Shown here: piece by piece, positions 1 through 64,000 of the stretch | Numbering within the stretch: the stretch's first letter is position 1 | Layout: each line of letters opens with the position of its first letter | Assembly (NCBI RefSeq): GCF_007753265.1 | Contig: NZ_CP036349.1 | Location: 1,769,363 to 1,833,362, forward strand | Direction of reading: 5' to 3' | DNA length: 64,000 bases | Source: Botrimarina mediterranea | Lineage (GTDB): Bacteria > Planctomycetota > Planctomycetia > Pirellulales > Lacipirellulaceae | Translations under genes and position numbers: made by a program | Notes under the pieces: generated by a model | Told to the model about the DNA's origin: nothing | What the model saw: only the letters and a program-made list of their open reading frames with translations | The model's database searches: none

Positions 1-960
1 GGCCTTCCCCGCGGGGCAGGCGAAGAGGAGATACGCAAGGCGTATCGAGACCTCGCGCGGAAGCACCACCCGGACCGCAACCCGGACAACCCGGAAGCCA
101 AGAAGAAGTTCCAGGAAGTGCAGCGGGCGTTCGAGGTCCTCAACGACCCGAAGAAGCGCGAGCAGTACGACCGGTTCGGCGCCGACTTCGAGGCGGCAGG
201 CGGGCCATTCCGCGGCGGCGGTGGTGGGCAGCGCTATCCCGGCGGCGGCTTTCCCGGTGGAGGGCCCGGCGGCGGACAGACCGTCGATTTCGACCTCAAC
301 GACCTGTTCGGCGGCGGCGGGGCAGGGGCCGGCGGCTTCGCCGACCTCTTCAAGCAGTTCGGCGGCGGAGCGCCGGGCGGCCGCGCCCGACGGGGCGCCG
401 CTCAGCCGCCAACGCGCGGCGACGATATCGAGCACGAGATCACCGTCCCCTTCGCGACGGCCGTCACCGGTGGCGAGGCGGCGATCACGGTCGCCCGCGG
501 CGGCGGCAAGCAAGAGACGCTGACCGTCAAAATCCCCGCCGGCATCGACGACGGCAAGAAGATCCGCCTCCGTGGACAGGGAAACCCCGACCCCAGCGGC
601 GGTTCCGCCGGCGACATCCTGCTGACGATCCGGGTCGCGAGCCACCCGATCTTCCGCCGCAATGGCCGGCGGCTCGACGTCACGGTGCCGATCACGCTCG
701 CCGAGGCCGCCGAGGGCGCCAAGGTCGATCTCCCCACCCCCAAGGGGACAATCACCCTCACCATCCCGCCGGGAACCTCTAGTGGAAAACGCCTGCGGGT
801 GAAGGGCCACGGCGTCGATCCCCGCGGCGAAAACCCCGGCGATTTGTACGCCGAGGTCCAGATTGTCCTCCCCGAGGGGCTCAGTGCGGAGGACCGGGGT
901 CTGCTAGCATCGGTCTCGAGTCGCTATACTCAGCAGCCCCGGCGTGAGCTGCGCTGGTGA
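1..960 (+). CDS. DnaJ/CbpA-type Hsp40 co-chaperone, 5' end cut by the window
   Basis: The frame is open from the first base, so the gene starts upstream. About 319 residues are visible. They begin inside the J domain, with the HPD motif at visible residues 23-25 (HHPDRNPDNPEA), which stimulates Hsp70 ATPase activity. A long Gly/Phe-rich linker follows (about residues 63-135), then two beta-rich C-terminal substrate-binding domains (ITVPFATAVTGGEAAITV onward; second repeat from GRRLDVTVPITLAEA). There is no CxxCxGxG zinc-finger region, so it is a type II (CbpA/DnaJ2-like) rather than classical DnaJ protein. It should act in the cytoplasm with DnaK. The start of the next gene lies about 23 bp past its stop. 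The exact symbol cannot be fixed because the N-terminus is missing. Confidence 0.9.
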   Translation, partial: GLPRGAGEEEIRKAYRDLARKHHPDRNPDNPEAKKKFQEVQRAFEVLNDPKKREQYDRFGADFEAAGGPFRGGGGGQRYPGGGFPGGGPGGGQTVDFDLNDLFGGGGAGAGGFADLFKQFGGGAPGGRARRGAAQPPTRGDDIEHEITVPFATAVTGGEAAITVARGGGKQETLTVKIPAGIDDGKKIRLRGQGNPDPSGGSAGDILLTIRVASHPIFRRNGRRLDVTVPITLAEAAEGAKVDLPTPKGTITLTIPPGTSSGKRLRVKGHGVDPRGENPGDLYAEVQIVLPEGLSAEDRGLLASVSSRYTQQPRRELRW

Positions 961-983
961 CCCTTGCCGAGCGGAGGTCGCCC

Positions 984-1310
984 ATGTGGATCGATGGATT
1001 GCAGGCTCAACCGATGTTTCTGGCGCAGGCGACCGCTGTGCCGCTGCTCGACCCGCCGACGCGGGCCGTGCTGCTAATGTCGCTGTTGGCGTTTATACTG
1101 CTGGGCCTGGGCCTGATGGCAGGCGCCATGCTCGGCGGCCGCTGGGTGCGACGGTTGGGGAGTGTCGACCTGCGAAAGCCCCTGCCATTGCGCCGTTCGG
1201 CGGCCGAGATGCGCGAACCGCTGCCGGCCATGCTCCGCGGAGTCCCCTGGCAAGAGAGTGGCGACACGCAGGCCGCGGACCACGGCGGCGCCGACACGGT
1301 CTCGCGCTAG
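984..1310 (+). CDS. small single-pass membrane protein, function unknown
   Basis: About 108 aa. ATG at 984 is chosen because GGAGG at 973-977 sits 6 nt upstream; a GTG at 957 in the same frame overlaps the dnaJ stop and has no obvious ribosome site. Residues about 23-48 form one hydrophobic segment (AVLLMSLLAFILLGLGLMAG), followed by a basic patch (GGRWVRRLG) and a polar C-terminus. The product is therefore probably anchored in the membrane with a cytoplasmic tail. It lies between a co-chaperone gene and rnpA-yidD, whose YidD product helps membrane-protein insertion, but no specific function can be read. I do not recognise the family. Confidence 0.7.
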   Translation: MWIDGLQAQPMFLAQATAVPLLDPPTRAVLLMSLLAFILLGLGLMAGAMLGGRWVRRLGSVDLRKPLPLRRSAAEMREPLPAMLRGVPWQESGDTQAADHGGADTVSR

Positions 1311-1339
1311 ACGTTTTGATTGCCTCCTGCGAGCCGCCC

Positions 1340-1726
1340 TTGTCTGACGCGAAGCGATACTCGTTCCCCAAAGAGCTCCGCTTGCGCACCGGCGCCGAGT
1401 TCGACGCCGTCTTCAAGGCGAAGGTCTCCGCGGGCGATGGCGTGCTTGTCATCCACGCCCGCCCGAACGGGCTCGGGCACGCGCGTCTCGGCCTCGCGGT
1501 ATCGCGCAAGGTAGGCGGCGCCGTGCGACGCAACCGCTGGAAACGCTGCCTCCGCGAAGCCTTCCGGCTATCGCAGCACGACCTGCCGGCGCTCGACTTC
1601 GTGTGCCTGCCCCGACTCCGGGACAAGCCGACGCTAGCGGTTGTCGACGCCGCGCTGCGGGGACTAGCGCGTCGGCTCGAGAAGAAAGCCGCCAAGCAGG
1701 CGCAGCCGTCCGAGGGCCGCTCGTGA
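1340..1726 (+). CDS. rnpA: ribonuclease P protein component
   Basis: About 128 aa. The protein binds RNase P RNA and helps process the 5' leader of pre-tRNAs. The family signature is clear: an N-terminal [17 protein letters not shown] segment and the basic RNR motif [20 protein letters not shown] in the central helix. No ATG lies near the conserved start. TTG at 1340 gives a normal N-terminus (SDAKRYSF...); another TTG at 1316 is possible. The stop overlaps the GTG of yidD (GTGA, 1723-1726), so the two are translationally coupled. The usual upstream neighbour rpmH is absent here. Confidence 0.9.
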
Positions 1727-1974
1727 TCCGGATCGCGATGTTCCTACTCGCCGCGGCCCGCGACCTCACGTCGCTCGCGCTGGTGCTGGCGGTGCGGTGC
1801 TACCAGCGACTGATAAGCCCCTGGCTCCCAAACGCGTGCCGCTATCAGCCGACGTGCAGCGAGTACGCGGTGCTAGCGGTGCGGCGCTACGGCCCGTTGC
1901 GGGGGATGTGGAAGACCGCGGGACGGATTTCGCGATGCCATCCTTGGGGACGGGGGGGATACGACCCGCCGTAG
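1723..1974 (+). CDS. yidD: membrane protein insertion efficiency factor YidD
   Basis: About 83 aa. YidD is a small membrane-associated protein that works with YidC in inserting inner-membrane proteins. The family core is present: [20 protein letters not shown] and the C-terminal [13 protein letters not shown] with conserved Cys, His and Pro. The N-terminus is an amphipathic or hydrophobic helix ([18 protein letters not shown]). The GTG start at 1723 overlaps the rnpA stop by 4 nt, the usual rnpA-yidD coupling; ATG at 1738 is a possible alternative. yidC does not follow in this window. Confidence 0.9.
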
Positions 1975-2061
1975 GCGGAGGGGTTAGGAGCTGAGGGGAT
2001 AAGGGCTAAGAGTACGCGCACGCGTCCCCCAATCTTCCCTCAGCCCCTCCCCTTAGCACGC
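1975..2061. repeat. imperfect palindromic intergenic repeat
   Basis: Just after the yidD stop, a GGAGGGGTTAGGAGCTGAGG tract faces TCCCTCAGCCCCTCCCC about 40 bp later, around a GCGCACGCG centre. The arms match only partly. It resembles the tracts based on GGGGCTAGGGA and CTAGCCTC found elsewhere in the window, including inside ileS. Confidence 0.5.
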
Positions 2062-2186
2062 CGACACTCCAATTCGCGTTGCGGCCCCGCGACCCGTCTT
2101 GCCCCCCCGGTAGAAAGCTCCTACTCTTCGCCGCCGCGCGAACCAGGGACGGTTTGCGCATGACGCTTGCGCGACGGAGCGCTCGT

Positions 2187-3938
2187 ATGAGGCCTCGCTG
2201 CTATCGGACTTCTCATTGGCTGTTCGTCGCCACCTTGGCGGTGACGACCGGCTGCGCCTCATCGCTATTCCGCGACCGCACGCCCGAGGCGGCGCTGGAA
2301 GAGGTCACCGAGAGCGGCACGCCGCTGGTGGCCGACTACGCGCATCCGTACGGTCTGAACTATGTGAAGGTCGAGGCGGTTGCGCTCGTCACGGGCCTGC
2401 ATGGTACGGGCGAAGACCCGCCGCAGACCCCGCAGCGCGCCACGATGCTTGACGAGATGGCGCGGCGGCAGATCGAGAAGCCCAACGAGGTGCTCGCTTC
2501 GCCCGACACGGCGATCGTGCTGCTGCGAGGCTTCTTGCCGCCGGGCGTTCAGAAGGGCGACCAATTCGACCTCGAAGTCCATTCGCCGAGCCGCAGCAAG
2601 ACGACAAGTCTCCGCGGCGGCCGGGTGCTCGAAGCCCGCCTCACCGAGCTGGCGGTGATGGGACAGCAGATCCACGCTGGCCACGTCCTCGCTAAGGGCG
2701 AAGGGCCGATCCTGGTCGATCCCTCGGCCGATGGCGAACGCGACATCGCCGCCTCGACCCGGGGACGCATCCTCGGGGGCGGCGTCGCGATCAAGTCGCG
2801 TCCGCTGGGCTTGGTGCTCGCGCAGAACCACCAATCGTTCCGTAAATCGATCGCGGTCGCCAAGGCGATCAGCTACCGCTTCCAATCCTACGAAGGCGGT
2901 CAGAAAATAGGTGTCGCCGAAGCCAAGACCCCCGAGTTCATCGAGCTGAAGCTCCACCCGCGTTACAAAGACAACATCGGTCGATTCGTGCGGGTGGTGC
3001 GGAGCGTCGCGGTGAACGAAACACCGACTGAACTCCAAGAACGGCTGGTCCTGCTCGAGAAGCAACTCCTCGACCCGCTGACCGCCGCCAACGCTGCGCT
3101 GCGTCTCGAAGCAATCGGCGACGAGTTGGCGATCGCTAAGCTCCAAGAGGGCGTCAAGTCGCAAGACGCCGAGGTGCGTTTCTACTCGGCCGAGGCCCTG
3201 GCGTACCTCGACAAGACCGACGGTGTCCAGGCTTTGGTGGACGCGGCCAGCGAGGAGCCGGCGTTCCGCGCCCACGCCCTCGCCGCGCTCAGCGCGATGG
3301 ACGACGTCACCGCCTACGAGGGCTTGCGCTCGTTGCTCAACAGCCAGAGCGCCGAGACCCGCTACGGCGCCTTCCGCGCCTTGTGGGCGATGAACCCCAG
3401 TGACCCGATGATCCGCGGCGAGCGGCTCGGCGGCCAGTTTGGCTACCACGCCCTCAATACCGACGGCCCGCCGATGGTGCACGCCACGCGCAGCGGCCGG
3501 CCGGAGATTGTGCTCTTCGGCGCCGACCAGAAGTTCAAGCTCCCGCTGGTGCTCGACGCGGGCAACGACATTCTCGTCAACGGCCTGTCGGGCAACGAGA
3601 TCACGGTCAGCCGATTCCGCGCCGACTCGCCCGACCGGCGCCGCACGGTTACGACAGCGATCGACGACGTGATCCGCGCGATCGTCGAAGTTGGCGGCGA
3701 GTACCCCGACGTCGTGCAAGCCCTTCAGCAAGCCAAACGCGACGGTGCGTTGCCGGGCCGCTTCGACGTCGACGCGATCCCCCGTTCGGGCCGCGAGTAC
3801 GACCCGGACAACGAAGTCGCGGGCGAGTCCGACCCCGACAACGAAAACGCCGACGAAGAACCCGCCGCCGGCGCGTCGATGGACGCCGACTACCGCGTCG
3901 GCACGCCGCTACCGGATCTGTTCTCGAACAAGAAGTGA
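2187..3938 (+). CDS. lipoprotein with FlgI-like P-ring domain and HEAT-like repeats
   Basis: About 583 aa. ATG at 2187 has GGAG 7 nt upstream and places a lipoprotein signal right at the N-terminus (LFVATLAVTTGCAS, lipobox Cys about residue 23), so export and lipid anchoring are expected. Earlier ATGs at 2079 and 2160 would bury the signal. The first half resembles flagellar P-ring protein FlgI (VEAVALVTGLHGTG; GVQKGDQFDLEVHSPS; TSLRGGRVLEARLTEL). The second half carries HEAT-like helices (AEVRFYSAEALAYLDKTDG; ETRYGAFRALWAMNP) and an acidic Pro/Asp-rich tail. No flagellar genes lie nearby, so a role as a periplasmic or outer-membrane ring or scaffold is only an inference. Confidence 0.8.
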   Translation: MRPRCYRTSHWLFVATLAVTTGCASSLFRDRTPEAALEEVTESGTPLVADYAHPYGLNYVKVEAVALVTGLHGTGEDPPQTPQRATMLDEMARRQIEKPNEVLASPDTAIVLLRGFLPPGVQKGDQFDLEVHSPSRSKTTSLRGGRVLEARLTELAVMGQQIHAGHVLAKGEGPILVDPSADGERDIAASTRGRILGGGVAIKSRPLGLVLAQNHQSFRKSIAVAKAISYRFQSYEGGQKIGVAEAKTPEFIELKLHPRYKDNIGRFVRVVRSVAVNETPTELQERLVLLEKQLLDPLTAANAALRLEAIGDELAIAKLQEGVKSQDAEVRFYSAEALAYLDKTDGVQALVDAASEEPAFRAHALAALSAMDDVTAYEGLRSLLNSQSAETRYGAFRALWAMNPSDPMIRGERLGGQFGYHALNTDGPPMVHATRSGRPEIVLFGADQKFKLPLVLDAGNDILVNGLSGNEITVSRFRADSPDRRRTVTTAIDDVIRAIVEVGGEYPDVVQALQQAKRDGALPGRFDVDAIPRSGREYDPDNEVAGESDPDNENADEEPAAGASMDADYRVGTPLPDLFSNKK

Positions 3939-3940
3939 TC

Positions 3941-4018
3941 CGAAAGGGGAAAGGCGAAAGGGGAAAGTGGAAGTTTGCCAAACCCTTTCCGCATTCCCCT
4001 TTCCACATTCAACTTTCC
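3941..4018. repeat. GGGGAAAG-type palindromic repeat (copy 1)
   Basis: A purine arm built on GAAAGGGGAAAG units (3941-3974) is followed by a pyrimidine arm CCTTTCC...CCCCTTTCC (3982-4018), giving an imperfect hairpin that fills the gap before smc. Related copies are at 28103-28200 and 42733-42813. It ends 4 bp before the smc ATG. Confidence 0.75.
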
Positions 4019-4022
4019 TCGC

Positions 4023-7000
4023 ATGCTCAAGTCGCTCGAACTCGTCGGCTTCAAGAGCTTCGCGGAGAAGACGCGTCTTGAGTTTCCTGCTGGCGTGACG
4101 GTCGTCGTCGGGCCGAATGGGTCGGGCAAGTCGAACGTCGTCGATGCGGTGAAGTGGGTGCTGGGGTCGCAGAGCCCCCGCAGCCTCCGCGGCGCCGAGA
4201 TGACGGACGTCATCTTCAACGGCTCCGAGTCGCGCGGCCCGCTCAACTCGGCCGAGGTGACGCTAGCGTTCGACAACCGACCCGGTGAAGAGGGCGGGCG
4301 GCGGCTGTTCGACCTCGACGAAGAAGAGATCCGCCTCACCCGCCGCGTACATCGCAGCGGCGAGGGCGAGTACCTCGTCAACGGCCGCTTGTGCCGGCTC
4401 AAGGATTTCCGCGAATTGCTCGCCGGGACCGGCGTCGGCGCCGATTCTTACAGCATCATCGAGCAGGGTCGCGTCGATGCGGCGCTGCGAGCCTCGCCGC
4501 TTGAGCGGCGGCTGCTACTGGAAGAGGCGGCGGGTATCAGCCGCTTCCGTCTCAAAAAACGCGAAGCCGCCAAACGGCTGGAGCGTGTCGAGCAGAACCT
4601 GCTGCGCCTCTCCGACATCGTCGACGAGGTCGAGGGCCGGCTGCGGCGTGTGCGCTCACAAGCGGGCAAAGCGCGGCGCTACCGTGAGGCGTCGTTGCGG
4701 CTCAAAGAAGCCCGCACCGAACTCGCCGCCGCCGATTGGCGCCAGCTCACCGACGAGCGGCGTCGCCTCGACGCCGAACGCCAGTCGCTCGCCGAGCGGA
4801 TTGAAGCGTCGCAGGCCGAGATCGCCGAGCAGGAAGAGCGCCTTGCGCGCCTACAAGACGACGCCGCGACGGACGACCGCTCCGAGCGCGTGCTCGCCGA
4901 CGCGCGCAAACGCATCGCCAAGCACGAGAAAGCCCAGGCGATTGCTCGCAATGAGTTGACGCGGATCGACAAACAGCTGTCCGACACCCGCTCCGCGTGG
5001 CTCGAGGCCCGGCGAGAAGAGCTCGCCGCGGCGGTGGAGAACCCCGCGCGGGCTGCGCTCACCGCCGCCGAAGAGACCGCCGCGGAATACACCACGTCGC
5101 TGCGGGAGGTCGAGGCCCGTGTCATCGCGGCGACCGGCCGGCTTCAAGAAGCCGCCCAGTTGCACGCCAAACAGCAACAGTCACGCGACCGCCTCGCGGC
5201 GGTGCTGCGTCGTTCGGACGATCGGCTGGCGAACTTGACGCGGCGAAGCGCCTCCATTGCGGCGACGCTCGCCGAGTTGCAGACGCAGCTCGCGGCCGGG
5301 CGTGGTTTGGTGGACGACTCCGCCTCGGCGCTCGCCATGGCGACCGAAGAGCGAGACAGCTGCGCCGATGCGCTGCTGGCGATCGACAACACCATCGCCG
5401 AAACGCAGCGTGAGCTGGCGCAGCTCCGTCGCACGCTCATCGATCGCCAGCGCGACGCGGCGGCGGCGCGCGAACGGCTCGTCGGATTGCGGCATCGCTT
5501 CGAGACGCTCGTCGAAGAGCAGCGGCGTATCGAACGGCTCAACGACGACGTGGGCGGTCTGGTCCATCGGGCCGCCGCGACCGGCAAAGCGGCGCCGCAG
5601 GTCTACGGTTTGGTCGCCGACCTGATCCACGTTGAAGAAGACTTTGTGGCGATGGTCGAGGCGGCCCTCGGCGCCCGGGCCGAGCACGTCGTCATCGACT
5701 CGCGCGAGGCGTTGCTCGAAGCGCTAGGCGAGGGCCGCACCTCCGAGACGCTCACCACTCGCGCGGGCTTCCAATCGCTCGAGGCGTCGGCGTCGCTAAC
5801 GGCGATCGACCAGATCGACCTCAAGGGCGAACCCGGCGTCCTCGGACGAGCGGCGGACTTCATCGAAGTCGAGCCGCGTTACGCCCCGCTCGTGCGACGG
5901 CTGTTTGCCCGCACTTGGTTCGTCGATACGCTCGCGACAGCAAAGCGGCTCGCCGGTTCGGTGGGCAAGGGGCTCAACTTCGTAACTCTCGACGGCGAGA
6001 CGCTCGGGGCCGACGACTCGCTCGTCTGCGGCCCCAACGACACCGCGATGCGGGTGCTGACCCGCCGCGAGGACGGCGTCGCGTTGCAGCGGCAGATCGC
6101 GTCGGCGGAACAGTCCGTGCAGTCGGCCGAAGCCGACGCGAAAGCCGCCGACCAGCGCATCGCCGACGCCGAGTCCGGACTCGTCACGCAGCAGGCGTCG
6201 GCGAATGAACTCCGCGCTCAACTCGCCGCCGCGGCGCAGCGGGCCGCCACGCTCGAAGAACGGCGCCGCCAAGCCGACGCCGGCGCCGAGCGCCTCGTAA
6301 CGCAACTCGCCGCGTCGAACGCCGAAGCGAACCGCGTCGAGGCGCGCGTCGCGAGCCTGACGTGGCGTCGCGACGCCATCGCCGAACACGCCCACCGCGA
6401 GGCCGAACCGGCAACCGACGCGGCCGCCGCCGTCCGCGCCGCCGAGGCCGAGATCGCCGCGCAGCGGGCTCGCTCGAAGGAACTCGCGGCCGCCGCCGCC
6501 AAGCACAACGAGTTGTTGGCGTCGCTACGCGTCGAGGCCCGCCGCAGCGGCGGCGCCGACGCGGGGCTCAGCGACAAGGTCGATCGCCTCGCGGCCGACC
6601 TCCAGTCGCTCGTCGTCGAGCGCCAGCAGCCCGAATTGGCGGCGCTCCGCGCCACCAGCCAGCTCGCCGTGCTCTTTATTGAAGCCGCCGCCGCGGCGCA
6701 CGAGCTCGCCCAATCCCGCGCCGCTCGTCGCGCCGGTGAACGCATCCGCGTCGAGGTGGCGTCGGCGGTCGCCCAAGCCCGCGCCGAAGCGGACGCCTTA
6801 GCGAGGCGTCTCGGCGAAGTCGACCTGCGTCGCCAGCGGATCGACATGGAGTCGAAGTCCCTCGCCCAACGCCTCCGCGACGACTACGGCGTGGACGTGG
6901 CGGCAGCCGCGGCCAAGGAAGGGGAAACCCTCGGCCAAGCCCAGCGTCAGGCCCTGCGTGAAGAGATCGAAGCGCTCCGCCAAGAGGTTCAGTCGGTCGG

Positions 7001-7679
7001 CCCAGTGAACCTCGAGTCGCTGGAGGAACTCGACGAGCTCGAGAACCGTTTCGCTCAGCTCTCCGGCCAGTACCAAGACCTCAGCCAGGCGAAGCAGTCG
7101 CTCGCTCGACTTACCGCGCGGATCAACACAGACAGCCGCGAGCTGTTCCAGACAACGTACGAGACGGTCCGCGAGCACTTCCGCGAACTGTTCACGCGCC
7201 TCTTCGGTGGCGGCGAGGCGGACCTGTTGATGGTTGAGCCCACCGGCGCCGCCGAGGGGGACGACGCGCTGGAGGGGGGCGTCGAGATCGTCGCCTGCCC
7301 GCCCGGCAAGGAACTACGAAGCCTCTCGCTGCTATCGGGCGGCGAGAAGACGATGACGTGCGTCGCGTTGTTGCTAGCACTCTTCCGCAGCCGTCCGTCC
7401 CCGTTCTGCCTCTTGGACGAAGTCGACGCCGCGCTCGACGAGGCGAACGTCGGGCGGTTCAGCGGCGTCCTCAAAGACTTCCTCGGCTCGACGCAGTTCG
7501 TTGTCATCACGCACAGCAAGCGGACGATGTCGGGCGCCGACACGATCTACGGCATCACGATGCAAGAGTCGGGCGTGTCGAAGCAGGTGTCGGTCCGCTT
7601 CGAGGACGTCTCCGAGGACGGCCACATTAATCTCCGCCGGCGGGAAGCCGAAGCCACGCCGCTACGCCGGGCGGCATAG
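4023..7679 (+). CDS. smc: chromosome segregation ATPase SMC
   Basis: About 1218 aa, the usual SMC length. SMC dimers compact and segregate the chromosome together with ScpA/ScpB. Visible parts in order: N-terminal ATPase lobe with Walker A GPNGSGKS (residues 30-37) and the [11 protein letters not shown] segment; a long coiled coil of Glu/Arg/Ala heptads (about 170-510); a hinge (about 525-690, [20 protein letters not shown] onward); a return coiled coil; then the C-terminal lobe with ABC signature LSGGEK and Walker [19 protein letters not shown] at 4023 matches the family N-terminus ([13 protein letters not shown]); an in-frame ATG at 3975 would translate the repeat. scpA and scpB are not in the window. 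Confidence 0.97.
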
Positions 7680-7697
7680 ACGGCGCTAGGTGTAATT

Positions 7698-7782
7698 GTG
7701 GGAGGCGTCTCCAGACGCCGATTACGCGCACCATGCCGTTGCGGATGGACGCCGAAATCGGGGTCTGGAGACCCCTCCCACA
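7698..7782. repeat. GGTCTCCAGACC-type palindromic repeat (copy 1)
   Basis: Left arm GTGGGAGGCGTCTCCAGACG then CCGATTACG; right arm AATCGGGGTCTGGAGACC then CCTCCCACA. The arms differ at compensating positions (GGCGTC versus GGGGTC) and enclose about 25 bp. Other copies are at 13352-13443, 38877-38963 and 53015-53101. Confidence 0.9.
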
Positions 7783-8152
7783 GAAATTTGAGGCATACCA
7801 ACAGAAGCGCCTGCGCGGCTGCGCTAAGGAACTGCGAATCCGGCTCTAAAGTCACCCCCCCAGAAATAACGAAGATAAGCATCGGATGGGTTGTTCCCCT
7901 CCGAACGCAGGCAACGGGCCTGCGGGCGGCGCCCGGGGGACACGCAGGGGGGAGCCTGCCTTACGCATCCATCCGCTGGACCTGCTGTCGTTGCGCGCTG
8001 ACGGGGCGAAACCCTTCCAAAGGAAGGACCGCGCCGGTGGTGGCGGCTACGGTGAGGAGTGTGGGTTCCCCTCGCGCAAGACCTGTCTCGTTAGCGGCGT
8101 CGTTCCCTTAACGATGGCGTTCGCTGACGACGGCGCGGGTGCGGTAGTCGTG

Positions 8153-8231
8153 CGGGATTGTAAGGGTTGTGCCGGTTGCACGGAGCGACACGCTCCAAAC
8201 GGCTGGAGAAACCTTGTGATTGACAATCCCG
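8153..8231 (+). ncRNA. candidate structured RNA: long multi-segment stem-loop
   Basis: The region 7783-8450 has no convincing gene. Within it, nested complementary segments form one long stem: CGGGATTGT (8153-8161) with ACAATCCCG (8223-8231), AAGG(G)TT (8162-8168) with AACCTT (8210-8215), GCC(G)GTT (8171-8177) with AACGGC (8198-8203), and a tip GGAGCG-ACA-CGCTCC (8182-8196). A second strong hairpin, CGCAGGC with GCCTGCG, lies about 7907-7925. I could not match this to RNase P RNA, tmRNA, SRP RNA or a riboswitch: the RNase P GAGGAAAGTCC core and a tmRNA tag/tRNA-like end are absent. Whether it is transcribed, and its strand, are unknown. It could be a 5' leader of the downstream HTH gene. Confidence 0.45.
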
Positions 8232-8345
8232 ACGCGACTCTCGCAGCCGATCCGTGAAGCAGTAACGAAGGAACGGTTCAGTCAGACCTGACCCGGTCCC
8301 CAGCGACGATTAAACCCCCTTTACCCCGACCCAGACACGCATGCG

Positions 8346-8425
8346 TCTCGCGGTGACCCAGCCGTTGAGAAACATACGTGAGGGGCGCAAGGCGCAGCTT
8401 GCCGTGACCCAGCGGCAGCCTTCGC
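8346..8425 (+). promoter_or_regulatory. twin hairpins with identical TGACCCAG loops upstream of the HTH-receiver gene
   Basis: Hairpin 1: TCTC (8346-8349) and CGG (8351-8353) pair with CCG (8362-8364) and GAGA (8367-8370) around loop TGACCCAG. Hairpin 2: AAGGC and GCCG pair with CGGC and GCCTT around the same loop TGACCCAG (8405-8412). They lie 40-100 bp before the ATG at 8463. Two stems with different sequences but one identical 8-nt loop suggest a recognition element in a leader RNA. No known motif was matched. Confidence 0.4.
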
Positions 8426-8462
8426 GACGAGCGGACATTCAGACAGAGAATTGGAGAGCCCG

Positions 8463-9035
8463 ATGAAGGTCTTCACGACGGGTCAGGTCGCTAAGATCTG
8501 CAAGGTCGCCCCGCGCACCGTCAGCAAATGGTTTGATTCGGGACGTCTCAAGGGATACCGGATCCCCGGTTCCCAGGACCGCCGGATCCCCCGCGAGTAC
8601 CTGATCAAGTTCCTCAAGGAGCACGGCATGCCCCTTGGCGACCTCGAAGACGAGGCCATGGCCAAGGTCTTGATCGTCGCTCAGGACCAGGTGCTGATCG
8701 AGAACCTCAAGCGGGAGCTTCCCGCCGACAAGTCGTTCCGCACGCAGACCGCCGCCAGCGGTTTCGAGGCGGGCATCCAGGCGGAGAGCTTCCACCCGGA
8801 CTGCATCATCTGCGACTTCTCGATCGGTCATGTCGAGGCGCTGCAGATCTGCCAGAACCTGCGTCGCAACACCGACTTCGCCGAGACGATCCTGATCGCC
8901 CTGTTGCCGGACGACGGCTCGAGCATCAGCTTCGACCGTTCGACGATCAACGAGACGTTCAAGAAGCCTTTCGACTCGGCCCTGCTTGCCGAACGGCTTC
9001 GCACGCTGATCGGCGCCAAGAAGGAGCTCGTCTGA
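8463..9035 (+). CDS. HTH (MerR/excisionase-like) plus receiver-domain regulator
   Basis: About 190 aa. ATG at 8463 is preceded by GGAGAG 6 nt upstream; the in-frame TTG at 8451 lacks a site. Residues 1-55 are a MerR/excisionase-type winged helix (FTTGQVAKICKVAPRTVSKW; DRRIPREYLIKFL). Residues about 68-185 look like a response-regulator receiver domain: VLIVAQDQ replaces the usual acidic VDDD pocket, the phosphoacceptor candidate is Asp in CIICDFSIG, and a conserved Lys sits in ETFKKPFD. The order, DNA-binding domain first and receiver second, is opposite to most response regulators. No partner kinase is adjacent. The long structured region upstream may regulate it. Confidence 0.8.
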   Translation: MKVFTTGQVAKICKVAPRTVSKWFDSGRLKGYRIPGSQDRRIPREYLIKFLKEHGMPLGDLEDEAMAKVLIVAQDQVLIENLKRELPADKSFRTQTAASGFEAGIQAESFHPDCIICDFSIGHVEALQICQNLRRNTDFAETILIALLPDDGSSISFDRSTINETFKKPFDSALLAERLRTLIGAKKELV

Positions 9036-9189
9036 GCTTCGTAAGGCGTCGTGACAACCCGGCTTGCAAACCGCCGGCCTCGCCCAACCCGCGTTGGGCG
9101 TAAGAGGCGGAATCAATAACCGGGGTCGGCCGCAAGAAGCGGTCGCTGCCGAGGCGGCTATCCCAGCCCCTCGGCGGTCGCCCCAACTG

Positions 9190-9237
9190 ACAACGAAGGC
9201 CCGGTCGCCCAAGTGGCGGCCGGGCCTTCGGTCGTTG
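9190..9237 (+). terminator. strong hairpin, possible terminator after the HTH-receiver gene
   Basis: GAAGGCCCGG (9195-9204) pairs with CCGGGCCTTC (9220-9229), extended by CGCC/GGCG around loop CAAGT and by an outer ACAACGA/TCGTTGT. It lies about 155 bp past the stop at 9035. No clear T tract follows, so intrinsic termination is uncertain. Confidence 0.5.
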
Positions 9238-9266
9238 TGAGGGGGGCGAATCAGAGTGGAAGGTTT

Positions 9267-9347
9267 GTACCCGCTTCCCTCCGGTCGCTGACGCTCCCGG
9301 CTCGCCAGCCGAATTGAGGCGAGCCGGGAGCGTCAGCGACCGGAGGG
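9267..9347. repeat. GGCGAGCC-type palindrome (variable arm GGAGCGTCAGCGACCGGAGG), perfect 30-bp arms
   Basis: Arms at 9277-9306 and 9318-9347 are perfect inverted copies around an 11-nt loop (AGCCGAATTGA). The left arm is preceded by GTACCCGCTTCC (9267-9278), a core shared with other palindromes in the window. Relatives: 14439-14533 and 50328-50375. It is too long and perfect for an ordinary terminator. Confidence 0.92.
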
Positions 9348-9489
9348 CGTTAAGGACAGCTCCCCACTGCGGTTAGCCCGCTACCGACCGAGCCCTGCCC
9401 CTTGCGGCTCGCTGGCCTTAAACTGGACAACTGCCAGGGAGGCGTCCGTCCGGCGGCGTCCCAACGAACGGATCGAACGCGGCGAACCC

Positions 9490-10518
9490 ATGGACTCCTC
9501 GACAACGACCTCAGTGAATACCGCCGCAACGCGACCGCCCTCCGCCGTGGTTGCCGACCTTTTCGGCCCCATTCTGCCGGCTTTGCGGCGTGTGGAAGAC
9601 CGGCTCCAATCCGAGCTCACCAGCAGCGACCCGCTGGTCGACGAGGTCGTCCGGCACGGCTACCGCCTCGGTGGCAAGCGGCTGCGGCCTGCGCTGGTGC
9701 TGCTGGTGGGAAATGCCGTCGGCGAATTGACAAGTGCGCACGAGTTGCTCGGCGTGGTGGTCGAGATGATCCACACCGCGACGCTCGTCCACGACGACGT
9801 GCTCGACGAGGCCCAGCTCCGCCGCCACGTCGATACGGTCAATGCTCGCTGGGGGAACGAGAAGAGCGTTCTCTTGGGCGACTTCCTCTTCTCGCAAGCC
9901 TTCTACTTGGCGGCGACCGTCGATCGCGACGCGGCGACGGCGTGCCAGCTCATCGGCCGCACGACCAACCGCGTCTGCCATGGCGAACTGCGGCAGACGC
10001 TCGCCGAGGGCGACCTCGGGCTCTCGCAAGCCGACTACTTCGACATCATCGACGGCAAGACCGCCGAGCTGTGCGCGTGCTGCTGCCGACTCGGCGCGGT
10101 GTACGCGGGCGCTTCGAGCGAAGTCGCCGACGCGATGGAGTCCTACGGCCGCAACCTCGGCATGGCGTTCCAAATCGCCGACGACCTCTTGGACCTCACC
10201 GGCGACGAAGCAACGACCGGCAAGACGACCGGCGCCGACCTCGCCAAACAAAAGATGACGCTGCCGCTGATCTACACCCGTGACAGCCTCGTGAACGGCC
10301 CACGCCTAGCGCTCGAAGAGTGGCTCAAAGACCCGTCGTCCAAGTCTCGCGCCGAAGTCGCCAAGCTCGTCGAAGCGGTTGGCGGCTTTGCGTTCGCGCA
10401 AAAGACCGCGATTGAATACGCCAACCGCGCGGTCGCCGATCTAGCGGTGCTCGAAGAGAGCGAGCTTAAGCACTCGCTCGCTACGCTTGCGTTTTTTGCG
10501 AGTCGTAGGGACGCGTAA
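9490..10518 (+). CDS. trans-polyprenyl diphosphate synthase
   Basis: About 342 aa. It condenses isopentenyl diphosphate units onto an allylic primer to make the long prenyl chain of a respiratory quinone or related lipid. Both Asp-rich motifs are present: the first in LVHDDVLDEAQLRR (DDxxD) with the GGKRLRP substrate motif upstream, the second in QIADDLLDLTGDE. Length fits the octaprenyl/heptaprenyl synthases (IspB/HepT/GrcC group); chain length cannot be read from sequence. ATG at 9490 has only a weak ribosome site (GCGGCGAA), but the conserved region begins about 60 residues later, so the start is reasonable. It stands alone, followed by a convergent gene. Confidence 0.92.
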   Translation: MDSSTTTSVNTAATRPPSAVVADLFGPILPALRRVEDRLQSELTSSDPLVDEVVRHGYRLGGKRLRPALVLLVGNAVGELTSAHELLGVVVEMIHTATLVHDDVLDEAQLRRHVDTVNARWGNEKSVLLGDFLFSQAFYLAATVDRDAATACQLIGRTTNRVCHGELRQTLAEGDLGLSQADYFDIIDGKTAELCACCCRLGAVYAGASSEVADAMESYGRNLGMAFQIADDLLDLTGDEATTGKTTGADLAKQKMTLPLIYTRDSLVNGPRLALEEWLKDPSSKSRAEVAKLVEAVGGFAFAQKTAIEYANRAVADLAVLEESELKHSLATLAFFASRRDA

Positions 10519-10538
10519 CGTAGTTGGCGACGCTTCCG

Positions 10539-11822
10539 CTATTTTGCGGGTAGTGTTCCTTCGAGCGCGGCGTCTATTTCCTTGTGAAACTGCTCGTCGT
10601 CCAGCTTCAGCATAAACAGCTCGGCGACCTTTGCCGCTTCTTCTTTGCGGTCAGTCATTGTCAGTACAGCCACAATATTCGCAGCCTCTGAATGGAAGTG
10701 TTCAAGAAGGTCTTGTGAGAGAGGGTCCTCGCCCTCCTGCGGTGACTCATATGATCTGCGTTGAATTGCATCAACTGTCTGCGAGATCAATTCGTAGCCT
10801 CGCATGTTATCGACATGCTTTGCGTAAAGTTCGTACGCCTCGTTTGCAAGTAAATCGAGTTTGGCAAAGTGGAAGGCACTTTTGGCCGCTTTTGGCGACT
10901 GACTATCGAGGGCGGCGAATGCCTTGGTGGTTTTGGAGCTCTCATCAAGCACCCGGTTGATCGCCGCGAAATCATGAAAGCGCCTTCCGATGTCTTCTCC
11001 CCGTAGAACTTGCTTTTCAAGGTTGTCACGTATCGATCGGAGCACTTCGAGTGCTGGCGGGTATTCGAGTCCAAGGTCGTACCATTCCGAGAGAGCGAAA
11101 GACAATCGAACGGCGCTCTGGCTTGGCTGAATACTCTCAACGTTCTCGTGGTACCACACATGCTTCGCCAAGGCGATGTCGTACCGCTTCGCCTTGGCAT
11201 CCGCTCTCGCCTCGCTTTTTATTTTCTGTGGATCGGGATTCTCAGGAGGCGTCCAAACAACAACTGCAGCATTCGGATTGTCTGGATCGATTGCAACAAG
11301 TTGTCGATGCAGCCCGTCAGATGTCTTTGCAAGTTGAAGCCCAAAAGACTTCTCTGCAAGCAGAGGCTTGCCATCCTGACCAGCAACGTAGACGGAGTTC
11401 GAGTCGTCCACCCAACTGCCTGCATTGGCGGCTCTAGGAACGATCTGTTCTAGCTGCCGCTGCACACTTGCAAGAGCATCGGCAATGTCTTTCTGATTGG
11501 CGGTTACGGACGCCGACATGGCGATCTGGTTCCAGCCGATCGCAACAACACCAAGTAGTAAGAGCCCAATTAACATCGCCTGAACGCGCTTCAGCATCGG
11601 GACATCTCCTTGCTTTTCACGGCGGCAGCGCCGTAGGAGTTGGTTGAAGTCGCCGAAGCGTTCGGCGGCTTTTTGCTTCGCTTGCTCCGGCGAGAGGCCA
11701 CGGCGCTCTTGATCTTCGGCCAACAGGTCAAGGTGCAACTGCAACTCCTCGGCGATCTCGTCGTCGATCTGGTCCGTCGGCCGGTCGTCACCGGGGAAAA
11801 GCCAGTAGGGGAGGGCGGGCAT
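10539..11822 (-). CDS. permease-prefix-domain protein with one membrane segment and an unrecognised C-terminal domain
   Basis: About 427 aa. Residues 1-70 match the soluble prefix domain usually found at the N-terminus of PadR-associated MacB-type permeases (DDEIAEELQLHLDLLAEDQE; LSPEQAKQKAAERFGD). One transmembrane helix follows (MLIGLLLLGVVAIGWNQI, about residue 82). The remaining 325 residues do not contain the expected permease domains; they look soluble and helical (KSEARADAKAKRYDIALAKH; AKLDLLANEAYELYAKH) and may face the periplasm. The coding sequence changes from GC-rich (11600-11822) to clearly AT-richer (10560-11560), so the gene looks chimeric. It lies downstream of and co-oriented with a PadR regulator that probably controls it. 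The function of the C-terminal part is unknown. Confidence 0.75.
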   Translation of the reverse strand: MPALPYWLFPGDDRPTDQIDDEIAEELQLHLDLLAEDQERRGLSPEQAKQKAAERFGDFNQLLRRCRREKQGDVPMLKRVQAMLIGLLLLGVVAIGWNQIAMSASVTANQKDIADALASVQRQLEQIVPRAANAGSWVDDSNSVYVAGQDGKPLLAEKSFGLQLAKTSDGLHRQLVAIDPDNPNAAVVVWTPPENPDPQKIKSEARADAKAKRYDIALAKHVWYHENVESIQPSQSAVRLSFALSEWYDLGLEYPPALEVLRSIRDNLEKQVLRGEDIGRRFHDFAAINRVLDESSKTTKAFAALDSQSPKAAKSAFHFAKLDLLANEAYELYAKHVDNMRGYELISQTVDAIQRRSYESPQEGEDPLSQDLLEHFHSEAANIVAVLTMTDRKEEAAKVAELFMLKLDDEQFHKEIDAALEGTLPAK

Positions 11823-11835
11823 GGCGGCTTCGGAC

Positions 11836-11938
11836 GAATGGGACGCGGATGACGCGGATTGAATAGGATTAAAGAAGATTTGCTTTCCGTTGGATCCGCG
11901 ATAATCCTTCTAAATCCGCGATCATCCGCGTCCCATTC
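11836..11938. repeat. GACGCGGATGA-type palindromic repeat
   Basis: Left arm GAATGGGACGCGGATGACGC through GGATT and AGGATTA; right arm TAATCCTTCTAAATCCGCGA through TCATCCGCGTCCCATTC. The arms pair almost fully over about 40 bp. It fills the gap between the PadR gene and its downstream partner, so the transcript would carry it as a hairpin. Confidence 0.85.
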
Positions 11939-11946
11939 TTTTTGAA

Positions 11947-12315
11947 TTAGCTGAGGGACAGACCTAGACGCGGGGTGACGGCGCCGGCGTCGATGACTTT
12001 GCCGATCGCCTCGGCCATCGCGCGCCAACTGGCGACTTCGACCTTCAGTTGCGCGCGGCCCGTGCGGGTGAGGCCGTAGTACTTGGCGCGGCGGTTGGAT
12101 TCGCTGAGGCCCCACTCGCTGGCGATCCAGCCGCGGCGTTCCATGCGGTGCAGGGCGGGGTAGAGCGACCCCTCTTCGACGCGCAGCACGTCGCCGCTGG
12201 TGGACTGGATGTGCTTCGCGACTTGATAGCCGTGCCGTTTGCCGCCGGCGAGGGACTGAAGGACGAGTAGATCGAGGCTTCCTTGCGGAAGTGAGTTATC
12301 AGAATTGGTCGCCAT
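11947..12315 (-). CDS. PadR-family transcriptional regulator
   Basis: About 122 aa, a short PadR winged-helix repressor. The family core is clear: LDLLVLQSLAGGKRHGYQVA, the wing/recognition region VLRVEEGSLYPALHRMERRG, and WGLSESNRRAKYYGLTRTGR. Such proteins often sense small molecules and repress a neighbouring membrane-protein operon. The start ATG at 12315 has a strong ribosome site (AAGGGGAGAG) 7 nt upstream. The promoter region holds AGGGGAGAG dyads (12320-12346), likely for autoregulation. The next gene on the same strand carries the permease-prefix domain typical of PadR-linked loci, which supports a two-gene unit. Confidence 0.92.
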   Translation of the reverse strand: MATNSDNSLPQGSLDLLVLQSLAGGKRHGYQVAKHIQSTSGDVLRVEEGSLYPALHRMERRGWIASEWGLSESNRRAKYYGLTRTGRAQLKVEVASWRAMAEAIGKVIDAGAVTPRLGLSLS

Positions 12316-12319
12316 TGGG

Positions 12320-12373
12320 CTCTCCCCTTGTTTGTCTAGGGGAGAGTTTAGGGCGGCTCCCCTAGAGCGTCAA
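12320..12373 (-). promoter_or_regulatory. dyad repeats in the PadR promoter, candidate operator
   Basis: CTCTCCCCT (12320-12328) and AGGGGAGAG (12338-12346) form a perfect 9-bp dyad around 9 nt (centre TTGTTTGTCT). A second, weaker dyad TCCCCT/AGGGGA follows at 12358-12373. The first includes the ribosome-binding site of the PadR gene. PadR proteins bind dyads as dimers and often repress themselves, so an operator is plausible but untested. Confidence 0.4.
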
Positions 12374-12406
12374 GGGGAAGGTGGGGGGGTCGCAACGACG
12401 ATTTGT

Positions 12407-12482
12407 GGCGAGCCGGCGACGTTAGTCGTCGGTGGAACCATGGTACCCGCTTCCCACCGACGACTAACGTCGTCGGCTCGCC
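12407..12482. repeat. GGCGAGCC-type palindrome (variable arm GGCGACGTTAGTCGTCGG)
   Basis: Arms at 12407-12435 and 12454-12482 match over 29 bp with one or two changes, around a loop containing GGTACCCGCTT. The outer ends (GGCGAGCC) are identical to those of the palindromes at 9277 and 14439, while the middle of the arm differs. A split relative lies at 40026-40469. Confidence 0.92.
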
Positions 12483-12520
12483 GTCACTCGTGATGGCGGA
12501 GCGTTAGCGCGATGCCGGGC

Positions 12521-13210
12521 TCAATACCCATAATGCGCCGCGGCGTGGAGCTTCTCTAACTCCGCGTCGCTGAGTCCCGCGATACGGGCCTCGTCGAAGT
12601 GGTGGTCGCGCGTGAGGTGCTCGGTGAATGTCATGCCGCTGACGCCCGCTTCGGGGGGCGTGATCGTGGCGAGCCAGACGGAGAGTTCCGGCGCGTTAAG
12701 CGTTCGCAGCCAGCGGCTCGGCGGGCGGCCGTGGCGGGCGCGGCGATAGGCGGCGGCGTCGGGGCCGGGGGCGTCTTCGGTAGCGGCAATGCCGTCGTCC
12801 CCTTTGGGCGTCGCGGGTTCGCCGTTGGCGTCGGTGATCTTGTCGTAGGCTTGGAGGAACTCTTCGGGGACTTCGTCGTCGGGGAGATAACCTTCGACCG
12901 GGTCTTCAAGGGGTTCGCCGTTGTCGCGGCGGACGGGCGTCGTCATGCCGCTGACGCGCCACTCGCCATCGAGGTAGTGTTCGCGCTGGACCCACCGCCA
13001 CGTGTTGTTGTGGGTCATCTGCCAATGGACCGGCATCTCGGCCGACGCGGCTTCTTCGGCAATGGCTTCAGCGGGCGCCGGCGGGGCGGCGGGCGCCTCG
13101 GTCGCCTTCATCAGCGACGCGGCGACCGTGTCGAGACTTTCCGCGCGGAGCCGTTCGGCGATGCCGAAGAGGCCCATGCCGATCCAGAACGCGAAGCGCC
13201 GGCGTGTCAT
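12521..13210 (-). CDS. conserved-looking hypothetical protein with N-terminal hydrophobic segment
   Basis: About 229 aa. The N-terminus MTRRRFAFWIGMGLFGIAER is a basic region plus hydrophobic stretch, which may be a signal anchor. An Ala/Pro-rich linker (residues about 35-60) follows. The middle holds aromatic and acidic segments (WQMTHNNTWRWVQREHYLDG; PVEGYLPDDEVPEEFLQAYD). The C-terminus ends in a short helical part (ARIAGLSDAELEKLHAAAHY). No known enzyme motif was seen. It stands alone between two palindromic repeats. The coding sequence is GC-rich like its neighbours, so I take it as a real gene of unknown function. Confidence 0.65.
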   Translation of the reverse strand: MTRRRFAFWIGMGLFGIAERLRAESLDTVAASLMKATEAPAAPPAPAEAIAEEAASAEMPVHWQMTHNNTWRWVQREHYLDGEWRVSGMTTPVRRDNGEPLEDPVEGYLPDDEVPEEFLQAYDKITDANGEPATPKGDDGIAATEDAPGPDAAAYRRARHGRPPSRWLRTLNAPELSVWLATITPPEAGVSGMTFTEHLTRDHHFDEARIAGLSDAELEKLHAAAHYGY

Positions 13211-13351
13211 GGCGAGAGCGGGGCGGGTGAGGAATTACCGCCCAAGTTTACGCCGCCGGAAGAGTCGGGGCCGGTTGTAGGGACCGGCGAATCGCTTGAG
13301 TTTTTCTGGGCGGGGTGTTTGAACCAGACCCGAAAAAGGCCGTCAGGCCTA

Positions 13352-13443
13352 TGTGGGAGGGGTCTCCAGACCCCGATTACGGTATCCATTCCGAATACGG
13401 ACGGCATGGTGCGCGTAATCGGGGTCTGGAGACCCCTCCCACA
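13352..13443. repeat. GGTCTCCAGACC-type palindromic repeat (copy 2)
   Basis: Left arm TGTGGGAGGGGTCTCCAGAC plus CCCGATTACGG; right arm GCGTAATCGGGGTCTGGAGA plus CCCCTCCCACA. The arms are nearly perfect over 31 bp and enclose about 30 bp (TATCCATTCCGAATACGG and following). It is located just past the end of miaA. Confidence 0.93.
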
Positions 13444-13463
13444 GTCCCATTTGCGCGGACGGC

Positions 13464-14414
13464 TTATCCCGCTACGGCTACGATGCGGTCCGCGATCGTC
13501 CCGGCCGTCTCGTCGGCTGCGACGTCGATGAAGCGGCACTCGCTGAGGCTGCGGAACCAGGTCCCTTGGCGTTTAGCGAACCGCCGCGTGCGGGATTGAA
13601 TGCGCTCGACGGTGGACGGCAGATCGAACTCGCCCGCTAGATGTTCGAGCACTTCGCGGTAGCCAACAGCTTGCGCGGCGCTGCGGCCGAGGGTCTTGCC
13701 GTCTGACGTGAGGCCACGGACCTCTTCGACGAGACCTTCGGCCATCATCTCATCGACACGGGCCGCGATGCGGGCGTGTTGATCGGTGCGGTCACGCCGC
13801 AGGACGAAGACCTTGCACTCCGACGCGGGGCGGGCGTCGTCGAACTCGAGCTGCTGATGGCTGATCGGCTGGCCCGTCGTGCGAAAAACTTCCAGCGCGC
13901 GGACGATGCGTCGGGCGTCGTTGCGGTGGATGTTCGACGCGGCGACGGGGTCGACGAGTTGAAGACGTTCGTGCACCGCCTCGACGCCAAACTGCAACAG
14001 CTCGGCTTCGAGGTCGTGCCGCAAGCTCCAGTCGGCGCCGGGGCCTTCGAAGAGGCCACGCAGCAGGCACTTCAAATACATCGGGGTGCCGCCGATGAAG
14101 ACGGGTGTCTTGCCGCGGGCGAGCACGTCGCGGGCCACGGCTTCGGCCGCGTCGCGGTAGTCGGCGACGCTGAACTCTTCGTCGGGGTCGCGGAGGTCGA
14201 TCAGGTGGTGCGGCGTGTGGGCCTGCTCAGCGGCGCCGGGCTTGGCCGTGCCGATGTCCATGCCGCGGTAGACGGCCATCGAGTCGAGCGAGAGGATTTC
14301 CGCCCCACCGCCAGCGGCCGCCAACCGGTCGGATACTTCCAGCCCCACGGCGGTCTTGCCCGAAGCGGTGGCCCCGGTGATGAACCAACAGGTCGTGGCG
14401 AAATCAAAGCTCAT
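13464..14414 (-). CDS. miaA: tRNA dimethylallyltransferase MiaA
   Basis: About 316 aa. MiaA adds a dimethylallyl group to A37 of tRNAs that read UNN codons. Motifs: P-loop ITGATASGKTAV, DSMAVYRGMDIGTAKP, HHLIDLRDPDEEFSVADY, and the later TRRFAKRQGTWFRSL segment that contacts tRNA. ATG at 14414 gives the family N-terminus (SFDFATTCWFITGATASGKT); an upstream in-frame extension to 14480 would run into a palindromic repeat. It stands alone, flanked by repeats on both sides. Confidence 0.95.
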   Translation of the reverse strand: MSFDFATTCWFITGATASGKTAVGLEVSDRLAAAGGGAEILSLDSMAVYRGMDIGTAKPGAAEQAHTPHHLIDLRDPDEEFSVADYRDAAEAVARDVLARGKTPVFIGGTPMYLKCLLRGLFEGPGADWSLRHDLEAELLQFGVEAVHERLQLVDPVAASNIHRNDARRIVRALEVFRTTGQPISHQQLEFDDARPASECKVFVLRRDRTDQHARIAARVDEMMAEGLVEEVRGLTSDGKTLGRSAAQAVGYREVLEHLAGEFDLPSTVERIQSRTRRFAKRQGTWFRSLSECRFIDVAADETAGTIADRIVAVAG

Positions 14415-14438
14415 GGGGAGAGTATAACGATGATTCAC

Positions 14439-14533
14439 AGGCGAGCCGGGAGCGTCAGCAACCAGAGGGAACCCGGCCATTTGATTTCAGTTACCGGCAC
14501 ATCCCTCCGGTCGCTGACGCTCCCGGCTCGCCT
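14439..14533. repeat. GGCGAGCC-type palindrome (GGAGCGTCAGC arm), head-to-head
   Basis: Left arm AGGCGAGCCGGGAGCGTCAG (14439 on, with two changes: CAACCAGAGGGA) and right arm TCCCTCCGGTCGCTGACGCT through CCCGGCTCGCCT (to 14533), separated by 31 bp. It has the same module as 9277-9347 but in the opposite relative order, so the GGCGAGCC ends face outward here and inward there. Confidence 0.9.
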
Positions 14534-14639
14534 TTACTCGATTGCTCGGCGGTTTCCGGGCGCTTAAGCTATGGGGCTACTTACGAGCGTCCGGCCAACA
14601 GCCTAACCGCAGCCCCCTCCCCCCACACAACCCACCGCC

Positions 14640-14984
14640 GTGGACCAGCCGACGCGACCGATCGACGCCCTGGAAGAGACGGTCCGCCAGCGCGCCGCCG
14701 ATTCGGACGCCAGCAAGTCGTACACGGCCAAGTTGCTCGCGGGTGGCGTCGAGAAGATCGGCCCGAAGGTGACCGAGGAGGCCGGCGAGGTCGTCGAAGC
14801 CGCCGCCGAGCCGGGCGACGAGGGCCGAGCCCACTTCGTCTACGAGGTCGGCGACCTGCTGTACCACACGCTGGTGCTGTGCCGCTGGCGCGGCGTGGAC
14901 CTGTCGGAGGTGGAAGCCGAACTAGCCCGCCGCTTCGGCACGTCGGGCATCGCCGAGAAAGAAAGCCGTCCTAAGACAAGTTGA
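14640..14984 (+). CDS. hisE: phosphoribosyl-ATP pyrophosphatase HisE
   Basis: About 114 aa. HisE catalyses the second step of histidine synthesis, hydrolysing PR-ATP to PR-AMP. The MazG-like helical core with metal-binding acids is present: KIGPKVTEEAGEVVEAAAEP (ExxE) and HFVYEVGDLLYHTLVLCRWR (ExxD). It starts with GTG at 14640; no ATG lies nearby. The next gene is hisG, 166 bp downstream and separated by a palindromic repeat, so the two probably share a transcript. Confidence 0.93.
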   Translation: MDQPTRPIDALEETVRQRAADSDASKSYTAKLLAGGVEKIGPKVTEEAGEVVEAAAEPGDEGRAHFVYEVGDLLYHTLVLCRWRGVDLSEVEAELARRFGTSGIAEKESRPKTS

Positions 14985-15128
14985 ACCACAAAGGAACTAA
15001 GGAACGAAGGAAGCGGTTAGACCGGTAGTCTGATAGTTAGTTAGGAATTGCGAGCCGACCGTTTCTTCCGGTCTACCCGACTAGCCACCTACCGTACTTA
15101 TTAGTAGTTCCTTCGTTCCTTTGTGGTT
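14984..15128. repeat. ACCACAAAGGAAC-type palindromic repeat between hisE and hisG
   Basis: The left arm AACCACAAAGGAAC plus TAAGGAACGAAGGAA begins on the last base of the hisE stop. The right arm AGTTCCTTCGTTCCTTTGTG plus GTT ends at 15128, 22 bp before hisG. Inner segments (GGTTAGACCGGTAGTC and CCGGTCTACCCGACTAGCC) also pair partly. A transcript from hisE into hisG would contain this hairpin. Confidence 0.85.
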
Positions 15129-15150
15129 CGTCTATTAACAAGTTGAATCG

Positions 15151-16047
15151 ATGAGTAATGAACCGCTTCGTATCGGCGTCCCTAGCAAGGGCCGACTGTC
15201 GGAACTCGCCGCTGAGCTGCTTGCGGACGCGGGGCTCAAGTACCGGCGGCAGGACCGTGACCTCTTCGCGCGCGTGAAGGCCGGAGGGGGGCTCGACGGT
15301 CCGATCGATGTCACATTTTTGCGAACGGACGACATCCCCGTGCTCTGCGCCGAGGGCGCGATCGATATCGGCGTCACGGGGAGCGACCTTGTCGAAGAAG
15401 CCGGCGTCAACAAGGCGGTCGCCGATCGCCCCGCGGTGGTGACGCGGATGCCGCTGTCGATGGGCGGGTGCCGGCTAGCGGTCTGTGTGCCGGACGCGAG
15501 CCCTGTGGTCACACCGAAGGACCTCGCCGGCGACCGCATCGCGACGAGCTTCCCGCACGTCACCAGGGCCTACTTGAATTCGCACGGAGTGTCGTGCCAC
15601 ATCGTCGAGCTCACCGGTTCGGTCGAGGTGATGATCGCGTTGGGGGTGGCGGACGCAATTGTCGATCTGGTGGAGACCGGCAGCACACTGGCGGCGAACA
15701 AGCTGCGGATCCTCGATACGATCGGCAGCTACGAGACGGTGCTGATCCAGAACCCGGCCACCAAGCACGGCGCCCTCTGCGACCAGATCGCTCGCCGTAT
15801 CGAGGGGGTGATTATCGCCCGCGGCTACTCGCTGCTGGAGTACAACGTCCCTGAAGAGAGCCTCGCCGAGGCGGAAAAGATCACCCCGGGCTTCAGCTCG
15901 CCGACCGTCAACCGCCTGGAAGAGCAGGGCTGGTGCGCGGTGCGGGCAATGGTCAAGCGCGGCGAAGTGATCGGCGTGATGGAGCGTCTGGAGAAGCTCG
16001 GCGCCCGGGCGATCCTCGAAACGGCGATCAAGAATTGCCGCCTCTAG
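15151..16047 (+). CDS. hisG: ATP phosphoribosyltransferase HisG, long form
   Basis: About 298 aa, the long (HisZ-independent) form with a C-terminal regulatory domain. It joins ATP and PRPP in the first committed step of histidine synthesis and is usually inhibited by histidine. Motifs: RIGVPSKGRLSELAAELLAD at the N-terminus, DIGVTGSDLVEEAG, and the PRPP loop region VELTGSVEVMIALGVADAIV with DLVETGSTLAAN. The last 75 residues (GYSLLEYNVPEESLAEAEKI onward) form the ACT-like allosteric domain. ATG at 15151 fits the family start. It lies directly downstream of hisE. Confidence 0.96.
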   Translation: MSNEPLRIGVPSKGRLSELAAELLADAGLKYRRQDRDLFARVKAGGGLDGPIDVTFLRTDDIPVLCAEGAIDIGVTGSDLVEEAGVNKAVADRPAVVTRMPLSMGGCRLAVCVPDASPVVTPKDLAGDRIATSFPHVTRAYLNSHGVSCHIVELTGSVEVMIALGVADAIVDLVETGSTLAANKLRILDTIGSYETVLIQNPATKHGALCDQIARRIEGVIIARGYSLLEYNVPEESLAEAEKITPGFSSPTVNRLEEQGWCAVRAMVKRGEVIGVMERLEKLGARAILETAIKNCRL

Positions 16048-16184
16048 CGTCCGTGGGATGACTTATGGCCTTGAGCCGCCGGCGCTAGCCGCGGGTGGCG
16101 CTACGACAGACCCACCCTAGCCCCTCTAGGAGGCGTGCGAGGATACTGCGGCGGGCGGGTACTCGTTCACCGCAGGGATCGGCG

Positions 16185-17363
<1,179 letters not shown>

Positions 17364-17413
17364 GGAGAGGGGACGCCGATATAATCCTGCCTACTCCGCG
17401 CCCCATTCGTCCG

Positions 17414-19063
17414 TTAAGCCTTTTCGCCCAACAGCCAGACGATCCCGACCAGCGCCGCGGACTGTAACGCCAGCAAAACCCAGACATTGACGCCGAGCGC
17501 CAGTGGTAGGGTCCCCAGCAGCACGACGACCGCAGCAACGGTCATCGCGTAGGGCAGTTGTGTGCGGACGTGGGCGATGTGGTCGCAGCGGCTGGCGATC
17601 GAGGAGAGGATCGTTGTGTCGGAGATCGGTGAGCAGTGGTCGCCGAAGATGGCGCCGGCGAGAACGCTGCCGAGCGACGCCAAGAACAACGCCGTTGTTG
17701 TGGGATCACCCGGCGCGCCGTCGCCTGCGGCGGCGAAGGCGATCGGCACCACCATCGGCACCACGAGGCCCATCGTGCCAAAGCTCGTTCCCGTGCAGAA
17801 GGCGACGACCGCTGAGATCAGGAACACACCGGTTGGCAGCAGTGCCTTGAGCGTTGCCGTGGGGGCGGCGCCCTCGGTCCCGAGGAGCTGTTGGGTGAGG
17901 TACTCGCCCGTATAGAGCCGCGTTGCGGCAAACTCGTAGGGAGTGGTGGTTGGCGCGCCATCCACGTCGCGGTTACCGGTCATGCGGGACATGGCGCCGG
18001 CCAGCCAGAGGATCGCCACCGCGGGGAGGACCGTGAGCACGCCCCGCACCAGGGCCTGCGAAATCTCCGGCGGCGGCAGCAACTGCTTCCAGCGGACCAT
18101 CAGAATTGCCGCGGCCAGCCCCGCCAGGCCGCCGTACATCAGAGCGAGGCCCGAGTCGGCGGCGCCGAACACGTTGCGGAACTTCTCGAGGGCCGGAGCG
18201 GCCGGGTCGTACTTTTCGCCGAGGTTCGCGACGCCCGTCGCCCACAGCAGGCACAGCACGACCAGCAGCGTCAGCCCCAGCGGCAGAACGGCGTTGGACC
18301 AGTGTGACGGCTGGGGGGCGCCGGCGAGGTCGCTGTCTTCGACGAGGTCCTCCTCGGCCCGGTCTTTGGCGGCGCGCTCGGCGGCGAGCATCGGGCCGAA
18401 GTCCCGTCCCAGAATGGCGATCAGCGGCACGAACACCAGGGCTTGGATCACATAGAACCGGTACGGCAGGCACGCCACGAAGAGCGAGAACGCGCTGACG
18501 TCCTCGGGGACGCCCGTGGTGAGGTTGGCGAGGCCTTCTTCGATATAGGAGAGCTCAACCGCCACCCACGTCGAAACGACCGCCAGGCCCGCCACAGGGG
18601 CCGCTGTGGAGTCGACGACATAGGCAAGCTTCTCCCGCGATATCTTCAGCCGGTCGAACACAGGCCGCAGGGCGCCACCCAGGAGCAGGGTGTTAGCGTA
18701 GTCGTCGAAGAAGACCAAGAGCCCCATGAACCAGCCGGTGACCTGCGCGCTCTTGGGGCCCTTCGCCAGCGGCGTGAGCAGACCCACCAGCCCGAGCATG
18801 CCTCCTGAGGCGTTAATGAGCCCGATCGCCGCCCCCATCGCCATCGTGAAGGTGAACAGCCGTAACTTGCCGGGCTCCACAAACGTCGGCCAGAGGTGCA
18901 CCTCGCCCATGTCGATCACGGCCTGCACCACGTCGCCGCCGGTCGTCAGCAACGCCCCAGCGAAGAGCCCGACAAGGACCGATGGCAGGATCCGCCGGGT
19001 GGCGATCGCCATGACAACGGCGATGACGGGCGGCGCAAGACTGAGGATGCCGTAGGGGTGCAT
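17414..19063 (-). CDS. NhaC-type Na+/H+ antiporter family membrane protein
   Basis: About 549 aa with roughly 12 hydrophobic segments (for example LAPPVIAVVMAIATRRILPS; IGLINASGGMLGLVGLLTPL; FFDDYANTLLLGGALRPVFD). The FxDDYANTLLLG motif and the later GTSFGTMGLVVPMVVPIAFA and GDHCSPISDTTILSSIASRC segments are hallmarks of NhaC-like antiporters (IT superfamily). It should exchange Na+ or a dicarboxylate/amino acid for H+ across the inner membrane; the true substrate cannot be read. ATG at 19063 opens directly on the first membrane helix; upstream in-frame codons lie inside a GATTGCGGATTG repeat. Confidence 0.9.
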   Translation of the reverse strand: MHPYGILSLAPPVIAVVMAIATRRILPSVLVGLFAGALLTTGGDVVQAVIDMGEVHLWPTFVEPGKLRLFTFTMAMGAAIGLINASGGMLGLVGLLTPLAKGPKSAQVTGWFMGLLVFFDDYANTLLLGGALRPVFDRLKISREKLAYVVDSTAAPVAGLAVVSTWVAVELSYIEEGLANLTTGVPEDVSAFSLFVACLPYRFYVIQALVFVPLIAILGRDFGPMLAAERAAKDRAEEDLVEDSDLAGAPQPSHWSNAVLPLGLTLLVVLCLLWATGVANLGEKYDPAAPALEKFRNVFGAADSGLALMYGGLAGLAAAILMVRWKQLLPPPEISQALVRGVLTVLPAVAILWLAGAMSRMTGNRDVDGAPTTTPYEFAATRLYTGEYLTQQLLGTEGAAPTATLKALLPTGVFLISAVVAFCTGTSFGTMGLVVPMVVPIAFAAAGDGAPGDPTTTALFLASLGSVLAGAIFGDHCSPISDTTILSSIASRCDHIAHVRTQLPYAMTVAAVVVLLGTLPLALGVNVWVLLALQSAALVGIVWLLGEKA

Positions 19064-19065
19064 TC

Positions 19066-19145
19066 GATTGCGGATTGGGGATTGCGGATTGCAGATTGGC
19101 CTTGATAGCACCCAATCCGCAATCCGAAATCCCCAATCCGCAATC
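19066..19145. repeat. GATTGCGGATTG-type palindromic repeat
   Basis: Left arm GATTGCGGATTGGGGATTGC plus GGATTGCAGATTGG; right arm CCAATCCGCAATCCGAAATC plus CCCAATCCGCAATC. The arms are built from tandem GATTGCG units and pair over about 34 bp around GCCTTGATAGCA. It fills the whole gap between the antiporter start and the deacetylase stop. Confidence 0.9.
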
Positions 19146-19154
19146 AAAAATCAC

Positions 19155-19880
19155 TCAGATACGCAGGCTCTGCATGAGGTCCGTCACGCCGATCGCCCTC
19201 GGGCTTGCCAGCCGCTCGCCGGCGGCGAAGCCGGCCGCGTTGCCGATTGAGACGTTCATCGCCCGGACGCGTTCGAAGATGTCCCCCTTTTCGGGCGGGA
19301 ATTGCGTCTCGTACGCCTTGATCGCCGCCAGCTTCTTTTCCAGCACCGTACCGATGTCCGTGACGAAGTCATTTGCGGTTGGCGGTGGTTGGAGCGTGTA
19401 GAAGGTCAACGCGTAGTAGACCTGCGCCTTGATGGTGTGCGGCGGGAGGCCGTCGAAGTGGTCGTCCCATTTGGTGAGCCGCGAGTAAAAGACCGCCGCG
19501 TCGGTGATCTGCATCGCCTGCCAGTGGTCGGGCGACGCCATCGGCGTGCGATCCCCCAGGCCCATCACCAGCTTCGGCCGCCACTTCCGGAAGATCTTCG
19601 CCAGGGCGACGCGCTCGTCAAAACCGTCGAACAGCCGGCGGTTGGTGAGCGGCAGCGTCACACGCTCGTGGACCCCCAAAATCTCCGCCGCCTTCCGTGC
19701 TTCGGCGAGCCGCACCTCCGGTCCCGGCGAAACGGGCGTCGGCTCGCCGTCCGTTAGATCGACGATTCCCACCCGGTACCCCTGCTCCACGAGCTTGGCG
19801 AGCGTCCCCCCACAACCGATCTCGACATCATCCGGGTGAGCGCCAACGGCGACGACATCGAAGGGGTCCGTGTCAGGCAT
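19155..19880 (-). CDS. PIG-L/LmbE-family N-acetyl deacetylase (BshB1-like)
   Basis: About 241 aa. Zn-dependent deacetylase fold with the AHPDD motif ([18 protein letters not shown]), [13 protein letters not shown] and the later conserved [14 protein letters not shown] His. The length and the N-terminal [21 protein letters not shown] part resemble BshB1, which deacetylates GlcNAc-malate in bacillithiol synthesis. Other PIG-L enzymes act on different N-acetyl-sugars, so the substrate is uncertain. No bshA or bshC is in the window. ATG at 19880 has the weak upstream site GAGA. It lies on the same strand as the antiporter gene, separated by a repeat. Confidence 0.85.
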
Positions 19881-20263
19881 GGTCTCTCAGGGAAGGGGAC
19901 AAGGGGATGGCGGGACGGTACAGGGGCGACGGACTTGCTGCGGGCTGCCGGGGGCGGCTGCGGGCCATCGGAGGGGAGAATTGATGTCGCCTCTGTGGGG
20001 TGGGCCGGGCGGCAAAGTGGGTTGGGCTGAAAAATAATCTATCATCGTTCTCGAATGTCGTTTGGCGGAGGCCGCTCACCTCGCAGGCCCGCCATCCCCA
20101 TTATCCCCCCAGAAGCCGTGTAATTCTCGCTCGGCGCCTCGGAACAAAATCCGCGGTCCGCCACAGAAGCCGCCATCCCCCATCTCCTTCTCCTTCTAGA
20201 CCCGCCACTTGGTGGTTAAGATACTGGGCTTGCTCCCCCAGCCGTTTCCTGAGGACCCATTCG
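19881..20263. other. gene-free intergenic region
   Basis: A 383-bp gap between the divergent deacetylase and acidic-protein genes. It must hold both promoters. No tRNA, hairpin or convincing ORF was seen; the open frames across it are short and lack conserved motifs. Confidence 0.5.
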
Positions 20264-20530
20264 ATGCCCGCTTCTTCCGACCCGTTCGACGACTTCGAAG
20301 ACGACGACTTCGACGACGAGTTCGACGACGATTTCGAGGAGGAGTGGGACGACGAGCCCGAGGACGATGGCTTCGGCCAGGAGTTCCAGGACACCGAGGA
20401 AGAGAAGTTCGATGTCAACGCCGTTGACGAAGACGACGACCTCGACAAAGACATCCCGATCATCGCCGACGAAGAAGAAGAGTCCGACGATGGCGACTCG
20501 TTCTCGGACGACGAGGATTTTGATGAGTAG
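20264..20530 (+). CDS. very acidic 88-aa protein, function unknown
   Basis: About 88 aa. ATG at 20264 has GAGGA about 8 nt upstream. More than half of the residues are Asp or Glu, in runs interrupted by Phe and Trp (DPFDDFEDDDFDDEFDDDFE; EEWDDEPEDDGFGQEF). The pattern of regularly spaced Phe within acidic runs is not random repeat translation. No fold or motif is known to me. Possibilities are a DNA- or RNA-mimic, a cation buffer, or a binding partner for a basic protein. It precedes ileS, separated by a large palindrome, so co-transcription is possible. Confidence 0.7.
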   Translation: MPASSDPFDDFEDDDFDDEFDDDFEEEWDDEPEDDGFGQEFQDTEEEKFDVNAVDEDDDLDKDIPIIADEEEESDDGDSFSDDEDFDE

Positions 20531-20556
20531 CCGGTCGGAAGAGGCTAGAAGCTAGA

Positions 20557-20758
20557 CGAGCCACGGAGGGGCGGCAGCGCGTAGCCAGGGGCGCGAGCCC
20601 CTGAATCCCTGGACAACGCAATTCACGAAGCCCCGGAGGGGCGACAGCAGCTCGGCGATAGTCGAGTGCTGCCGCCCCTGCCGGGGCTTTGATTTTTCTT
20701 GCGGCACGCCTTCCAGGGGCTCGCGCCCCTGGCTACGCGCTATCGCCCCTCCGGGGCT
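20557..20758. repeat. large nested palindrome (GGCGCGAGCCCCTG / CCCCGGAGGGG arms)
   Basis: Outer arm AGCCACGGAGGGGCGGCAGC plus GCGTAGCCAGGGGCGCGAGC plus CCCTG (20559-20604) pairs with CAGGGGCTCGCGCCCCTGGC through TACGCGCTATCGCCCCTCCGGGGCT (to 20758). Inside it, a second pair GAAGCCCCGGAGGGGCGACA (from 20626) and GCTGCCGCCCCTGCCGGGGC (to 20690) forms its own hairpin. The element could fold into a 200-nt cruciform. Confidence 0.9.
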
Positions 20759-20918
20759 GTCCCTAGCCTCTACCCAGCTGACAACTGACAGCTGACCACC
20801 GGCCCCTCCGGGGCCCTGGTGGCCTTCGCGTCGGGCCCCCTGCCGGGCACAATGGGGCGTTTCCCCTCAAACTCCGCAGCCGACGGCCGAAAGCCGATAG
20901 CCGACAGCCCCGCCCCCT

Positions 20919-23900
20919 ATGTTCTCCCCCCTCGAAGGCCAGGTCAGCTTCCCGAAGCTCGAAGAAGAGATCGTCCGCTTCTGGCGTGAGGAGCGGGTCT
21001 ACCAGCAGTCGCTCGATCGCCGCGAAGGGGCGCCGCCGTTCGTCTTCTACGAGGGCCCGCCGACCGCCAACGGCATGCCCCACCCGGGCCACTGCCTGAC
21101 GCGGACCATCAAGGACGTGTTTCCCCGCTACAAGACGATGCGAGGCTTTCGATGTGAAAGGAAGGCGGGCTGGGACACGCACGGCCTCCCCGTCGAGGTC
21201 GAGGTCTGCAAAGAGCTGACCAAGGAGCTCGGCCGGCCGGTCCACTCGAAGGAAGACATCGAGACCTACGGCGTCGAGCCCTTCATCCAGCGCTGCCAGC
21301 GGAGCGTCTGGCGCTACATGCAGGAGTGGGAACGGCTCACCGAGCGGCTCGGCTTCTGGGTCAACCTCGACGAGGCCTACGTCACCTACCACCAGTCGTA
21401 CGTCGAAAGCGTGTGGTGGAGCCTCAAGGAGCTCTTCAACAAGGACCTGCTGTACCAGGGCCACAAGATCGTCTGGTGGTGGGCCCAGGGCGGCACGGCC
21501 CTCTCGGCGGGCGAAGTAGGGCAGGGTTATCGAGAAGTCGCGGATCCGAGCGTCTTTGTAGAATTCATCCTGCTTGATGATGCGGGAAAACGGACCGACA
21601 CGTCTTTCTTGGTGTGGACGACAACGCCTTGGACTCTTCCCAGCAATCAGTTTGCCGCTATAAATCCAAACATTGAATACTCTTTTGTTTGCGAGGCTCA
21701 AAACGGAATCTGCTCGGAGCAGTACATCGTTGCATCTGATTTATTAGAAGCGCTCAGCGCGAAGAAGAAGCAGGAATACGTTGTTGCCAAGACTTGCAAA
21801 GGGTCGGAGCTTGTAGGGCTGCGATACGAGCCGCCTTACGATTGCTACTCTAAGAAAGGTTCATTAAACGCATGGCGCATCCTCTCCGCTGACTTTGTGA
21901 CTACGGATAGCGGCACCGGTATCGTTCATATCGCCCCGGCTTTTGGCGAGGACGACTACAACGTCCTGCAACGTGAGCGCGAATCGCTCGGCGACAAAGC
22001 CCCGCCACTCATCAATTGCGTCGGCCCCGACGGCAAGTTCACCGACGAAGCCCCTGAGTTCGTACGTGGCCGATGGGTAAAGGACTGCGATAAGGACATC
22101 GCGCGCAACTTGAAAGAGCGCGGACTGCTGTTTCATCAAGAGCAGTATCTGCACGACTACCCGTTCTGCTGGCGGGCGGAAGAGGACCCGTTGATCCAGT
22201 ACCCGCGTGAGAGCTGGTTCATCAAGACCACGGCGTTCAAGGACGCCATGCTCGAGAACAACGGGGCGATCAACTGGCTCCCCGAGCACATCAAGGGGGG
22301 CCGGATGGGCAAGTTCCTCGAGTCGAACGTCGACTGGGCCCTGAGCCGCGAACGCTACTGGGGCACTCCATTGCCGATTTGGGAGTGCGCAGTGTGCAGT
22401 CGGCAGTGGGCAGTGGGCGGTTGCGACGAGCTGCTCGCGCAGCCCGGCGTTACGGGCGTCGAGGTGTGGGAGAAGGCGAAGCAGGCCGACCCCACGCTGC
22501 CAGACGACCTACGCGTCCACAAACCCTACATCGACGCCATCGAGTTCGACTGCGGCTGCCAGAAGGGCGCGCGAATGCAACGCGTCCCCGAGGTAATCGA
22601 CTGCTGGTACGACAGCGGCGCGATGCCCTTCGCGCAATGGGGATACAAGGGAGAGGGGCTAGGGACGGGGGACGAGGGACGAGAGAACGCCGCTGCTGCG
22701 CAGCAGTTTCACAGCCAATTCCCCGCCGACTTCATCAGCGAAGCCCTCGACCAAACTCGCGGCTGGTTCTACAGCCAACTAGCGATCTCGACGATGCTTT
22801 GGAGTGGGCAGTCGGCAGTCGGCAGTGGGCAGAAATCCCTAGCCTCTAGCCTCCAGCCTCTAGCCTCTTACCCCCATCCTTTCAAAAACTGCATCGTCCT
22901 CGGCCTCATGCTCGGCGAGGACGGGCAGAAGATGTCCAAGAGCAAACGCAACTACCGCGACCCGTCGGAGATCTTCGACCTCTACGGCGCCGATGCTTTG
23001 AGGTGGTACCTGCTCACCAACCAGCCGCCCTGGTCGTCGATCCGCTACAGCGAGCAAGCGATCAAGGACTCGATCCCCGAGTTCCTCCTGCGGCTGTGGA
23101 ACTGCTACAGCTTCTTTGTGATCTATGCGAATATTGATGGCTTCGATCCAGCGGTGGAACTGAAAGAAGGCGAAGCCGCAATAAAATCCCCCTCCCCCCT
23201 GGGGGGAGGGGCTAGGGGAGGGGGTACGGCGTCCAGTGGAGGGAACTCCGCAGATACGAAGCCGGTCAGAAGCGCAGAGCGTCATGTAGCTGGAGACGTA
23301 AAACCCTCCCCTAACCCCTCCCTAAAAGGGAGGGGAATGGCTGGCGCCGCTTCCTATCGCCCCGTCGCCGATCGTGACGAACTCGATCGCTGGATCCTCA
23401 GCGAACTGCATGGCGCCATCGCCGACGTCACCGAGCGGATGGACGCTTACGACAACTTCGGCGCCGGCCAAGCGATCACCGAGTTTGTGGACGGCCTCTC
23501 GAACTGGTATGTGCGGCGTTGCCGGGATCGGTTCTGGGCGAAGGACAAGCGTTCAGCCGACAAGCTCGACGCTTACTGGACGCTCTACGAGTGCCTTGTG
23601 GAGACCGCGAAGCTGATCGCGCCGTTCACGCCATTCATCGCCGAGGCGATGTGGCGGAACCTTGCCGGTGTCTTCGGCGATCAGGCTGCGGCCAGCGTGC
23701 ACCTCTGCGACTACCCCGAGTGCGATGCGTCGCTCGTCAACGCCGAATTGTCCGAGCGGATGGGCCTCGTGCGGCTGATCGCGTCGCTCGGTCTGCGGGC
23801 CCGGCAAGAGGCGTCCCTCAAGGTCCGGCAGCCGCTCGCCAAGGTCGAGGTGATCCTCGCTGACAACAAGCACCAGGCGTGGCTCGAAGCGCACGCCGAG

Positions 23901-24497
23901 GTGATCGCGGGCGAGCTGAACGTGAAGGCGGTCGAGTTCTCCGACGCGCCCGAGAAGTACGTCGATCACGAGGTGCTGCCCAACTTCAAACTGCTCGGCA
24001 AGAAGCTCGGCAAGCTGATGCCGCTGGTGAAACAAGAGCTGAGCAAGCAGAGCGGCTCCGAACTCCTAGCGAACCTCCGCGACAACGGCCTCATCGACCT
24101 CACCGTCCAGGGTCAAGCCGTGCAGCTGACGCCCGAAGAGGTGGAAGTCCGCATCACCGCCAAACCCGGCTGGGCCGCAGCAAACGACCGCGGCGTCGTC
24201 GTGGTGCTCGCGACGGAGTTGACTAATGAGCTAATTCAAGAAGGTATGGCTCGAGATCTGATCCGTGTAATTCAAGACCGTAGAAAGGAGTTGGGTTGTG
24301 AATTCACCGACCGAATCCACCTCCAATTGAGCACGGAATCAGAATTGTTAGAGAGAGCTTTCCAACGATTCGGAGTTCACATTGCCGCTGAGACTCTTGC
24401 GACAATGAATGATCCGGTGAAGTTAGATGATTCAGATGCTGTAGATGTCACAATCGCTGATGCAACAGCAAAGCTCTACATTCGTATTAAGAAATAG
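20919..24497 (+). CDS. ileS: isoleucyl-tRNA synthetase with in-frame repeat insertions
   Basis: About 1192 aa; charges tRNA-Ile. Class I signatures: HIGH variant HPGH in [15 protein letters not shown] (about residues 51-65) and KMSKS in [14 protein letters not shown] (about 672). Details such as [15 protein letters not shown] and the [20 protein letters not shown] region fit the eukaryote-like type (IleS2). Four tracts of intergenic-type repeat are translated within it (22384-22420, 22649-22686, 22801-22872, 23185-23338) without breaking the frame; the last adds about 50 residues before [16 protein letters not shown]. Two stretches (about 21540-21930, editing domain; 24225-24497, C-terminus) are much AT-richer than the rest, suggesting a mosaic gene. 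ATG at 20919 fits the family. All catalytic motifs are intact, so it is probably functional. Confidence 0.96.
22384..22420. repeat. GGCAGTGGGCAGTGGGC tract inside ileS (insertion 1)
   Basis: AGTGTGCAGTCGGCAGTGGG plus CAGTGGGCGG is translated as [12 protein letters not shown] between PLPIWE and [10 protein letters not shown]. The same TGGGCAGT unit occurs in gaps at 58756-58800, 62436-62467 and 63536-63567. Confidence 0.8.
22649..22686. repeat. GGGGCTAGGGACGGGGGACGAGG tract inside ileS (insertion 2)
   Basis: GAGAGGGGCTAGGGACGGGG plus GACGAGGGACGAGAG is translated as [12 protein letters not shown] between FAQWGYK and [16 protein letters not shown], a spot where relatives are expected to have no such Gly-rich stretch. 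It is similar in style to the tract at 1975-2061. Confidence 0.65.
22801..22872. repeat. GGGCAGTCGGCAGT / CTAGCCTCTAGCC tract inside ileS (insertion 3)
   Basis: A TGGGCAGTCGGCAGTCGGCA unit is followed by CCCTAGCCTCTAGCCTCCAG plus CCTCTAGCCTC. It is translated as [20 protein letters not shown] between AISTMLW and [17 protein letters not shown]. Both sub-units match intergenic repeats elsewhere in the window. Confidence 0.8.
23185..23338. repeat. palindromic CCCCTCCC/GGGAGGGG element inside ileS (insertion 4)
   Basis: Left arm AATCCCCCTCCCCCCTGGGG plus GGAGGGGCTAGGGGAGGGGG; right arm AAACCCTCCCCTAACCCCTC plus CCTAAAAGGGAGGGG. The 154-bp palindrome is translated without a stop as a Pro/Ser/Gly-rich insert ([13 protein letters not shown] through [13 protein letters not shown]). 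Confidence 0.85.
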
Positions 24498-24499
24498 TA

Positions 24500-24607
24500 A
24501 CCACGACGGACACGACGAACACGACGAACACGACGGCCTTCTCGACGAGGCAAATCGTGTCCGGTAAGCCCCGGTAGTTGCTCGTCGTGTCCTTCGTGTT
24601 CGTCGTT
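24500..24607. repeat. ACACGACGAACACGACG-type palindromic repeat
   Basis: Left arm CCACGACGGACACGACGAAC plus ACGACGAACACGACGG begins 3 bp after the ileS stop; right arm CTCGTCGTGTCCTTCGTGTT plus CGTCGT ends about 25 bp before purN. The arms are built from CGTGTTCGTCGT units. Confidence 0.85.
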
Positions 24608-24632
24608 GTAAGAGACTTTTCGTGAGAAGACT

Positions 24633-25283
24633 TTGAAGATCGCGGTGCTCATCTCCGGTAGCGGCCGGACGCTGAAGAACTTCATCGAGCTGATCGCCGA
24701 CGATCAGTTGCCGGTTGAGATTGCGCTCGTGATTTCCAGTAGCGCCACGGCGGGCGGGCTGGAGCACGCTGCGGCAGCGGGGTTACCGACTTCGGTCGTC
24801 AATCGCAAGGATTATGCGACGGACGAGTTGTTCGGCGCCGCCGTGTTCTCGCGCTGTCGGACGGCGGGCGTCGAGCTCGTGGTCATGGCGGGGTGGTTGA
24901 AGCTCTGCCCCGTGCCTGAAGACTTTGCGGGCCGTGTTGTGAACATCCACCCGTCGCTGCTGCCGGCGTTCGGCGGGCACGGCATGTACGGCGACCGCGT
25001 CCACGCCGCGGTGATCGAGCGCGGCTGCAAGGTGACGGGCGTCACGGTCCACTTCGTGGATAACGAGTACGACGCCGGCCCGATCATCTGGCAGACCCCG
25101 GTCCCGGTATTCGAAGACGACACGCCACACACGCTCGCCGACCGCGTCTTCGAGGCCGAACTCGAAGCCTACCCGCACGTGCTAAAGATGCTCGCCACGG
25201 GCCGCGTCCGGCTCGAAGAAGGACGTGTACGCACGTCAAGAGCTAAGAGAAGAACCACAGATGAGACGGATATACACGGATAA
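24633..25283 (+). CDS. purN: phosphoribosylglycinamide formyltransferase PurN
   Basis: About 216 aa. PurN transfers a formyl group from 10-formyl-THF to GAR in purine synthesis. Motifs: ISGSGRTLKNFIELI near the N-terminus, VVMAGWLKL, VVNIHPSLLPAFGGHGMYG (catalytic Asn/His and the HPSLLP loop) and GVTVHFVDNEYDAGPIIWQ (catalytic Asp). The start appears to be TTG at 24633 (KIAVLISGSGRT follows at once); no ATG fits. The last about 12 codons (RRTTDETDIHG) and the stop lie inside a palindromic repeat, so the original C-terminus was probably altered by the element. Confidence 0.94.
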   Translation: MKIAVLISGSGRTLKNFIELIADDQLPVEIALVISSSATAGGLEHAAAAGLPTSVVNRKDYATDELFGAAVFSRCRTAGVELVVMAGWLKLCPVPEDFAGRVVNIHPSLLPAFGGHGMYGDRVHAAVIERGCKVTGVTVHFVDNEYDAGPIIWQTPVPVFEDDTPHTLADRVFEAELEAYPHVLKMLATGRVRLEEGRVRTSRAKRRTTDETDIHG

Positions 25284-25319
25284 GAAATCGTATCCGTGTT
25301 ATCCGTGCCATCCGTGGTT
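25254..25319. repeat. ACCACAGATGAGACGGATA-type palindrome shared by purN and mscL ends
   Basis: Left arm ACCACAGATGAGACGGATAT plus ACACGGATA; right arm TATCCGTGTTATCCGTGCCA plus TCCGTGGT, loop about 9 nt. It holds the stop codon of purN (plus strand) and touches the stop codon of mscL (minus strand), so two convergent genes both end in it. As a hairpin between convergent genes it could also act as a terminator. Confidence 0.88.
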
Positions 25320-25740
25320 AAATATTCTGGCGATTCTTGAGCGAGTCGCGGATCTCGCGCAGCAGCAGAATGTCTTCCGGCGGTGCAGGAGGGGCGTCGG
25401 GCGCCGTTTCTTTGGTCTTCGTCAGCGAGTTCATCACCTTGATCGCCAGGAAGATCGCAAAGGCGATGATCGTGAAGTCGATCACGACTTGCAGGAACTC
25501 GCCGTAAGCGAGCGTAGGCGCCTTCCAAACCCCCTCGGGCATGCTGTCCGGGAGCGGGAGCGTGTACTTCCAGTCCTTAACGTCGATGCCGCCGGTCAAG
25601 AAGCCGAGGATCGGCGTAATGATCGCCGAGACGAACGTCGAGACGATCTTGCCGAACGCGGCGCCGATCACGACGCCGACCGCCAAGTCAACGACGCTGC
25701 CGCGCATTGCGAACTCTTTGAACTCTTTAATCAGTCCCAT
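25318..25740 (-). CDS. mscL: large-conductance mechanosensitive channel MscL
   Basis: About 140 aa, normal MscL length. It opens under membrane tension to release solutes during hypo-osmotic shock. Family core: [20 protein letters not shown] plus [20 protein letters not shown] (N-terminal helix and TM1), [19 protein letters not shown] (TM2), and a cytoplasmic helix ending [18 protein letters not shown] at 25740 starts at the conserved [11 protein letters not shown]. It is convergent with purN; the stop lies at the edge of the shared palindrome. Confidence 0.97.
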
Positions 25741-25890
25741 CGCGTTGGTCCTTCGTGGGGCGTGTAGCGGTCTTCAGCGCGGCATGCTAGCGGATTGCGG
25801 CCGATTCGCAAACAGAAAGCTGTTGGCGAAGGCCGCAGGACCTGCTGTGCAAACCTTTCCAATGCGGTGGGCCGCTTATCGTGAGCCTGC

Positions 25891-26103
25891 TTAGCCTTGA
25901 ACCGAGGCGTACCAGAGCAACACACACCCGCCCGACGCACAAAGGAACCCGAAGACGCGATACATTGAGAGAACTGCTTGCGATGGCTCGGCATTGGCGA
26001 ACTTCCAACCCTCTGCCGAACGCCAGGCGATCTTTGGAAAAAGCATCATCGCGAAGCCGAATCCCAAGAGGATAAGAGCCAACAAGACGAGCAGTTCGAT
26101 CAT
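25891..26103 (-). CDS. small two-segment membrane protein
   Basis: About 70 aa. Two hydrophobic helices (LLVLLALILLGFGFAMMLFP and YRVFGFLCASGGCVLLWYAS) flank a polar loop WRSAEGWKFANAEPSQAVLS. The GWKF-xx-AEPS pattern before the second helix resembles small membrane proteins of the DUF6199 type, but this is from memory and not checked. ATG at 26103 has GGCC upstream and no clear ribosome site. It is a stand-alone gene between mscL and the pseudouridine synthase gene. Confidence 0.65.
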   Translation of the reverse strand: MIELLVLLALILLGFGFAMMLFPKIAWRSAEGWKFANAEPSQAVLSMYRVFGFLCASGGCVLLWYASVQG

Positions 26104-26182
26104 TGTGGCCTCCGATGAGTTTGGAAGAATCCTCGAAGGAATACGCTGCCTAGCCGCGTGTGACTCACCGAGTGAGTCGCCA

Positions 26183-27160
26183 TCAAGAATCGCCCCGCAG
26201 GAAACGCAACACGCCCTCGATATCCTCCGGCAACGGCGCCTCGAACGTCATCCGCTTGCCCGTCGTCGGGTGGTTGAGCGTCAGGCGGTGGGCATGTAGG
26301 GCTTGCCGCTCTAAGAGGGCCGGCTCGTCGGGCTTGGCGACGCCGCCGTTCAGTTCACTCGCCGTGATGCGGCTGCGGCCGCCGTACTGCTTGTCGCAGA
26401 GGATCGGGTGGCCGATATGCGCCAGGTGGACGCGGATCTGGTGCGTGCGGCCCGTCTTGGGCTTCGCACGAAGCAGGGCGAAGCGGCGGAATCGTTCAAT
26501 GATCTCGAAGGTCGTCACCGCGTCGCGCGAGTCGGGGTGGCCCCGGCGGATCGCCTTCTTTTCGCGGATGTGCGGGTGGGGGCCGATCGGTTCATCGACG
26601 ATGTCGGCGTCGCGGTCGTACACGCCGACCATGATCGCCAAGTACTCCTTCTCCGTGGTGCGGTCCTGGAACTGGTCGGCGAGGCGTTCGTGGGCTTGGT
26701 CGTGCTTCGCGACGATGATCACGCCAGAGGTGTCGCGGTCGAGGCGATGGACGATCCCCGGCCGCGTTGGACCGCCGGTCTTACTGAGCCCCTCACCGAA
26801 GTGGTGCGCGAGCGCCGCGGTGAGCGTCCCGGCCCAGTGCCCCTTGGCGGGATGCACGACCATGCCGGGCGGCTTATCGACGACGACGATATCGTCGTCC
26901 TCGTAGATCAAGCTGAGCGCGATCGCCTCGGGCGTCGGGCCTTCGGCGGGCGCCACCAGTGAAGCCAGGAGGACGACGTCGCCGGCTTCGAGCTTATAGG
27001 CGGGACGCTCGGCCCGGCCGCTGACCGTAACGCCGCCGGCGTCGATCGACTTCTTGATGAGCGTGCGGCTGAACTGCGGCAGGCGCTCGGCGAGCAGGAC
27101 GTCGAGGCGCCGACCGATGTCGGCTTCATCGATGGTCAGTTCCAGCAGCGGCTCGCTCAC
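26183..27160 (-). CDS. RluA/RluD-family 23S rRNA pseudouridine synthase
   Basis: About 325 aa. It converts uridine to pseudouridine in rRNA, probably in 23S helix 69 if it is the RluD type. An N-terminal S4 RNA-binding domain is present (IGRRLDVLLAERLPQFSRTL), followed by the catalytic domain with HRLDRDTSGVIIVAK (catalytic Asp) and the later RTHQIRVHLAHIGHPILCDK motif. The start is GTG at 27160, which overlaps the stop of the upstream TPR-type gene (GTGA), indicating translational coupling. An rluD assignment is likely but not certain among RluA/RluC/RluD paralogues. Confidence 0.93.
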   Translation of the reverse strand: MSEPLLELTIDEADIGRRLDVLLAERLPQFSRTLIKKSIDAGGVTVSGRAERPAYKLEAGDVVLLASLVAPAEGPTPEAIALSLIYEDDDIVVVDKPPGMVVHPAKGHWAGTLTAALAHHFGEGLSKTGGPTRPGIVHRLDRDTSGVIIVAKHDQAHERLADQFQDRTTEKEYLAIMVGVYDRDADIVDEPIGPHPHIREKKAIRRGHPDSRDAVTTFEIIERFRRFALLRAKPKTGRTHQIRVHLAHIGHPILCDKQYGGRSRITASELNGGVAKPDEPALLERQALHAHRLTLNHPTTGKRMTFEAPLPEDIEGVLRFLRGDS

Positions 27161-28041
27161 TCGTCGGCCGGCTTGTCGGTGGGCGCTTCGGTCGCTGGAG
27201 CTTCGTCCGCGGCGGGCGCCTCGGCATCGGCCGACGCTTCTGCTTCGGCGGCTTCTTCCGACTCGACTGCTCCTTCCGACTCTATGGTCTCCTCGGTGGC
27301 GATGTCTTCCTCGGAGTCAACGTCTTGTAGCATGGCGTCGAGCGTCGATTCCGCCTCCTCGGACGTCATGTCCGGCAACGGGATGTTGTCCGGATCGAGA
27401 TTGTCGAGCACGCCACCCGTGCCGCCGACCGTCGTCGAGCCAGTGGCTTTCGCGGCCGTGATCCATTCATAGGATTCTTTGACAGGTTCCGATTCCAGCT
27501 GAAGGATGCGGTCCTTGGCGACCAGGGCGAAGGCGCCGGTGACACGGCCGTACTGCTTGATCGCTTCGTCAAGCTTGCCTTGCAGCTCAAGGGCGCGGCC
27601 GAGCTGGTAGGTGGCCCGCTCGGCGATGTCGCGGTGGCTCGACTTGACGAGCCGCTCGTAGACCGCGATTGCTTCCTCGATCGCCTTGTCGGCCTCGCTG
27701 CGGTTGCTGAAGAAAATCTGCGACGCCCGGTAGAGCTTGCCGTCGGCCCAAGTGGCGTCGGCCCACTCGGCGACCGGTGTGCCGGGGTTGTTGTCGGCGG
27801 CTGTCTTGAGGTCGACGAGGTCGGGGTTCCCCTGCTCGAGGGCCACGGCGAAGTCGGTCCAGCGGTCGGCCTTTGCTGCGGCGTTGGACGCCGACCAGCT
27901 ATTGACGCCGATGATCGCCGCCACCAAGACCACCAATCCCAGCAGGATTGCCGGGAGTTGCGGCTTGAGGACCTCGATCTTGTCGGCCAGCCAAGAGGCG
28001 AGCGTGTTTTCTTCGAGTTCGTGACGGTGCTGGCTGTCCAT
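27157..28041 (-). CDS. membrane-anchored TPR-type protein (YfgM/UPF0070-like)
   Basis: About 294 aa. ATG at 28041 (MDSQHRHELEENTLASWLAD) precedes a single membrane helix PAILLGLVVLVAAIIGVNSW. The exported part has TPR-like helices (AIAVYERLVKSSHRDIAERA; QLGRALELQGKLDEAIKQYG) and an Ala/Glu-rich acidic tail of about 80 residues. The layout is like YfgM, a Sec-associated TPR protein that helps periplasmic chaperones. The acidic tail is unusual. Upstream codons in frame lie in the GGGGAAAG repeat and are not used. The gene ends in a 4-nt overlap with the pseudouridine synthase gene. Confidence 0.8.
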   Translation of the reverse strand: MDSQHRHELEENTLASWLADKIEVLKPQLPAILLGLVVLVAAIIGVNSWSASNAAAKADRWTDFAVALEQGNPDLVDLKTAADNNPGTPVAEWADATWADGKLYRASQIFFSNRSEADKAIEEAIAVYERLVKSSHRDIAERATYQLGRALELQGKLDEAIKQYGRVTGAFALVAKDRILQLESEPVKESYEWITAAKATGSTTVGGTGGVLDNLDPDNIPLPDMTSEEAESTLDAMLQDVDSEEDIATEETIESEGAVESEEAAEAEASADAEAPAADEAPATEAPTDKPADE

Positions 28042-28102
28042 ATCGAAAAGGCCCGCAAGGGCAAGGGCTGGGGCGGAGCTGGGAAACCGGTATGGTAGGG
28101 GC

Positions 28103-28200
28103 AAAAAGGGGAAAGCGGAAAGGGGAATGCCGAATGTCGTCCCATTAGTTTCCTCCCCCCACTTGCTATTTCCACTTTCCCCTTTCCGCATTCCCCTTTC
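28103..28200. repeat. GGGGAAAG-type palindromic repeat (copy 2)
   Basis: Left arm AAAAAGGGGAAAGCGGAAAG plus GGGAATGC; right arm CCACTTTCCCCTTTCCGCAT plus TCCCCTTTC, ending 2 bp before the GTG start of the helicase gene. It therefore occupies the helicase ribosome-binding region as well as the divergent promoter region. Confidence 0.85.
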
Positions 28201-28202
28201 TC

Positions 28203-30287
28203 GTGCACGGTCTCAACCCCGCCCAACACGACGCGGTCCATACCCTGCGGGGGCCGCTCTTGGTGCTGGCCGGCGCCGGGACGGGGAAGACGCGCGTCGT
28301 GACGTTTCGGATCGCCGAGTTGATCCGCAGCGGGGTCCCGGCGCCGCGGATCCTGGCCGTGACGTTCACCCGCAAGGCGGCGGGCGAGATGCAGGAGCGA
28401 GCCGTCGAGCTGCTCTCCCGCGGCCGCAAGCGACAGGCCAAGAATCTCCCGAAGCCGGAGATCAGCACCTTCCACTCGCTCTGCGTCCGGGTGCTGCGGC
28501 GGCACGCCAAGCGGATGGGGTACCCCGAGCGGTTCACGATCGCGGACCGCAGCGACCAGGAGTCGCAGGCCCGCCAAGCCCTGCGCGAGATCAAGGCGCC
28601 GACCGACGCCCTGACGCCAGGCGATCTCTTGGCGCTCGTCAGCCGTTGGAAGATGTCGTCGATCCTGCCCGATGTCGCCGCTTCGCACGCCGAGAGCGAC
28701 CGCGAGCATCTAGCCGCGGTGGCGTACCGGCGCTATCAGAACAGCCTCAAGAAGGCCGGCGTCGTCGACTTCGACGATCTGTTGTTACTGACCGAGCAGC
28801 TCTTTCGTCACCACCCCGACGCGAGGCGCGAAGAGGCGAGCCGCTTCGATCACGTCCTCATCGACGAGTATCAAGATACCAACCACAGCCAATACGAGAT
28901 CGTCCGTGGCCTGGCGATGGGGCACCGCAATCTGTGCGTCGTGGGGGACGACGACCAGTCGATTTACGCCTGGCGCGGCGCCGAAGTGACGCACATCCTG
29001 TCGTTCAAGCGCGACTGGCCGGACGCCAAGGTCGTAAGGCTCGAGGAGAACTACCGCAGCCAGAGCCCGATCATCCACTTCGCCAATACGCTGATCGCGT
29101 TCAACACGGTGCGGCATGAGAAGCGGCTGATCCCGCAGCGGCCAGCTGAGGGCGAGGGGGGCGAGCGGCCCCGCATCTTGCAATTCAAGGACGAGACCGA
29201 CGAAGCCAAGAAAGTCGTCGCCGACTTGAAGGGCCTGCTCATGGCGGGTGGCTGGCGCCTAAGCGGCGAAGACCGGGAGAAGTTCCTCCGCGCGGGCGGC
29301 AAGCCGTTGCGGGCGTCGGACTTCGCCATCCTGTTCCGCACCAACGAGCAGCCCCGCGCATTCGAGCAAGAGTTGCGAGCGCAGCAGGTGCCGTACGTGC
29401 TAATCGGCGGAATGAGTTTCTACGATCGTCGCGAGGTGCGCGACGTGATCGCTTACCTCAAGCTCGTAGCCAACCCCGACGACGAGCCTTCGCTCCTGCG
29501 GGTCTTCAACACGCCCCCGCGTGGACTCGGTGACGCCGCGCGCAAGGCGTTGATGGAACGGGCGGTCGATAAAGGCGTGCCGTTGTGGCGTGTGGTGGAC
29601 GACCCCGCCAACTGGCCCGGCATGAGCGAACCGGCCCGGCGGGGTCTCAGCGACCTCCGCGACGCGGTGAAGCACTGGCGCGCCGCGGTAGGACTTGAGC
29701 CCCTAGCCGTTACGGTGCAACGCGTCATTGACGAAAGCCGCTACCTCGACGAGCTAACACGGCTCTATCCCGACGCGCAGGAGCGAGAGGCCCGTGTCGC
29801 GGCGATTGGCGAGCTCGTGAGCGCCGCGGACTCGTACGCCTCACGGAGTCGCAAGGCGACTCTCGCCCAATTCCTCGACGACATCGCCACCGGCGATCGC
29901 GACGACGGCGACAAGGACAAACAGCTCAACAGGGACGCCGTCGCGCTGATGACCCTGCACGCCGCCAAAGGCTTAGAGTTCCCGCACGTCTACCTCGTGG
30001 GCATGGAAGAGAGCATTCTTCCCCACAAGCGCTCGATCGACGGTGGAGAGATCGCGATCGCCGAAGAGAGACGCCTCGCGTACGTCGGCGTTACCCGCGC
30101 ACGCGACCGGCTGACGTTGTCGCTAGCGCTGACGCGCCGCAAGTGGGGCAAAGCCAAGGAGACCATCCCCAGCCGGTTTCTCTGGGAGATGACGGGTCAG
30201 GCGGACAACCCGAAGTACCTGGAGGCGAAGACGGGGCGGAAGATGCCAGCCCCGCACGGGAAGGGTTCGAAGAACGCCAAGCGCTAA
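28203..30287 (+). CDS. UvrD/PcrA/Rep-family ATP-dependent DNA helicase
   Basis: About 694 aa. 3'-5' DNA helicase of superfamily 1 for repair or replication restart. Motifs in order: Q motif LNPAQHDAV, Walker A AGAGTGKTRVVTFRI, Ia ILAVTFTRKAAGEMQER, Walker B DHVLIDEYQDTNHSQYEI, III VVGDDDQSIYAWRGAE, IV RLEENYRSQSPI, V ALMTLHAAKGLEFPHVYLVG and VI EERRLAYVGVTRARDRLTL. It is shorter than E. coli UvrD (720 aa) and nearer Rep in size. The start is GTG at 28203, immediately after a palindromic repeat; no purine ribosome site lies between them except the repeat itself. Confidence 0.96.
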   Translation: MHGLNPAQHDAVHTLRGPLLVLAGAGTGKTRVVTFRIAELIRSGVPAPRILAVTFTRKAAGEMQERAVELLSRGRKRQAKNLPKPEISTFHSLCVRVLRRHAKRMGYPERFTIADRSDQESQARQALREIKAPTDALTPGDLLALVSRWKMSSILPDVAASHAESDREHLAAVAYRRYQNSLKKAGVVDFDDLLLLTEQLFRHHPDARREEASRFDHVLIDEYQDTNHSQYEIVRGLAMGHRNLCVVGDDDQSIYAWRGAEVTHILSFKRDWPDAKVVRLEENYRSQSPIIHFANTLIAFNTVRHEKRLIPQRPAEGEGGERPRILQFKDETDEAKKVVADLKGLLMAGGWRLSGEDREKFLRAGGKPLRASDFAILFRTNEQPRAFEQELRAQQVPYVLIGGMSFYDRREVRDVIAYLKLVANPDDEPSLLRVFNTPPRGLGDAARKALMERAVDKGVPLWRVVDDPANWPGMSEPARRGLSDLRDAVKHWRAAVGLEPLAVTVQRVIDESRYLDELTRLYPDAQEREARVAAIGELVSAADSYASRSRKATLAQFLDDIATGDRDDGDKDKQLNRDAVALMTLHAAKGLEFPHVYLVGMEESILPHKRSIDGGEIAIAEERRLAYVGVTRARDRLTLSLALTRRKWGKAKETIPSRFLWEMTGQADNPKYLEAKTGRKMPAPHGKGSKNAKR

Positions 30288-30290
30288 TCG

Positions 30291-30447
30291 GCCTGTAGGG
30301 CCGAAATAGGATAGCCCAGCGCAACGCCCTGGGGTCACGGATACGGGTACAAAAGAAAAGCCCTGAAGAGATCGCCTCTCCAGGGCGTCGTTCATTTCTT
30401 TGGCGATGTTCACCCAGGGCGTTGCCCTGGGCTGCCCTTACAGGGCT
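30291..30447. repeat. AGCCCAGGGCAACGCCCTGG-type nested palindrome with terminator-like core
   Basis: Outer arms GCCTGTAGGGC/GCCCTTACAGGGC, middle arms TAGCCCAGCGCAACGCCCTG/CCCAGGGCGTTGCCCTGGGC, and an inner hairpin GCCCTGAAGAG-ATCGC-CTCTCCAGGGC (30360-30386). The inner hairpin has T-rich tracts after it on both strands (CATTTCTTT on plus; CTTTTCTTTT on minus), so it could stop both convergent transcripts. Confidence 0.85.
30360..30386 (-). terminator. probable bidirectional intrinsic terminator
   Basis: Stem GCCCTGAAGAG/CTCTCCAGGGC (one mismatch) with loop ATCGC. On the minus strand it is followed by CTTTTCTTTTGT; on the plus strand by GTCGTTCATTTCTTT. It lies between the convergent helicase and DUF1571 genes. 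Confidence 0.65.
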
Positions 30448-30457
30448 AAGCCTCACC

Positions 30458-31405
30458 TCACTGGAAATACTCCGGATTCTCCGGCGAGAAGTCCTTGTCC
30501 GTGAAGCCGTTGTTCAGCTTGATGTTAGTGTAGATGTACTTCTCTTCCAGGATTGGCTCTCCGCCCTGGACGGCGGGCCAGCTGAACGCCTGGTAGGCGA
30601 CCGGGATTCGCAGTTCGTTGTCGATAAAGATCTCCGCCTTGTGGTAGCGGAAGTTCTTGCGCGGCGTCGGGTGGATCGCGCGGATCATCGTCACGTCGCG
30701 GCCATCGATCGTCGCCTTGCCGTACGATACCTCGCACTCGGCGTATTTGACGTCCTGTTCGGCGATCATCACCAGCTCGGCGGTGAGGTTACGGATGCCG
30801 GCCTTCGTGATCGGGTAGCGCTGGCCATTCATCGCCATCATGCCGTCGACCGGCAGGTTCACCTTGCCGAAGCGACGCTTCCAGCCCGACCCCAGCGCGA
30901 CGAGCTTGCCGTCGTTCTGGTTCTCGACATAGAGAGCTTCCTGACCCGGATTGGGGGTGATGAATCGGGTGTAGACGCTGAAGGGCTGGTGGCGGACTCG
31001 GATCTCCATCTTCTGCGGATCGCCGAGCTGGCCGTCGAGACGCTCAACCTTGGTGAAGGTGGCCGAGTAGTCCTGGATGCGTTGGTCCATATCCACCAGC
31101 GCGCCTTTCGCGAGTCGCAGGCACGGCATCAGGGGATGCTCGCCCGGTTGCTGCGTGAGGTCGAACGGCGAGTCGATCTGCCCGCTCGCTGGCGTGACGG
31201 CGACATCACGCATCGGCGGCACGTCAACCGGCGCGGTGGCGACGGCTTGCTGTTCCGTGGCGGATTGCCCTTCGCTGGCGGTGTTCTCCGCGACGTGATA
31301 CACGGGCCGCGTCAACTGCTGAGCTTCGGCGGTGAGGGCGCCTGTCGTTGCCAGCGGCAGAACAAGGGCAATCCGAAACAGGGCAGGGAAGATGGTAGCG
31401 GGCAT
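30458..31405 (-). CDS. DUF1571 family exported protein
   Basis: About 315 aa. A signal peptide is present (FPALFRIALVLPLATTGALT ending AEAQQ), so it is secreted or periplasmic. After a low-complexity linker, the DUF1571 core covers about residues 95-310: ALVDMDQRIQDYSATFTKVE, MEIRVRHQPFSVYTRF, GRDVTMIRAIHPTPRKNFRY and IPVAYQAFSWPAVQGGEPIL. The fold resembles LolA/LolB-like lipid-binding beta sheets; a role in envelope lipid or lipoprotein handling is inferred only. ATG at 31405 has AGGAGA 12 nt upstream (CGAGGAGACCCGCAAG). Confidence 0.85.
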   Translation of the reverse strand: MPATIFPALFRIALVLPLATTGALTAEAQQLTRPVYHVAENTASEGQSATEQQAVATAPVDVPPMRDVAVTPASGQIDSPFDLTQQPGEHPLMPCLRLAKGALVDMDQRIQDYSATFTKVERLDGQLGDPQKMEIRVRHQPFSVYTRFITPNPGQEALYVENQNDGKLVALGSGWKRRFGKVNLPVDGMMAMNGQRYPITKAGIRNLTAELVMIAEQDVKYAECEVSYGKATIDGRDVTMIRAIHPTPRKNFRYHKAEIFIDNELRIPVAYQAFSWPAVQGGEPILEEKYIYTNIKLNNGFTDKDFSPENPEYFQ

Positions 31406-31590
31406 CTTGCGGGTCTCCTCGCCGGGGCGAAGGGCGGGTTCGGTAGTGAACGGGCGGCAGTCGTCGCGGGGGGACGACTCCGGTACATTACGCAGCAGGC
31501 GGGCGGCGGTCGACCTTGGGATTTGAGAGCCCGGGAATCGCGCCTGCGGCGATCCTAGACGAGCCTCGCAAGCGTCGAAAGAGTAATCCT

Positions 31591-32295
31591 GTGGCCGATT
31601 CCATCCCCCATTCCGACAGCGGCGCCAGCGGGCTCGTGGTCGCGAAGGTGATCTCCGTTCCCTTCGACGAGAACACTTACATCTTCCGTTTGGCGGACCG
31701 CCAGGACTGCATCGTCTTCGATCCGGGGCTGCAACCGGCCGCTATCGTCAAACTGCTCGACGAACAGGGCCTCACGCCCGCGGCGATTCTTTGCACGCAC
31801 GGCCACAGCGACCATATCGCCGGCAACGAGACCCTCAAGGGCCGCTGGCCCGATGCGCCGCTGGTCATCGGCCGGGGGGACGCGTCGAAGCTCACCGACC
31901 CGGTGGGGAATCTCTCGGCTGCCTTCGGATTCGAGATCATCAGCCCCGCGGCCGACCACACCGTGGTGGGGGGCGACTTCTACGAAGCGGCCGGAATGAA
32001 ATGGCGTGTGGTGGACACTCCGGGCCACTCGAGTGGGCATGTGTCGTTCGTCATCGAATCGCCCGACGGCAACACGCACACGGTGGCCGGCGACGTGCTC
32101 TTCCGCGGCTCGGTCGGCCGAACCGATTTCCCCGACGGCGACTTCGAGACGCTCCGCGAATCGATCCACTCGCAGCTCTTCACGCTGCCCGACGACACGA
32201 TCGTCTACCCCGGCCACGGGCCAACAACGACGATCGCCGAAGAGAAACGCTCGAACCCGTTCATCGGCGCGCCGGCGGGTTGGATCGAAGCGTAA
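31591..32295 (+). CDS. MBL-fold metallohydrolase (glyoxalase II-like)
   Basis: About 234 aa. The metal site is intact: THGHSDHIAG (HxHxDH), the later His in VDTPGHSSGHVSFV, Asp in TVAGDVLFRGSVGRTDFPDG, and His in VYPGHGPTTTIAEEKRSNPF. The GRTDFPDGD segment and C-terminal NPF are typical of the YcbL/GloB-like subgroup that hydrolyses thioesters such as S-lactoylglutathione or related thiol adducts. GTG at 31591 is preferred over TTG at 31516, which would add a poorly conserved extension; the start is not certain. It is divergent from the DUF1571 gene. Confidence 0.9.
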   Translation: MADSIPHSDSGASGLVVAKVISVPFDENTYIFRLADRQDCIVFDPGLQPAAIVKLLDEQGLTPAAILCTHGHSDHIAGNETLKGRWPDAPLVIGRGDASKLTDPVGNLSAAFGFEIISPAADHTVVGGDFYEAAGMKWRVVDTPGHSSGHVSFVIESPDGNTHTVAGDVLFRGSVGRTDFPDGDFETLRESIHSQLFTLPDDTIVYPGHGPTTTIAEEKRSNPFIGAPAGWIEA

Positions 32296-32319
32296 CGAAG
32301 GTCAAACCTACTCGTTCGA

Positions 32320-32395
32320 TCTGAGCCGCGGGCGGTAGCCCTCGGAGCCAAACGGATACCCGGCATACTCCGAGAGCTACCGCCCATGGCTCAGA
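32320..32395. repeat. CTGAGCC-type palindromic repeat (copy 1)
   Basis: Left arm TCTGAGCCGCGGGCGGTAGC plus CCTCGGAG; right arm CTCCGAGAGCTACCGCCCAT plus GGCTCAGA. The loop contains GGATACCCGG, close to the loop of the second copy at 47970-48046 (CGATACCCGG). Confidence 0.9.
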
Positions 32396-32439
32396 CGGAA
32401 CGCTCGGGCTTGGATAGTACGTCTAGAGTTTGCCCGAAT

Positions 32440-32766
32440 CTACGAGACGGATATCACTGCAAGGCTCATAACGAGCACCCCTGTTGCGGCTAGAATTAGC
32501 CCGGAATTCATTTTCTTCGTCCAGAACTTTCTGGCGGCGGCGAGAAGGCAGCCGCCGAGCGTCAGGTAAGACATCACGACGGTGAAACCTTTGGACATCA
32601 CCATCCAGTGAAAATCATCCGTACGGTGTCGCACTGCCAGCTCGTAGACAATCGAGCAGGCAATCATTACACCGGCAATAATTGCCATGCTTCCGATGAA
32701 TCCGGCGATGAGTGCTGGGATAAGCCACCAACGAAATCGTTGTGCCGGTTCGGTAGGTTGGTCCAT
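32440..32766 (-). CDS. small multi-pass membrane protein, function unknown
   Basis: About 108 aa. Three to four hydrophobic segments are visible: WWLIPALIAGFIGSMAIIAG plus VMIACSIVYEL, FTVVMSYLTLGGCLLAAARK, and LILAATGVLVMSLAVISVS at the C-terminus. The coding sequence is clearly AT-richer than its neighbours, which may mean recent acquisition. No motif or family is recognised. It lies between a palindromic repeat and birA, on the birA strand. Confidence 0.6.
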   Translation of the reverse strand: MDQPTEPAQRFRWWLIPALIAGFIGSMAIIAGVMIACSIVYELAVRHRTDDFHWMVMSKGFTVVMSYLTLGGCLLAAARKFWTKKMNSGLILAATGVLVMSLAVISVS

Positions 32767-32869
32767 TCGACGCCAGAAGGTTTAGTCCAGTTCGTTGCCC
32801 GTGTATAGCGTTGACGGCCCTCCGAGCGAAACTCGCATCCGCTGCCCACCTATGACTCGCGCCCGCGAC

Positions 32870-33643
32870 TCAGGCGTTCTCGGCAATATGCTCGATCGTT
32901 CCAGCGTAGAAGTTGGCGACGCCGCCGTTTGACTTCAGTCGTAGCGCCCCGTCGTCGGCGACGCCAACGCACTCGCCAGTCGTGACGAGCTCGCCGACAC
33001 GGAGGGTGACGATTCTGCTCGTGAGCACACAAGCGAAGCGAGCAGCCTGGATCGGGGACGCGTCGCCCGACTCGATTTGCCTTAGGCGATCGTCGTACGC
33101 CCACAAGAACGCGGCGAGCACCGATTGCCGCGTTATTTCCGCATACTCGACAAGCGAGGTGGCGCGGGCTCGCACTTCGGCCGGCGCCTGATCGAACCGG
33201 TTCCTCACGTTGATCCCTACACCGACCACTAGGGTTCCCGGCAGTGGCGCTTCGATCAGCACGCCAGCTAGTTTCCTGCCGTCGAGGTAGACGTCGTTCG
33301 GCCACTTCACGCCAGCGACCAGCCCGGTCGTCTCGCGGACGGCGTCGCTGATAGCGACGGCTGTCGCCAGCGATATCAGACCGTACCGCGACGGCGAAAG
33401 GCCACGCAGTGCGGCGTCTACAGCGATGCTGAACGTCAACGCCCCGTCCGCTGTCCACCAGCGGTTGGCGCCGCGGCCACGACCGTCGGTTTGCCGATCC
33501 GCCACGACGAGGGCCGGGAGCCCTGCGCCAATTGCGAGAAGTTCACGGGCGCGATCGTTCGTAGAGCCAAGCTCGGCGTGTACCTCAACGGTTCTAGCCA
33601 ACGGCGCGTCACGCAGCGCGGCTACGTCCAAGGCGTCGTTCAC
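32870..33643 (-). CDS. birA: biotin--[acetyl-CoA carboxylase] ligase
   Basis: About 257 aa, the short form without an N-terminal DNA-binding domain, so it is an enzyme only and not the biotin repressor. It attaches biotin to the carboxyl carrier protein of acetyl-CoA carboxylase. Motifs: GSTNDRARELLA, the ATP/biotin loop DGRGRGANRWW, KWPNDVYLDGRKLAGVLIEA and VVGVGINV. ATG at 33643 overlaps the stop of the upstream histidine kinase gene by 4 nt (ATGA), so the two are translated together, although no functional link is evident. Confidence 0.94.
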   Translation of the reverse strand: MNDALDVAALRDAPLARTVEVHAELGSTNDRARELLAIGAGLPALVVADRQTDGRGRGANRWWTADGALTFSIAVDAALRGLSPSRYGLISLATAVAISDAVRETTGLVAGVKWPNDVYLDGRKLAGVLIEAPLPGTLVVGVGINVRNRFDQAPAEVRARATSLVEYAEITRQSVLAAFLWAYDDRLRQIESGDASPIQAARFACVLTSRIVTLRVGELVTTGECVGVADDGALRLKSNGGVANFYAGTIEHIAENA

Positions 33644-35430
33644 GGCGTCGGCGGTCGCATGAAGTCTTCTTGCTCTGCCTCCTCATTCCCATCGTTCGGC
33701 GGGCCAGCGATCGGCAGGCGTATGTGGAACACGCTGCCACGGCCGAGTTGGCTCTCGACTTCGACCGTGCCCCCGTGCTCCTCGGCGATCTTCATCGTCA
33801 CCGCCAAGCCCAGACCGGTTCCCTTGGCGCCCTTGCTCGACTCGAACGCCCGGAAGATCGTGGGCAAGCGATCGAGCGGGATTCCCGAGCCGTTGTCCGC
33901 CACCGTGACCGTAGCGATCTCTTGAACCGCATCGGTGTTGGAAGTGATGACGACGCGGCCGCGCGGGCTCTCCTCGCAGGCGTCGATCGCGTTGGTGACG
34001 ACATTGAGCACCGCACGGTGGACGGCCTCGGGGTCGGCCATGATCGTTGATACGTCGGCGCCCGGTGACCAAGCGAGATCAACTCCTTGCTCGTCGGCCC
34101 GCGACTGCATCAGTTCGATGACATCGCTCACGACCGCGTTGAGGTCGGTTGGTTCGGGGTCGGGCTTGCGCTCTTTGCTGTAGGAGAGCATGTCCATTAC
34201 CAGCGACGAGATCCGCTCCTGGTTCTTCTCGACGATCCCCCAGCCCTTCTGGATCGTCTCCACCGATTTGACGGCCGCGTCCGAATCTATCTCACCGTTA
34301 TTGAACGCCTTGCCGTGGTCGCCGAGACCAAGCTCGATCAAATAGCTGCCGCCGCGGACGCCCTGGAGGATGTTTTTGATATGGTGCGAAAGCGTGGCGA
34401 TCGTTTGCCCGACCGCCGCGAGCCGTTCGGCTTGGACCATCGCCCGATAGTGCGACGTGTCCTCGACGGCAAGCGCCGCTTGGTGAGCGATCGCCACCAT
34501 GAGCTTGAGGTGCTCTTCGCCAAACTTGTTGGCGCTCTGCATCTCGAGCATCTGCTTCGGCGTGATCGACGTATCGATGTAGATCACGCCTACCAAGCCG
34601 TAGCGTCCCTGCATTGGCACGCAGATCGCCTCTCGGACGCCCATCGACATGATGCTGCCGGCGGGGTCCCAACGGCTGTCATCGCCGGCGTTGCTGGTCA
34701 GGACGCCCTCGCCGCGGCCGATGACGTAGTCGAGGATTGTCTGGCTGATGGCGATCTTAGGGCTGTCGCTCTCGGAGCCATCGGCTGTCGCCGGGGCGAC
34801 GCCGCGGCGTAGCCGCCGCACGCGCGGAGTGAGGCGGCCCGACTCGTCGTCCTTGAGCATGATGCAGCCACGGTCGGCGTCGACCCACTCGAAGATCATG
34901 TCCATGATCCGAGTGATGAGCTGATCGATATCGAGCGTGTGACTGACCGCCAGCGACGTGCGGTACATCAGCTGCAAGTTGCTCCGCGCCCGTGCGAGCC
35001 AAGGGCTCTGCGTCTGGTCCGCGGGGGTGGCGAGCAGGTCGCTCCCTTCCGATTGGCTGATCGAGTGGAGGATCCGTGAGCCATCGTCGTAGCCGCTGGA
35101 GCCGACGATGCTGACATCCCCCTCGGCGTCGGCGACCGACCCGGCGGCGCCGGTGTAGAGCAGCAGGGTGCGGCCCATCTGGACCTGATCACCGGAGAGC
35201 AGCCGCTTCTCACGGATCCGCTGGCCGTTGACGAAGGTGCCGTTCGAGCTGTTTAGGTCGCGGAGGACGAACTCGTCGCCCGTCTGCTCGAAAACGGCGT
35301 GCTTGCGAGAAACCTCGGTGTCGTGCAGCTGGATCGCATTGCCACCGACGCGTCCGACGCCGACGAGGGGCTCGTCAAGCGGGAAACGCAAGCCTTGGTC
35401 GCGGCCTTGGATGACGAAGAGCGACGGCAC
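33640..35430 (-). CDS. FHA-GAF sensor histidine kinase
   Basis: About 596 aa, no membrane segment, so a cytoplasmic kinase. Residues 1-95: FHA phosphothreonine-binding domain (VGVGRVGGNAIQL; VSRKHAVFE; DLNSSNGTFVNGQRI). Central part: GAF sensor (about 190-350; REAICVPMQGRYGLVGVIYI). C-terminal part: H-box LSHHIKNILQGVRGGSYL, N-box VLNVVTNAIDACEE, G1 VADNGSGIP and G2 KGAKGTGLGLAVTMKI. The FHA domain suggests input from a Ser/Thr kinase. The start is uncertain: GTG at 35430 (PSLFVIQGRDQG follows) begins at the FHA domain, whereas upstream sequence in frame to 35778 shows no conservation. It overlaps birA by 4 nt. Confidence 0.88.
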   Translation of the reverse strand: MPSLFVIQGRDQGLRFPLDEPLVGVGRVGGNAIQLHDTEVSRKHAVFEQTGDEFVLRDLNSSNGTFVNGQRIREKRLLSGDQVQMGRTLLLYTGAAGSVADAEGDVSIVGSSGYDDGSRILHSISQSEGSDLLATPADQTQSPWLARARSNLQLMYRTSLAVSHTLDIDQLITRIMDMIFEWVDADRGCIMLKDDESGRLTPRVRRLRRGVAPATADGSESDSPKIAISQTILDYVIGRGEGVLTSNAGDDSRWDPAGSIMSMGVREAICVPMQGRYGLVGVIYIDTSITPKQMLEMQSANKFGEEHLKLMVAIAHQAALAVEDTSHYRAMVQAERLAAVGQTIATLSHHIKNILQGVRGGSYLIELGLGDHGKAFNNGEIDSDAAVKSVETIQKGWGIVEKNQERISSLVMDMLSYSKERKPDPEPTDLNAVVSDVIELMQSRADEQGVDLAWSPGADVSTIMADPEAVHRAVLNVVTNAIDACEESPRGRVVITSNTDAVQEIATVTVADNGSGIPLDRLPTIFRAFESSKGAKGTGLGLAVTMKIAEEHGGTVEVESQLGRGSVFHIRLPIAGPPNDGNEEAEQEDFMRPPTP

Positions 35431-35587
35431 GTTGGGGGGGCTACGCGTCACTGCGTAGCGCGGCGGGGGGACGGTCGGACGAGTTTCGTGGAGGGAAACG
35501 CTCGGCTCCGCCCCGCAACGAATCGCGTCCGCTGACGCTACTTCCCGCCTGGAAAGCTGATGCTTGAACCCTGATAAGTGGGCGACG

Positions 35588-35965
35588 CTAGGCGGCCGCC
35601 CTACCCGGGTTCTCCGTTGCTTCGAGAGCCGTCCAGATTTTATGGACCAACTCCCGGTAGTGATAGGGTTTGCGGACGAAGCCGAACTCCCCGGCCGGGC
35701 GATTGGTTCCGGCGACAACGGTTGCGGCGCCCCTGCGGGCGGCGGCCTCGACCAGTGGCGACAGTTCGGTCGGCTCAAAGGCGTCGGCGTCGATGAAGAG
35801 CACCTTCACCGCCGTGCGGCTCAGCTTCACCAGGGCGTCGCCCACGCCCTGAGCCGCGGCGGTGGCGACGCCGGTGCGTCCCAGCAACTCGCAAAGCACC
35901 AGCCGACCTTCCGCCGACGGGTCGAGGACCAAAACACGCGGCGAAGTCGTAGTGGCGGCCGGCAC
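35588..35965 (-). CDS. receiver-like domain protein next to the histidine kinase
   Basis: About 125 aa. It resembles a response-regulator receiver: RVLVLDPSAEGRLVLCELLG (beta-1 with an acidic residue), phosphoacceptor candidate Asp in VLFIDADAFEPTEL, and a conserved Lys-Pro in FVRKPYHYRELVHKI. It has no DNA-binding domain. GTG at 35965 has AGGA about 10 nt upstream; TTG at 36085 is an in-frame alternative. It lies 157 bp upstream of the FHA-GAF kinase on the same strand and may be its partner, or a degenerate receiver, since the acidic pocket is reduced. Confidence 0.65.
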   Translation of the reverse strand: MPAATTTSPRVLVLDPSAEGRLVLCELLGRTGVATAAAQGVGDALVKLSRTAVKVLFIDADAFEPTELSPLVEAAARRGAATVVAGTNRPAGEFGFVRKPYHYRELVHKIWTALEATENPGRAAA

Positions 35966-36307
35966 GGCGACGGTTCCTGCAAGGTCCAAGAGGTGGGGCG
36001 GCGAACGGTAGCGGGTGTGGGGCAGGGCGTCAAAGGCAAGGGAGAAGAAATCCCAAACCTCGATGACGCAAGCCTCAATGCCCAATGCTTGCAGTTCAAG
36101 CTCATTGGCCTTTGGTCATTTACTACACACTTTGGCGACGGATCGCGTTTTGATCGCAGAACGCTATTTACGCCCGTTCGTTATCTCGGCAGAATGCCGC
36201 CGCGTTTCACGAGATGTCCGGTCGCGGTCCCCCCGCGAATTCCCGCGCCGACAAATCGTTTCAGGTCACGGACGACCAACAACCAAAACTCGGCAAGGAG
36301 TGCTGAC
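35966..36307. promoter_or_regulatory. divergent intergenic region upstream of the OmpH-like gene
   Basis: About 340 bp between the divergent receiver-like and OmpH-like genes. The part 36110-36200 is relatively AT-rich (CATTTACTACACACTTTGGC) and probably holds the promoters, but no confident -35/-10 pair was assigned. The ribosome site AAGGAG at 36295-36300 lies 7 nt before the GTG at 36308. Confidence 0.4.
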
Positions 36308-36934
36308 GTGAAGACTCAGGTTATGGCCGCACTGGCGGCCCTCGTGGCGGTAGCTGCTCTCGGCTCGCCGGCTCTGGCCCAAAACGCCGCCGGCGCGAAC
36401 GCCCAGAAGTACGGCGTCGCCGTCGTCGACATCAACTACATCTTTAAGAACCACCAGAAGTTCATCACGGCGATGGACGCGATGAAGACCGACTTCCAAG
36501 CTGTCGAGGCGGACGTCAAGGGCAAGCAGCAGAAGATCATGCAGGCCCAAGAGCAGCAGAAGACCTTCACGCCCGGATCGCCGGAGTTCAAGCAGCTCGA
36601 CGAGCAGATCGTCCGCATGACGGCTGGTCTGCAAGTGGATGTGACGCAAAAGCGTAAGGAGCTGGTCGATCGTGAAGCCAAGATCTACTTCGACACCTAC
36701 GTCGAAGTGACCGACACCATCAAGCTGTACGCCGAGCACAAGGGCATTGGCCTGGTCTTACGCTTCAACGGCGAGGAAGCGGACCAGAACAACCGTGAGA
36801 GCATTCTCCGGTCGATCAACAAGGCCGTTCACTTCCAGAACTCGATCGACATCACCCCGGACGTGCTCGCCTACCTGAACCGTTCGGCGGTCACGCAACG
36901 CCCCGCCGGTGGTGCAGCGGCCACGCCCCGCTGA
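36308..36934 (+). CDS. OmpH/Skp-family periplasmic chaperone
   Basis: About 208 aa. GTG at 36308 has an ideal ribosome site (AAGGAG, 7 nt). Signal peptide: KTQVMAALAALVAVAALGSP ending ALAQN. The mature protein begins with the OmpH motif KYGVAVVDINYIFKNHQKF and continues with a long coiled-coil pair of helices (FQAVEADVKGKQQKIMQAQE; DVTQKRKELVDREAKIYFDT), the Skp jellyfish-tentacle design, ending GIGLVLRFNGEEADQNN. Skp chaperones outer-membrane proteins. It precedes lpxC and lpxA, as in many Gram-negatives, though a strong terminator separates it from lpxC. Confidence 0.9.
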   Translation: MKTQVMAALAALVAVAALGSPALAQNAAGANAQKYGVAVVDINYIFKNHQKFITAMDAMKTDFQAVEADVKGKQQKIMQAQEQQKTFTPGSPEFKQLDEQIVRMTAGLQVDVTQKRKELVDREAKIYFDTYVEVTDTIKLYAEHKGIGLVLRFNGEEADQNNRESILRSINKAVHFQNSIDITPDVLAYLNRSAVTQRPAGGAAATPR

Positions 36935-36949
36935 TCGCTTGATCAAAGA

Positions 36950-36987
36950 CCGCGGCGGACCCTCGTGGTCCGCCGCGGCTTTCTTGT
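36950..36987 (+). terminator. intrinsic terminator after the OmpH-like gene
   Basis: Perfect 12-bp stem CCGCGGCGGACC (36950-36961) / GGTCCGCCGCGG (36967-36978) with loop CTCGT, followed by CTTTCTTGT. It lies 16 bp after the stop at 36934. Confidence 0.85.
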
Positions 36988-37080
36988 ATCCGGCTAAGCC
37001 GCCCGCGTCATGCAGACGCGAGCTGAGGCCTAGGCCGCCCTGTCCGCCACGGACAAGCCCCTCCAGGGAGATAGTCGGCC

Positions 37081-37989
37081 ATGTCGCCGCCGCGTTTGCA
37101 ACGCACACTCGCTCGTCCCGCCCGCGTCGTTGGACGTGGCTACTGGACTGGTAGCGAAGTCACCGTCGAGTTCCGCCCTGCGCCGGCGGGATCGGGCGTC
37201 ACCTTTGTCCGCGACGACCTCGTCAAGAAGCTCGACGACCCGCGGGTGCCGGTCTCGGTCGCCTTCCGACAGCCCGCCTCGCGTCGGACCGTGCTCCGCG
37301 GCCCCGGCGGAGCCGAGGTGGCGATGATCGAGCACGTTGTCGCCACGCTCGCCGGTCTCGGCATCGACAATTGCGAGGTCGGCGTCAACGCGACCGAAAT
37401 GCCCGGCTGCGACGGCTCCGCCGCGCCGTTTGTCGAAGCAATCGACGCCGCCGGCGTCGCCGAGCAGCAGGCGATCAGCGACGCGCTCGTCATCAACCGT
37501 CCGGTACGCTGTGGCGACCGCGACACGTGGATCGAGGCCCGCCCGCCGATGGGCCCCGGCCTGACGATCGAGTACCGCCTCGACTACGGCCCCGAATCGT
37601 CGATCGGCCGCCAGTGGCTCGTCGTGCAGGTGGACGAATACTCGTTCCGCTTCGAGATTGCCCCGGCCCGAACTTTCTTGCTCGAATCGGAAGCCGCCGC
37701 GATCCGCTCGCAGGGCCTCGCTTCGCACGTCGCCGCGACCGAACTGCTCGTCTTCAGGGACGAGGTTGACGCGGACGGCGACTGCCAGCCGATCGGCAAC
37801 ACGCTGCGTTACGCGGACGAGTGCGTGCGGCACAAGATCCTCGACGTAATCGGCGACCTCGCCCTCGCCGGCCGCCCGATCATCGGTCATATCGTGGCCT
37901 GTTGCAGCGGCCACCAACTCAACGGCGACTTGGTCGAGGCCCTCGTCGCCACGCACCCCGATCGGCTCCGGCGCCGTCGCTCGGCCTGA
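37081..37989 (+). CDS. lpxC: UDP-3-O-acyl-N-acetylglucosamine deacetylase LpxC
   Basis: About 302 aa. LpxC is the committed step of lipid A synthesis, a Zn deacetylase of UDP-3-O-acyl-GlcNAc. The metal and catalytic residues are visible: MIEHVVATLAGLGIDN (Glu/His), ECVRHKILDVIGDLALAG (HxxxD) and GHIVACCSGHQLN. The family start is at VGRGYWTGSEVTVEF. ATG at 37081 follows a GGAGATAGTCGGCC site. lpxA follows 46 bp later on the same strand. It indicates that the cell makes lipid A, as expected for a diderm planctomycete. Confidence 0.95.
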   Translation: MSPPRLQRTLARPARVVGRGYWTGSEVTVEFRPAPAGSGVTFVRDDLVKKLDDPRVPVSVAFRQPASRRTVLRGPGGAEVAMIEHVVATLAGLGIDNCEVGVNATEMPGCDGSAAPFVEAIDAAGVAEQQAISDALVINRPVRCGDRDTWIEARPPMGPGLTIEYRLDYGPESSIGRQWLVVQVDEYSFRFEIAPARTFLLESEAAAIRSQGLASHVAATELLVFRDEVDADGDCQPIGNTLRYADECVRHKILDVIGDLALAGRPIIGHIVACCSGHQLNGDLVEALVATHPDRLRRRRSA

Positions 37990-38035
37990 GCGACGCGGCC
38001 CTCCACAATTCACCCCTGCCAGTCGAAGCCAAACC

Positions 38036-38845
38036 ATGTCAACAAAAATTGCCACGAACGCATGGATCGATCCCCGTGCTGAATTGGACGTGGATGTCGA
38101 GATCGGCCCGCTGTGCGTCGTCGGCGCCGGCGCTAAGATCGGCGCCGGGTCGAAACTGCTCAGCTCGGTGACGATCCTCGGCAATGTCACGATGGGCCGT
38201 GACAACGTCGTCTATCCGCAAGCCGTCCTCGGCGGCGAGCCGCAGGATGTCAGCTACACGGGCGGTGAAACGCGCGTCGAGATCGGCGACCGCAACACGA
38301 TCCGTGAGAGCGTCACGATCAACCGCGGCACGACCAAGGAAGAGGGCGTTACCCGGATCGGCTCGGATAACTTCTTGATGGCCGCCGCTCACGTCGCGCA
38401 CGACTGTACACTCGGCGATCACATCGTCGTTGCGAACGCGACACTGCTCGGCGGGCACGTCCATGTGCAGGACCACGCGGCGTTGTCGGGTGGCGTTGTC
38501 GTCCACCACTGCACGACGATTGGCCGCTACGCCTTCGTCGGCGGCCTAAGCCGCGTGCTGCACGACGTGGCGCCCTACATGCTTTACGAAGGGAGCCCCG
38601 CCAAGGCGCGTTGCATCAACATCGTCGCGCTGCGTCGCAAGGGCTTCGATCCGGTCGAGGTCGACAATCTCGCCGAGGCCCACCGCCTGATGTACCGCTC
38701 GAAGATCGGCCTGCAAGCCGCGCGCGAGATGCTCGCCACCGCCGGTCGCGACACCCCCGCGGTGCGCGAGATGCTCGACTTCATCAGCTGCCAATCGTCC
38801 GGCCGCCACGGCCGCAGCCGAGACGTGGTCCGCGTCGCGGCGTGA
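38036..38845 (+). CDS. lpxA: acyl-ACP--UDP-N-acetylglucosamine O-acyltransferase LpxA
   Basis: About 269 aa. It transfers a 3-hydroxyacyl chain to UDP-GlcNAc, the first step of lipid A synthesis. The left-handed beta-helix is built of hexapeptide repeats (ATNAWIDPRAELDVDVEIGP; VTILGNVTMGRDNVVYPQAV). The catalytic His lies in AAAHVAHDCTLGDH, and GGEPQDVSYTGGETRVEIGD matches the family. ATG at 38036 is preceded by weak purines (GAAGCC). It forms a block with lpxC and a following Gfo/Idh oxidoreductase. Confidence 0.96.
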   Translation: MSTKIATNAWIDPRAELDVDVEIGPLCVVGAGAKIGAGSKLLSSVTILGNVTMGRDNVVYPQAVLGGEPQDVSYTGGETRVEIGDRNTIRESVTINRGTTKEEGVTRIGSDNFLMAAAHVAHDCTLGDHIVVANATLLGGHVHVQDHAALSGGVVVHHCTTIGRYAFVGGLSRVLHDVAPYMLYEGSPAKARCINIVALRRKGFDPVEVDNLAEAHRLMYRSKIGLQAAREMLATAGRDTPAVREMLDFISCQSSGRHGRSRDVVRVAA

Positions 38846-38876
38846 GCGCGCAGCAATAACAATTGAATTGCAAACA

Positions 38877-38963
38877 TGTGGGAGGGGTCTCCAGACCCCG
38901 ATTACGGCATCCAATCCGTTTCGGCGTGGTGCGCGTAATCGGCGTCTGGAGACGCCTCCCACA
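38877..38963. repeat. GGTCTCCAGACC-type palindromic repeat (copy 3)
   Basis: Left arm TGTGGGAGGGGTCTCCAGAC plus CCCGATTACGG; right arm GCGTAATCGGCGTCTGGAGA plus CGCCTCCCACA, about 25 bp apart. It sits between lpxA and the oxidoreductase gene, ending 25 bp before that ATG. Confidence 0.93.
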
Positions 38964-38988
38964 GTTTTTTGAATCGAGGAGCAGCAAG

Positions 38989-40020
38989 ATGAAACCCGTT
39001 CGACTCGCCGTCATCGGCGCCGGCAAACTCGGCGGCTACCACGCCAACCTCGCCGCGAAGCTCGAAGCGTTCGACTTGGTAGCCGTGGCCGATCCGCACC
39101 CCGTTTCGTGCGAAAAGCTCGCGGCGAAGACCGGCTCGCATGCGGTGGCGAAGGTCGAAGAGGTGCTCGACCGTATCGACGCCGCCGTTGTGGCGACGCC
39201 GACCGCGACGCACTACGACGTGGTGACGGGGCTCCTCGCCGCCGGCAAGCACGTGCTGGTCGAGAAGCCGATCACCCCCGCGGCCGCCGAAGCGACGAAG
39301 CTCGTCGCCGCCGCCGACCGCGCCGGCGTCGTGCTCCAGGTGGGCCACGTCGAGCGTTTCAGCCCGGCCCTCGTCGCCGCCGGCGATGCGGTCAAGCAAC
39401 CTCGTTTCATCCGCTCCGAGCGGACTAGCGGTTACACGTTCCGCTCGACCGACATCGGCGCCGTCTTGGACCTGATGATCCACGACATCGATCTCGTGCT
39501 GAGCCTTGCCGACTCGGAAGTCGTCGAAGTCTGGGCGACGGGCCTCTCGGTCCTCGGCGGCCACGAAGACATGGCGAGCGCCCGCCTCGTGTTCGCGAAC
39601 GGCTGCGTGGCGGACCTCACCGCGTCACGCGTCAGTTACGAGCTGCGCCGCACGATGCAAGTCGTCACCGCCCGCGGCTTCACGGCAATCGACTTCGCAA
39701 CCGGTAAGGCGACCACCGTCTCGCCGACGCACGAAGTCCTCCGCGGCGAGTTCAACGGCGAGTCGCTACCCGCCGAACGCAAAGCCGAGCTCTTCGCCGG
39801 CAAGCTCTTTGAAGAGGTGCTGGTAAAAACGCAGCACGAAGCCCCGCCGGTCAACGCAATCGAGCTCGAACTGCTCGACTTCGCCACCGCGATCCAAACC
39901 GGCGCGAAGCCCCGCGTCCCCGGCGCCGCCGGCCGCGACGCGGTCGCCGTCGCCGAACGCATCCTGGCGTCGATCGCAAGAAACGCGTCGGTAGAGAGAA
40001 CGCTGCACCGCGCTGCGTAA
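38989..40020 (+). CDS. Gfo/Idh/MocA-family NAD(P)-dependent oxidoreductase
   Basis: About 343 aa. ATG at 38989 has GAGGAG 8 nt upstream; an ATG at 38863 would translate the palindrome. Rossmann motif VRLAVIGAGKLGGYHANLAA, the VLVEKPITPAAAEATKLVAA segment (catalytic Lys region), and VGHVERFSPALVAAGDAVKQ. The C-terminal Gfo/Idh domain carries DIGAVLDLMIHDIDLVLSLA. It directly follows lpxC-lpxA, so it may act on a nucleotide sugar in lipid A or O-antigen synthesis (in some bacteria GnnA oxidises UDP-GlcNAc for an amide-linked lipid A). That substrate is inferred from context; no gnnB aminotransferase is present. Confidence 0.9.
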   Translation: MKPVRLAVIGAGKLGGYHANLAAKLEAFDLVAVADPHPVSCEKLAAKTGSHAVAKVEEVLDRIDAAVVATPTATHYDVVTGLLAAGKHVLVEKPITPAAAEATKLVAAADRAGVVLQVGHVERFSPALVAAGDAVKQPRFIRSERTSGYTFRSTDIGAVLDLMIHDIDLVLSLADSEVVEVWATGLSVLGGHEDMASARLVFANGCVADLTASRVSYELRRTMQVVTARGFTAIDFATGKATTVSPTHEVLRGEFNGESLPAERKAELFAGKLFEEVLVKTQHEAPPVNAIELELLDFATAIQTGAKPRVPGAAGRDAVAVAERILASIARNASVERTLHRAA

Positions 40021-40025
40021 TTTTA

Positions 40026-40061
40026 GGCGAGCCGGCGACGTTAGTCGTCGGAGTGAAGCGG
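40026..40061. repeat. GGCGAGCC (GGCGACGTTAGTCGTCGG) half-repeat, left arm of a split palindrome
   Basis: GGCGAGCCGGCGACGTTAGT then CGTCGGAGTGAAGCGG, the same arm as in the palindrome at 12407-12482. Its inverted partner is about 380 bp away at 40420-40469, with a small gene in between. Confidence 0.85.
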
Positions 40062-40110
40062 TTTCATCTACTGGGGGCGTGAAGGCGGTTCGTGTGGCGC
40101 CGATGAAACT

Positions 40111-40383
40111 TCAATACTCTTCAGTGGGAAGATCGAGAGCGAGCAATTTATCGGCGGCAGCCAGACACCGATCTTGATCACCACTCAAACCGATTTGTTC
40201 GGTTCCAAGTCGATAGAGATAAGCCGCAATTTCGTCGCGGCTACGGCCATCAAGTAATAGGCTGACGACATCAGCGATGTAGGCGTCGTACTCATCAGCG
40301 ACGTACTGCGAAACCCCTATCGGGTCCCACTTATTAAGGACGGGACGCACCATTTCGATTTGAGGCCCAGTTACTCTACGCAT
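40111..40383 (-). CDS. 90-aa hypothetical protein lying between split repeat arms
   Basis: About 90 aa. The protein is helical and acidic: VRPVLNKWDPIGVSQYVADE, YDAYIADVVSLLLDGRSRDE and IAAYLYRLGTEQIGL. The pattern NKWDPIGV...DEYD.YI resembles small DUF1871-like proteins (often immunity-like or of unknown role), but this is not verified. Its codon use is AT-richer than that of the neighbours. The start is ATG at 40383, or the internal one of IEMVRP. It sits inside the loop of a repeat that elsewhere has only a short loop, so it may be an acquired cassette. Confidence 0.65.
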   Translation of the reverse strand: MRRVTGPQIEMVRPVLNKWDPIGVSQYVADEYDAYIADVVSLLLDGRSRDEIAAYLYRLGTEQIGLSGDQDRCLAAADKLLALDLPTEEY

Positions 40384-40419
40384 GATTTGTGAGAGCCTCC
40401 GATGCTAGTCGGAGAGTGA

Positions 40420-40469
40420 GCGGAAGCGGGTACCAAGCGTCCTCCGAAGACTTGCGTCGCCGGCTCGCC
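40420..40469. repeat. right arm of the split GGCGAGCC palindrome
   Basis: GCGTCCTCCGAAGACTTGCG then TCGCCGGCTCGCC is the inverse of the arm at 40026, with several changes. It is preceded by CGGAAGCGGGTACC (40421-40434), the shared loop/flank core of this repeat group. Confidence 0.8.
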
Positions 40470-40476
40470 TAACTTC

Positions 40477-42726
40477 TCAGCCCGCGAAATGCGTCGGCCA
40501 ATTCTCGCGGTCCGCGAGCGCCTTGCGCAACGCTTCATCACGCGACGCATCTCTAGTGTAGGGGATCGACCATTCGTCGTGCTTTTCGAAGGCGCTGGGA
40601 CGCAATCCGATGTCGATTTTGTAAGGCGATACAGTCGTTTCGCTAAGTTGAAACTGACCAACGAAGGGCGCCAACCTCCACTTCTCTTGTCCCTGGACGG
40701 CAACTAGCCACCCTTCAGCAGTCCATCTGTCCTTCCCAATCGTAAGGTTTGTATACCATCCACCATCTATCCAAACATTTGGCCAAGTAACCTTGTCCTT
40801 CTTGAAACTCTGTTCAACTAACCATCCGATCGAGTATCCAATATCCTGCTTACAGAATGCCGCAGCTTTGTTGTCACCTTTTGTCAGAGCTGCGCGGTGG
40901 CGTGCAAGGAAGTAAGCGATCTTTTCCGTGACGGGCTTGTTGCGCCACGCAACGCTGGCACGGGGGAACAGGCCAGACGCCTTGTCGGCTTCCCAGAAAT
41001 TAAAGCGGCGAGTATTGAAAACATCCCACTGTTCAAGCCCCGCCCGCCGCGCCTGCAGCACACCGTATCGCAACACATCAAGCCCCTCGGTGCTGTGGGC
41101 GTCACTGGAAATCACGATCGGCACGCCAGCGGCTTTAGCCGCGGCGCAGTTTACGTCGTCGAGATCGAGCCGCATCGGGTTGGCGTTGAGTTCTAATAGC
41201 TTGCCGTGCTCGACGCACGCGGCGATCAGCTCGTTGACCTCCACGTCGTACGACGCGCGCTTGCCGATCAGGCGGCCGGTGGGGTGGGCGACGATCGAGA
41301 CGCTCGGGTGGGCGACCGCGCCGAGCAGCCGTTCCATGATCTTTGCTCGCGGCTGATTCTGGCCGTAGTGCAGGCTGGCGATCACCCAGTCGGCTTCGGC
41401 GAGCACGTCGTCGGGCAGGTCCATCGGGCCCGCTTCGAGGATGTCACACTCGATGCCCTTGAGGACGACGAACTCCGCACCCTCGGCCTGCAGCTCTTCG
41501 TTGACGAGATCGATCTCTTTCCACTGCGCGCGAAGCCGGTCGGCGTCGAGGCCATGGGCCATCGTGACGCGCTTCGAGTGGTCCGTGATCGCGATGTATT
41601 CGAGGCCACGCTGGCGGGCGGCGGCGACCATCTCTCTAAGCGTGCCGCGGCCGTCGGTCGCGGAGGTGTGCATGTGCAAGTCGCCTCGCAGGTCCGACAG
41701 CTCGATGAGCCGTGGCAGCTCGCCCGCTTCGGCCGCAGCAAACTCCTGGCGGTTCTCGCGCAGCTCTGGCGGAAAGCACGGCAGGCCAATCGCCGCGTAG
41801 ACCTCTTCTTCGGTGTCGCCCGCGATACGCGTGTCGTCAGCCGTGTTGAAAACGCCCCACTCGCTGACCTTGAGCCCCCGCGCCTTCGCACGGCCGCGGA
41901 CCTCGACGTTGTGCTCCTTCGACCCCGTGAAGTATTGCAGGGCGGCGCCGAACGACTCGCTCGGCACGCACCGCAAGTCGATCTGCAAGCCGCTATCCAA
42001 ACGGATCGACATCTTCGTATCGCCGCGCGCGATCACCTCGGCGACTCCCTCGAACTCACCGAAGCGATCCATCACCGTCGCGACGGTCTTGGCGTCCATC
42101 GTGGCGCCAACATCGACGAGCAAATCGAGGTCGCCGACCGTTTCCTTCCCACGCCGATAGCTGCCGGCGGGTTCGCGACGCTTGATCGCCTCGACGCCGT
42201 CCATGTGCGCGAGCAGCCGTTGCACGATCGCGTCGGCGTCGGCCCAGCGCACACGCTCACCGGCCTTCGCCGCGTGCTCGATGCCGGCAAGGATCGTCTC
42301 CTCGGTCTTCTTGCCAAAGCCCTTGAGCTTCTGCACCTCGCCCGCTTCGCACGCGGCGCGTAGCTGGTCGAGCGACTGGACGCCCAGCTCCTTGTGCAGC
42401 GTCGCCGCCTTCTTCGGCCCCATGCCCGGCACTCGCATTAGCGCCATGACGCTCGCCGGCACTTCGGCCCGCAACTCGTCGAGCATCGCCAGCGTGCCGC
42501 TCGTAGCGAGTTCGGCTATCTTCTCCGCCAAGTCCTTGCCGACGCCATCGATCGCCGTCAGCGCCTCCGCGCCCGAATCCCCGACGATCGTCAGCAGCGA
42601 CTTCGGCGCGTCCTTCACCTTCTGCGCGCCGTTGCGATATGCCCGCACACGGAACGGGTTGGCGCCTTGGAACTCCAGCAGGTCGGCGACCTCTTCGAGC
42701 GCGGCGGCGATCTCGCGATTGGTCAT
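40477..42726 (-). CDS. polX: DNA polymerase/3'-5' exonuclease PolX with unusual C-terminal extension
   Basis: About 749 aa; typical PolX is about 570-580. PolX fills gaps in base-excision repair. Parts in order: helix-hairpin-helix lyase region (NREIAAALEEVADLLEFQGA; GVGKDLAEKIAEL; RVPGMGPKKAATLHKELG), nucleotidyltransferase GSYRRGKETVGDLDLLVD (catalytic Asp pair), and a PHP domain (DLRGDLHMHTSATDGRG; ITDHSKRV; SSDAHSTEGLDVLRYGVLQA). The family normally ends near WDVFNTRR. Here about 175 more residues follow (EADKASGLFPRASVAWRNKP onward; KDKVTWPNVWIDGGWYTNLT) that I do not recognise, encoded by AT-richer DNA (40477-41010). ATG at 42726 gives the family N-terminus; upstream codons lie in a repeat. 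Confidence 0.92.
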   Translation of the reverse strand: MTNREIAAALEEVADLLEFQGANPFRVRAYRNGAQKVKDAPKSLLTIVGDSGAEALTAIDGVGKDLAEKIAELATSGTLAMLDELRAEVPASVMALMRVPGMGPKKAATLHKELGVQSLDQLRAACEAGEVQKLKGFGKKTEETILAGIEHAAKAGERVRWADADAIVQRLLAHMDGVEAIKRREPAGSYRRGKETVGDLDLLVDVGATMDAKTVATVMDRFGEFEGVAEVIARGDTKMSIRLDSGLQIDLRCVPSESFGAALQYFTGSKEHNVEVRGRAKARGLKVSEWGVFNTADDTRIAGDTEEEVYAAIGLPCFPPELRENRQEFAAAEAGELPRLIELSDLRGDLHMHTSATDGRGTLREMVAAARQRGLEYIAITDHSKRVTMAHGLDADRLRAQWKEIDLVNEELQAEGAEFVVLKGIECDILEAGPMDLPDDVLAEADWVIASLHYGQNQPRAKIMERLLGAVAHPSVSIVAHPTGRLIGKRASYDVEVNELIAACVEHGKLLELNANPMRLDLDDVNCAAAKAAGVPIVISSDAHSTEGLDVLRYGVLQARRAGLEQWDVFNTRRFNFWEADKASGLFPRASVAWRNKPVTEKIAYFLARHRAALTKGDNKAAAFCKQDIGYSIGWLVEQSFKKDKVTWPNVWIDGGWYTNLTIGKDRWTAEGWLVAVQGQEKWRLAPFVGQFQLSETTVSPYKIDIGLRPSAFEKHDEWSIPYTRDASRDEALRKALADRENWPTHFAG

Positions 42727-42732
42727 TTGAAC

Positions 42733-42813
42733 GGCGAAAGGGGAAAGTTGAATGCGGAAGGTCGGGAATCGCTGCGTGCATTTCCACTTTCCACTTTCCC
42801 CTTTCGACTTTCC
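42733..42813. repeat. GGGGAAAG-type palindromic repeat (copy 3)
   Basis: Left arm GGCGAAAGGGGAAAGTTGAA plus TGCGGAAGG; right arm TTTCCACTTTCCACTTTCCC plus CTTTCGACTTTCC. It lies between the divergent polX and ABC ATPase genes, replacing a conventional promoter spacer. Confidence 0.8.
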
Positions 42814-42868
42814 AGCCATCCGGCGATCATGCCAGTCCGCGGAAGCCAGCACTTCAAGCCAACCTCCC

Positions 42869-43675
42869 ATGCCCAACCCCGTTCCCCTCATCGAGATGCG
42901 CCGCGCCGGGTTCCGCCAGCAGGAGACCGACATCCTGCTCGACATCGATTGGCGGGTCGAAGCGGGCGAGCACTGGGCGATCCTCGGGCCGAATGGCTCG
43001 GGCAAGACCTCGCTGATGCGGGTCGCCTGCGGCTATCGCTGGCACACCAGCGGCGTCGTCAAACGGCTCGGCGAAGAGCTAGCCGACCTTGTCGAGATGC
43101 GGAAACGCCTCGGTTGGGTGTCGGGCGAGGTGCTCGCGTACGCCCCGCCCGAAGAGTCGGCCGTCTCGTTTGTCGTTTCGGGCCGCTTCGGACAGATGGG
43201 CTTGCGGGCGATGAGTGATCGCACTGTCACCGAAGCCGACTTTTCTGATGCGAGGAAGTTGCTCGAAGCGATGGGCGTCGGCCTACTCGCGGAGAAGCCG
43301 TTACGGGTGCTCTCTCAAGGCGAACGCCAACAGGTCCTCGTCGCCCGCGCGCGGATGACCGAGCCGGTGATGCTGGTGCTCGACGAACCTTGCGCCGGCA
43401 TGGACCCTGCAGCACGCGAGCGCTTCTTAATGTGGCTCGGCGGGTTGATGGCCGAGCCTTCGACACCCGCCGTGATGATGATCACACACCACGTCGAAGA
43501 AGTGCTGCCGCAGTTTGAGCGGGCGCTGTTGATCGGTGAAGGCCGCATCGTTGCCGTCGGCGCGACGGGCGAAGTGGTGACGGCGGCGTCGCTAGAGAAA
43601 ACCTACGGCGTAGGAGTCGCGCAACTCGTGGAGCACGGCGGCCGCCACTGGCCGATCTGGGGCGAGCGGCGCTAA
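42869..43675 (+). CDS. ABC transporter ATP-binding protein (stand-alone)
   Basis: About 268 aa, one nucleotide-binding domain. Walker A LGPNGSGKTSLMR, Q-loop region LGWVSGEVLAYAPPEESAVS, signature LSQGERQQVLVARARMTEPV, Walker B MLVLDEPCAGMDPAARERFL and H-loop MMITHHVEEV. The layout resembles the single-domain ATPases related to ModF/iron-type importers, but no permease or binding-protein gene is adjacent, so the substrate is unknown. ATG at 42869 (PNPVPLIEMRRAGF) follows AACCTCCC; upstream in-frame sequence to 42752 is repeat-derived. Confidence 0.9.
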   Translation: MPNPVPLIEMRRAGFRQQETDILLDIDWRVEAGEHWAILGPNGSGKTSLMRVACGYRWHTSGVVKRLGEELADLVEMRKRLGWVSGEVLAYAPPEESAVSFVVSGRFGQMGLRAMSDRTVTEADFSDARKLLEAMGVGLLAEKPLRVLSQGERQQVLVARARMTEPVMLVLDEPCAGMDPAARERFLMWLGGLMAEPSTPAVMMITHHVEEVLPQFERALLIGEGRIVAVGATGEVVTAASLEKTYGVGVAQLVEHGGRHWPIWGERR

Positions 43676-43852
43676 CGCGCGCAACACCTAAGTGGCACAC
43701 AGGCGTGTCCCCGCTATGCTTCCGGCGCTACGCTCCTGGCTCGGCAGTCTTCGCGCGTCAATTCTTAGAAAGATACTGCGGAAGAACAGCGTCGAAGACG
43801 TGCGTTCACACCCTCGCCTAGCCCCTCAGCCCCTAATCCCAACGCGTCAGCG

Positions 43853-44065
43853 TCAGCGGCAGGAGCGCATCGCGGAGTAGCCGCGATTGGTGAGCGAGTA
43901 CGCTCCCTTGGGGCGTTCGCGGGCGAGCAGGTCTTTATCCGCAAGCGACTCGAGGGCCGCGCGGTTGGTGTCGAGACTCGGGCCGGAGAAGCAGAGCATC
44001 TGATTGGGGGTCATCAGGTACTCGCGGAACTGCCCCAGGGCTTTTTGTTCCGAGTTGGTGAGCAT
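43853..44065 (-). CDS. 70-aa hypothetical protein
   Basis: About 70 aa: LTNSEQKALGQFREYLMTPN at the N-terminus, LDTNRAALESLADKDLLARE in the middle, and a C-terminal KGAYSLTNRGYSAMRSCR that looks like the wing of a small winged-helix protein. ATG at 44065 has GAGG upstream (CGAGGAGGCCGACG). It could be a small DNA-binding regulator; this is inference only. It is followed on the same strand by the ABC ATPase end region, with no clear partner. Confidence 0.6.
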   Translation of the reverse strand: MLTNSEQKALGQFREYLMTPNQMLCFSGPSLDTNRAALESLADKDLLARERPKGAYSLTNRGYSAMRSCR

Positions 44066-44115
44066 CGTCGGCCTCCTCGCGGTGTAGTGAGATATTAAGC
44101 CGCTGGGGCGACGCC

Positions 44116-44310
44116 CTAAGCGTTGCGGGCCATGCGGAGGATTTCCGCGTCGGTGAGCCGACGGACAGCTTGGCGCTGCGTGGCGGGCTCGGCGGCGACT
44201 TCGGCGCCGTCGTTGTTCTTGAGCTGCTTGCGTGCGCGCTTCTCGTTCGCCTTGCGCTTCTTGTCCGCCTCGCGGCGCATCTTCTCGAACGTGTTTTGAT
44301 TTTTTGCCAT
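44116..44310 (-). CDS. small basic protein, function unknown
   Basis: About 64 aa. ATG at 44310 has AAGGA 5 nt upstream and starts AKNQNTFEKMRREADKKRKA, a lysine/arginine-rich helix continuing NEKRARKQLKNNDGAEVA. The C-terminus is less basic (AVRRLTDAEILRMARNA). It is short and charged, suggesting RNA or ribosome binding, but there is no family evidence. A longer in-frame start at 44340 adds ten residues without a better site. Confidence 0.6.
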   Translation of the reverse strand: MAKNQNTFEKMRREADKKRKANEKRARKQLKNNDGAEVAAEPATQRQAVRRLTDAEILRMARNA

Positions 44311-44827
44311 GGGTTCCTTTATTGTATCGCCGCTTCCCATCCTGGGACCGGCTAGAGCGAGCCGCGGGGCAGGCCTGGACCGCGCCCCTCGAATAGCCCT
44401 TGAACTAGAAAATGCCCGCGGGATAACGGCTTCCCTAGAGCCCGCGGACCCGGCGCTTCGGCCGGAGTGGAGGTAGGCGAGGCGAGGGGGCGTGCCGAAC
44501 GCCGCCTCGCGTATGTCAGTAGTCTACCAGAATTCGCCGCGACGTGCAGGGACGATGCTACGGTCCACCGCAGAAATGGCGGGGAATGCGAAGAATGTAG
44601 GGGCAAATCGACGTAACACGCGGGGCCCTACAAAGGAGCATGGTGGACGCTTCCGCCCGCGCGGCCCAGCGTCTCGATCCTAGACGGGTAGCCCAGCAAG
44701 CTAACGTTTCCAACTGCTACCGCGCGGAACGTCGTCGCGCCGGGGCCGTTGACAGGTCGGTGAACTCCCTGTCGTGGGCCCGCGGCGCGAATACCGGTAA
44801 CATGGTCTACATGCCGAGTGGGCCAGC
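44311..44827. other. gene-free intergenic region
   Basis: 517 bp upstream of the small basic protein and downstream of glgB (both minus strand). No ORF with protein-like composition, no tRNA and no strong palindrome was seen. It presumably contains the promoter of the small gene. Confidence 0.5.
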
Positions 44828-47059
44828 CTACCCACGACGCGGCTTGAGGATCACGGTCGCCAGTGGCGGCAGTGTCAGCTCGATCGATGCGGGGCGGGCT
44901 TGGGCGCCGCGGCTTGTGGCCATGACGCCGCCCGAGTTGCCCAGGTCGCTGCCTCCGAAGTACGTCGAGTCGCTGTTGCTGATCTCTTCGTAGAAGCAGA
45001 CCTCGGGGACGCCCAGCTTGTAGCCGACGCGCGGCACCGGCGTGAAGTTGCTGACCGAGATCGTGAAGTCGCTCGGGTCCTTCGCCTTCCGCATGAAGGC
45101 GAGGATGCTGTCCTCGTGGTTGTGGCAGTCGATCCACTCGAAGCCGGCGCCGTCGAAGTCCACCTCGTACAGCGAAGCCTCTTTCTGGTAGAGGTGGTTC
45201 AAGTGGGCGACGTAGTTCTGCAGGCCCTGGTGGGTCTGCCACTGGAGCAGGTCCCATTGCAGCGACGTGTCGTGGTTCCACTCGTTCCACTGCCCGAACT
45301 CGCTCCCCATGAAGGTGAGCTTCTTGCCCGGGTGGGTCCACATGTAGCCGTACAGCAAACGCAGGTTGGCGAACTTCTGCCAGAGGTCGCCCGGCATCTG
45401 GTCGATCAGCGAGCCCTTGCCGTGCACCACTTCGTCGTGGCTGAACGGCAGGCAGAAGTTTTCCGTGAAGGCGTAGATCAGCGAGAACGTCAGCTCGTCG
45501 TGGTGGTACTTGCGGTGGATCGACTCGTGCCGCATGTAGCGGAGCGTGTCGTTCATCCAGCCCATGTTCCACTTGAGGCTGAAGCCGAGGCCGCCGAGGT
45601 ACGTCGGCCGCGAGACGCCGCCCCAGGCGGTCGACTCTTCGGCGATCGTCAGCACGCCGGGGTGCCGCTCGTGGACGACCTCGTTGAACCGCTTGAGGAA
45701 GTCGATCGCCTCGAGGTTCTCACGCCCGCCGTACTTGTTGGGGATCCAGTCGCTCCCCTCACGGCTGTAGTCGAGGTACAGCATCGAGGCCACCGCGTCG
45801 ACACGCAGGCCGTCGATGTGGTACTTGTCGCACCAGAACAGGGCGTTGGCGAGCAGGAAGCCCGACACCTCGTTACGGCCGTAGTTGAAGATCAGCGTGC
45901 CCCAATCGGGGTGCTCGCCCTGGCGGGGGTCTTCGTGCTCATACATCGCGGTGCCGTCGAAGCGCCGCAGGCCGTGGTCGTCCTTCGGGAAGTGGGCCGG
46001 GACCCAGTCGACGATCACGCCGATGCCCGCTTGGTGCAGCGTATCGACAAACGCCATCAAGTCTTCGGGCGTGCCGTAGCGGCTGGTGGCGGCGAAGTAG
46101 CCGACGGTCTGGTAGCCCCAGCTGCCGGTGAACGGGTGCTCGCTGACGGGCATCAGCTCGACGTGCGTGTAGCCCATCCGCTGGCAGTACTCGACCAGTT
46201 GCGGGGCGATCTCGCCGTAGCTTAACCAGCGGTCGGGGTCCGCCGGGTCGCGACGCCAGCTGCCGAGGTGCAGCTCGTAGATGCTCATCGGCGCGTCGAG
46301 GCCGTTCCGCTCGACCCGGCTGGCCATCCAGTCGCCGTCGGCCCACTGGTGAGCGCCCAGGTCCGTGACGATGTTGGCGGTGCGTGGCGGCACCTCGGCG
46401 GCGAAGGCGTAGGGGTCGCACTTCTCAACGACGTGGCCGCCTGGCTGCTTGACGGCGAACTTGTAGAGCGTCCCCGCGTCGATGCCGGGGATGAACAGCT
46501 CCCAGATGCCGCTGGGGACCCGCTTGCGCATCGGGTGCGTGGTGCGGCTCCAGCCGTTGAACTCACCGATGACGCTGACCCCCTCTGCGTTGGGGGCCCA
46601 GACGGCAAAGTTCACGCCGACGACGCCGTCGATCTCCCGCAGGTGGGCGCCCATCCGCTCGTAGGCGTCGTAGTGCGTCCCCTCGTTGAGGAGGTGGAGG
46701 TCGTACTCCGTCAGCAGCGGCTGGAACGCGTAGGGGTCGTGCATCGTTTGTCGCCCGCCTCGGGAATCGGAAACTCGGATCAAATAGTCGCTGGCCTTCG
46801 TGGCCTTCCCAGTTAGTCCATCTTCAATGGGACAGATCGCTTCGTACAGCCCCGCAGGGTGGATTCGCCGCATCGGACGCGAACTCCCAGCGGCCGGGTC
46901 CACCAGCCACATCTGCTGCGAATCGGGACGGAACGCCCGCACCGCCAGCGCGCGGCGGCCTTGGTCCACCACTTCGTGCGGGCCGAGGATGTCGAACGGG
47001 TTCTCGTGCCGGCCATCGGACAGGGCGCCGATGGCGTCGAGGGAAACTTGCGTACGCAC
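44828..47059 (-). CDS. glgB: 1,4-alpha-glucan branching enzyme GlgB
   Basis: About 743 aa. It makes alpha-1,6 branches in glycogen. Parts in order: an N-terminal beta-sandwich ([20 protein letters not shown]), a CBM48 domain ([20 protein letters not shown]), and the GH13 catalytic barrel with [37 protein letters not shown] (nucleophile Asp), [15 protein letters not shown] (acid/base Glu) and [20 protein letters not shown] (third acid). The C-terminal beta domain ends [10 protein letters not shown]. The start ATG at 47059 fits the family. No other glg genes are nearby, so the glycogen pathway must be elsewhere. Confidence 0.97.
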
Positions 47060-47155
47060 GGGGAGGGGTCCTTCGCGGTTGGCTATCAGGGACTGCGTCG
47101 GGGAGAGACGGGGCCTGGGAGGGGGAGTTGTTCGGTTGGCTGAGACGCGGCGGGC

Positions 47156-47755
47156 TCAGCCGGCGACGGCGACGGGCTCGAGGAACCGCACCCGGCGGCG
47201 GGATCGCGGCGTCCGCACGATCACCATCGCGGGCGAGTCGGGCCGGCCTTCGATCCAGCTCTCGGCTTCGGGGAGCCGCTCGCCGGCCGCCGCCACGCGC
47301 TTCGGTTTGAAGTGGGGCTTTGGCGGGCCGCTGCGTTGCGTTGACTGGGAGGGCGGACTCGGTTGATCGAACCGCCAGCTGCGGCAGTGGACGGTGTGGA
47401 ACCGCAGGGCCTGATCGACGCGCCGCCAGAGGTCGGCGTCGCGGATCGGGATCATGCGGCCGAAGCTCTCCCAGCGCCAGTGGTTGTTACGCCACTCGGA
47501 GAGCCCGCGGGTCAGCCCCTTGAGGACCGACGCCGAGCGGGTCACGACCGTCACGTCCGCCGGTTGGTCGAGGGCCTCGAGGCCGCGGACCACCGCCAGC
47601 AGCACCAGTCGGTCTTCGTCGGCGCCCGCCTCGGAGTCGCACGCAGCGACCGACACCGAGGCGTCGGCGGCGTGGAGGGCGAACCGCCACAGCGACCCCT
47701 CCGCCGCAGGTTCGGTCTCGGCGATCAGCACGTACCTTGGACGCGAAGCCTGCAT
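47156..47755 (-). CDS. degenerate RNase H-fold protein (catalytic acids lost)
   Basis: About 199 aa. The pattern follows RNase HI: beta-1 YVLIAETEPAAEGSLWRFAL, the helix DRLVLLAVVRGLEALDQPAD, VTVVTRSASVLKGLTRGLSE with WRNNHWRWESFGR, and DLWRRVDQALRFHTVHCR. In active RNase HI the equivalent sites read YTDGS, RMELLAVI and TDSQYV with catalytic Asp, Glu and Asp. Here Glu in the helix is Val (RLVLL) and Asp in TDS is Arg (TRS). It is therefore probably not a nuclease. The C-terminal 75 residues are basic and disordered-looking. ATG at 47755 is chosen because MQASRPRYVLIAE begins the fold. It follows glgB on the same strand, 97 bp upstream of it. Confidence 0.7.
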   Translation of the reverse strand: MQASRPRYVLIAETEPAAEGSLWRFALHAADASVSVAACDSEAGADEDRLVLLAVVRGLEALDQPADVTVVTRSASVLKGLTRGLSEWRNNHWRWESFGRMIPIRDADLWRRVDQALRFHTVHCRSWRFDQPSPPSQSTQRSGPPKPHFKPKRVAAAGERLPEAESWIEGRPDSPAMVIVRTPRSRRRVRFLEPVAVAG

Positions 47756-48379
47756 CGTGGGGGCCGTCTTCAGTCGGAGGGGGAGGGAGAGACCGTCGCC
47801 GGGCGGGCGTGCCGCCTTAGCTTGCCGTGCTAGCAACATCGGCGCAGCGGACACCCTTTCTCCAGACTTCCTAGGCGTTACCCCTTACCAACACGGTTGC
47901 AACGATCGCGCGGGCCTCATCGAGCCGAAGTTGGGTCCCAAGTACGCTCCGATCTGGGTCCCAAGTTGGGTCTGAGCCGGGGGCGCGAGCCCTCGGTGGG
48001 AAGCGATACCCGGTGCCCACCGAGGGCTCGCGCCCCCGGCTCAGACGAGTACCGATGGTGGGAGCGGAGTGGACTGAATGTATACATGCGTCCACATCGC
48101 CATGGAGGGGTCATTTAGGGCCTTCTGGCGGGTCGCTAGGGGTTTTAAGGCCACCGCCGCCGAACGCTTTGAACGGCCTCCTGGGGGCTCCTGGAGGGCC
48201 CCTAGGGAAGTCACCCGTTAGGGGGGTGGCGGCCCTGGCGGCCCGATTTCAGATCGTGGGCATCCGTAGGCGTTTACCCCCACTTGGCGGGCTAGATTTT
48301 TCAAGCTTGGGAAAAGGCGGGCCCCCGCCGTTTGCCCCTGCTCCGTGCCTGACAAGGCCTCTGCGACAGAGCGTCCGCG
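47756..48379. other. intergenic region with one palindrome and GC-rich simple tracts
   Basis: About 620 bp. It contains the CTGAGCC palindrome at 47970-48046 and then a stretch of short GGGG/CCCC-rich pairs (48110-48330, for example CCTGGAGGGCCCC and GGCGGCCCTGGCGGCC), which may form hairpins. No protein-like ORF was seen before the GTG at 48380. Confidence 0.45.
47970..48046. repeat. CTGAGCC-type palindromic repeat (copy 2), near-perfect 31-bp arms
   Basis: Left arm GTCTGAGCCGGGGGCGCGAG plus CCCTCGGTGGG (to 48000); right arm CCCACCGAGGGCTCGCGCCC plus CCGGCTCAGAC (from 48016). The 15-nt loop is AAGCGATACCCGGTG. It shares ends with the copy at 32320-32395 and a GGAAGCG-TACC core with the GGCGAGCC group. 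Confidence 0.95.
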
Positions 48380-48781
48380 GTGGAACTGGAACTCTCACTC
48401 GTCCGATCGGGCTTGGTCTCCGCCGACGACTATGTCGAGGCGCTGGGACGGCGGGAGGAGGAACGCCCCCCCCTCGGCCAGGTGGCGATCGAGGAGGGGC
48501 TACTCGGTGTCCGCCAGGTGCTCGAAGTGATCCGCACCCAGCAGCTCCAATCTGACCGCAAGTTCGGTGAGGTCGCCGTCGAGAAGGGCTACCTGACCAG
48601 CGCCCAGGTCGCCACGCTCCTGATGCACCAGCAGCAGCGCCAACGGCCGGTGATCGATCACCTCGTGGAACTGGGAAGCGTCACTTACGAACAGATCGCC
48701 CAAGCGGCCAAGAAGGGGGCTCGGCTCAACAGCCCCGACCATCCCACGGACGAATCGGTCGCAGAACCCGCGCTCGCCTAG
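48380..48781 (+). CDS. stand-alone GspE/MshE N-terminal-like domain protein
   Basis: About 133 aa. Two similar helical repeats are visible, GQVAIEEGLLGVRQVLEVIR and GEVAVEKGYLTSAQVATLLM, matching the N-terminal (MshEN-type) domain of type II secretion/type IV pilus ATPases; MshEN domains can bind cyclic di-GMP. No ATPase domain follows; the protein ends shortly after AKKGARLNSPDHPTDESV. It starts with GTG at 48380. As a free domain it could be a c-di-GMP or partner-binding adaptor. That is inference. Confidence 0.7.
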   Translation: MELELSLVRSGLVSADDYVEALGRREEERPPLGQVAIEEGLLGVRQVLEVIRTQQLQSDRKFGEVAVEKGYLTSAQVATLLMHQQQRQRPVIDHLVELGSVTYEQIAQAAKKGARLNSPDHPTDESVAEPALA

Positions 48782-48803
48782 CACCCGCCTCGAGTGGCAA
48801 GCG

Positions 48804-50138
48804 TCAATCGACGCGGTCGATCGCTTCGTGGATCAAGTCCGGTAGCGACCTTAGTGACCGCGCGTCATCGGCCAGCCGCGGGTGGACGAACACCCGCACC
48901 CGTTTGACGTAGTCGTCGAACTGCTCGCGCGCGAGGGTGCGGACCATCGGCGAGATCTCGCCCAACCGTCGGTAGACGCCGCTGTGCGAGTCGCGGACGT
49001 CGATGTCGAACTCGACTTCGAGCTCCGTCGGCGGGGCGTCGAACAGCACCTCGTGCGGCGCGACGACGCGCGACAGAGCCCGGCTCATCACCGCGGCGAA
49101 CTCCTCCGCACAACGCACCAGCCACGGGTACGGCCGTCGCGCCAGCCTCTGATAGAGCTCGGGCGATTCGAACAGGCTGTGCTGCGTCAGCCGCTTGTAG
49201 AGCCGCCGCGTCGGGCCGAAGAGGCCGCCCAAGAGCTCGGCCGCGGGGCCGTCGCCGGCGGCTTCGGTGAGCGTCGTCACGAACGGCTGCTCCGTCATCC
49301 GGAACAGCGCGTCGAGATCGACGTTGCGGTACGTCAAGAAGAACGCCCGCTGGAACATGGCCGTCGCCGACCGCACGGCGTGGTGCCAGTAGACCTCGCT
49401 GAACATCACGTAGCGGGCGAAGACCATCATCTCCGCGGCGGTTTTCCCCTTCTCGCTGATCGCGACGCCGTCGCCGGTCTCGTTCAGGCACAAACTCCGC
49501 ACCAGCCGCGCGCGGTCGAAGTGCTGTCCGTACGGGACGCCGGCGTGCAGGCTGTCACGCACCAGGTAGTCGGCCTTGTCGACATCGATCGGCCCCGAGA
49601 GCAGCGACCGCAGCACGCGCCCGCGGCGGTCGGTCGGCTTGCCGGAGAGCATCGCCACCACGTCGCGCGGGTTGACGCCCCAATCGTCGCGGAGGGCGTC
49701 GGCGATCTCGCCCTCGAGCAAGAAGCTGTTGGCGAACAACTCGTGGTCGGGCGTCTGCGGTAGCCCCATGTCCTCGATCGGGTGGCAGAACGGCCAGTGC
49801 CCGAGGTCGTGCAGCAGCGCCGCCACGAGGAACAGCTCGGCGTCTTCGGGCTTGATCAGCGCGGCGAAACGTTCGTCGCTCGCTAGGCTGTGCAGGTACT
49901 CGATCGCCGTGCGGTAGACGCCCAGCGAGTGCTCGTGCCGGGTGTGGTTGGCGGCGGGATAAACCTGCGCGACGAGGCCGAGCTGGCTGATACGCGACAG
50001 CCGGCGGAACTCGGGCGTGTCGATCAGCTGCCTGACGCGCGGCGTGATCGGCACGTCGATCCCCGGCGGCAGCCGCACCATCCCCGTCGCCGAACCGTAG
50101 AGGCCCCGGATTTCGGCGATGTCGAGGAGGGAGGGCAT
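48804..50138 (-). CDS. HD-domain phosphohydrolase (dGTPase-like)
   Basis: About 444 aa. The HD metal site is intact: YPAANHTRHEHSLGVYRTAI, FLVAALLHDLGHWPFCHPIE (HD pair), and Asp in GPIDVDKADYLVRDSLHAGV. These proteins are dNTP triphosphohydrolases or related phosphohydrolases (YdhJ/SAMHD1 type). Substrate recognition cannot be read. ATG at 50138 (PSLLDIAEIRGLYG) has a weak upstream GGCCCCGCC, no clear ribosome site. It lies convergent to the MshEN-like gene and just downstream of a complex hairpin region. Confidence 0.9.
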   Translation of the reverse strand: MPSLLDIAEIRGLYGSATGMVRLPPGIDVPITPRVRQLIDTPEFRRLSRISQLGLVAQVYPAANHTRHEHSLGVYRTAIEYLHSLASDERFAALIKPEDAELFLVAALLHDLGHWPFCHPIEDMGLPQTPDHELFANSFLLEGEIADALRDDWGVNPRDVVAMLSGKPTDRRGRVLRSLLSGPIDVDKADYLVRDSLHAGVPYGQHFDRARLVRSLCLNETGDGVAISEKGKTAAEMMVFARYVMFSEVYWHHAVRSATAMFQRAFFLTYRNVDLDALFRMTEQPFVTTLTEAAGDGPAAELLGGLFGPTRRLYKRLTQHSLFESPELYQRLARRPYPWLVRCAEEFAAVMSRALSRVVAPHEVLFDAPPTELEVEFDIDVRDSHSGVYRRLGEISPMVRTLAREQFDDYVKRVRVFVHPRLADDARSLRSLPDLIHEAIDRVD

Positions 50139-50195
50139 GAGGCGGGGCCTTTGGGAATCGTTGAGCGAGCTCTTGGTTCACTCCGGGCGCTGACC

Positions 50196-50326
50196 AGGAT
50201 TATGCAAGGGCTAGCAGTTACCACGTTCAGATAAGGACTTAAGCGTCGTCGGACTGCTATCGCAGCAGTGCATCATCGACGTAAGTCCTTTGTTAAACGT
50301 CCATTTGCTAGCAGTTACATAATCCT
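50196..50326. repeat. hairpin element bracketed by 12-bp direct repeats
   Basis: The 12-mer GCTAGCAGTTAC occurs at 50210-50221 and again at 50307-50318. Between them: ACGTT/AACGT (50223, 50296), AGGACTTA (50234-50241) / TAAGTCCT (50282-50289), CGTCG (50244-50248) / CGACG (50277-50281) and tip ACTGCT-ATCGC-AGCAGT (50253-50269). Outer AGGATTAT/ATAATCCT flank the whole. Inverted-repeat body plus flanking direct repeats resembles a MITE-like insertion with a target duplication. It carries no gene. Confidence 0.75.
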
Positions 50327-50327
50327 G

Positions 50328-50375
50328 TGACGCTTACGGCTCGCCAACTCAATCAAAGGCGAGCCGTAAGCGTCA
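50328..50375. repeat. GGCGAGCC-type palindrome, tail-to-tail (TGACGCTTACG arm)
   Basis: Perfect 18-bp arms TGACGCTTACGGCTCGCC (50328-50345) and GGCGAGCCGTAAGCGTCA (50358-50375), loop AACTCAATCAAA, whose composition is like the loop of the 9277 copy (AGCCGAATTGA). Confidence 0.93.
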
Positions 50376-50420
50376 GCGCCCGGAGTGCGCCACAAAACGC
50401 TAACCACTCGCTGAAAACGT

Positions 50421-51125
50421 CTACCCCGCATCCCCTGTCACCAACCCCGGCAGCACCGGCAGCGCCATCACCACCCGTAGCAACACGGTGACGACGAAGT
50501 ACAGCGAGCAGTGGAAGAACGCCATGAAGGGTTCGAGGTCGAGCGCGACGAACGACGCGAATGTCGCGATGCCTACCGCGATGCCGCCGGCGACGAGCAT
50601 CTGCCAGGTCTCGAGGCCCGTCGTCAGCCAGTCCGATTCGCCGAGGACACCAGCCAGGTGGTAATAGACGTACCACGACAGCGCGAACACGGCGCCAGCG
50701 GCGGCAGCGCGGAGCCACAGCATGCCACCGGTGTAGGGTTCGATCTCGGAATCTCGGAGGAAGCCATAGCCTGCCCAAGCGACGAGCGGCCCTAGCAGCA
50801 CGCACATCCCCGCCCACCACCAGATGGCGTTATCGTCACCCTGAAGCAGGAACGCCGCCAGCAGCGAGAGGAGAGCAACCCCGGCGACGCCGGTCGCCAC
50901 TAGCGGGTCGAACGCGCCGTCACTGCGTCGGACCGTCTTGAGGACCGAACGCCCCTTCGAGTCGGTGGGCCCCTCCGGCTTCGGGGCGTGGATCACCACC
51001 TGCTCGTCGAGCTTCGGGATGGTGATCGGCTTCTTGCAAGCGGGGCACGGCCCGGTCTTGCCGGCGTGCTCGTCGGCGACGTTGAAACGTTTCAAACAGC
51101 TCGGACAAGTGACATTGATCGCCAT
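50421..51125 (-). CDS. zinc-ribbon multi-pass membrane protein
   Basis: About 234 aa. The N-terminus is a zinc ribbon (CPSCLKRFNVADEHAGKTGP with CPAC; two CxxC knuckles). After a linker (PKPEGPTDSKGRSVLKTVRR) come about five hydrophobic segments: ATGVAGVALLSLLAAFLLQG, WWAGMCVLLGPLVAWAGYGF, WLRAAAAGAVFALSWYVYYH, MLVAGGIAVGIATFASFVAL and the C-terminal helix. Family and function are unknown; the layout of zinc ribbon plus membrane helices is frequent in planctomycetes. ATG at 51125 starts at the ribbon. It stands alone. Confidence 0.8.
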   Translation of the reverse strand: MAINVTCPSCLKRFNVADEHAGKTGPCPACKKPITIPKLDEQVVIHAPKPEGPTDSKGRSVLKTVRRSDGAFDPLVATGVAGVALLSLLAAFLLQGDDNAIWWWAGMCVLLGPLVAWAGYGFLRDSEIEPYTGGMLWLRAAAAGAVFALSWYVYYHLAGVLGESDWLTTGLETWQMLVAGGIAVGIATFASFVALDLEPFMAFFHCSLYFVVTVLLRVVMALPVLPGLVTGDAG

Positions 51126-51127
51126 AA

Positions 51128-51186
51128 CAGCAGGCAGCGGGAAGCAGGCAGAGGGCAGTTAAGCGAGTCGCGTCGTGTCGATGCGG
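51128..51186. repeat. GGCAG tract plus GCGAGTCGCGTCGTGTCGATGCGG half-palindrome
   Basis: CAGCAGGCAGCGGGAAGCAG plus GCAGAGGGCAGT (51128-51159) followed by AAGCGAGTCGCGTCGTGTCG plus ATGCGG (51161-51186). The second part equals one arm of the palindrome at 63444-63510. Confidence 0.75.
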
Positions 51187-51204
51187 TCAAGAATCCGCAG
51201 AGTT

Positions 51205-51705
51205 TCAGGCCATCGGGTCGAACGCTTTCAGTTCGTCCTCGTTGATCGTGTGGAACCCCTTGGAGAGCAGCGTATCGACCGCTTGCTCGATGTTGTCCAC
51301 CATCAACGCCACCGCGGGCCTACCGTTGGGACGCACCAGCAGCGGGTAGACCTGCGTGATGTTGATCTCCGCCGCCAACAGCGCGGTGCAGATTTGCAGC
51401 ATCGGCTGATTGGTCATCGGCAGCTCGACGCCGATCAGGTCGGACTCGACGATCGCCAAGCCGGCGCGCTCGAGGATTTCGCGGCCCGCTTCGGGGTCGC
51501 TGAGCAGGAACCGCACCAGGGCGCACTCGGTCGAGTCGCTGATCGTCAGGGCGACGATCCGCACGTTGCTCCCTTCGAAACGACGCACGACGCTCATCAG
51601 CTGGCCCACACGGTTCTCGAGGAACACGGTGAACTGCCGGATGGCGGGATAATCGTGCCCGCGGGCGGTCAGGTCCTGGGTGGCCGAGCCGTCGCCGATG
51701 CTCAT
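51205..51705 (-). CDS. tandem ACT-domain protein
   Basis: About 166 aa. Two ACT-like domains are visible: IRQFTVFLENRVGQLMSVVR with RIVALTISDSTECALVRFLL, then the second GVELPMTNQPMLQICTALLA with INITQVYPLLVRPNGRPAVA. ACT domains bind amino acids as allosteric sensors. The short length means no catalytic part. The planctomycete family is often annotated as acetolactate synthase small-subunit-like or an amino-acid sensor. ATG at 51705 (SIGDGSATQDLTARG) is chosen over codons up to 51792, which encode unlikely sequence. It lies divergent from the thioesterase gene. Confidence 0.85.
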   Translation of the reverse strand: MSIGDGSATQDLTARGHDYPAIRQFTVFLENRVGQLMSVVRRFEGSNVRIVALTISDSTECALVRFLLSDPEAGREILERAGLAIVESDLIGVELPMTNQPMLQICTALLAAEINITQVYPLLVRPNGRPAVALMVDNIEQAVDTLLSKGFHTINEDELKAFDPMA

Positions 51706-51927
51706 GCGAGGTCCGTCGAGTGGGTAGCTAGCACGACAGGTGAGCGGTCCGCCCGCCGCGGCCGCTAGAAGCCGTAAAGATAGACAGCACAACAGTTTGT
51801 TGCAACTCGCCGAAAGGAGGCTCCGTTGCCCCTACCGGCTGGGGGCGGTAGCCTCGGGGGACGCTCACCTCGCCTCCCCAGCCGATCTCTCCCCAGACGG
51901 CCCCCAGCCTTTGCCTCTGCCGCCGTG

Positions 51928-52317
51928 ATGCCCCGCGAACACGAGTTCGACCTCCCCGTCCGCTACTACGAGACCGACGGCCAAGGCGTCGTCCACCACT
52001 CCAACTACCTGCGGTACATGGAGCTGGCCCGGATCGAGCTGCTCAACGCCACGGGCTACGACTACGCGAAGATCGAGGAGGCCGGCATCCTGCTGGTCGT
52101 CGCCAAAGCGACCGTCCGCTACAAGTCCCCGGCGCGCTACGGCGATGTCCTCCGCATCTGGCTCCGTACCGAGCGGGCCTTCGGCGCCCGCATCGACCAC
52201 ACGTACGTCATCAAAGTCGGCGAACGGATCGTCGCCGAAGCCGAGACGACGATCGCCTGCATCGACCGCGAAGGCCGCGTGCAACGGCTGCCGCGAGAAT
52301 TGGAGATCGACGAGTAG
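51928..52317 (+). CDS. YbgC/4-hydroxybenzoyl-CoA thioesterase-family protein
   Basis: About 129 aa hotdog-fold acyl-CoA thioesterase. Family core: VRYYETDGQGVVHHSNYLRY with MELARIELLNATGYDYAKIE, where the Asp/His pair near DGQGVVHHSNY is catalytic. It probably hydrolyses a short- to medium-chain acyl-CoA or aryl-CoA; in Proteobacteria the tol-pal relative acts on acyl chains. The stop codon (52315-52317) lies inside the arm of a GTAGGGTCCGC palindrome. ATG at 51928 has no strong site; the conserved region begins right after it. The next gene on the strand is the DJ-1 family protein. Confidence 0.9.
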   Translation: MPREHEFDLPVRYYETDGQGVVHHSNYLRYMELARIELLNATGYDYAKIEEAGILLVVAKATVRYKSPARYGDVLRIWLRTERAFGARIDHTYVIKVGERIVAEAETTIACIDREGRVQRLPRELEIDE

Positions 52318-52408
52318 GGTCCGCTGGGCGGACCGTACTAGGCGGTATGAAGTAACGAGCCAATTCGCCACATTCAATCCAACGAACGGTCCGCACAGCG
52401 GACCCTAC
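52314..52408. repeat. GTAGGGTCCGC-type palindromic repeat
   Basis: Left arm GTAGGGTCCGCTGGGCGGAC plus CGT (52314-52336), right arm ACGGTCCGCACAGCGGACCC plus TAC (52386-52408), loop about 49 nt. It provides the stop codon of the thioesterase gene and ends 6 bp before the next ATG. Confidence 0.92.
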
Positions 52409-52413
52409 AAGTA

Positions 52414-52995
52414 ATGAAGCAACTCCTTTTCCTCGTCGGCGACTACGTCGAAGACTACGAAGTCATGGTCCCGTTCCAGGCGCTGGCGATGGTCGGGTAC
52501 GACTGCGTCGCGGTCTGTCCGGGGAAGAAGGTTGGCGACACGGTCGCCACCGCGATCCATGACTTCGACGGCGCGCAGACCTATAGCGAGAAGCGTGGCC
52601 ACAACTTCGCGATCAACGGCGACTTCGACGCGGTGAACGTCGCCGACTTCGCCGGCCTCGTCATCCCCGGCGGCCGAGCGCCGGAGTACCTGCGGCTCGA
52701 CGAGCGGGTGCTGGCGATCGTGCGTGAGTTCGCCGCCGCCGGCAAGCCGATCGCCGGAGTCTGCCACGCCGCGCAGCTGCTGGCGACCGCGGGTGTCATC
52801 TCCGGCAAACGGATGCAGGCGTACCCCGCATGCAAGCCCGACGTGATCGCCGCCGGCGGCGTGTGGGACGAGCCCTCGGCGGGCCTCGACTCGGCGTGCG
52901 TCGATGGCGTGCTGGTGACCGGCCCCGCCTGGCCCGCCCACCCCGCCTGGCTGCGCGAGTTCGTGCGAACCCTCGGCGGCGAACTGCGTCCGTAG
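52414..52995 (+). CDS. DJ-1/PfpI-family protein (YajL/YhbO-like)
   Basis: About 193 aa. Family core: [40 protein letters not shown], and the nucleophile elbow [16 protein letters not shown] with catalytic Cys-His; Glu in DYVEDYE completes the site. DJ-1/PfpI proteins act as protease-like or deglycase/hydratase enzymes in stress response; the exact activity is uncertain. ATG at 52414 has AAGTA upstream (CTACAAGTA), derived from the palindrome. It is probably co-transcribed with the thioesterase gene. Confidence 0.9.
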
Positions 52996-53014
52996 TGAAT
53001 TGCCGAAGGCTGTC

Positions 53015-53101
53015 TGTAGGAGGGGTCTCCAGACCCCGATTACGCGCACCGTGCCGATTCGGGATGGAAGCCGTAATCGGGGTCTGGAGACCCCTCCTAC
53101 A
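53015..53101. repeat. GGTCTCCAGACC-type palindromic repeat (copy 4)
   Basis: Left arm TGTAGGAGGGGTCTCCAGAC plus CCCGATTACG; right arm CGTAATCGGGGTCTGGAGAC plus CCCTCCTACA. This copy has TAGGA in place of GGGA at the outer end on both sides, a compensated change. Between two convergent genes. Confidence 0.93.
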
Positions 53102-53149
53102 AGTTCATCTCTAACCTCGCCGAGCGGGCCGTCGTGTCCTTCGTGGTGA

Positions 53150-53191
53150 ACAAACAAAACAACGCGGCCCGGCGCTGAGCGCCGGGCCGCG
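53150..53191 (-). terminator. intrinsic terminator of the GATase-like gene
   Basis: Perfect 13-bp stem CGCGGCCCGGCGC/GCGCCGGGCCGCG (53163-53175 and 53179-53191), loop TGA. On the minus strand it is followed by TTGTTTTGTTTGTTC, the T-rich tract of an intrinsic terminator. It lies 67 bp past the stop of the minus-strand gene. Confidence 0.88.
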
Positions 53192-53257
53192 TCGTGCAGC
53201 GCTTCCGTGCGCTGTCTGTTGATCGGCGTCCTTGCCAACCAATGTGCTTCGAATCGA

Positions 53258-54001
53258 TCAGGCCACCAGCCGCATCGGCTCGGTGGTTTCCTTCACGCCG
53301 GTGAGGAACTCCTCGAAGATCCGCAGGTCGAGCGCCGAAGCGGTCTCGGCCTCGGGGTGGAACTGCGTGCCCATCGCAAACCAGTCTTCCATGTTGGATT
53401 CGATCGCTTCGATGACGCCGTCCGGGCACTTCGCCGTCACTGTGAAGCAATCGGCGAGCTCGTCGATGGCCATGTGATGCCGGCTGTTGACGCGGAGTTC
53501 CCCGTCGCCGTAAACGCGGTCCATGATCGAACCGGCGGCGAGCTCTAGCGTGTGTCGGTGCGCCGGGTCGAGGATGTCGTGGTGCGGCAGCGCCTCGGGG
53601 AGGTCTTCCGGCAGGTGCAGGAAGAGGTTGCCGCCCATCGTGACGTTCAGCAGCTGCATGCCCAGCCCGATGCCGAAGACGGGCATGCGGCGTTCGCACA
53701 CGGTGCGGGCGAGCATGCGGTCGAACGTCTCACGGCGCGGGGCGAGCGGACGCACGGCCGGGTGGAGCATCCAACCGTCGCGACGCGGGTCGAGGTCGGC
53801 GCCGCCAACGAGCAGCACGCCGTCCACCATCCGCAGGACCTGGTCGAGGTCTTCTTGTGATTCGACCGGGGGCAGGATCACCGGCAGAGCGCCGGCTTCG
53901 ATCAGAGCGTCGTAGTACCCAGCGGGCACGTAGGAAACGGCCGGCTTGTCCCCGGCGGCGACTCGGAAATCTGCGTTCAACGCGATAATCGGCTTCGACA
54001 T
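53258..54001 (-). CDS. class I glutamine amidotransferase-like protein lacking the catalytic cysteine
   Basis: About 247 aa, peptidase C26/PuuD-like fold. SKPIIALNADFRVAAGDKPA begins the protein; VDGVLLVGGADLDPRRDGWM matches the family. The nucleophile elbow, normally GICRGMQ, reads GIGLGMQLLNVTMGG here (DNA GGCATCGGGCTGGGCATG), so Cys is Gly. The His-Glu pair is kept (GTQFHPEAET). It is likely a pseudo-enzyme with a binding or regulatory role, as ordinary GATase or gamma-Glu-GABA hydrolase chemistry needs Cys. ATG at 54001 fits the fold; upstream codons to 54136 are not conserved-looking. Confidence 0.88.
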   Translation of the reverse strand: MSKPIIALNADFRVAAGDKPAVSYVPAGYYDALIEAGALPVILPPVESQEDLDQVLRMVDGVLLVGGADLDPRRDGWMLHPAVRPLAPRRETFDRMLARTVCERRMPVFGIGLGMQLLNVTMGGNLFLHLPEDLPEALPHHDILDPAHRHTLELAAGSIMDRVYGDGELRVNSRHHMAIDELADCFTVTAKCPDGVIEAIESNMEDWFAMGTQFHPEAETASALDLRIFEEFLTGVKETTEPMRLVA

Positions 54002-54633
54002 CTTCGCTTGCACTCCCTGCGGCGAGAGGGCCGTCGTGCGATGCGCCACGAGCGTATCGACGAGCAAGAAGCATCGATTGGCAAACGCAGTAGCGATGAG
54101 TCGACTGACCCTCTCTCGCCAATCGGCGAGCCCCACACCGCGCCGTCACTGGCCCGGCGGAGTCGTCAGCAGTCTCAGGGGCGTGCCTACGACGCCGGCG
54201 TCTCCGAAGAGACCTTGCGGCGTCACGTGCCTTCCCTAGCACGCCATTCGACGCTTCGCTCACCGGGCGCCATCCTTCGATAGCGCCCTGCGGGCTCAAC
54301 GCCGCTACATTGGTTGTCGCTCGATCCCTCGGCGCGGCCCCTGTTGGTGACGACCGTAGTCAGCGGTCTGGTGATCGGTGGGGTGCAAGTAGGCGGTGAA
54401 GTTAACGAGTCGTAACGCCTCTCGGTAGACGCTAGAAGATTTTGGCCACCGACAAGACTGCTAGCACAAGATGGCGTGCTAGAACGGCGGCGCTAACGTA
54501 AGAACCGTAAGATCCAGCTCAGGCCACCTTGTCCAAGAAGTCCTCCAAGGGCAGGTATCGGCCGGGGCGTCAATCGGCTAGTTTCGGGCGTGTTCCGGCT
54601 TAAAACCAGCACTTTCAGACAAGGGCTATTGGC
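54002..54633. other. gene-free divergent intergenic region
   Basis: 632 bp between the divergent GATase-like and KAS-like genes. No convincing ORF, tRNA or palindrome was seen. It should contain both promoters; no motif was confidently assigned. Confidence 0.5.
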
Positions 54634-55662
54634 GTGTGGTTCGATCGGGTCTTTGTCGAGGCGGTCACGCACATCCTCCCCGAAGAGGTTGTTACCTCCG
54701 ACGCGATCGAGGAGCGGCTCGCCCCGCTCTACGACCGACTGCGGCTCCCGCCGGGCCGCCTCGAGCTGATGTCGGGCATCCGTGAACGGCGGTTCTTCCC
54801 GCCCGGCACGAAGCCCGGCGACATCAGCTGCCGTGTCGGCGAGCTGGCGATCGAACAGAGCGGCGTGCCGCGCGAGGCGTTCGGCGCGTGCCTCCACGGG
54901 TCGGTGTGCCGCGACTGCCTCGAACCCGCCACCGCCTGTCGCGTCCATCACGCCCTCGGGCTGCCCCACGGGTGCATCGTCCAGGACGTGTCGAACGCCT
55001 GCCTGGGCATCCTCTCGGGCGCCCTGCAGATCGCGACGATGATCGAGCTGGGCATGATCGAAGCCGGCATCGTCGTCGGCACGGAGTGCGGCCGGCAGCT
55101 GGTGGACAACACCATCGACAAGCTCAACGCCGACACGTCGTTGACGCGCGACTCGGTCAAGAACTCGTTCGCGTCGTTGACGATCGGCTCGGCCAGCGCC
55201 GCGATGGTGCTTTGCCACCAGCGGTTGAGCCGGACCGGCGCCCGGCTGCGTGCGTCGACGGTCTACGCCGACACCACGCACCACGACCTCTGCCAGAGCG
55301 AGGGCCTCGCCGAGGTCATGCAGACCGACAGCGAACGCCTGATGCGCGCCGGCGTCGCCGCCGGCGCGGCGAACTTCGAGCGGCTGCTCGACGCCGCCGG
55401 CTGGACGCGCGAACGAATCGACCGAACATTCTGCCATCAGGTCGGCGCCGCGCACCGCAAGATGATGCTCGGCGAACTGGGCCTGCCGCTGGAGCGTGAT
55501 TACTCGACCGTCGATTGGCTGGGCAACACCGGCTCGGCGGCGCTGCCCAGCGCCTTGTCGCTGGGCCTAGAAGCCGGCGCGGTGAATCGTGGCGACCGCG
55601 TCGCGCTGCTGGGCATCGGCTCGGGCGTCAATTGCCTGATGATGGCGGTGGAGTATTGCTAG
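54634..55662 (+). CDS. 3-oxoacyl-ACP synthase III (FabH/OleA-like)
   Basis: About 342 aa thiolase fold. The catalytic triad is present: Cys in VQDVSNACLGILSGALQIAT, His in RTFCHQVGAAHRKMMLGELG, and Asn in DWLGNTGSAALPSALSLGLE. The C-terminus ends GDRVALLGIGSGVNCLMMAV. It condenses an acyl-CoA or acyl-ACP with a malonyl or second acyl unit; whether it is a FabH initiator or an OleA-type head-to-head synthase is not clear. It starts with GTG at 54634. It lies near fabI, fabZ and two CrtI-like oxidoreductases, suggesting a lipid or polyene pathway rather than the housekeeping one. Confidence 0.88.
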   Translation: MWFDRVFVEAVTHILPEEVVTSDAIEERLAPLYDRLRLPPGRLELMSGIRERRFFPPGTKPGDISCRVGELAIEQSGVPREAFGACLHGSVCRDCLEPATACRVHHALGLPHGCIVQDVSNACLGILSGALQIATMIELGMIEAGIVVGTECGRQLVDNTIDKLNADTSLTRDSVKNSFASLTIGSASAAMVLCHQRLSRTGARLRASTVYADTTHHDLCQSEGLAEVMQTDSERLMRAGVAAGAANFERLLDAAGWTRERIDRTFCHQVGAAHRKMMLGELGLPLERDYSTVDWLGNTGSAALPSALSLGLEAGAVNRGDRVALLGIGSGVNCLMMAVEYC

Positions 55663-55696
55663 CGCGGAGGGCCACCATTGGGCATCCCACCATGAT

Positions 55697-55725
55697 TTAG
55701 CCCCCGGTCATTGACCGGGGGCTAA
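55697..55725. terminator. perfect hairpin TTAGCCCCCGGTC / GACCGGGGGCTAA
   Basis: 13-bp perfect stem (55697-55709 and 55713-55725) with loop ATT, 35 bp after the KAS-like stop and 52 bp before the kinase stop on the other strand. It could terminate either transcript; there is no T run, so it may instead be one of the palindromic repeats. Confidence 0.6.
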
Positions 55726-55776
55726 GTGCGGGGACGAGCGCTCAAGACGGTGGCGCCCCAAACACGCGGCGGTGGG

Positions 55777-57501
55777 TCAACTGTTGTGGACCCACGCCAC
55801 GATGCTGATCACCGCCACCAAGAACATCGCGCCAACGACCCACACCCAAGCCGGCGTCCTGGTATAGGGGTTCACGTACCCCGGCGGGTGGAGCGGGTCG
55901 TACTCTGTCTGTGCGGCGCGTTGCGCGCGACGTTTGATTGGGTCGTCCTCGGTCGCGGCGGCGTACTCTTCGTCGAAGATCGACTTCGGCTTGATCGGCC
56001 TCGAGGGCGAGCTGAGCGACGCGGCTTCGGTCTCTTCGGTGACCCTATCGCTTGAGCTCGTCACCTTGGACGAGCCCCGATCAGGCTTCGCGACAGACTT
56101 CGCTGACGAGGCCTTGCCCGACTTGCTGGCGACGTTTGCTTTCGATCCGAGCTTCGAGTTGCTCTCGTCCGAGAGGACGCCCGACGACGCGGAAGCCTTC
56201 TTGGCTTGGCGCGCGGCGGGGCCCTTTTCTTCTTCGTCCAGGGGAGCGAGGCCGATGTCCTCATCGGTATCGACGGAGGGCGTCGAGTAGAGCTTGGCCG
56301 TTTCGCTGGCGGCAGGAGGGACGCGGCCACTCCCGCTGCCCGGTTTGGACAGCGCGCCAGGCGGGGGCGTTTGTGAGTAGCGGCTGAGGATGCCGCTGCC
56401 GACGCCACTGCCGAGCCCTTCACCGACCCGGACACCGCTGCCGCTGGATCCCATGCCGACGGTCGATTCGCCGCGTTCGGCGAGCCAATCGTTCATCAGT
56501 CGAGCCACGTCCCCGGCGGTCTGCGGACGATCGTCCGGCTTCTTCGCCATCATCCGCGCGCAGAGGTCCACCAACGAGAGCGGCGTGTCGGGCCGCAGCT
56601 TCAGCAGGCTTTCGGGCTCTTCGACTTGGTGTTTGAGGAGCCGCTCGGAGATCGTCCCGTCGGGGAACGGCGGGCGGCCCACCAGCAGGAAATAGAGCGT
56701 ACAGCCGAGGCTGTAGATGTCCGCCCGCGCGTCGGCGGCGTGGCTGTTGAGGGCCTGCTCGGGCGCGAGGTAGTCGGCCGTGCCGAGGACGTTCTCGTCG
56801 TTGGCGAGCGTGAGCGACGTCTCGTCGTCGTTGAGCTTCGCCAGGCCCATATCGAGCAGCTTGACCGTACCGTGCTGGTCGAGCAGGCAGTTGGCCGGCT
56901 TGATGTCGCGGTGCACGAGGCCCATCTCGTGGGCGTGCTGAAGACCGGTCGCGACCTGCGTGACGTACCGCACCGCGGTGACGAACGGCAGCGGGCCGTT
57001 CTGACTCACCGTCTGATGGAGATCGCGTCCATCGACGTACTCCATGACGATGTAGTGGGTGTCTCCTTCGTTATCGATGTCAAAGACGCGGACAATGTTG
57101 GGGTCGTCGAGCCGGGCCGCCGCGCGGGCTTCGAGCTGGAACCGCGACAGGTACGAGCGGTCCTTCACCCGCTGCCGCGGCAAGACCTTGATCGCCACCC
57201 GCCGTTCCATGAGCACGTGCTCGGCGAGATAGACGTGGCTCATGCCGCCCTTACCGATCTGGCCGAGCAACTTGTACTTGCCGAGTCGAAACCCGCGGTG
57301 CTTGCCGGCGAGCAGCTTGTCGGCTTGCCAACGCGTCAACAGCCCGTCGGCGACGAGCATGTCGGCGACCTTCTCCTGCTCGACGGGAATCCCGCCGGGC
57401 TCCTGCGCGCTCTTCTCTAAGAACGCATCGAGCTTCTTCGGAGTTACGAGGTCGCTCCGTTTGACCAGGTCGATCAGCTTTTCGGAGGCGTCCTGAGACA
57501 T
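55777..57501 (-). CDS. Hanks-type Ser/Thr protein kinase with membrane anchor
   Basis: About 574 aa. The N-terminal 75 residues (EKLIDLVKRSDLVTPKKLDA; LLTRWQADKLLAGKHRGFRL) are the helical domain that often precedes planctomycete kinases. Kinase core about 76-340: IGKGGMSHVYLAE, VAIKVLPR, HRDIKPANCLL, APEQALNSHAADARADIYS. The DFG motif reads DMG (KLLDMGLAKL). A long Ser/Pro/Gly-rich linker (about 355-540) and one C-terminal membrane helix (VWVVGAMFLVAVISIVAWVH) follow. ATG at 57501 fits the N-terminal domain. It sits inside the lipid gene region but has no proven link. Confidence 0.93.
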   Translation of the reverse strand: MSQDASEKLIDLVKRSDLVTPKKLDAFLEKSAQEPGGIPVEQEKVADMLVADGLLTRWQADKLLAGKHRGFRLGKYKLLGQIGKGGMSHVYLAEHVLMERRVAIKVLPRQRVKDRSYLSRFQLEARAAARLDDPNIVRVFDIDNEGDTHYIVMEYVDGRDLHQTVSQNGPLPFVTAVRYVTQVATGLQHAHEMGLVHRDIKPANCLLDQHGTVKLLDMGLAKLNDDETSLTLANDENVLGTADYLAPEQALNSHAADARADIYSLGCTLYFLLVGRPPFPDGTISERLLKHQVEEPESLLKLRPDTPLSLVDLCARMMAKKPDDRPQTAGDVARLMNDWLAERGESTVGMGSSGSGVRVGEGLGSGVGSGILSRYSQTPPPGALSKPGSGSGRVPPAASETAKLYSTPSVDTDEDIGLAPLDEEEKGPAARQAKKASASSGVLSDESNSKLGSKANVASKSGKASSAKSVAKPDRGSSKVTSSSDRVTEETEAASLSSPSRPIKPKSIFDEEYAAATEDDPIKRRAQRAAQTEYDPLHPPGYVNPYTRTPAWVWVVGAMFLVAVISIVAWVHNS

Positions 57502-57930
57502 CCGTCTTGCTGGGTCCGTTGCCGACCGTTGCGGCCTCCGCGCGTACGCCAAGTTGTGGCGTCGGCGCGTTAGCGCGAGCGATACTAGGAAAGTGCCAAA
57601 GCCCAACCGACCGGCGTGACGCATGACGCGTCGTCCGGCCAGCCTGAGCTATTCGTTTGTTCCGAGTGGGAGTCTTCCTGACACTCCTGACGAACGCCGA
57701 AATGCGACATCCGCCCGCCTGAGAAGAGTCAGCCGCTGGCGCCGATCGCGACGAAATCGCCGCAACCGTCGCTAGCTACACCAGTTAAGCGTATCACGGC
57801 CAGTCAAACGGGACCACCGTTTTTCCGTTGCGGTTGGTCCTAATTGCGAACGAGTCTCAGCCCGAAGGGCCGGTCGTGCCGGAAAAAACACCAGCCCCTA
57901 CCACCGCCCCCCGTAGGGTGGGAAACCTAG
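57502..57930. other. gene-free intergenic region
   Basis: 429 bp between the kinase start and the fabI stop, both on the minus strand. No protein-like ORF and no strong palindrome was seen. It should contain the kinase promoter. Confidence 0.5.
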
Positions 57931-58755
57931 CTATTCCCGTTCGACGACGGCCCGGACGATGTCCGAGTCGAAATAGTTGGTGCGCATCCCCGCATCAACC
58001 ACCAGCCGCTGGGCGTTCATGCCCGAAGACCGCGGGCTGAGCAGGAAAACCGCCGCCGCGGCGGCCTCTTCGGTCTTCACGGCTTCTTCACGGAGGGTCG
58101 CCTTCTCGGCAAACAGGTACGAATCGACGTACCCGGGGATCCCCGCCGAGGCCGAAGTCTTGAGCAAGCCTGGCGCCACGGCGTTGAACCGCACCCGGCT
58201 GAACTGGCTGAAGGACTTGGCCAGGAAGGCCAGCGACGAGTCGAGGGCCGCCTTGATCGGGGCCATGTAGCCGTAGTTCTCGCTGGCCATCTCGGTCGTC
58301 GAGATCGAGATCGCCACGACCGAGGCGTCCTCCGCCAGGGAATCCTTCAACGCCCCCGCCATCGCCACCAGCGAGTAGCAGCTGATCGAGAACGTCCGCA
58401 GGAAGGCCCGCTTGGTCGTCTCATGGAACGGTTTTAATCCGTCCTCATAGTCCGCGAAGGCGATTGAATGGACCAACCCATCGAGCTTCTGCCCCGTCCG
58501 CTCGCACTCGGCCGCCACCTCGGCGCCGAGGCGTTCGATCTCCTCCTCGTGCTCCACGTCGCAGATCAGCACCAGGGCGTCGGGCCCCACGAGCCGCTGG
58601 ACCTCGTCGCGCCGCTTCTCGCTCCGCACCGAGTAGATGACGCGGCAGTCGGCCTCGGTCAGCAGTCGGGCGATGTGCCAGGCGACGGACTTCTTGTTGG
58701 CGACCCCGGCCACGAGGACAGTCTTGCCGGCGAGTTGGAGGAAGTCGGAGGGCAT
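57931..58755 (-). CDS. fabI: enoyl-[acyl-carrier-protein] reductase FabI
   Basis: About 274 aa. It reduces enoyl-ACP with NADH in the last step of each fatty-acid elongation cycle. FabI features: [20 protein letters not shown] (Rossmann start with the FabI-type ANKKSVAW), [20 protein letters not shown], catalytic YxxxxxxK in [20 protein letters not shown], and [23 protein letters not shown] at 58755 starts [11 protein letters not shown]; the GGCAGTGGGC repeat begins directly upstream, so its own ribosome site is replaced by repeat sequence (GGGCAGG). It is followed by the DUF1080 gene upstream on the strand. Confidence 0.95.
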
Positions 58756-58800
58756 GTGGAGTGGGCAGGGGGCAGGGGCCGGTCGGCAGTGGGCAGTGAC
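58756..58800. repeat. GGCAGTGGGCAGT-type tract
   Basis: GTGGAGTGGGCAGGGGGCAG plus GGGCCGGTCGGCAGTGGGCA plus GTGAC, immediately upstream of the fabI start codon. The same unit is found in ileS and before the CrtI-like gene. Confidence 0.8.
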
Positions 58801-58812
58801 GGCAAGCCAGAC

Positions 58813-59538
58813 TTAGTCTGACTTGGGGCGAGACTCGATCTCTGCGATGAGCGACTCGGCCTCGGTGGGCTCGATCTCGCGCACTAGCAGGCGGCGGAAG
58901 CGGGTTTCGCTGCCGTGCGTTTGGAGGTGGATCCGGCCTTCGTCGAAGACCGGCGCGGCGCGGTCGAAGTAGTTTTCGAGCGGCGCGTCGTCGACGACGA
59001 GCTTGTCATTGAGCACGACCCGTACGTAAGGGCCGACCATCCGCACCGCCATCGTGTTCCACTCGCCGGTCGGCTTGTCCGCCGGCTCGAGGGGCCACTT
59101 CCCTGGGCCGTTGTTGTTCCAAAGGGCGCCGGAGCCCTTCTGGGCGCCGTGCTTGTGGGCCGCTTCATTCCAGGGGTCCCAGAGCTGCACCTGCGGCGTG
59201 TCGCGGAGGTAGACGCCGCTGTCGCCGTTGGGCGCGAGGTTCCAATCGACCAGCAGCTCGAAGTCGCCGTACTTCCGCGCCGTCACGAGGTGCGGGCTGT
59301 GGCCGTCGCTCACCAGATCGTCCCCCTCGACGCGCCAGTGGTCGTGGAGCTCGCCGTCCCACTTCGCCTGCTGCTCGGGCGTGATCGTCGACGGGTCGAT
59401 CGTCGTCCCCCCGACCCAGCCCGCGAGGCTCGCCGCGGGAAAGATCGACACGAAGCCTTCCGGCATGTCCTCCGCCATCGCCAGCGACGATAGGCACGAG
59501 CCGGCGATTAACGCCGCAAAAACCGCAAGCCTTCTCAT
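58813..59538 (-). CDS. exported DUF1080 (3-keto-disaccharide hydrolase-like) protein
   Basis: About 241 aa. Signal peptide RRLAVFAALIAGSCLSSLAM ending AE. The DUF1080 concanavalin-like beta fold follows: FPAASLAGWVGGT, WRVEGDDLVSDG, YGDFELLVDWNLAPNGDSGV with YLRDTPQVQLWDP, GEWNTMAVRMVGPYVRVVLN. DUF1080 proteins are very common in planctomycetes and bind or cleave sugars; some are keto-disaccharide hydrolases. The substrate is unknown. ATG at 59538 starts directly at the signal peptide; upstream in-frame codons are repeat-free but not signal-like. Confidence 0.9.
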   Translation of the reverse strand: MRRLAVFAALIAGSCLSSLAMAEDMPEGFVSIFPAASLAGWVGGTTIDPSTITPEQQAKWDGELHDHWRVEGDDLVSDGHSPHLVTARKYGDFELLVDWNLAPNGDSGVYLRDTPQVQLWDPWNEAAHKHGAQKGSGALWNNNGPGKWPLEPADKPTGEWNTMAVRMVGPYVRVVLNDKLVVDDAPLENYFDRAAPVFDEGRIHLQTHGSETRFRRLLVREIEPTEAESLIAEIESRPKSD

Positions 59539-59594
59539 GGTGTAACTCTGCGGGGTAACGCTACGGGGTGAGCGGCGCCGACATCGGCAGAACC

Positions 59595-60029
59595 TTACTG
59601 GCGAGCGGTCAGCGTACACGCAAAGTCGAACCGACACGCCAACTTGCCACGGGTCACGTTCGTCACCTTCGCCTTCATGAAGAACGCGTCGGCGAGGCGT
59701 TCGGTCAGCTCGACCTCGATCTCGACCGTATCGCCGGGGCGGACCATGTCGCGGAACTGCACGTTGTTGGCCCGCGTGGCGACGGGAACCTTGCCCGCCG
59801 CATCGGTCACCAAGCCCGACAGCAGCACGGCGCCGGCCTGCATGCTCGCTTCGCAGAGAATGACGCCGGGCGTGATCGGGAAGTCGGGGTAGTGCCCGCG
59901 GTACCAGAACTCATCGCCGCTAAACGTCTTGCGACACACGATCCGCGCCTCGCCCTGCTCCGTGACCTCGTCGATCAGCAGGAAGGGGTCGCGGTGCGGG
60001 ATGGCGGCGAGGATTTGTTCTTTGGACAT
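59595..60029 (-). CDS. 3-hydroxyacyl-ACP dehydratase (FabZ-like)
   Basis: About 144 aa hotdog-fold dehydratase, fabZ family. Motifs: LAAIPHRDPFLLIDEV (catalytic His) and the GHYPDFPITPGVILCEASMQ helix with its acidic residue. It dehydrates 3-hydroxyacyl-ACP to enoyl-ACP, the substrate of FabI, which is encoded nearby on the same strand. ATG at 60029 (SKEQILAAIPHRDP) is the family start. A GCAGATGGACGCAGATG repeat arm begins just upstream. It could be the housekeeping enzyme or belong to a special lipid pathway with the CrtI-like genes. Confidence 0.93.
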   Translation of the reverse strand: MSKEQILAAIPHRDPFLLIDEVTEQGEARIVCRKTFSGDEFWYRGHYPDFPITPGVILCEASMQAGAVLLSGLVTDAAGKVPVATRANNVQFRDMVRPGDTVEIEVELTERLADAFFMKAKVTNVTRGKLACRFDFACTLTARQ

Positions 60030-60037
60030 GGGAAAAT

Positions 60038-60060
60038 CTAGCCGCAGATGGACGCAGATG
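60038..60060. repeat. AGCCGCAGATGGACGCAGATG repeat arm (left border of accessory unit)
   Basis: TCTAGCCGCAGATGGACGCA plus GATG. Its inverted partner CATCTGCGAACATCTGTGGC plus T lies at 60928-60950, nearly 900 bp away, with a toxin-antitoxin pair and one further ORF in between. Related to the tracts at 11836 and 25254. Confidence 0.75.
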
Positions 60061-60122
60061 TTGCTTGGTAGGCTAAGCCATATAAGATGGCCGATTGGCT
60101 TTCCGCGCGGTAGGATGGGGGT

Positions 60123-60338
60123 ATGAGCACCGTCGTCAACGTCGATCCGGAAATTCTCGGCGGCACCCCGGTCTTTAAGGGGACGCGGGTGCCGATCGTG
60201 TCGTTGTTTGACCACCTGAGGGGTGGGTACTCCATCGAGTACTTCCTAGAAGATTTCCCCACAGTCTCGCGGGAGCAGGTAGATACGCTGCTCAAAGAGG
60301 CGCAGTCGATGGCCCTTTCCGGGGCCCCGGCGGTATGA
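60123..60338 (+). CDS. DUF433 antitoxin
   Basis: About 71 aa. A DUF433 winged-helix-type protein: VNVDPEILGGTPVFKGTRVP with IVSLFDHLRGGYSIEYFLED, the hallmark GGTPVFKGTRVP. Such proteins are the antitoxin of pairs with a DUF5615 (PIN-like) toxin and may repress their own promoter. ATG at 60123 has GGGGG-T upstream. The stop overlaps the toxin start by 4 nt (ATGA), typical of such operons. Confidence 0.9.
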   Translation: MSTVVNVDPEILGGTPVFKGTRVPIVSLFDHLRGGYSIEYFLEDFPTVSREQVDTLLKEAQSMALSGAPAV

Positions 60339-60652
60339 AGCTGCTACTCGACGAGAACCTCCCGCATCGCTTACGACCGCTCATCGTGGGACATGACGTA
60401 GCGACAACAGCCTACATGGGTTGGGGTGGGAAGGAAAACGGTGAGCTGCTTGCCCTGGCTGCGGCCGCCGGCTTCGACGCTCTGCTAACGAAAGACGGCA
60501 ATCTCCACTACCAGCAGTCCGCCCAGCTGCCGCTGTCGGTCGTCTTGCTCAGCGCGCCGAGCAACAAGCTCGATGACATCCGCCCTCTGATCGCGGCGCT
60601 GCTCAAAGCTCTTGAGAACCTGACGCCCAAAGCGGTCACGGTCGTCAAATGA
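60335..60652 (+). CDS. DUF5615 PIN-like toxin
   Basis: About 105 aa. PIN-like fold: KLLLDENLPHRLRPLIVGHD (first acidic Asp in LLDENLP), FDALLTKDGNLHYQQ (LTKD motif), and the C-terminal helix region. The DUF5615 family is paired with DUF433 antitoxins and is thought to be an RNase. The active-site Asp residues look present. It overlaps the antitoxin by 4 nt and ends within the minus-strand 98-aa ORF by a few bases. Confidence 0.9.
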   Translation: MKLLLDENLPHRLRPLIVGHDVATTAYMGWGGKENGELLALAAAAGFDALLTKDGNLHYQQSAQLPLSVVLLSAPSNKLDDIRPLIAALLKALENLTPKAVTVVK

Positions 60653-60941
60653 GCGGGCGGTCATGAACGCACTCGCCCCTCTCTGCATGGTAGAACGCCC
60701 AAACACCGGCCGAGACTTCTCCAGCAGCGAAATGCACTTCACGCTCGCTGTTGGTTGAAATCGAATAGACATCCATTGAATGCAATTGATTTCGGTGCTG
60801 TGGGTGCGGCAACTGCACGAAACCTTCACGGAGTTTTTTCCACTCATTCGTCCACGGATCGACACCGTCCACCAGGATCTCGCCGCCTTCAGCGACTACC
60901 CCGATCTCTTCGAATCGCCATCCGCGGTCATCTGCGAACAT
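60645..60941 (-). CDS. 98-aa hypothetical protein
   Basis: About 98 aa: GWRFEEIGVVAEGGEILVDG, DPWTNEWKKLREGFVQL, VYSISTNSEREVHFAAGEVS and VWAFYHAERGECV. The sequence looks protein-like and the region has moderate GC, but no family is recognised. It is encoded opposite to the toxin-antitoxin pair and overlaps the toxin end by 8 bp. Its N-terminal codons come from the repeat arm (MFADDRGW). It could be a small accessory gene or a chance ORF. Confidence 0.45.
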   Translation of the reverse strand: MFADDRGWRFEEIGVVAEGGEILVDGVDPWTNEWKKLREGFVQLPHPQHRNQLHSMDVYSISTNSEREVHFAAGEVSAGVWAFYHAERGECVHDRPLI

Positions 60942-60957
60942 CTGTGGCTAAATCCTT
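60928..60957. repeat. GCGGTCATCTGCGAACATCTGTGG repeat arm (right border of accessory unit)
   Basis: TGCGAACATCTGTGGCTAAA plus TCC, the inverse of the arm at 60038-60060. It also supplies the first codons of the 98-aa ORF. Confidence 0.75.
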
Positions 60958-62431
60958 AACCCGCCGCCATGTCGGCGGCGACCGTGGCCTCGGCGCCCGC
61001 CGTGCTGTGGCTGCTGTTGGTCATCAGGTGGTTGTCCACTTCGTTCGCGACGATCACGCCGTAGTTCATCGCTCCTAGCCAGCCCGACATGATGATGCCC
61101 ACGCTGCCGGCGTGGTACAGGCCGCCGATCTGTTGCGGCAGGGCGCGGCTCACGGCGAGGCCCTCAAACTTCGTGCCGAAGCTCGCGCCGTTGAGGTGGT
61201 GCGTGTAGTGGTTGAACGTCCGCGGCGTCGAGGCCTCGACGTGGACGGCCCGGCTACGCACGTCGGGGACGTACTTGTCGAGCGCGTCGAGCGTCGTCTC
61301 GCAGAGGTCACGCTTACTCGCTTGGTACTCTTCCTCGGAGAGGCCGGCCCAGTCTTCCCAACGGGCGTTGGTGCTGCTGACAATCAGCTTCTGCGGGCGG
61401 CCCTCGGGACGCGTCCCGGGGTAGTACATCGAGTAGGTGCGGCTGGTGATGTCGCGCGAGAGGAGCTGCTCGGTGTTGAACGTCGGAGCCGTCGAGGTGA
61501 ACAAGAGGTCGCCCGTCGATTCTTCGAGCGGATCGTCGGGCTTCAGCGCGATGTAGACCTGCGTGCTGGAGTTGTTCACGCGCACCGCGCGGGCCTCGTC
61601 AACAAAACTGTCGGAGAACTTGTCCTCGCCGACGAGCTTGAAGATCGTCGCCTTGAGGTTCGAGTTGCTGACGACCGCGTCGCACTTGATGCGGCGCCCG
61701 TTGACGGTGACGCCGACGACCTTATCGCCTTCCACATGCACCTGCTCGCAGTCGGCGTTGATACGGATATCGACGCCGCTCTTCCGCAGCTCGGCCTCCA
61801 TCGACGTGATGAGCTTGTCGGTCCCCCCTTCGAACGTGAAGACGCCCTTCGACATGAAGTTGCTGAAGACGATGCCGTAGCTGATCGCCGGGTCTTCGAG
61901 CGTCGAACCGTTCGCGTAGGTGATCGGCTCCATGAGCAGCCGAATCACGTCCTCACGGCCGGGGAAGAACTTGTCGAACAGCTCGCGCGCCGTCGTCGTC
62001 TGGTCATCGTAAAAGTTCATCCCGCGGGCCGTGTCGAAGAACGCATCGACGGTCGCCTGCGGCACGCGGAAGTTCTCGACGAGCTTCTTCGAGAAGTCAG
62101 CGCGGGTGAAGTCGGTTTGCAGCGAGAACATCGGGTTCTCGAAGCGGATGCCGGTGAGCTGGACGATCGAGTCGGCGATCTCCTGCGACCAGTACCGCCG
62201 GCAGCTCTTCACCATGCCGACGGGGAAGCCGTGCAGCGAGATGTCGAAGATGTGGTGGCCGGGCCGCTTGAACCACGTGGCGAGGCCGCCGAGCTTGTAG
62301 TGCTGCTCCAGCAGCAGGACCGAACGCCCCTGCCGGGCGAGGATGTTGGCCGAGGTGAGCCCGGCCAGCCCGGCGCCGATGACGACGACGTCGTAGTGGT
62401 CCTGGGCGCCGGCGAGGAAGTCTTTGGGCAT
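60956..62431 (-). CDS. CrtI/RetSat-like FAD-dependent oxidoreductase
   Basis: About 491 aa. The N-terminal Rossmann site is [20 protein letters not shown] with [20 protein letters not shown] (phytoene desaturase-type HxxLGG). A C-terminal FAD motif is present ([20 protein letters not shown]). The protein resembles carotenoid desaturases and retinol saturases (isoprenoid or long-chain lipid oxidoreductases). The substrate is unknown; context with fabH-, fabI- and fabZ-type genes suggests a fatty or polyene chain. ATG at 62431 starts [14 protein letters not shown]; a GGCAGTGGGC repeat abuts it. A second, similar protein begins beyond the window end (63562 on). Confidence 0.93.
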
Positions 62432-62435
62432 GGGG

Positions 62436-62467
62436 GAGTGGGCAGTGGGCGGTCGGCAGGGGGCGGG
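62436..62467. repeat. GGCAGTGGGC-type tract upstream of the CrtI-like gene
   Basis: GAGTGGGCAGTGGGCGGTCG plus GCAGGGGGCGGG, immediately before the start codon at 62431. It is the same tract type as before fabI and inside ileS. Confidence 0.8.
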
Positions 62468-62535
62468 AGGGGACCCTGTAGTTTACCGGGGAGGGGGCGG
62501 GGTGGGGAGCGGTCAAGTCAGCCAACCGCTAGACG

Positions 62536-63282
62536 CTACTTCTGAGGAGCGATCCAAACTAGCAATCCCTCACAGGGTTCTTCGATTTCTTCAATCAAAG
62601 GATTCCCATACGAGCCAACGAAATTACCTACCGTAAAATCAGGGCCTCGCGACTCTCGGTCAACGTGTTTAGCCCGGTACCGCACAAGGACAAGTGCCTC
62701 ATCAAGCCGAGGAGAGACCGTTTCGAAGTCTAGAAACTCGCGCGAGGCGAAGCGTTGCTGCCAACCGTCGTGCCGAATCCAGTCGTGGTTCAGTTCGTCA
62801 AGAACATGAATCGAGGTAATTGCTCCATCCAGCAGAATCTTCACCTCGATCTGATCTGTGGCGTCGTCATCCGAGAAGTACACGTCGATCAGATGCTCGC
62901 CCGATTCGATAAGGCTTCCACTTCCGCCGGATGGCCGGATTGCCTCCCCCTCGTCAATGACCCAAGTCTCGCTGCTTTTTCCCTTCGGGATGAGGTCACT
63001 CATGCAGCCGAACCAGTACCTTCGTTGGTCTGGCACCAAGACTCGGAATCGCCAGTGGTTTTCATCCGTGGTGGCGACACGAATTCCATGTAGGCGATTC
63101 GGGTCCTCTACTGAAAGCTCACCAACCTCGCTCCGCAGTCGCTTGTTCTCGATTCGCAACGGTGCGAGTTCGCGAGCTTGCAGGGTGACGACGATCAAGC
63201 ACGCGACCACTGCCGTCAGCAGCAGCAAACTCAGCAGCGAGATGCGTGGCCGCAGGCGGGGCTTTGGCTCGGGCGATTCCAT
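62536..63282 (-). CDS. membrane-anchored hypothetical protein with coiled coil
   Basis: About 248 aa. ATG at 63282 (MESPEPKPRLRPRISLLSLL) leads into a single membrane helix LLLLTAVVACLIVVTLQARE, then a short coiled coil (LRIENKRLRSEVGELSVEDP) and a soluble domain with DPNRLHGIRVATTDENHWRF, RRYWFGCMSDLIPKG and IDVYFSDDDATDQIEVKILL. The layout is typical of planctomycete membrane proteins with a Glu-Pro-Arg N-terminus; no function is known. The gene is clearly AT-richer than its neighbours. A GTG at 63324 is an alternative start. Confidence 0.7.
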   Translation of the reverse strand: MESPEPKPRLRPRISLLSLLLLTAVVACLIVVTLQARELAPLRIENKRLRSEVGELSVEDPNRLHGIRVATTDENHWRFRVLVPDQRRYWFGCMSDLIPKGKSSETWVIDEGEAIRPSGGSGSLIESGEHLIDVYFSDDDATDQIEVKILLDGAITSIHVLDELNHDWIRHDGWQQRFASREFLDFETVSPRLDEALVLVRYRAKHVDRESRGPDFTVGNFVGSYGNPLIEEIEEPCEGLLVWIAPQK

Positions 63283-63317
63283 CGCGGCGGGGCTCTGCTT
63301 TTGAGGGCGAGAAGTTG

Positions 63318-63395
63318 GGAACACTAATCGGCGCTAATTTACGCTAATGTGCTTCGCTTGTGCGCTTTGCGGAGATTAGCGTTGATTCGTGTTCC
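63318..63395. repeat. GGGAACACTAATC-type palindromic repeat
   Basis: Arms GGAACACTAATC/GATTCGTGTTCC and GCGCTAATTTACGCTAAT/GATTAGCG around GTGCTTCGCTTGTGC. Likely a hairpin in the space between the two lipid-region genes. Confidence 0.85.
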
Positions 63396-63443
63396 TCTTC
63401 AACTTGATTGCGTGCGACGCGGGGAGTTTTGCAGAACCGTTGA

Positions 63444-63510
63444 GCGAGTCGCATCGTGTCGATGCGGTGAAGTGGGTTGAGCCGTACCGCGTCGACACGA
63501 CGCGACTCGC
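63444..63510. repeat. GCGAGTCGCATCGTGTCGATGCGG palindrome
   Basis: Left arm GCGAGTCGCATCGTGTCGAT plus GCGGT (63444-63468), right arm ACCGCGTCGACACGACGCGA plus CTCGC (63486-63510). One arm occurs alone at 51161-51186. Confidence 0.9.
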
Positions 63511-63535
63511 GGACGCTTCGCGTTCGCCCTTTTTT

Positions 63536-63567
63536 ACTGCCCACTGCCCACTGCCCACTGCCTACTC
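63536..63567. repeat. ACTGCCCACTGCCC tract at the end of the second CrtI-like gene
   Basis: ACTGCCCACTGCCCACTGCC plus CACTGCCTACTCC, the reverse of TGGGCAGT units elsewhere. The stop codon of the minus-strand gene (63562-63564) lies inside it. Confidence 0.8.
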
Positions 63568-64000
63568 CTTCAAGCAATGCAGATTCGCCATGCCGATGCC
63601 GCTGACGATGCTGCCGACGATGCCGACGAAGCCTTGGTCGGTGCCGCAGATGAAGAGGTTCTCTAAGTGCGTCGTGCCGTCGAGTTGCTTCTCGGGGGCG
63701 CCGTAGACCGCGCCGTTGTCGTGGCCGGTGAAGCGGACAATCGTCGTCGGCGTGAACATGTCCGTGTCGACGATCCGCCCGCGGAAGTCGGGCGTGAACC
63801 GCACGGCCGACTCGTTGACGCGCTCGAACCAGCGGAGCTTCTCGAGCTCGTAGGCTTCTTTGTCGAGCCCGTTCCAGTAGTCGTAGTTGGCGAGCACCGT
63901 GATCCGCATCGTGCCGCGGCCGCCGCGGCCGTCGTCTAAAGCTTCCGTGTACTCGAAGTTGTTAGGGCTACAGATCACGCCGCTACGCAAGTCGCACGGC
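63562..64000 (-). CDS. second CrtI/RetSat-like oxidoreductase, C-terminal part (5' end beyond the window)
   Basis: The frame is open to the window end; about 145 residues are visible. GAPEKQLDGTTHLENLFICG with GTDQGFVGIVGSIVSGIGMA is the C-terminal FAD-binding segment of CrtI-like proteins. TPDFRGRIVDTDMFTPTTIV and MRITVLANYDYWNGLDKEAY also fit this family. It lies upstream of the membrane-anchored protein on the same strand, so the two CrtI-like genes flank that gene. The true length and start are unknown. Confidence 0.85.
   Translation of the reverse strand, partial: PCDLRSGVICSPNNFEYTEALDDGRGGRGTMRITVLANYDYWNGLDKEAYELEKLRWFERVNESAVRFTPDFRGRIVDTDMFTPTTIVRFTGHDNGAVYGAPEKQLDGTTHLENLFICGTDQGFVGIVGSIVSGIGMANLHCLKE

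Follow-up and report, generated by a model that had tools for sequence, protein, structure and literature searches.

Does the long nested inverted repeat ahead of an HTH-receiver gene in Botrimarina mediterranea form an RNA of its own, or is it part of a leader that controls this gene? Both readings were offered in an earlier note on the window (the whole 64,000-nucleotide stretch of DNA analysed), which placed the structure in a block of about 600 bp without a gene. The block is gene-free, but larger than stated: it measures about 780 bp (about 7679 to 8462), bounded by the end of an SMC gene on one side and by the start codon at 8463 on the other. A coding reading of the open frame 7886-8257 was rejected because of in-frame stops in relatives. 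To our knowledge, few regulatory RNAs have been described for planctomycetes.

The long hairpin is one arm of a larger fold

The core of the stem is a perfect 9-nt inverted repeat, CGGGATTGT (8153-8161) with ACAATCCCG (8223-8231), and folding of 8140-8245 reproduces the inner pairings as they had been described. The fold prediction for this segment, proposed in the earlier note as a check, gives −56.2 kcal/mol against a mean of −35.0 for shuffled sequences, with none of 200 shuffles as good (z = −5.71). The stem goes beyond the 8153-8231 originally noted, as the outer helices TGCGGTAGTCGTG / CGCGACTCTCGCA, absent from the earlier list, flank it, and the slightly longer, irregular hairpin that results (domain D, Table 1) has a still lower z. 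Over 48 leaders the median z of this hairpin is −3.2, with 37 values below −2, and the preceding 115 nt give −1.1. The hairpin makes up about one fifth of the whole element: it is one domain of a folded untranslated region of about 575 nt, from about 7885 to 8462.

Table 1 Features of the leader and of the gene that follows it, in window coordinates
Feature	Position	Strand	Remarks
Promoter-like pair, TAAAG (7847-7851) and CGAAGATAA (7870-7878)	7847-7878	+	Fixed spacing in relatives
First domain helix, GGATGG (7884-7889) / CCATCC (7969-7974)	7884-7974	+	Inverted repeats
Block B, GCAGG-(GGGGAG)-CCTGC, GGA hexaloop	7944-7959	+	Perfect 5-bp hairpin in the window
Long layered hairpin, domain D	8136-8251	+	Ends in GCCGAT; z −7.3; covariation in 17 relatives
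CG-(AAGGAA)-CG, ANGGAN-type loop	8266-8275	+	Weak, 2-bp stem; just 5' of hairpin E
Hairpin E (GGTTCAG/CTGACC) and closed 3' domain, CCCCGACCCAG ... AGGGGC	8268-8388	+	Match to model R3
Ribosome-binding site GGAG, within ATTGGAGAGCCCG	8453-8456	+	TGGAG before ATG near invariant in relatives
HTH_17 and response-regulator receiver protein, 190 aa	8463-9035	+	Pfam PF12728, PF00072

In relatives the blocks follow the same order: promoter-like pair, 5' helix, AGGGGGGAGCCTGCC (block B, which hardly varies in the family), long hairpin ending in GCCGAT, and then hairpin E, which there reads GGATCAG-AAGGAG-CTGAGCC. On the 3' side of hairpin E, GCCCCGACCCAGATGTTTGCGG closes with CCGCAAGCAAGGGGC, and TTGGAGAGCC follows ahead of the ATG. 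The first domain keeps the 5' sequence CGGAAGG/CGGATGG in relatives, and the CGCAGGC/GCCTGCG hairpin reported before lies within it, in its full form CCGAACGCAGGC / GCCTGCGGGCGG at 7901-7929. The stretch GACCCAG, near invariant and unpaired, is repeated within the leader. A pairing between the GGGGGGA loop and a downstream CTCTCC was considered and rejected, as own pairs barely beat swapped ones (40/70).

At the 5' end, TAAAG and CGAAA elements with fixed spacing (19 bases separate TAAA from CGA) occur in nearly all Pirellulales leaders, and similar pairs are found upstream of the gene in several sequences from other orders. Of 117 genomes, 34 have the strict pattern. Because 33 of these 34 matches fall at the HTH-receiver locus, the pair in this form is not a promoter in common use. 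We infer a transcription start at about 7884-7888. Neither an intrinsic terminator nor a standard sigma-70 promoter was found in the leader.

Several other elements lie in the window. A repeat of about 85-90 bp with inverted ends (GTGGGAGG..GTCTCCAGAC / GTCTGGAGACCCCTCCCAC), of which none is expected by chance, is present in four copies (7697-7782, 13353-13442, 38878-38962 and 53016-53100) and looks like a MITE or REP-like repeat. A second inverted-repeat element, GCCGGGAGCGTCAGCGACCGG, has two copies (9281-9343 and 14445-14527), one of them between the HTH-receiver gene and a polyprenyl synthase gene. At 20713-20758 (+) there is an Acido-Lenti-1 RNA (Rfam RF01687; 43.4 bits, cut-off 37), here in a planctomycete; the original report describes this family from Acidobacteria and Lentisphaerae (PMC2864571). 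The product of the gene at 2079-3938 (+) combines HEAT repeats with a FlgI-like domain (flagellar P-ring).

Pairing is conserved while the sequence changes

A sequence-only MAFFT alignment of the long hairpin misaligned the arms, and RNAalifold found little in it; for this reason a covariance model was used, which was seeded on five sequences and recovered 17 copies. Among these 17 relatives, 22 of the 39 pairs carry changes on both sides, a value reached by none of 500 shuffles, and 84% of the alignment cells pair, falling to about 40% for slid structures, in an alignment that was itself fitted to the structure. The 3' part was aligned by sequence alone: in hairpin E and the 3' domain 13 of 22 pairs are compensatory and 87.6% are paired (0/500 shuffles), against 26-45% for the slid versions, and in one helix all 8 pairs show both-sided changes. 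The covariation over homologous regions that had been suggested as a check is thus present in both the long hairpin and the 3' part. Within the genus alone, covariation of the long hairpin is weak, with both-sided changes in 3 pairs. Model R2 did not find the window's own hairpin below an E-value of 3, and found that of the sister species at 12 bits; the window copy was identified by its position, its stability and the flanking 3' domain. The RNA structure is conserved across the order Pirellulales, with its sequence changing.

As the earlier note had reported, no known RNA was recognised: in the Rfam search it called for (Rfam 15), nothing reached the gathering score over 7680-8470. The best weak matches of a permissive Rfam search fell on the unrelated repeat at 7697-7782, mostly to microRNA families. 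6S RNA (RF00013) gave no match in this genome, whereas 5 of 14 control genomes had one. No publication on the leader element came up in literature searches. Rhodopirellula-1, compared by description only, resembles the leader in being a cis-regulatory candidate in Planctomycetes: its original report, which names Proteobacteria as well, lists it among possible cis-regulatory motifs, with no Rfam accession stated there (Weinberg 2010, PMC2864571).

The element is tied to a single gene

Model R3, which covers hairpin E and the 3' domain and was not trained on the window species, matches the window with 45.1 bits (genome-wide E = 8.7e-9), and this is the sole copy in the genome. Of 97 Pirellulales genomes, 77 have a match to the model, 79 matches in all, of which 73 lie 62-151 nt (median 75) upstream of the HTH-receiver gene on the same strand. 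Of the remaining six, two are weak second matches (G005, G003), and four fall on contigs for which the gene was not listed. Among named records, 20 of 23 loci have the element at an E-value of 0.01 or better, and it was found, for example, in Blastopirellula marina and Lacipirellula limnantheis. Elsewhere in the class, in orders other than Pirellulales, matches are weak only, and in the family labelled f7 no R3 match was seen in any genome searched.

Of the 146 genomes from the order, 145 carry the gene itself, as do 194 of the 198 from the class, with a close ortholog, 77-99% identical, in nearly all Pirellulales; its closest named relatives are from Botrimarina colliarenosi and B. hoheduenensis. 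The HTH half of the protein is almost invariant. The receiver domain keeps the aspartate of IICD, and its phosphorylation is uncertain because AQD stands where an acidic pair is usual, so that the domain may not be phosphorylated.

Of the two readings proposed at the outset, the leader has held up, and an independent RNA has become less likely, because the association is strictly with one copy, the same gene and the same strand. Compensated structure, one copy, one gene, a near-fixed distance and no terminator together form the profile of a cis-acting leader. We consider it highly probable that the structure belongs to such a leader of the HTH-receiver gene, and the leader probably controls this gene.

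Putative CsrA sites in the leader

Control of the CsrA type is suggested because ANGGAN hexaloops are enriched in the leaders and the genome has five csrA genes. If stems of 4 bp or more are required, each leader carries on average 0.78 hexaloops of this type and each shuffle 0.05 (about 16-fold enrichment), whereas permuted versions of the motif stay at background; expressed per kb, the density is 1.42 in leaders and 0.04 in neighbouring DNA. In the loop of hairpin E, the A and the GGA are invariant and the N is variable (24 sequences), which follows the CsrA/RsmE rule for ANGGAN loops, as defined by NMR work on RsmE (PMC7652899; PMC3791407). Of 73 leaders, 37 have two or all three of the GGA hairpins. 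The leader loops are closed by G-C, and the SELEX consensus has C-G (PMC7652899). The number of csrA genes (PF02599 over cut-off) is unusual, and relatives have 3-10.

This reading stays tentative because the main GGA loop, that of hairpin E, is mostly lost in the window's own genus, and reads TCAGAC in the window. The GGA sites left there are the block B hairpin, the AAGGAA loop on its weak stem and GGAG at the ribosome-binding site. By sequence match alone, the window has at least two GGA sites, one of which overlaps the ribosome-binding site. Four sequences from other orders (L091, L092, L093 and L103) have ANGGAN hexaloops on hairpins whose stems differ, 255-308 nt upstream of the HTH-receiver gene, hinting that the ANGGAN sites may be older than the rest of the fold.

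In the mechanism that we propose, the leader (about 7885-8462) would be transcribed in one piece with the HTH-receiver gene from a dedicated promoter near 7847-7878, and would act in cis on the gene. The GGA hexaloop hairpins, together with the GGA of the ribosome-binding site, would recruit CsrA dimers, which once bound would hide or expose the ribosome-binding site, and the long hairpin would space the domains apart or fix them in place. Both the one-piece transcript and the mode of action are what we infer from this arrangement. A cis leader with its own promoter and CsrA-family translational control is the most likely mechanism, although we give it slightly less than an even chance; that CsrA is the effector across the order seems to us a little short of an even prospect, and lower for the window species.

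The model is close to the glgC-type leaders repressed by CsrA in Escherichia coli, which likewise have GGA in loops and at the ribosome-binding site in an organism that has CsrA, and glgC is repressed by CsrA that spans from a hairpin loop to the ribosome-binding site (PMC7652899; PMC3791407). The planctomycete leader differs in being about 575 nt long, in having a covarying multi-domain fold over an order and loops closed by G-C, and in the fewer putative sites of the window's genus. CsrA alone does not account for 500 nt of conserved structure.

Alternative explanations

The richness of the structure, beyond what CsrA sites require, would fit a CsrA-free leader that is bound by the HTH-receiver protein, which would thereby repress its own translation, or by another factor. 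The strict one-gene, one-copy association is typical of autogenous leaders, and the gene is very conserved and in nearly every genome of the class; leaders of ribosomal proteins likewise have one structured leader and one gene, in single copy and order-wide. However, their product is an RNA-binding protein, whereas here it is a predicted DNA-binding regulator: HTH_17 and receiver domains have DNA-binding and signalling roles, and we know of no RNA-binding role for them. This explanation, which also leaves the conservation of the ANGGAN loops unexplained, we regard as unlikely. A stand-alone or processed RNA that merely happens to be cotranscribed with the gene, such as a CsrB-like sponge of CsrA with its promoter at 7847, would make sense of the promoter-like element far upstream, of several GGA hairpins per RNA and of the many csrA paralogs to be controlled, and the CsrB/RsmZ sponges also carry several ANGGAN-type hexaloops in one RNA. 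Yet a sponge is expected to be independent of a coding gene, and nearly all R3 matches (73/79) are upstream of the same one; none lies away from it in 97 genomes, bar the four contigs and two weak second matches mentioned above. CsrB has many repeats, whereas the leader has only one to four GGA hairpins; with no terminator ahead of the gene either, a stand-alone RNA is quite unlikely.

A large riboswitch or other ligand-sensing leader, with its expression platform at the ribosome-binding site, is very unlikely. Such a leader could show a conserved fold of this complexity, with several domains, and unpaired stretches that hardly vary, GACCCAG among them, but most riboswitch classes precede several genes of one pathway and here there is one gene type downstream, with no Rfam match; the pairing of the hairpin tip with the ribosome-binding site is the best complement in the window, but is not clearly above expectation over the 48 leaders. 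A DNA-level role of the inverted repeats (operator or cruciform), or their chance descent from mobile repeats, could be suspected from the repeat element at 7697-7782 that adjoins the region and from the repetition of GACCCAG. We find this barely credible, since pairing is kept while both sides change, which recognition of DNA by a protein would not need, and the sequence of the long hairpin bears no relation to that of the repeat element. The cis-acting leader with CsrA-type control is thus kept as the working model.

Significance

The order-wide structured leader described here, for which we found no described family, is a real finding. Cis-regulatory leaders are a known kind of element, and this one is unusual in its size, in how deeply it is conserved and in its link to a planctomycete regulator that is nearly universal. 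It is decidedly unlikely, but would be of consequence, that the locus represents a new class of very large leaders (500-600 nt, in four or more domains) that serve one core planctomycete regulator alone, and that both control its gene and titrate several CsrA paralogs; if so, the locus would be a hub of post-transcriptional control in the phylum. A large RNA that compensatory change has maintained throughout an order, and that accompanies a regulator gene present almost everywhere, points to control at a core step, and the many csrA genes, together with the GGA hairpins in the leader, offer a testable entry to Csr regulation in the phylum.
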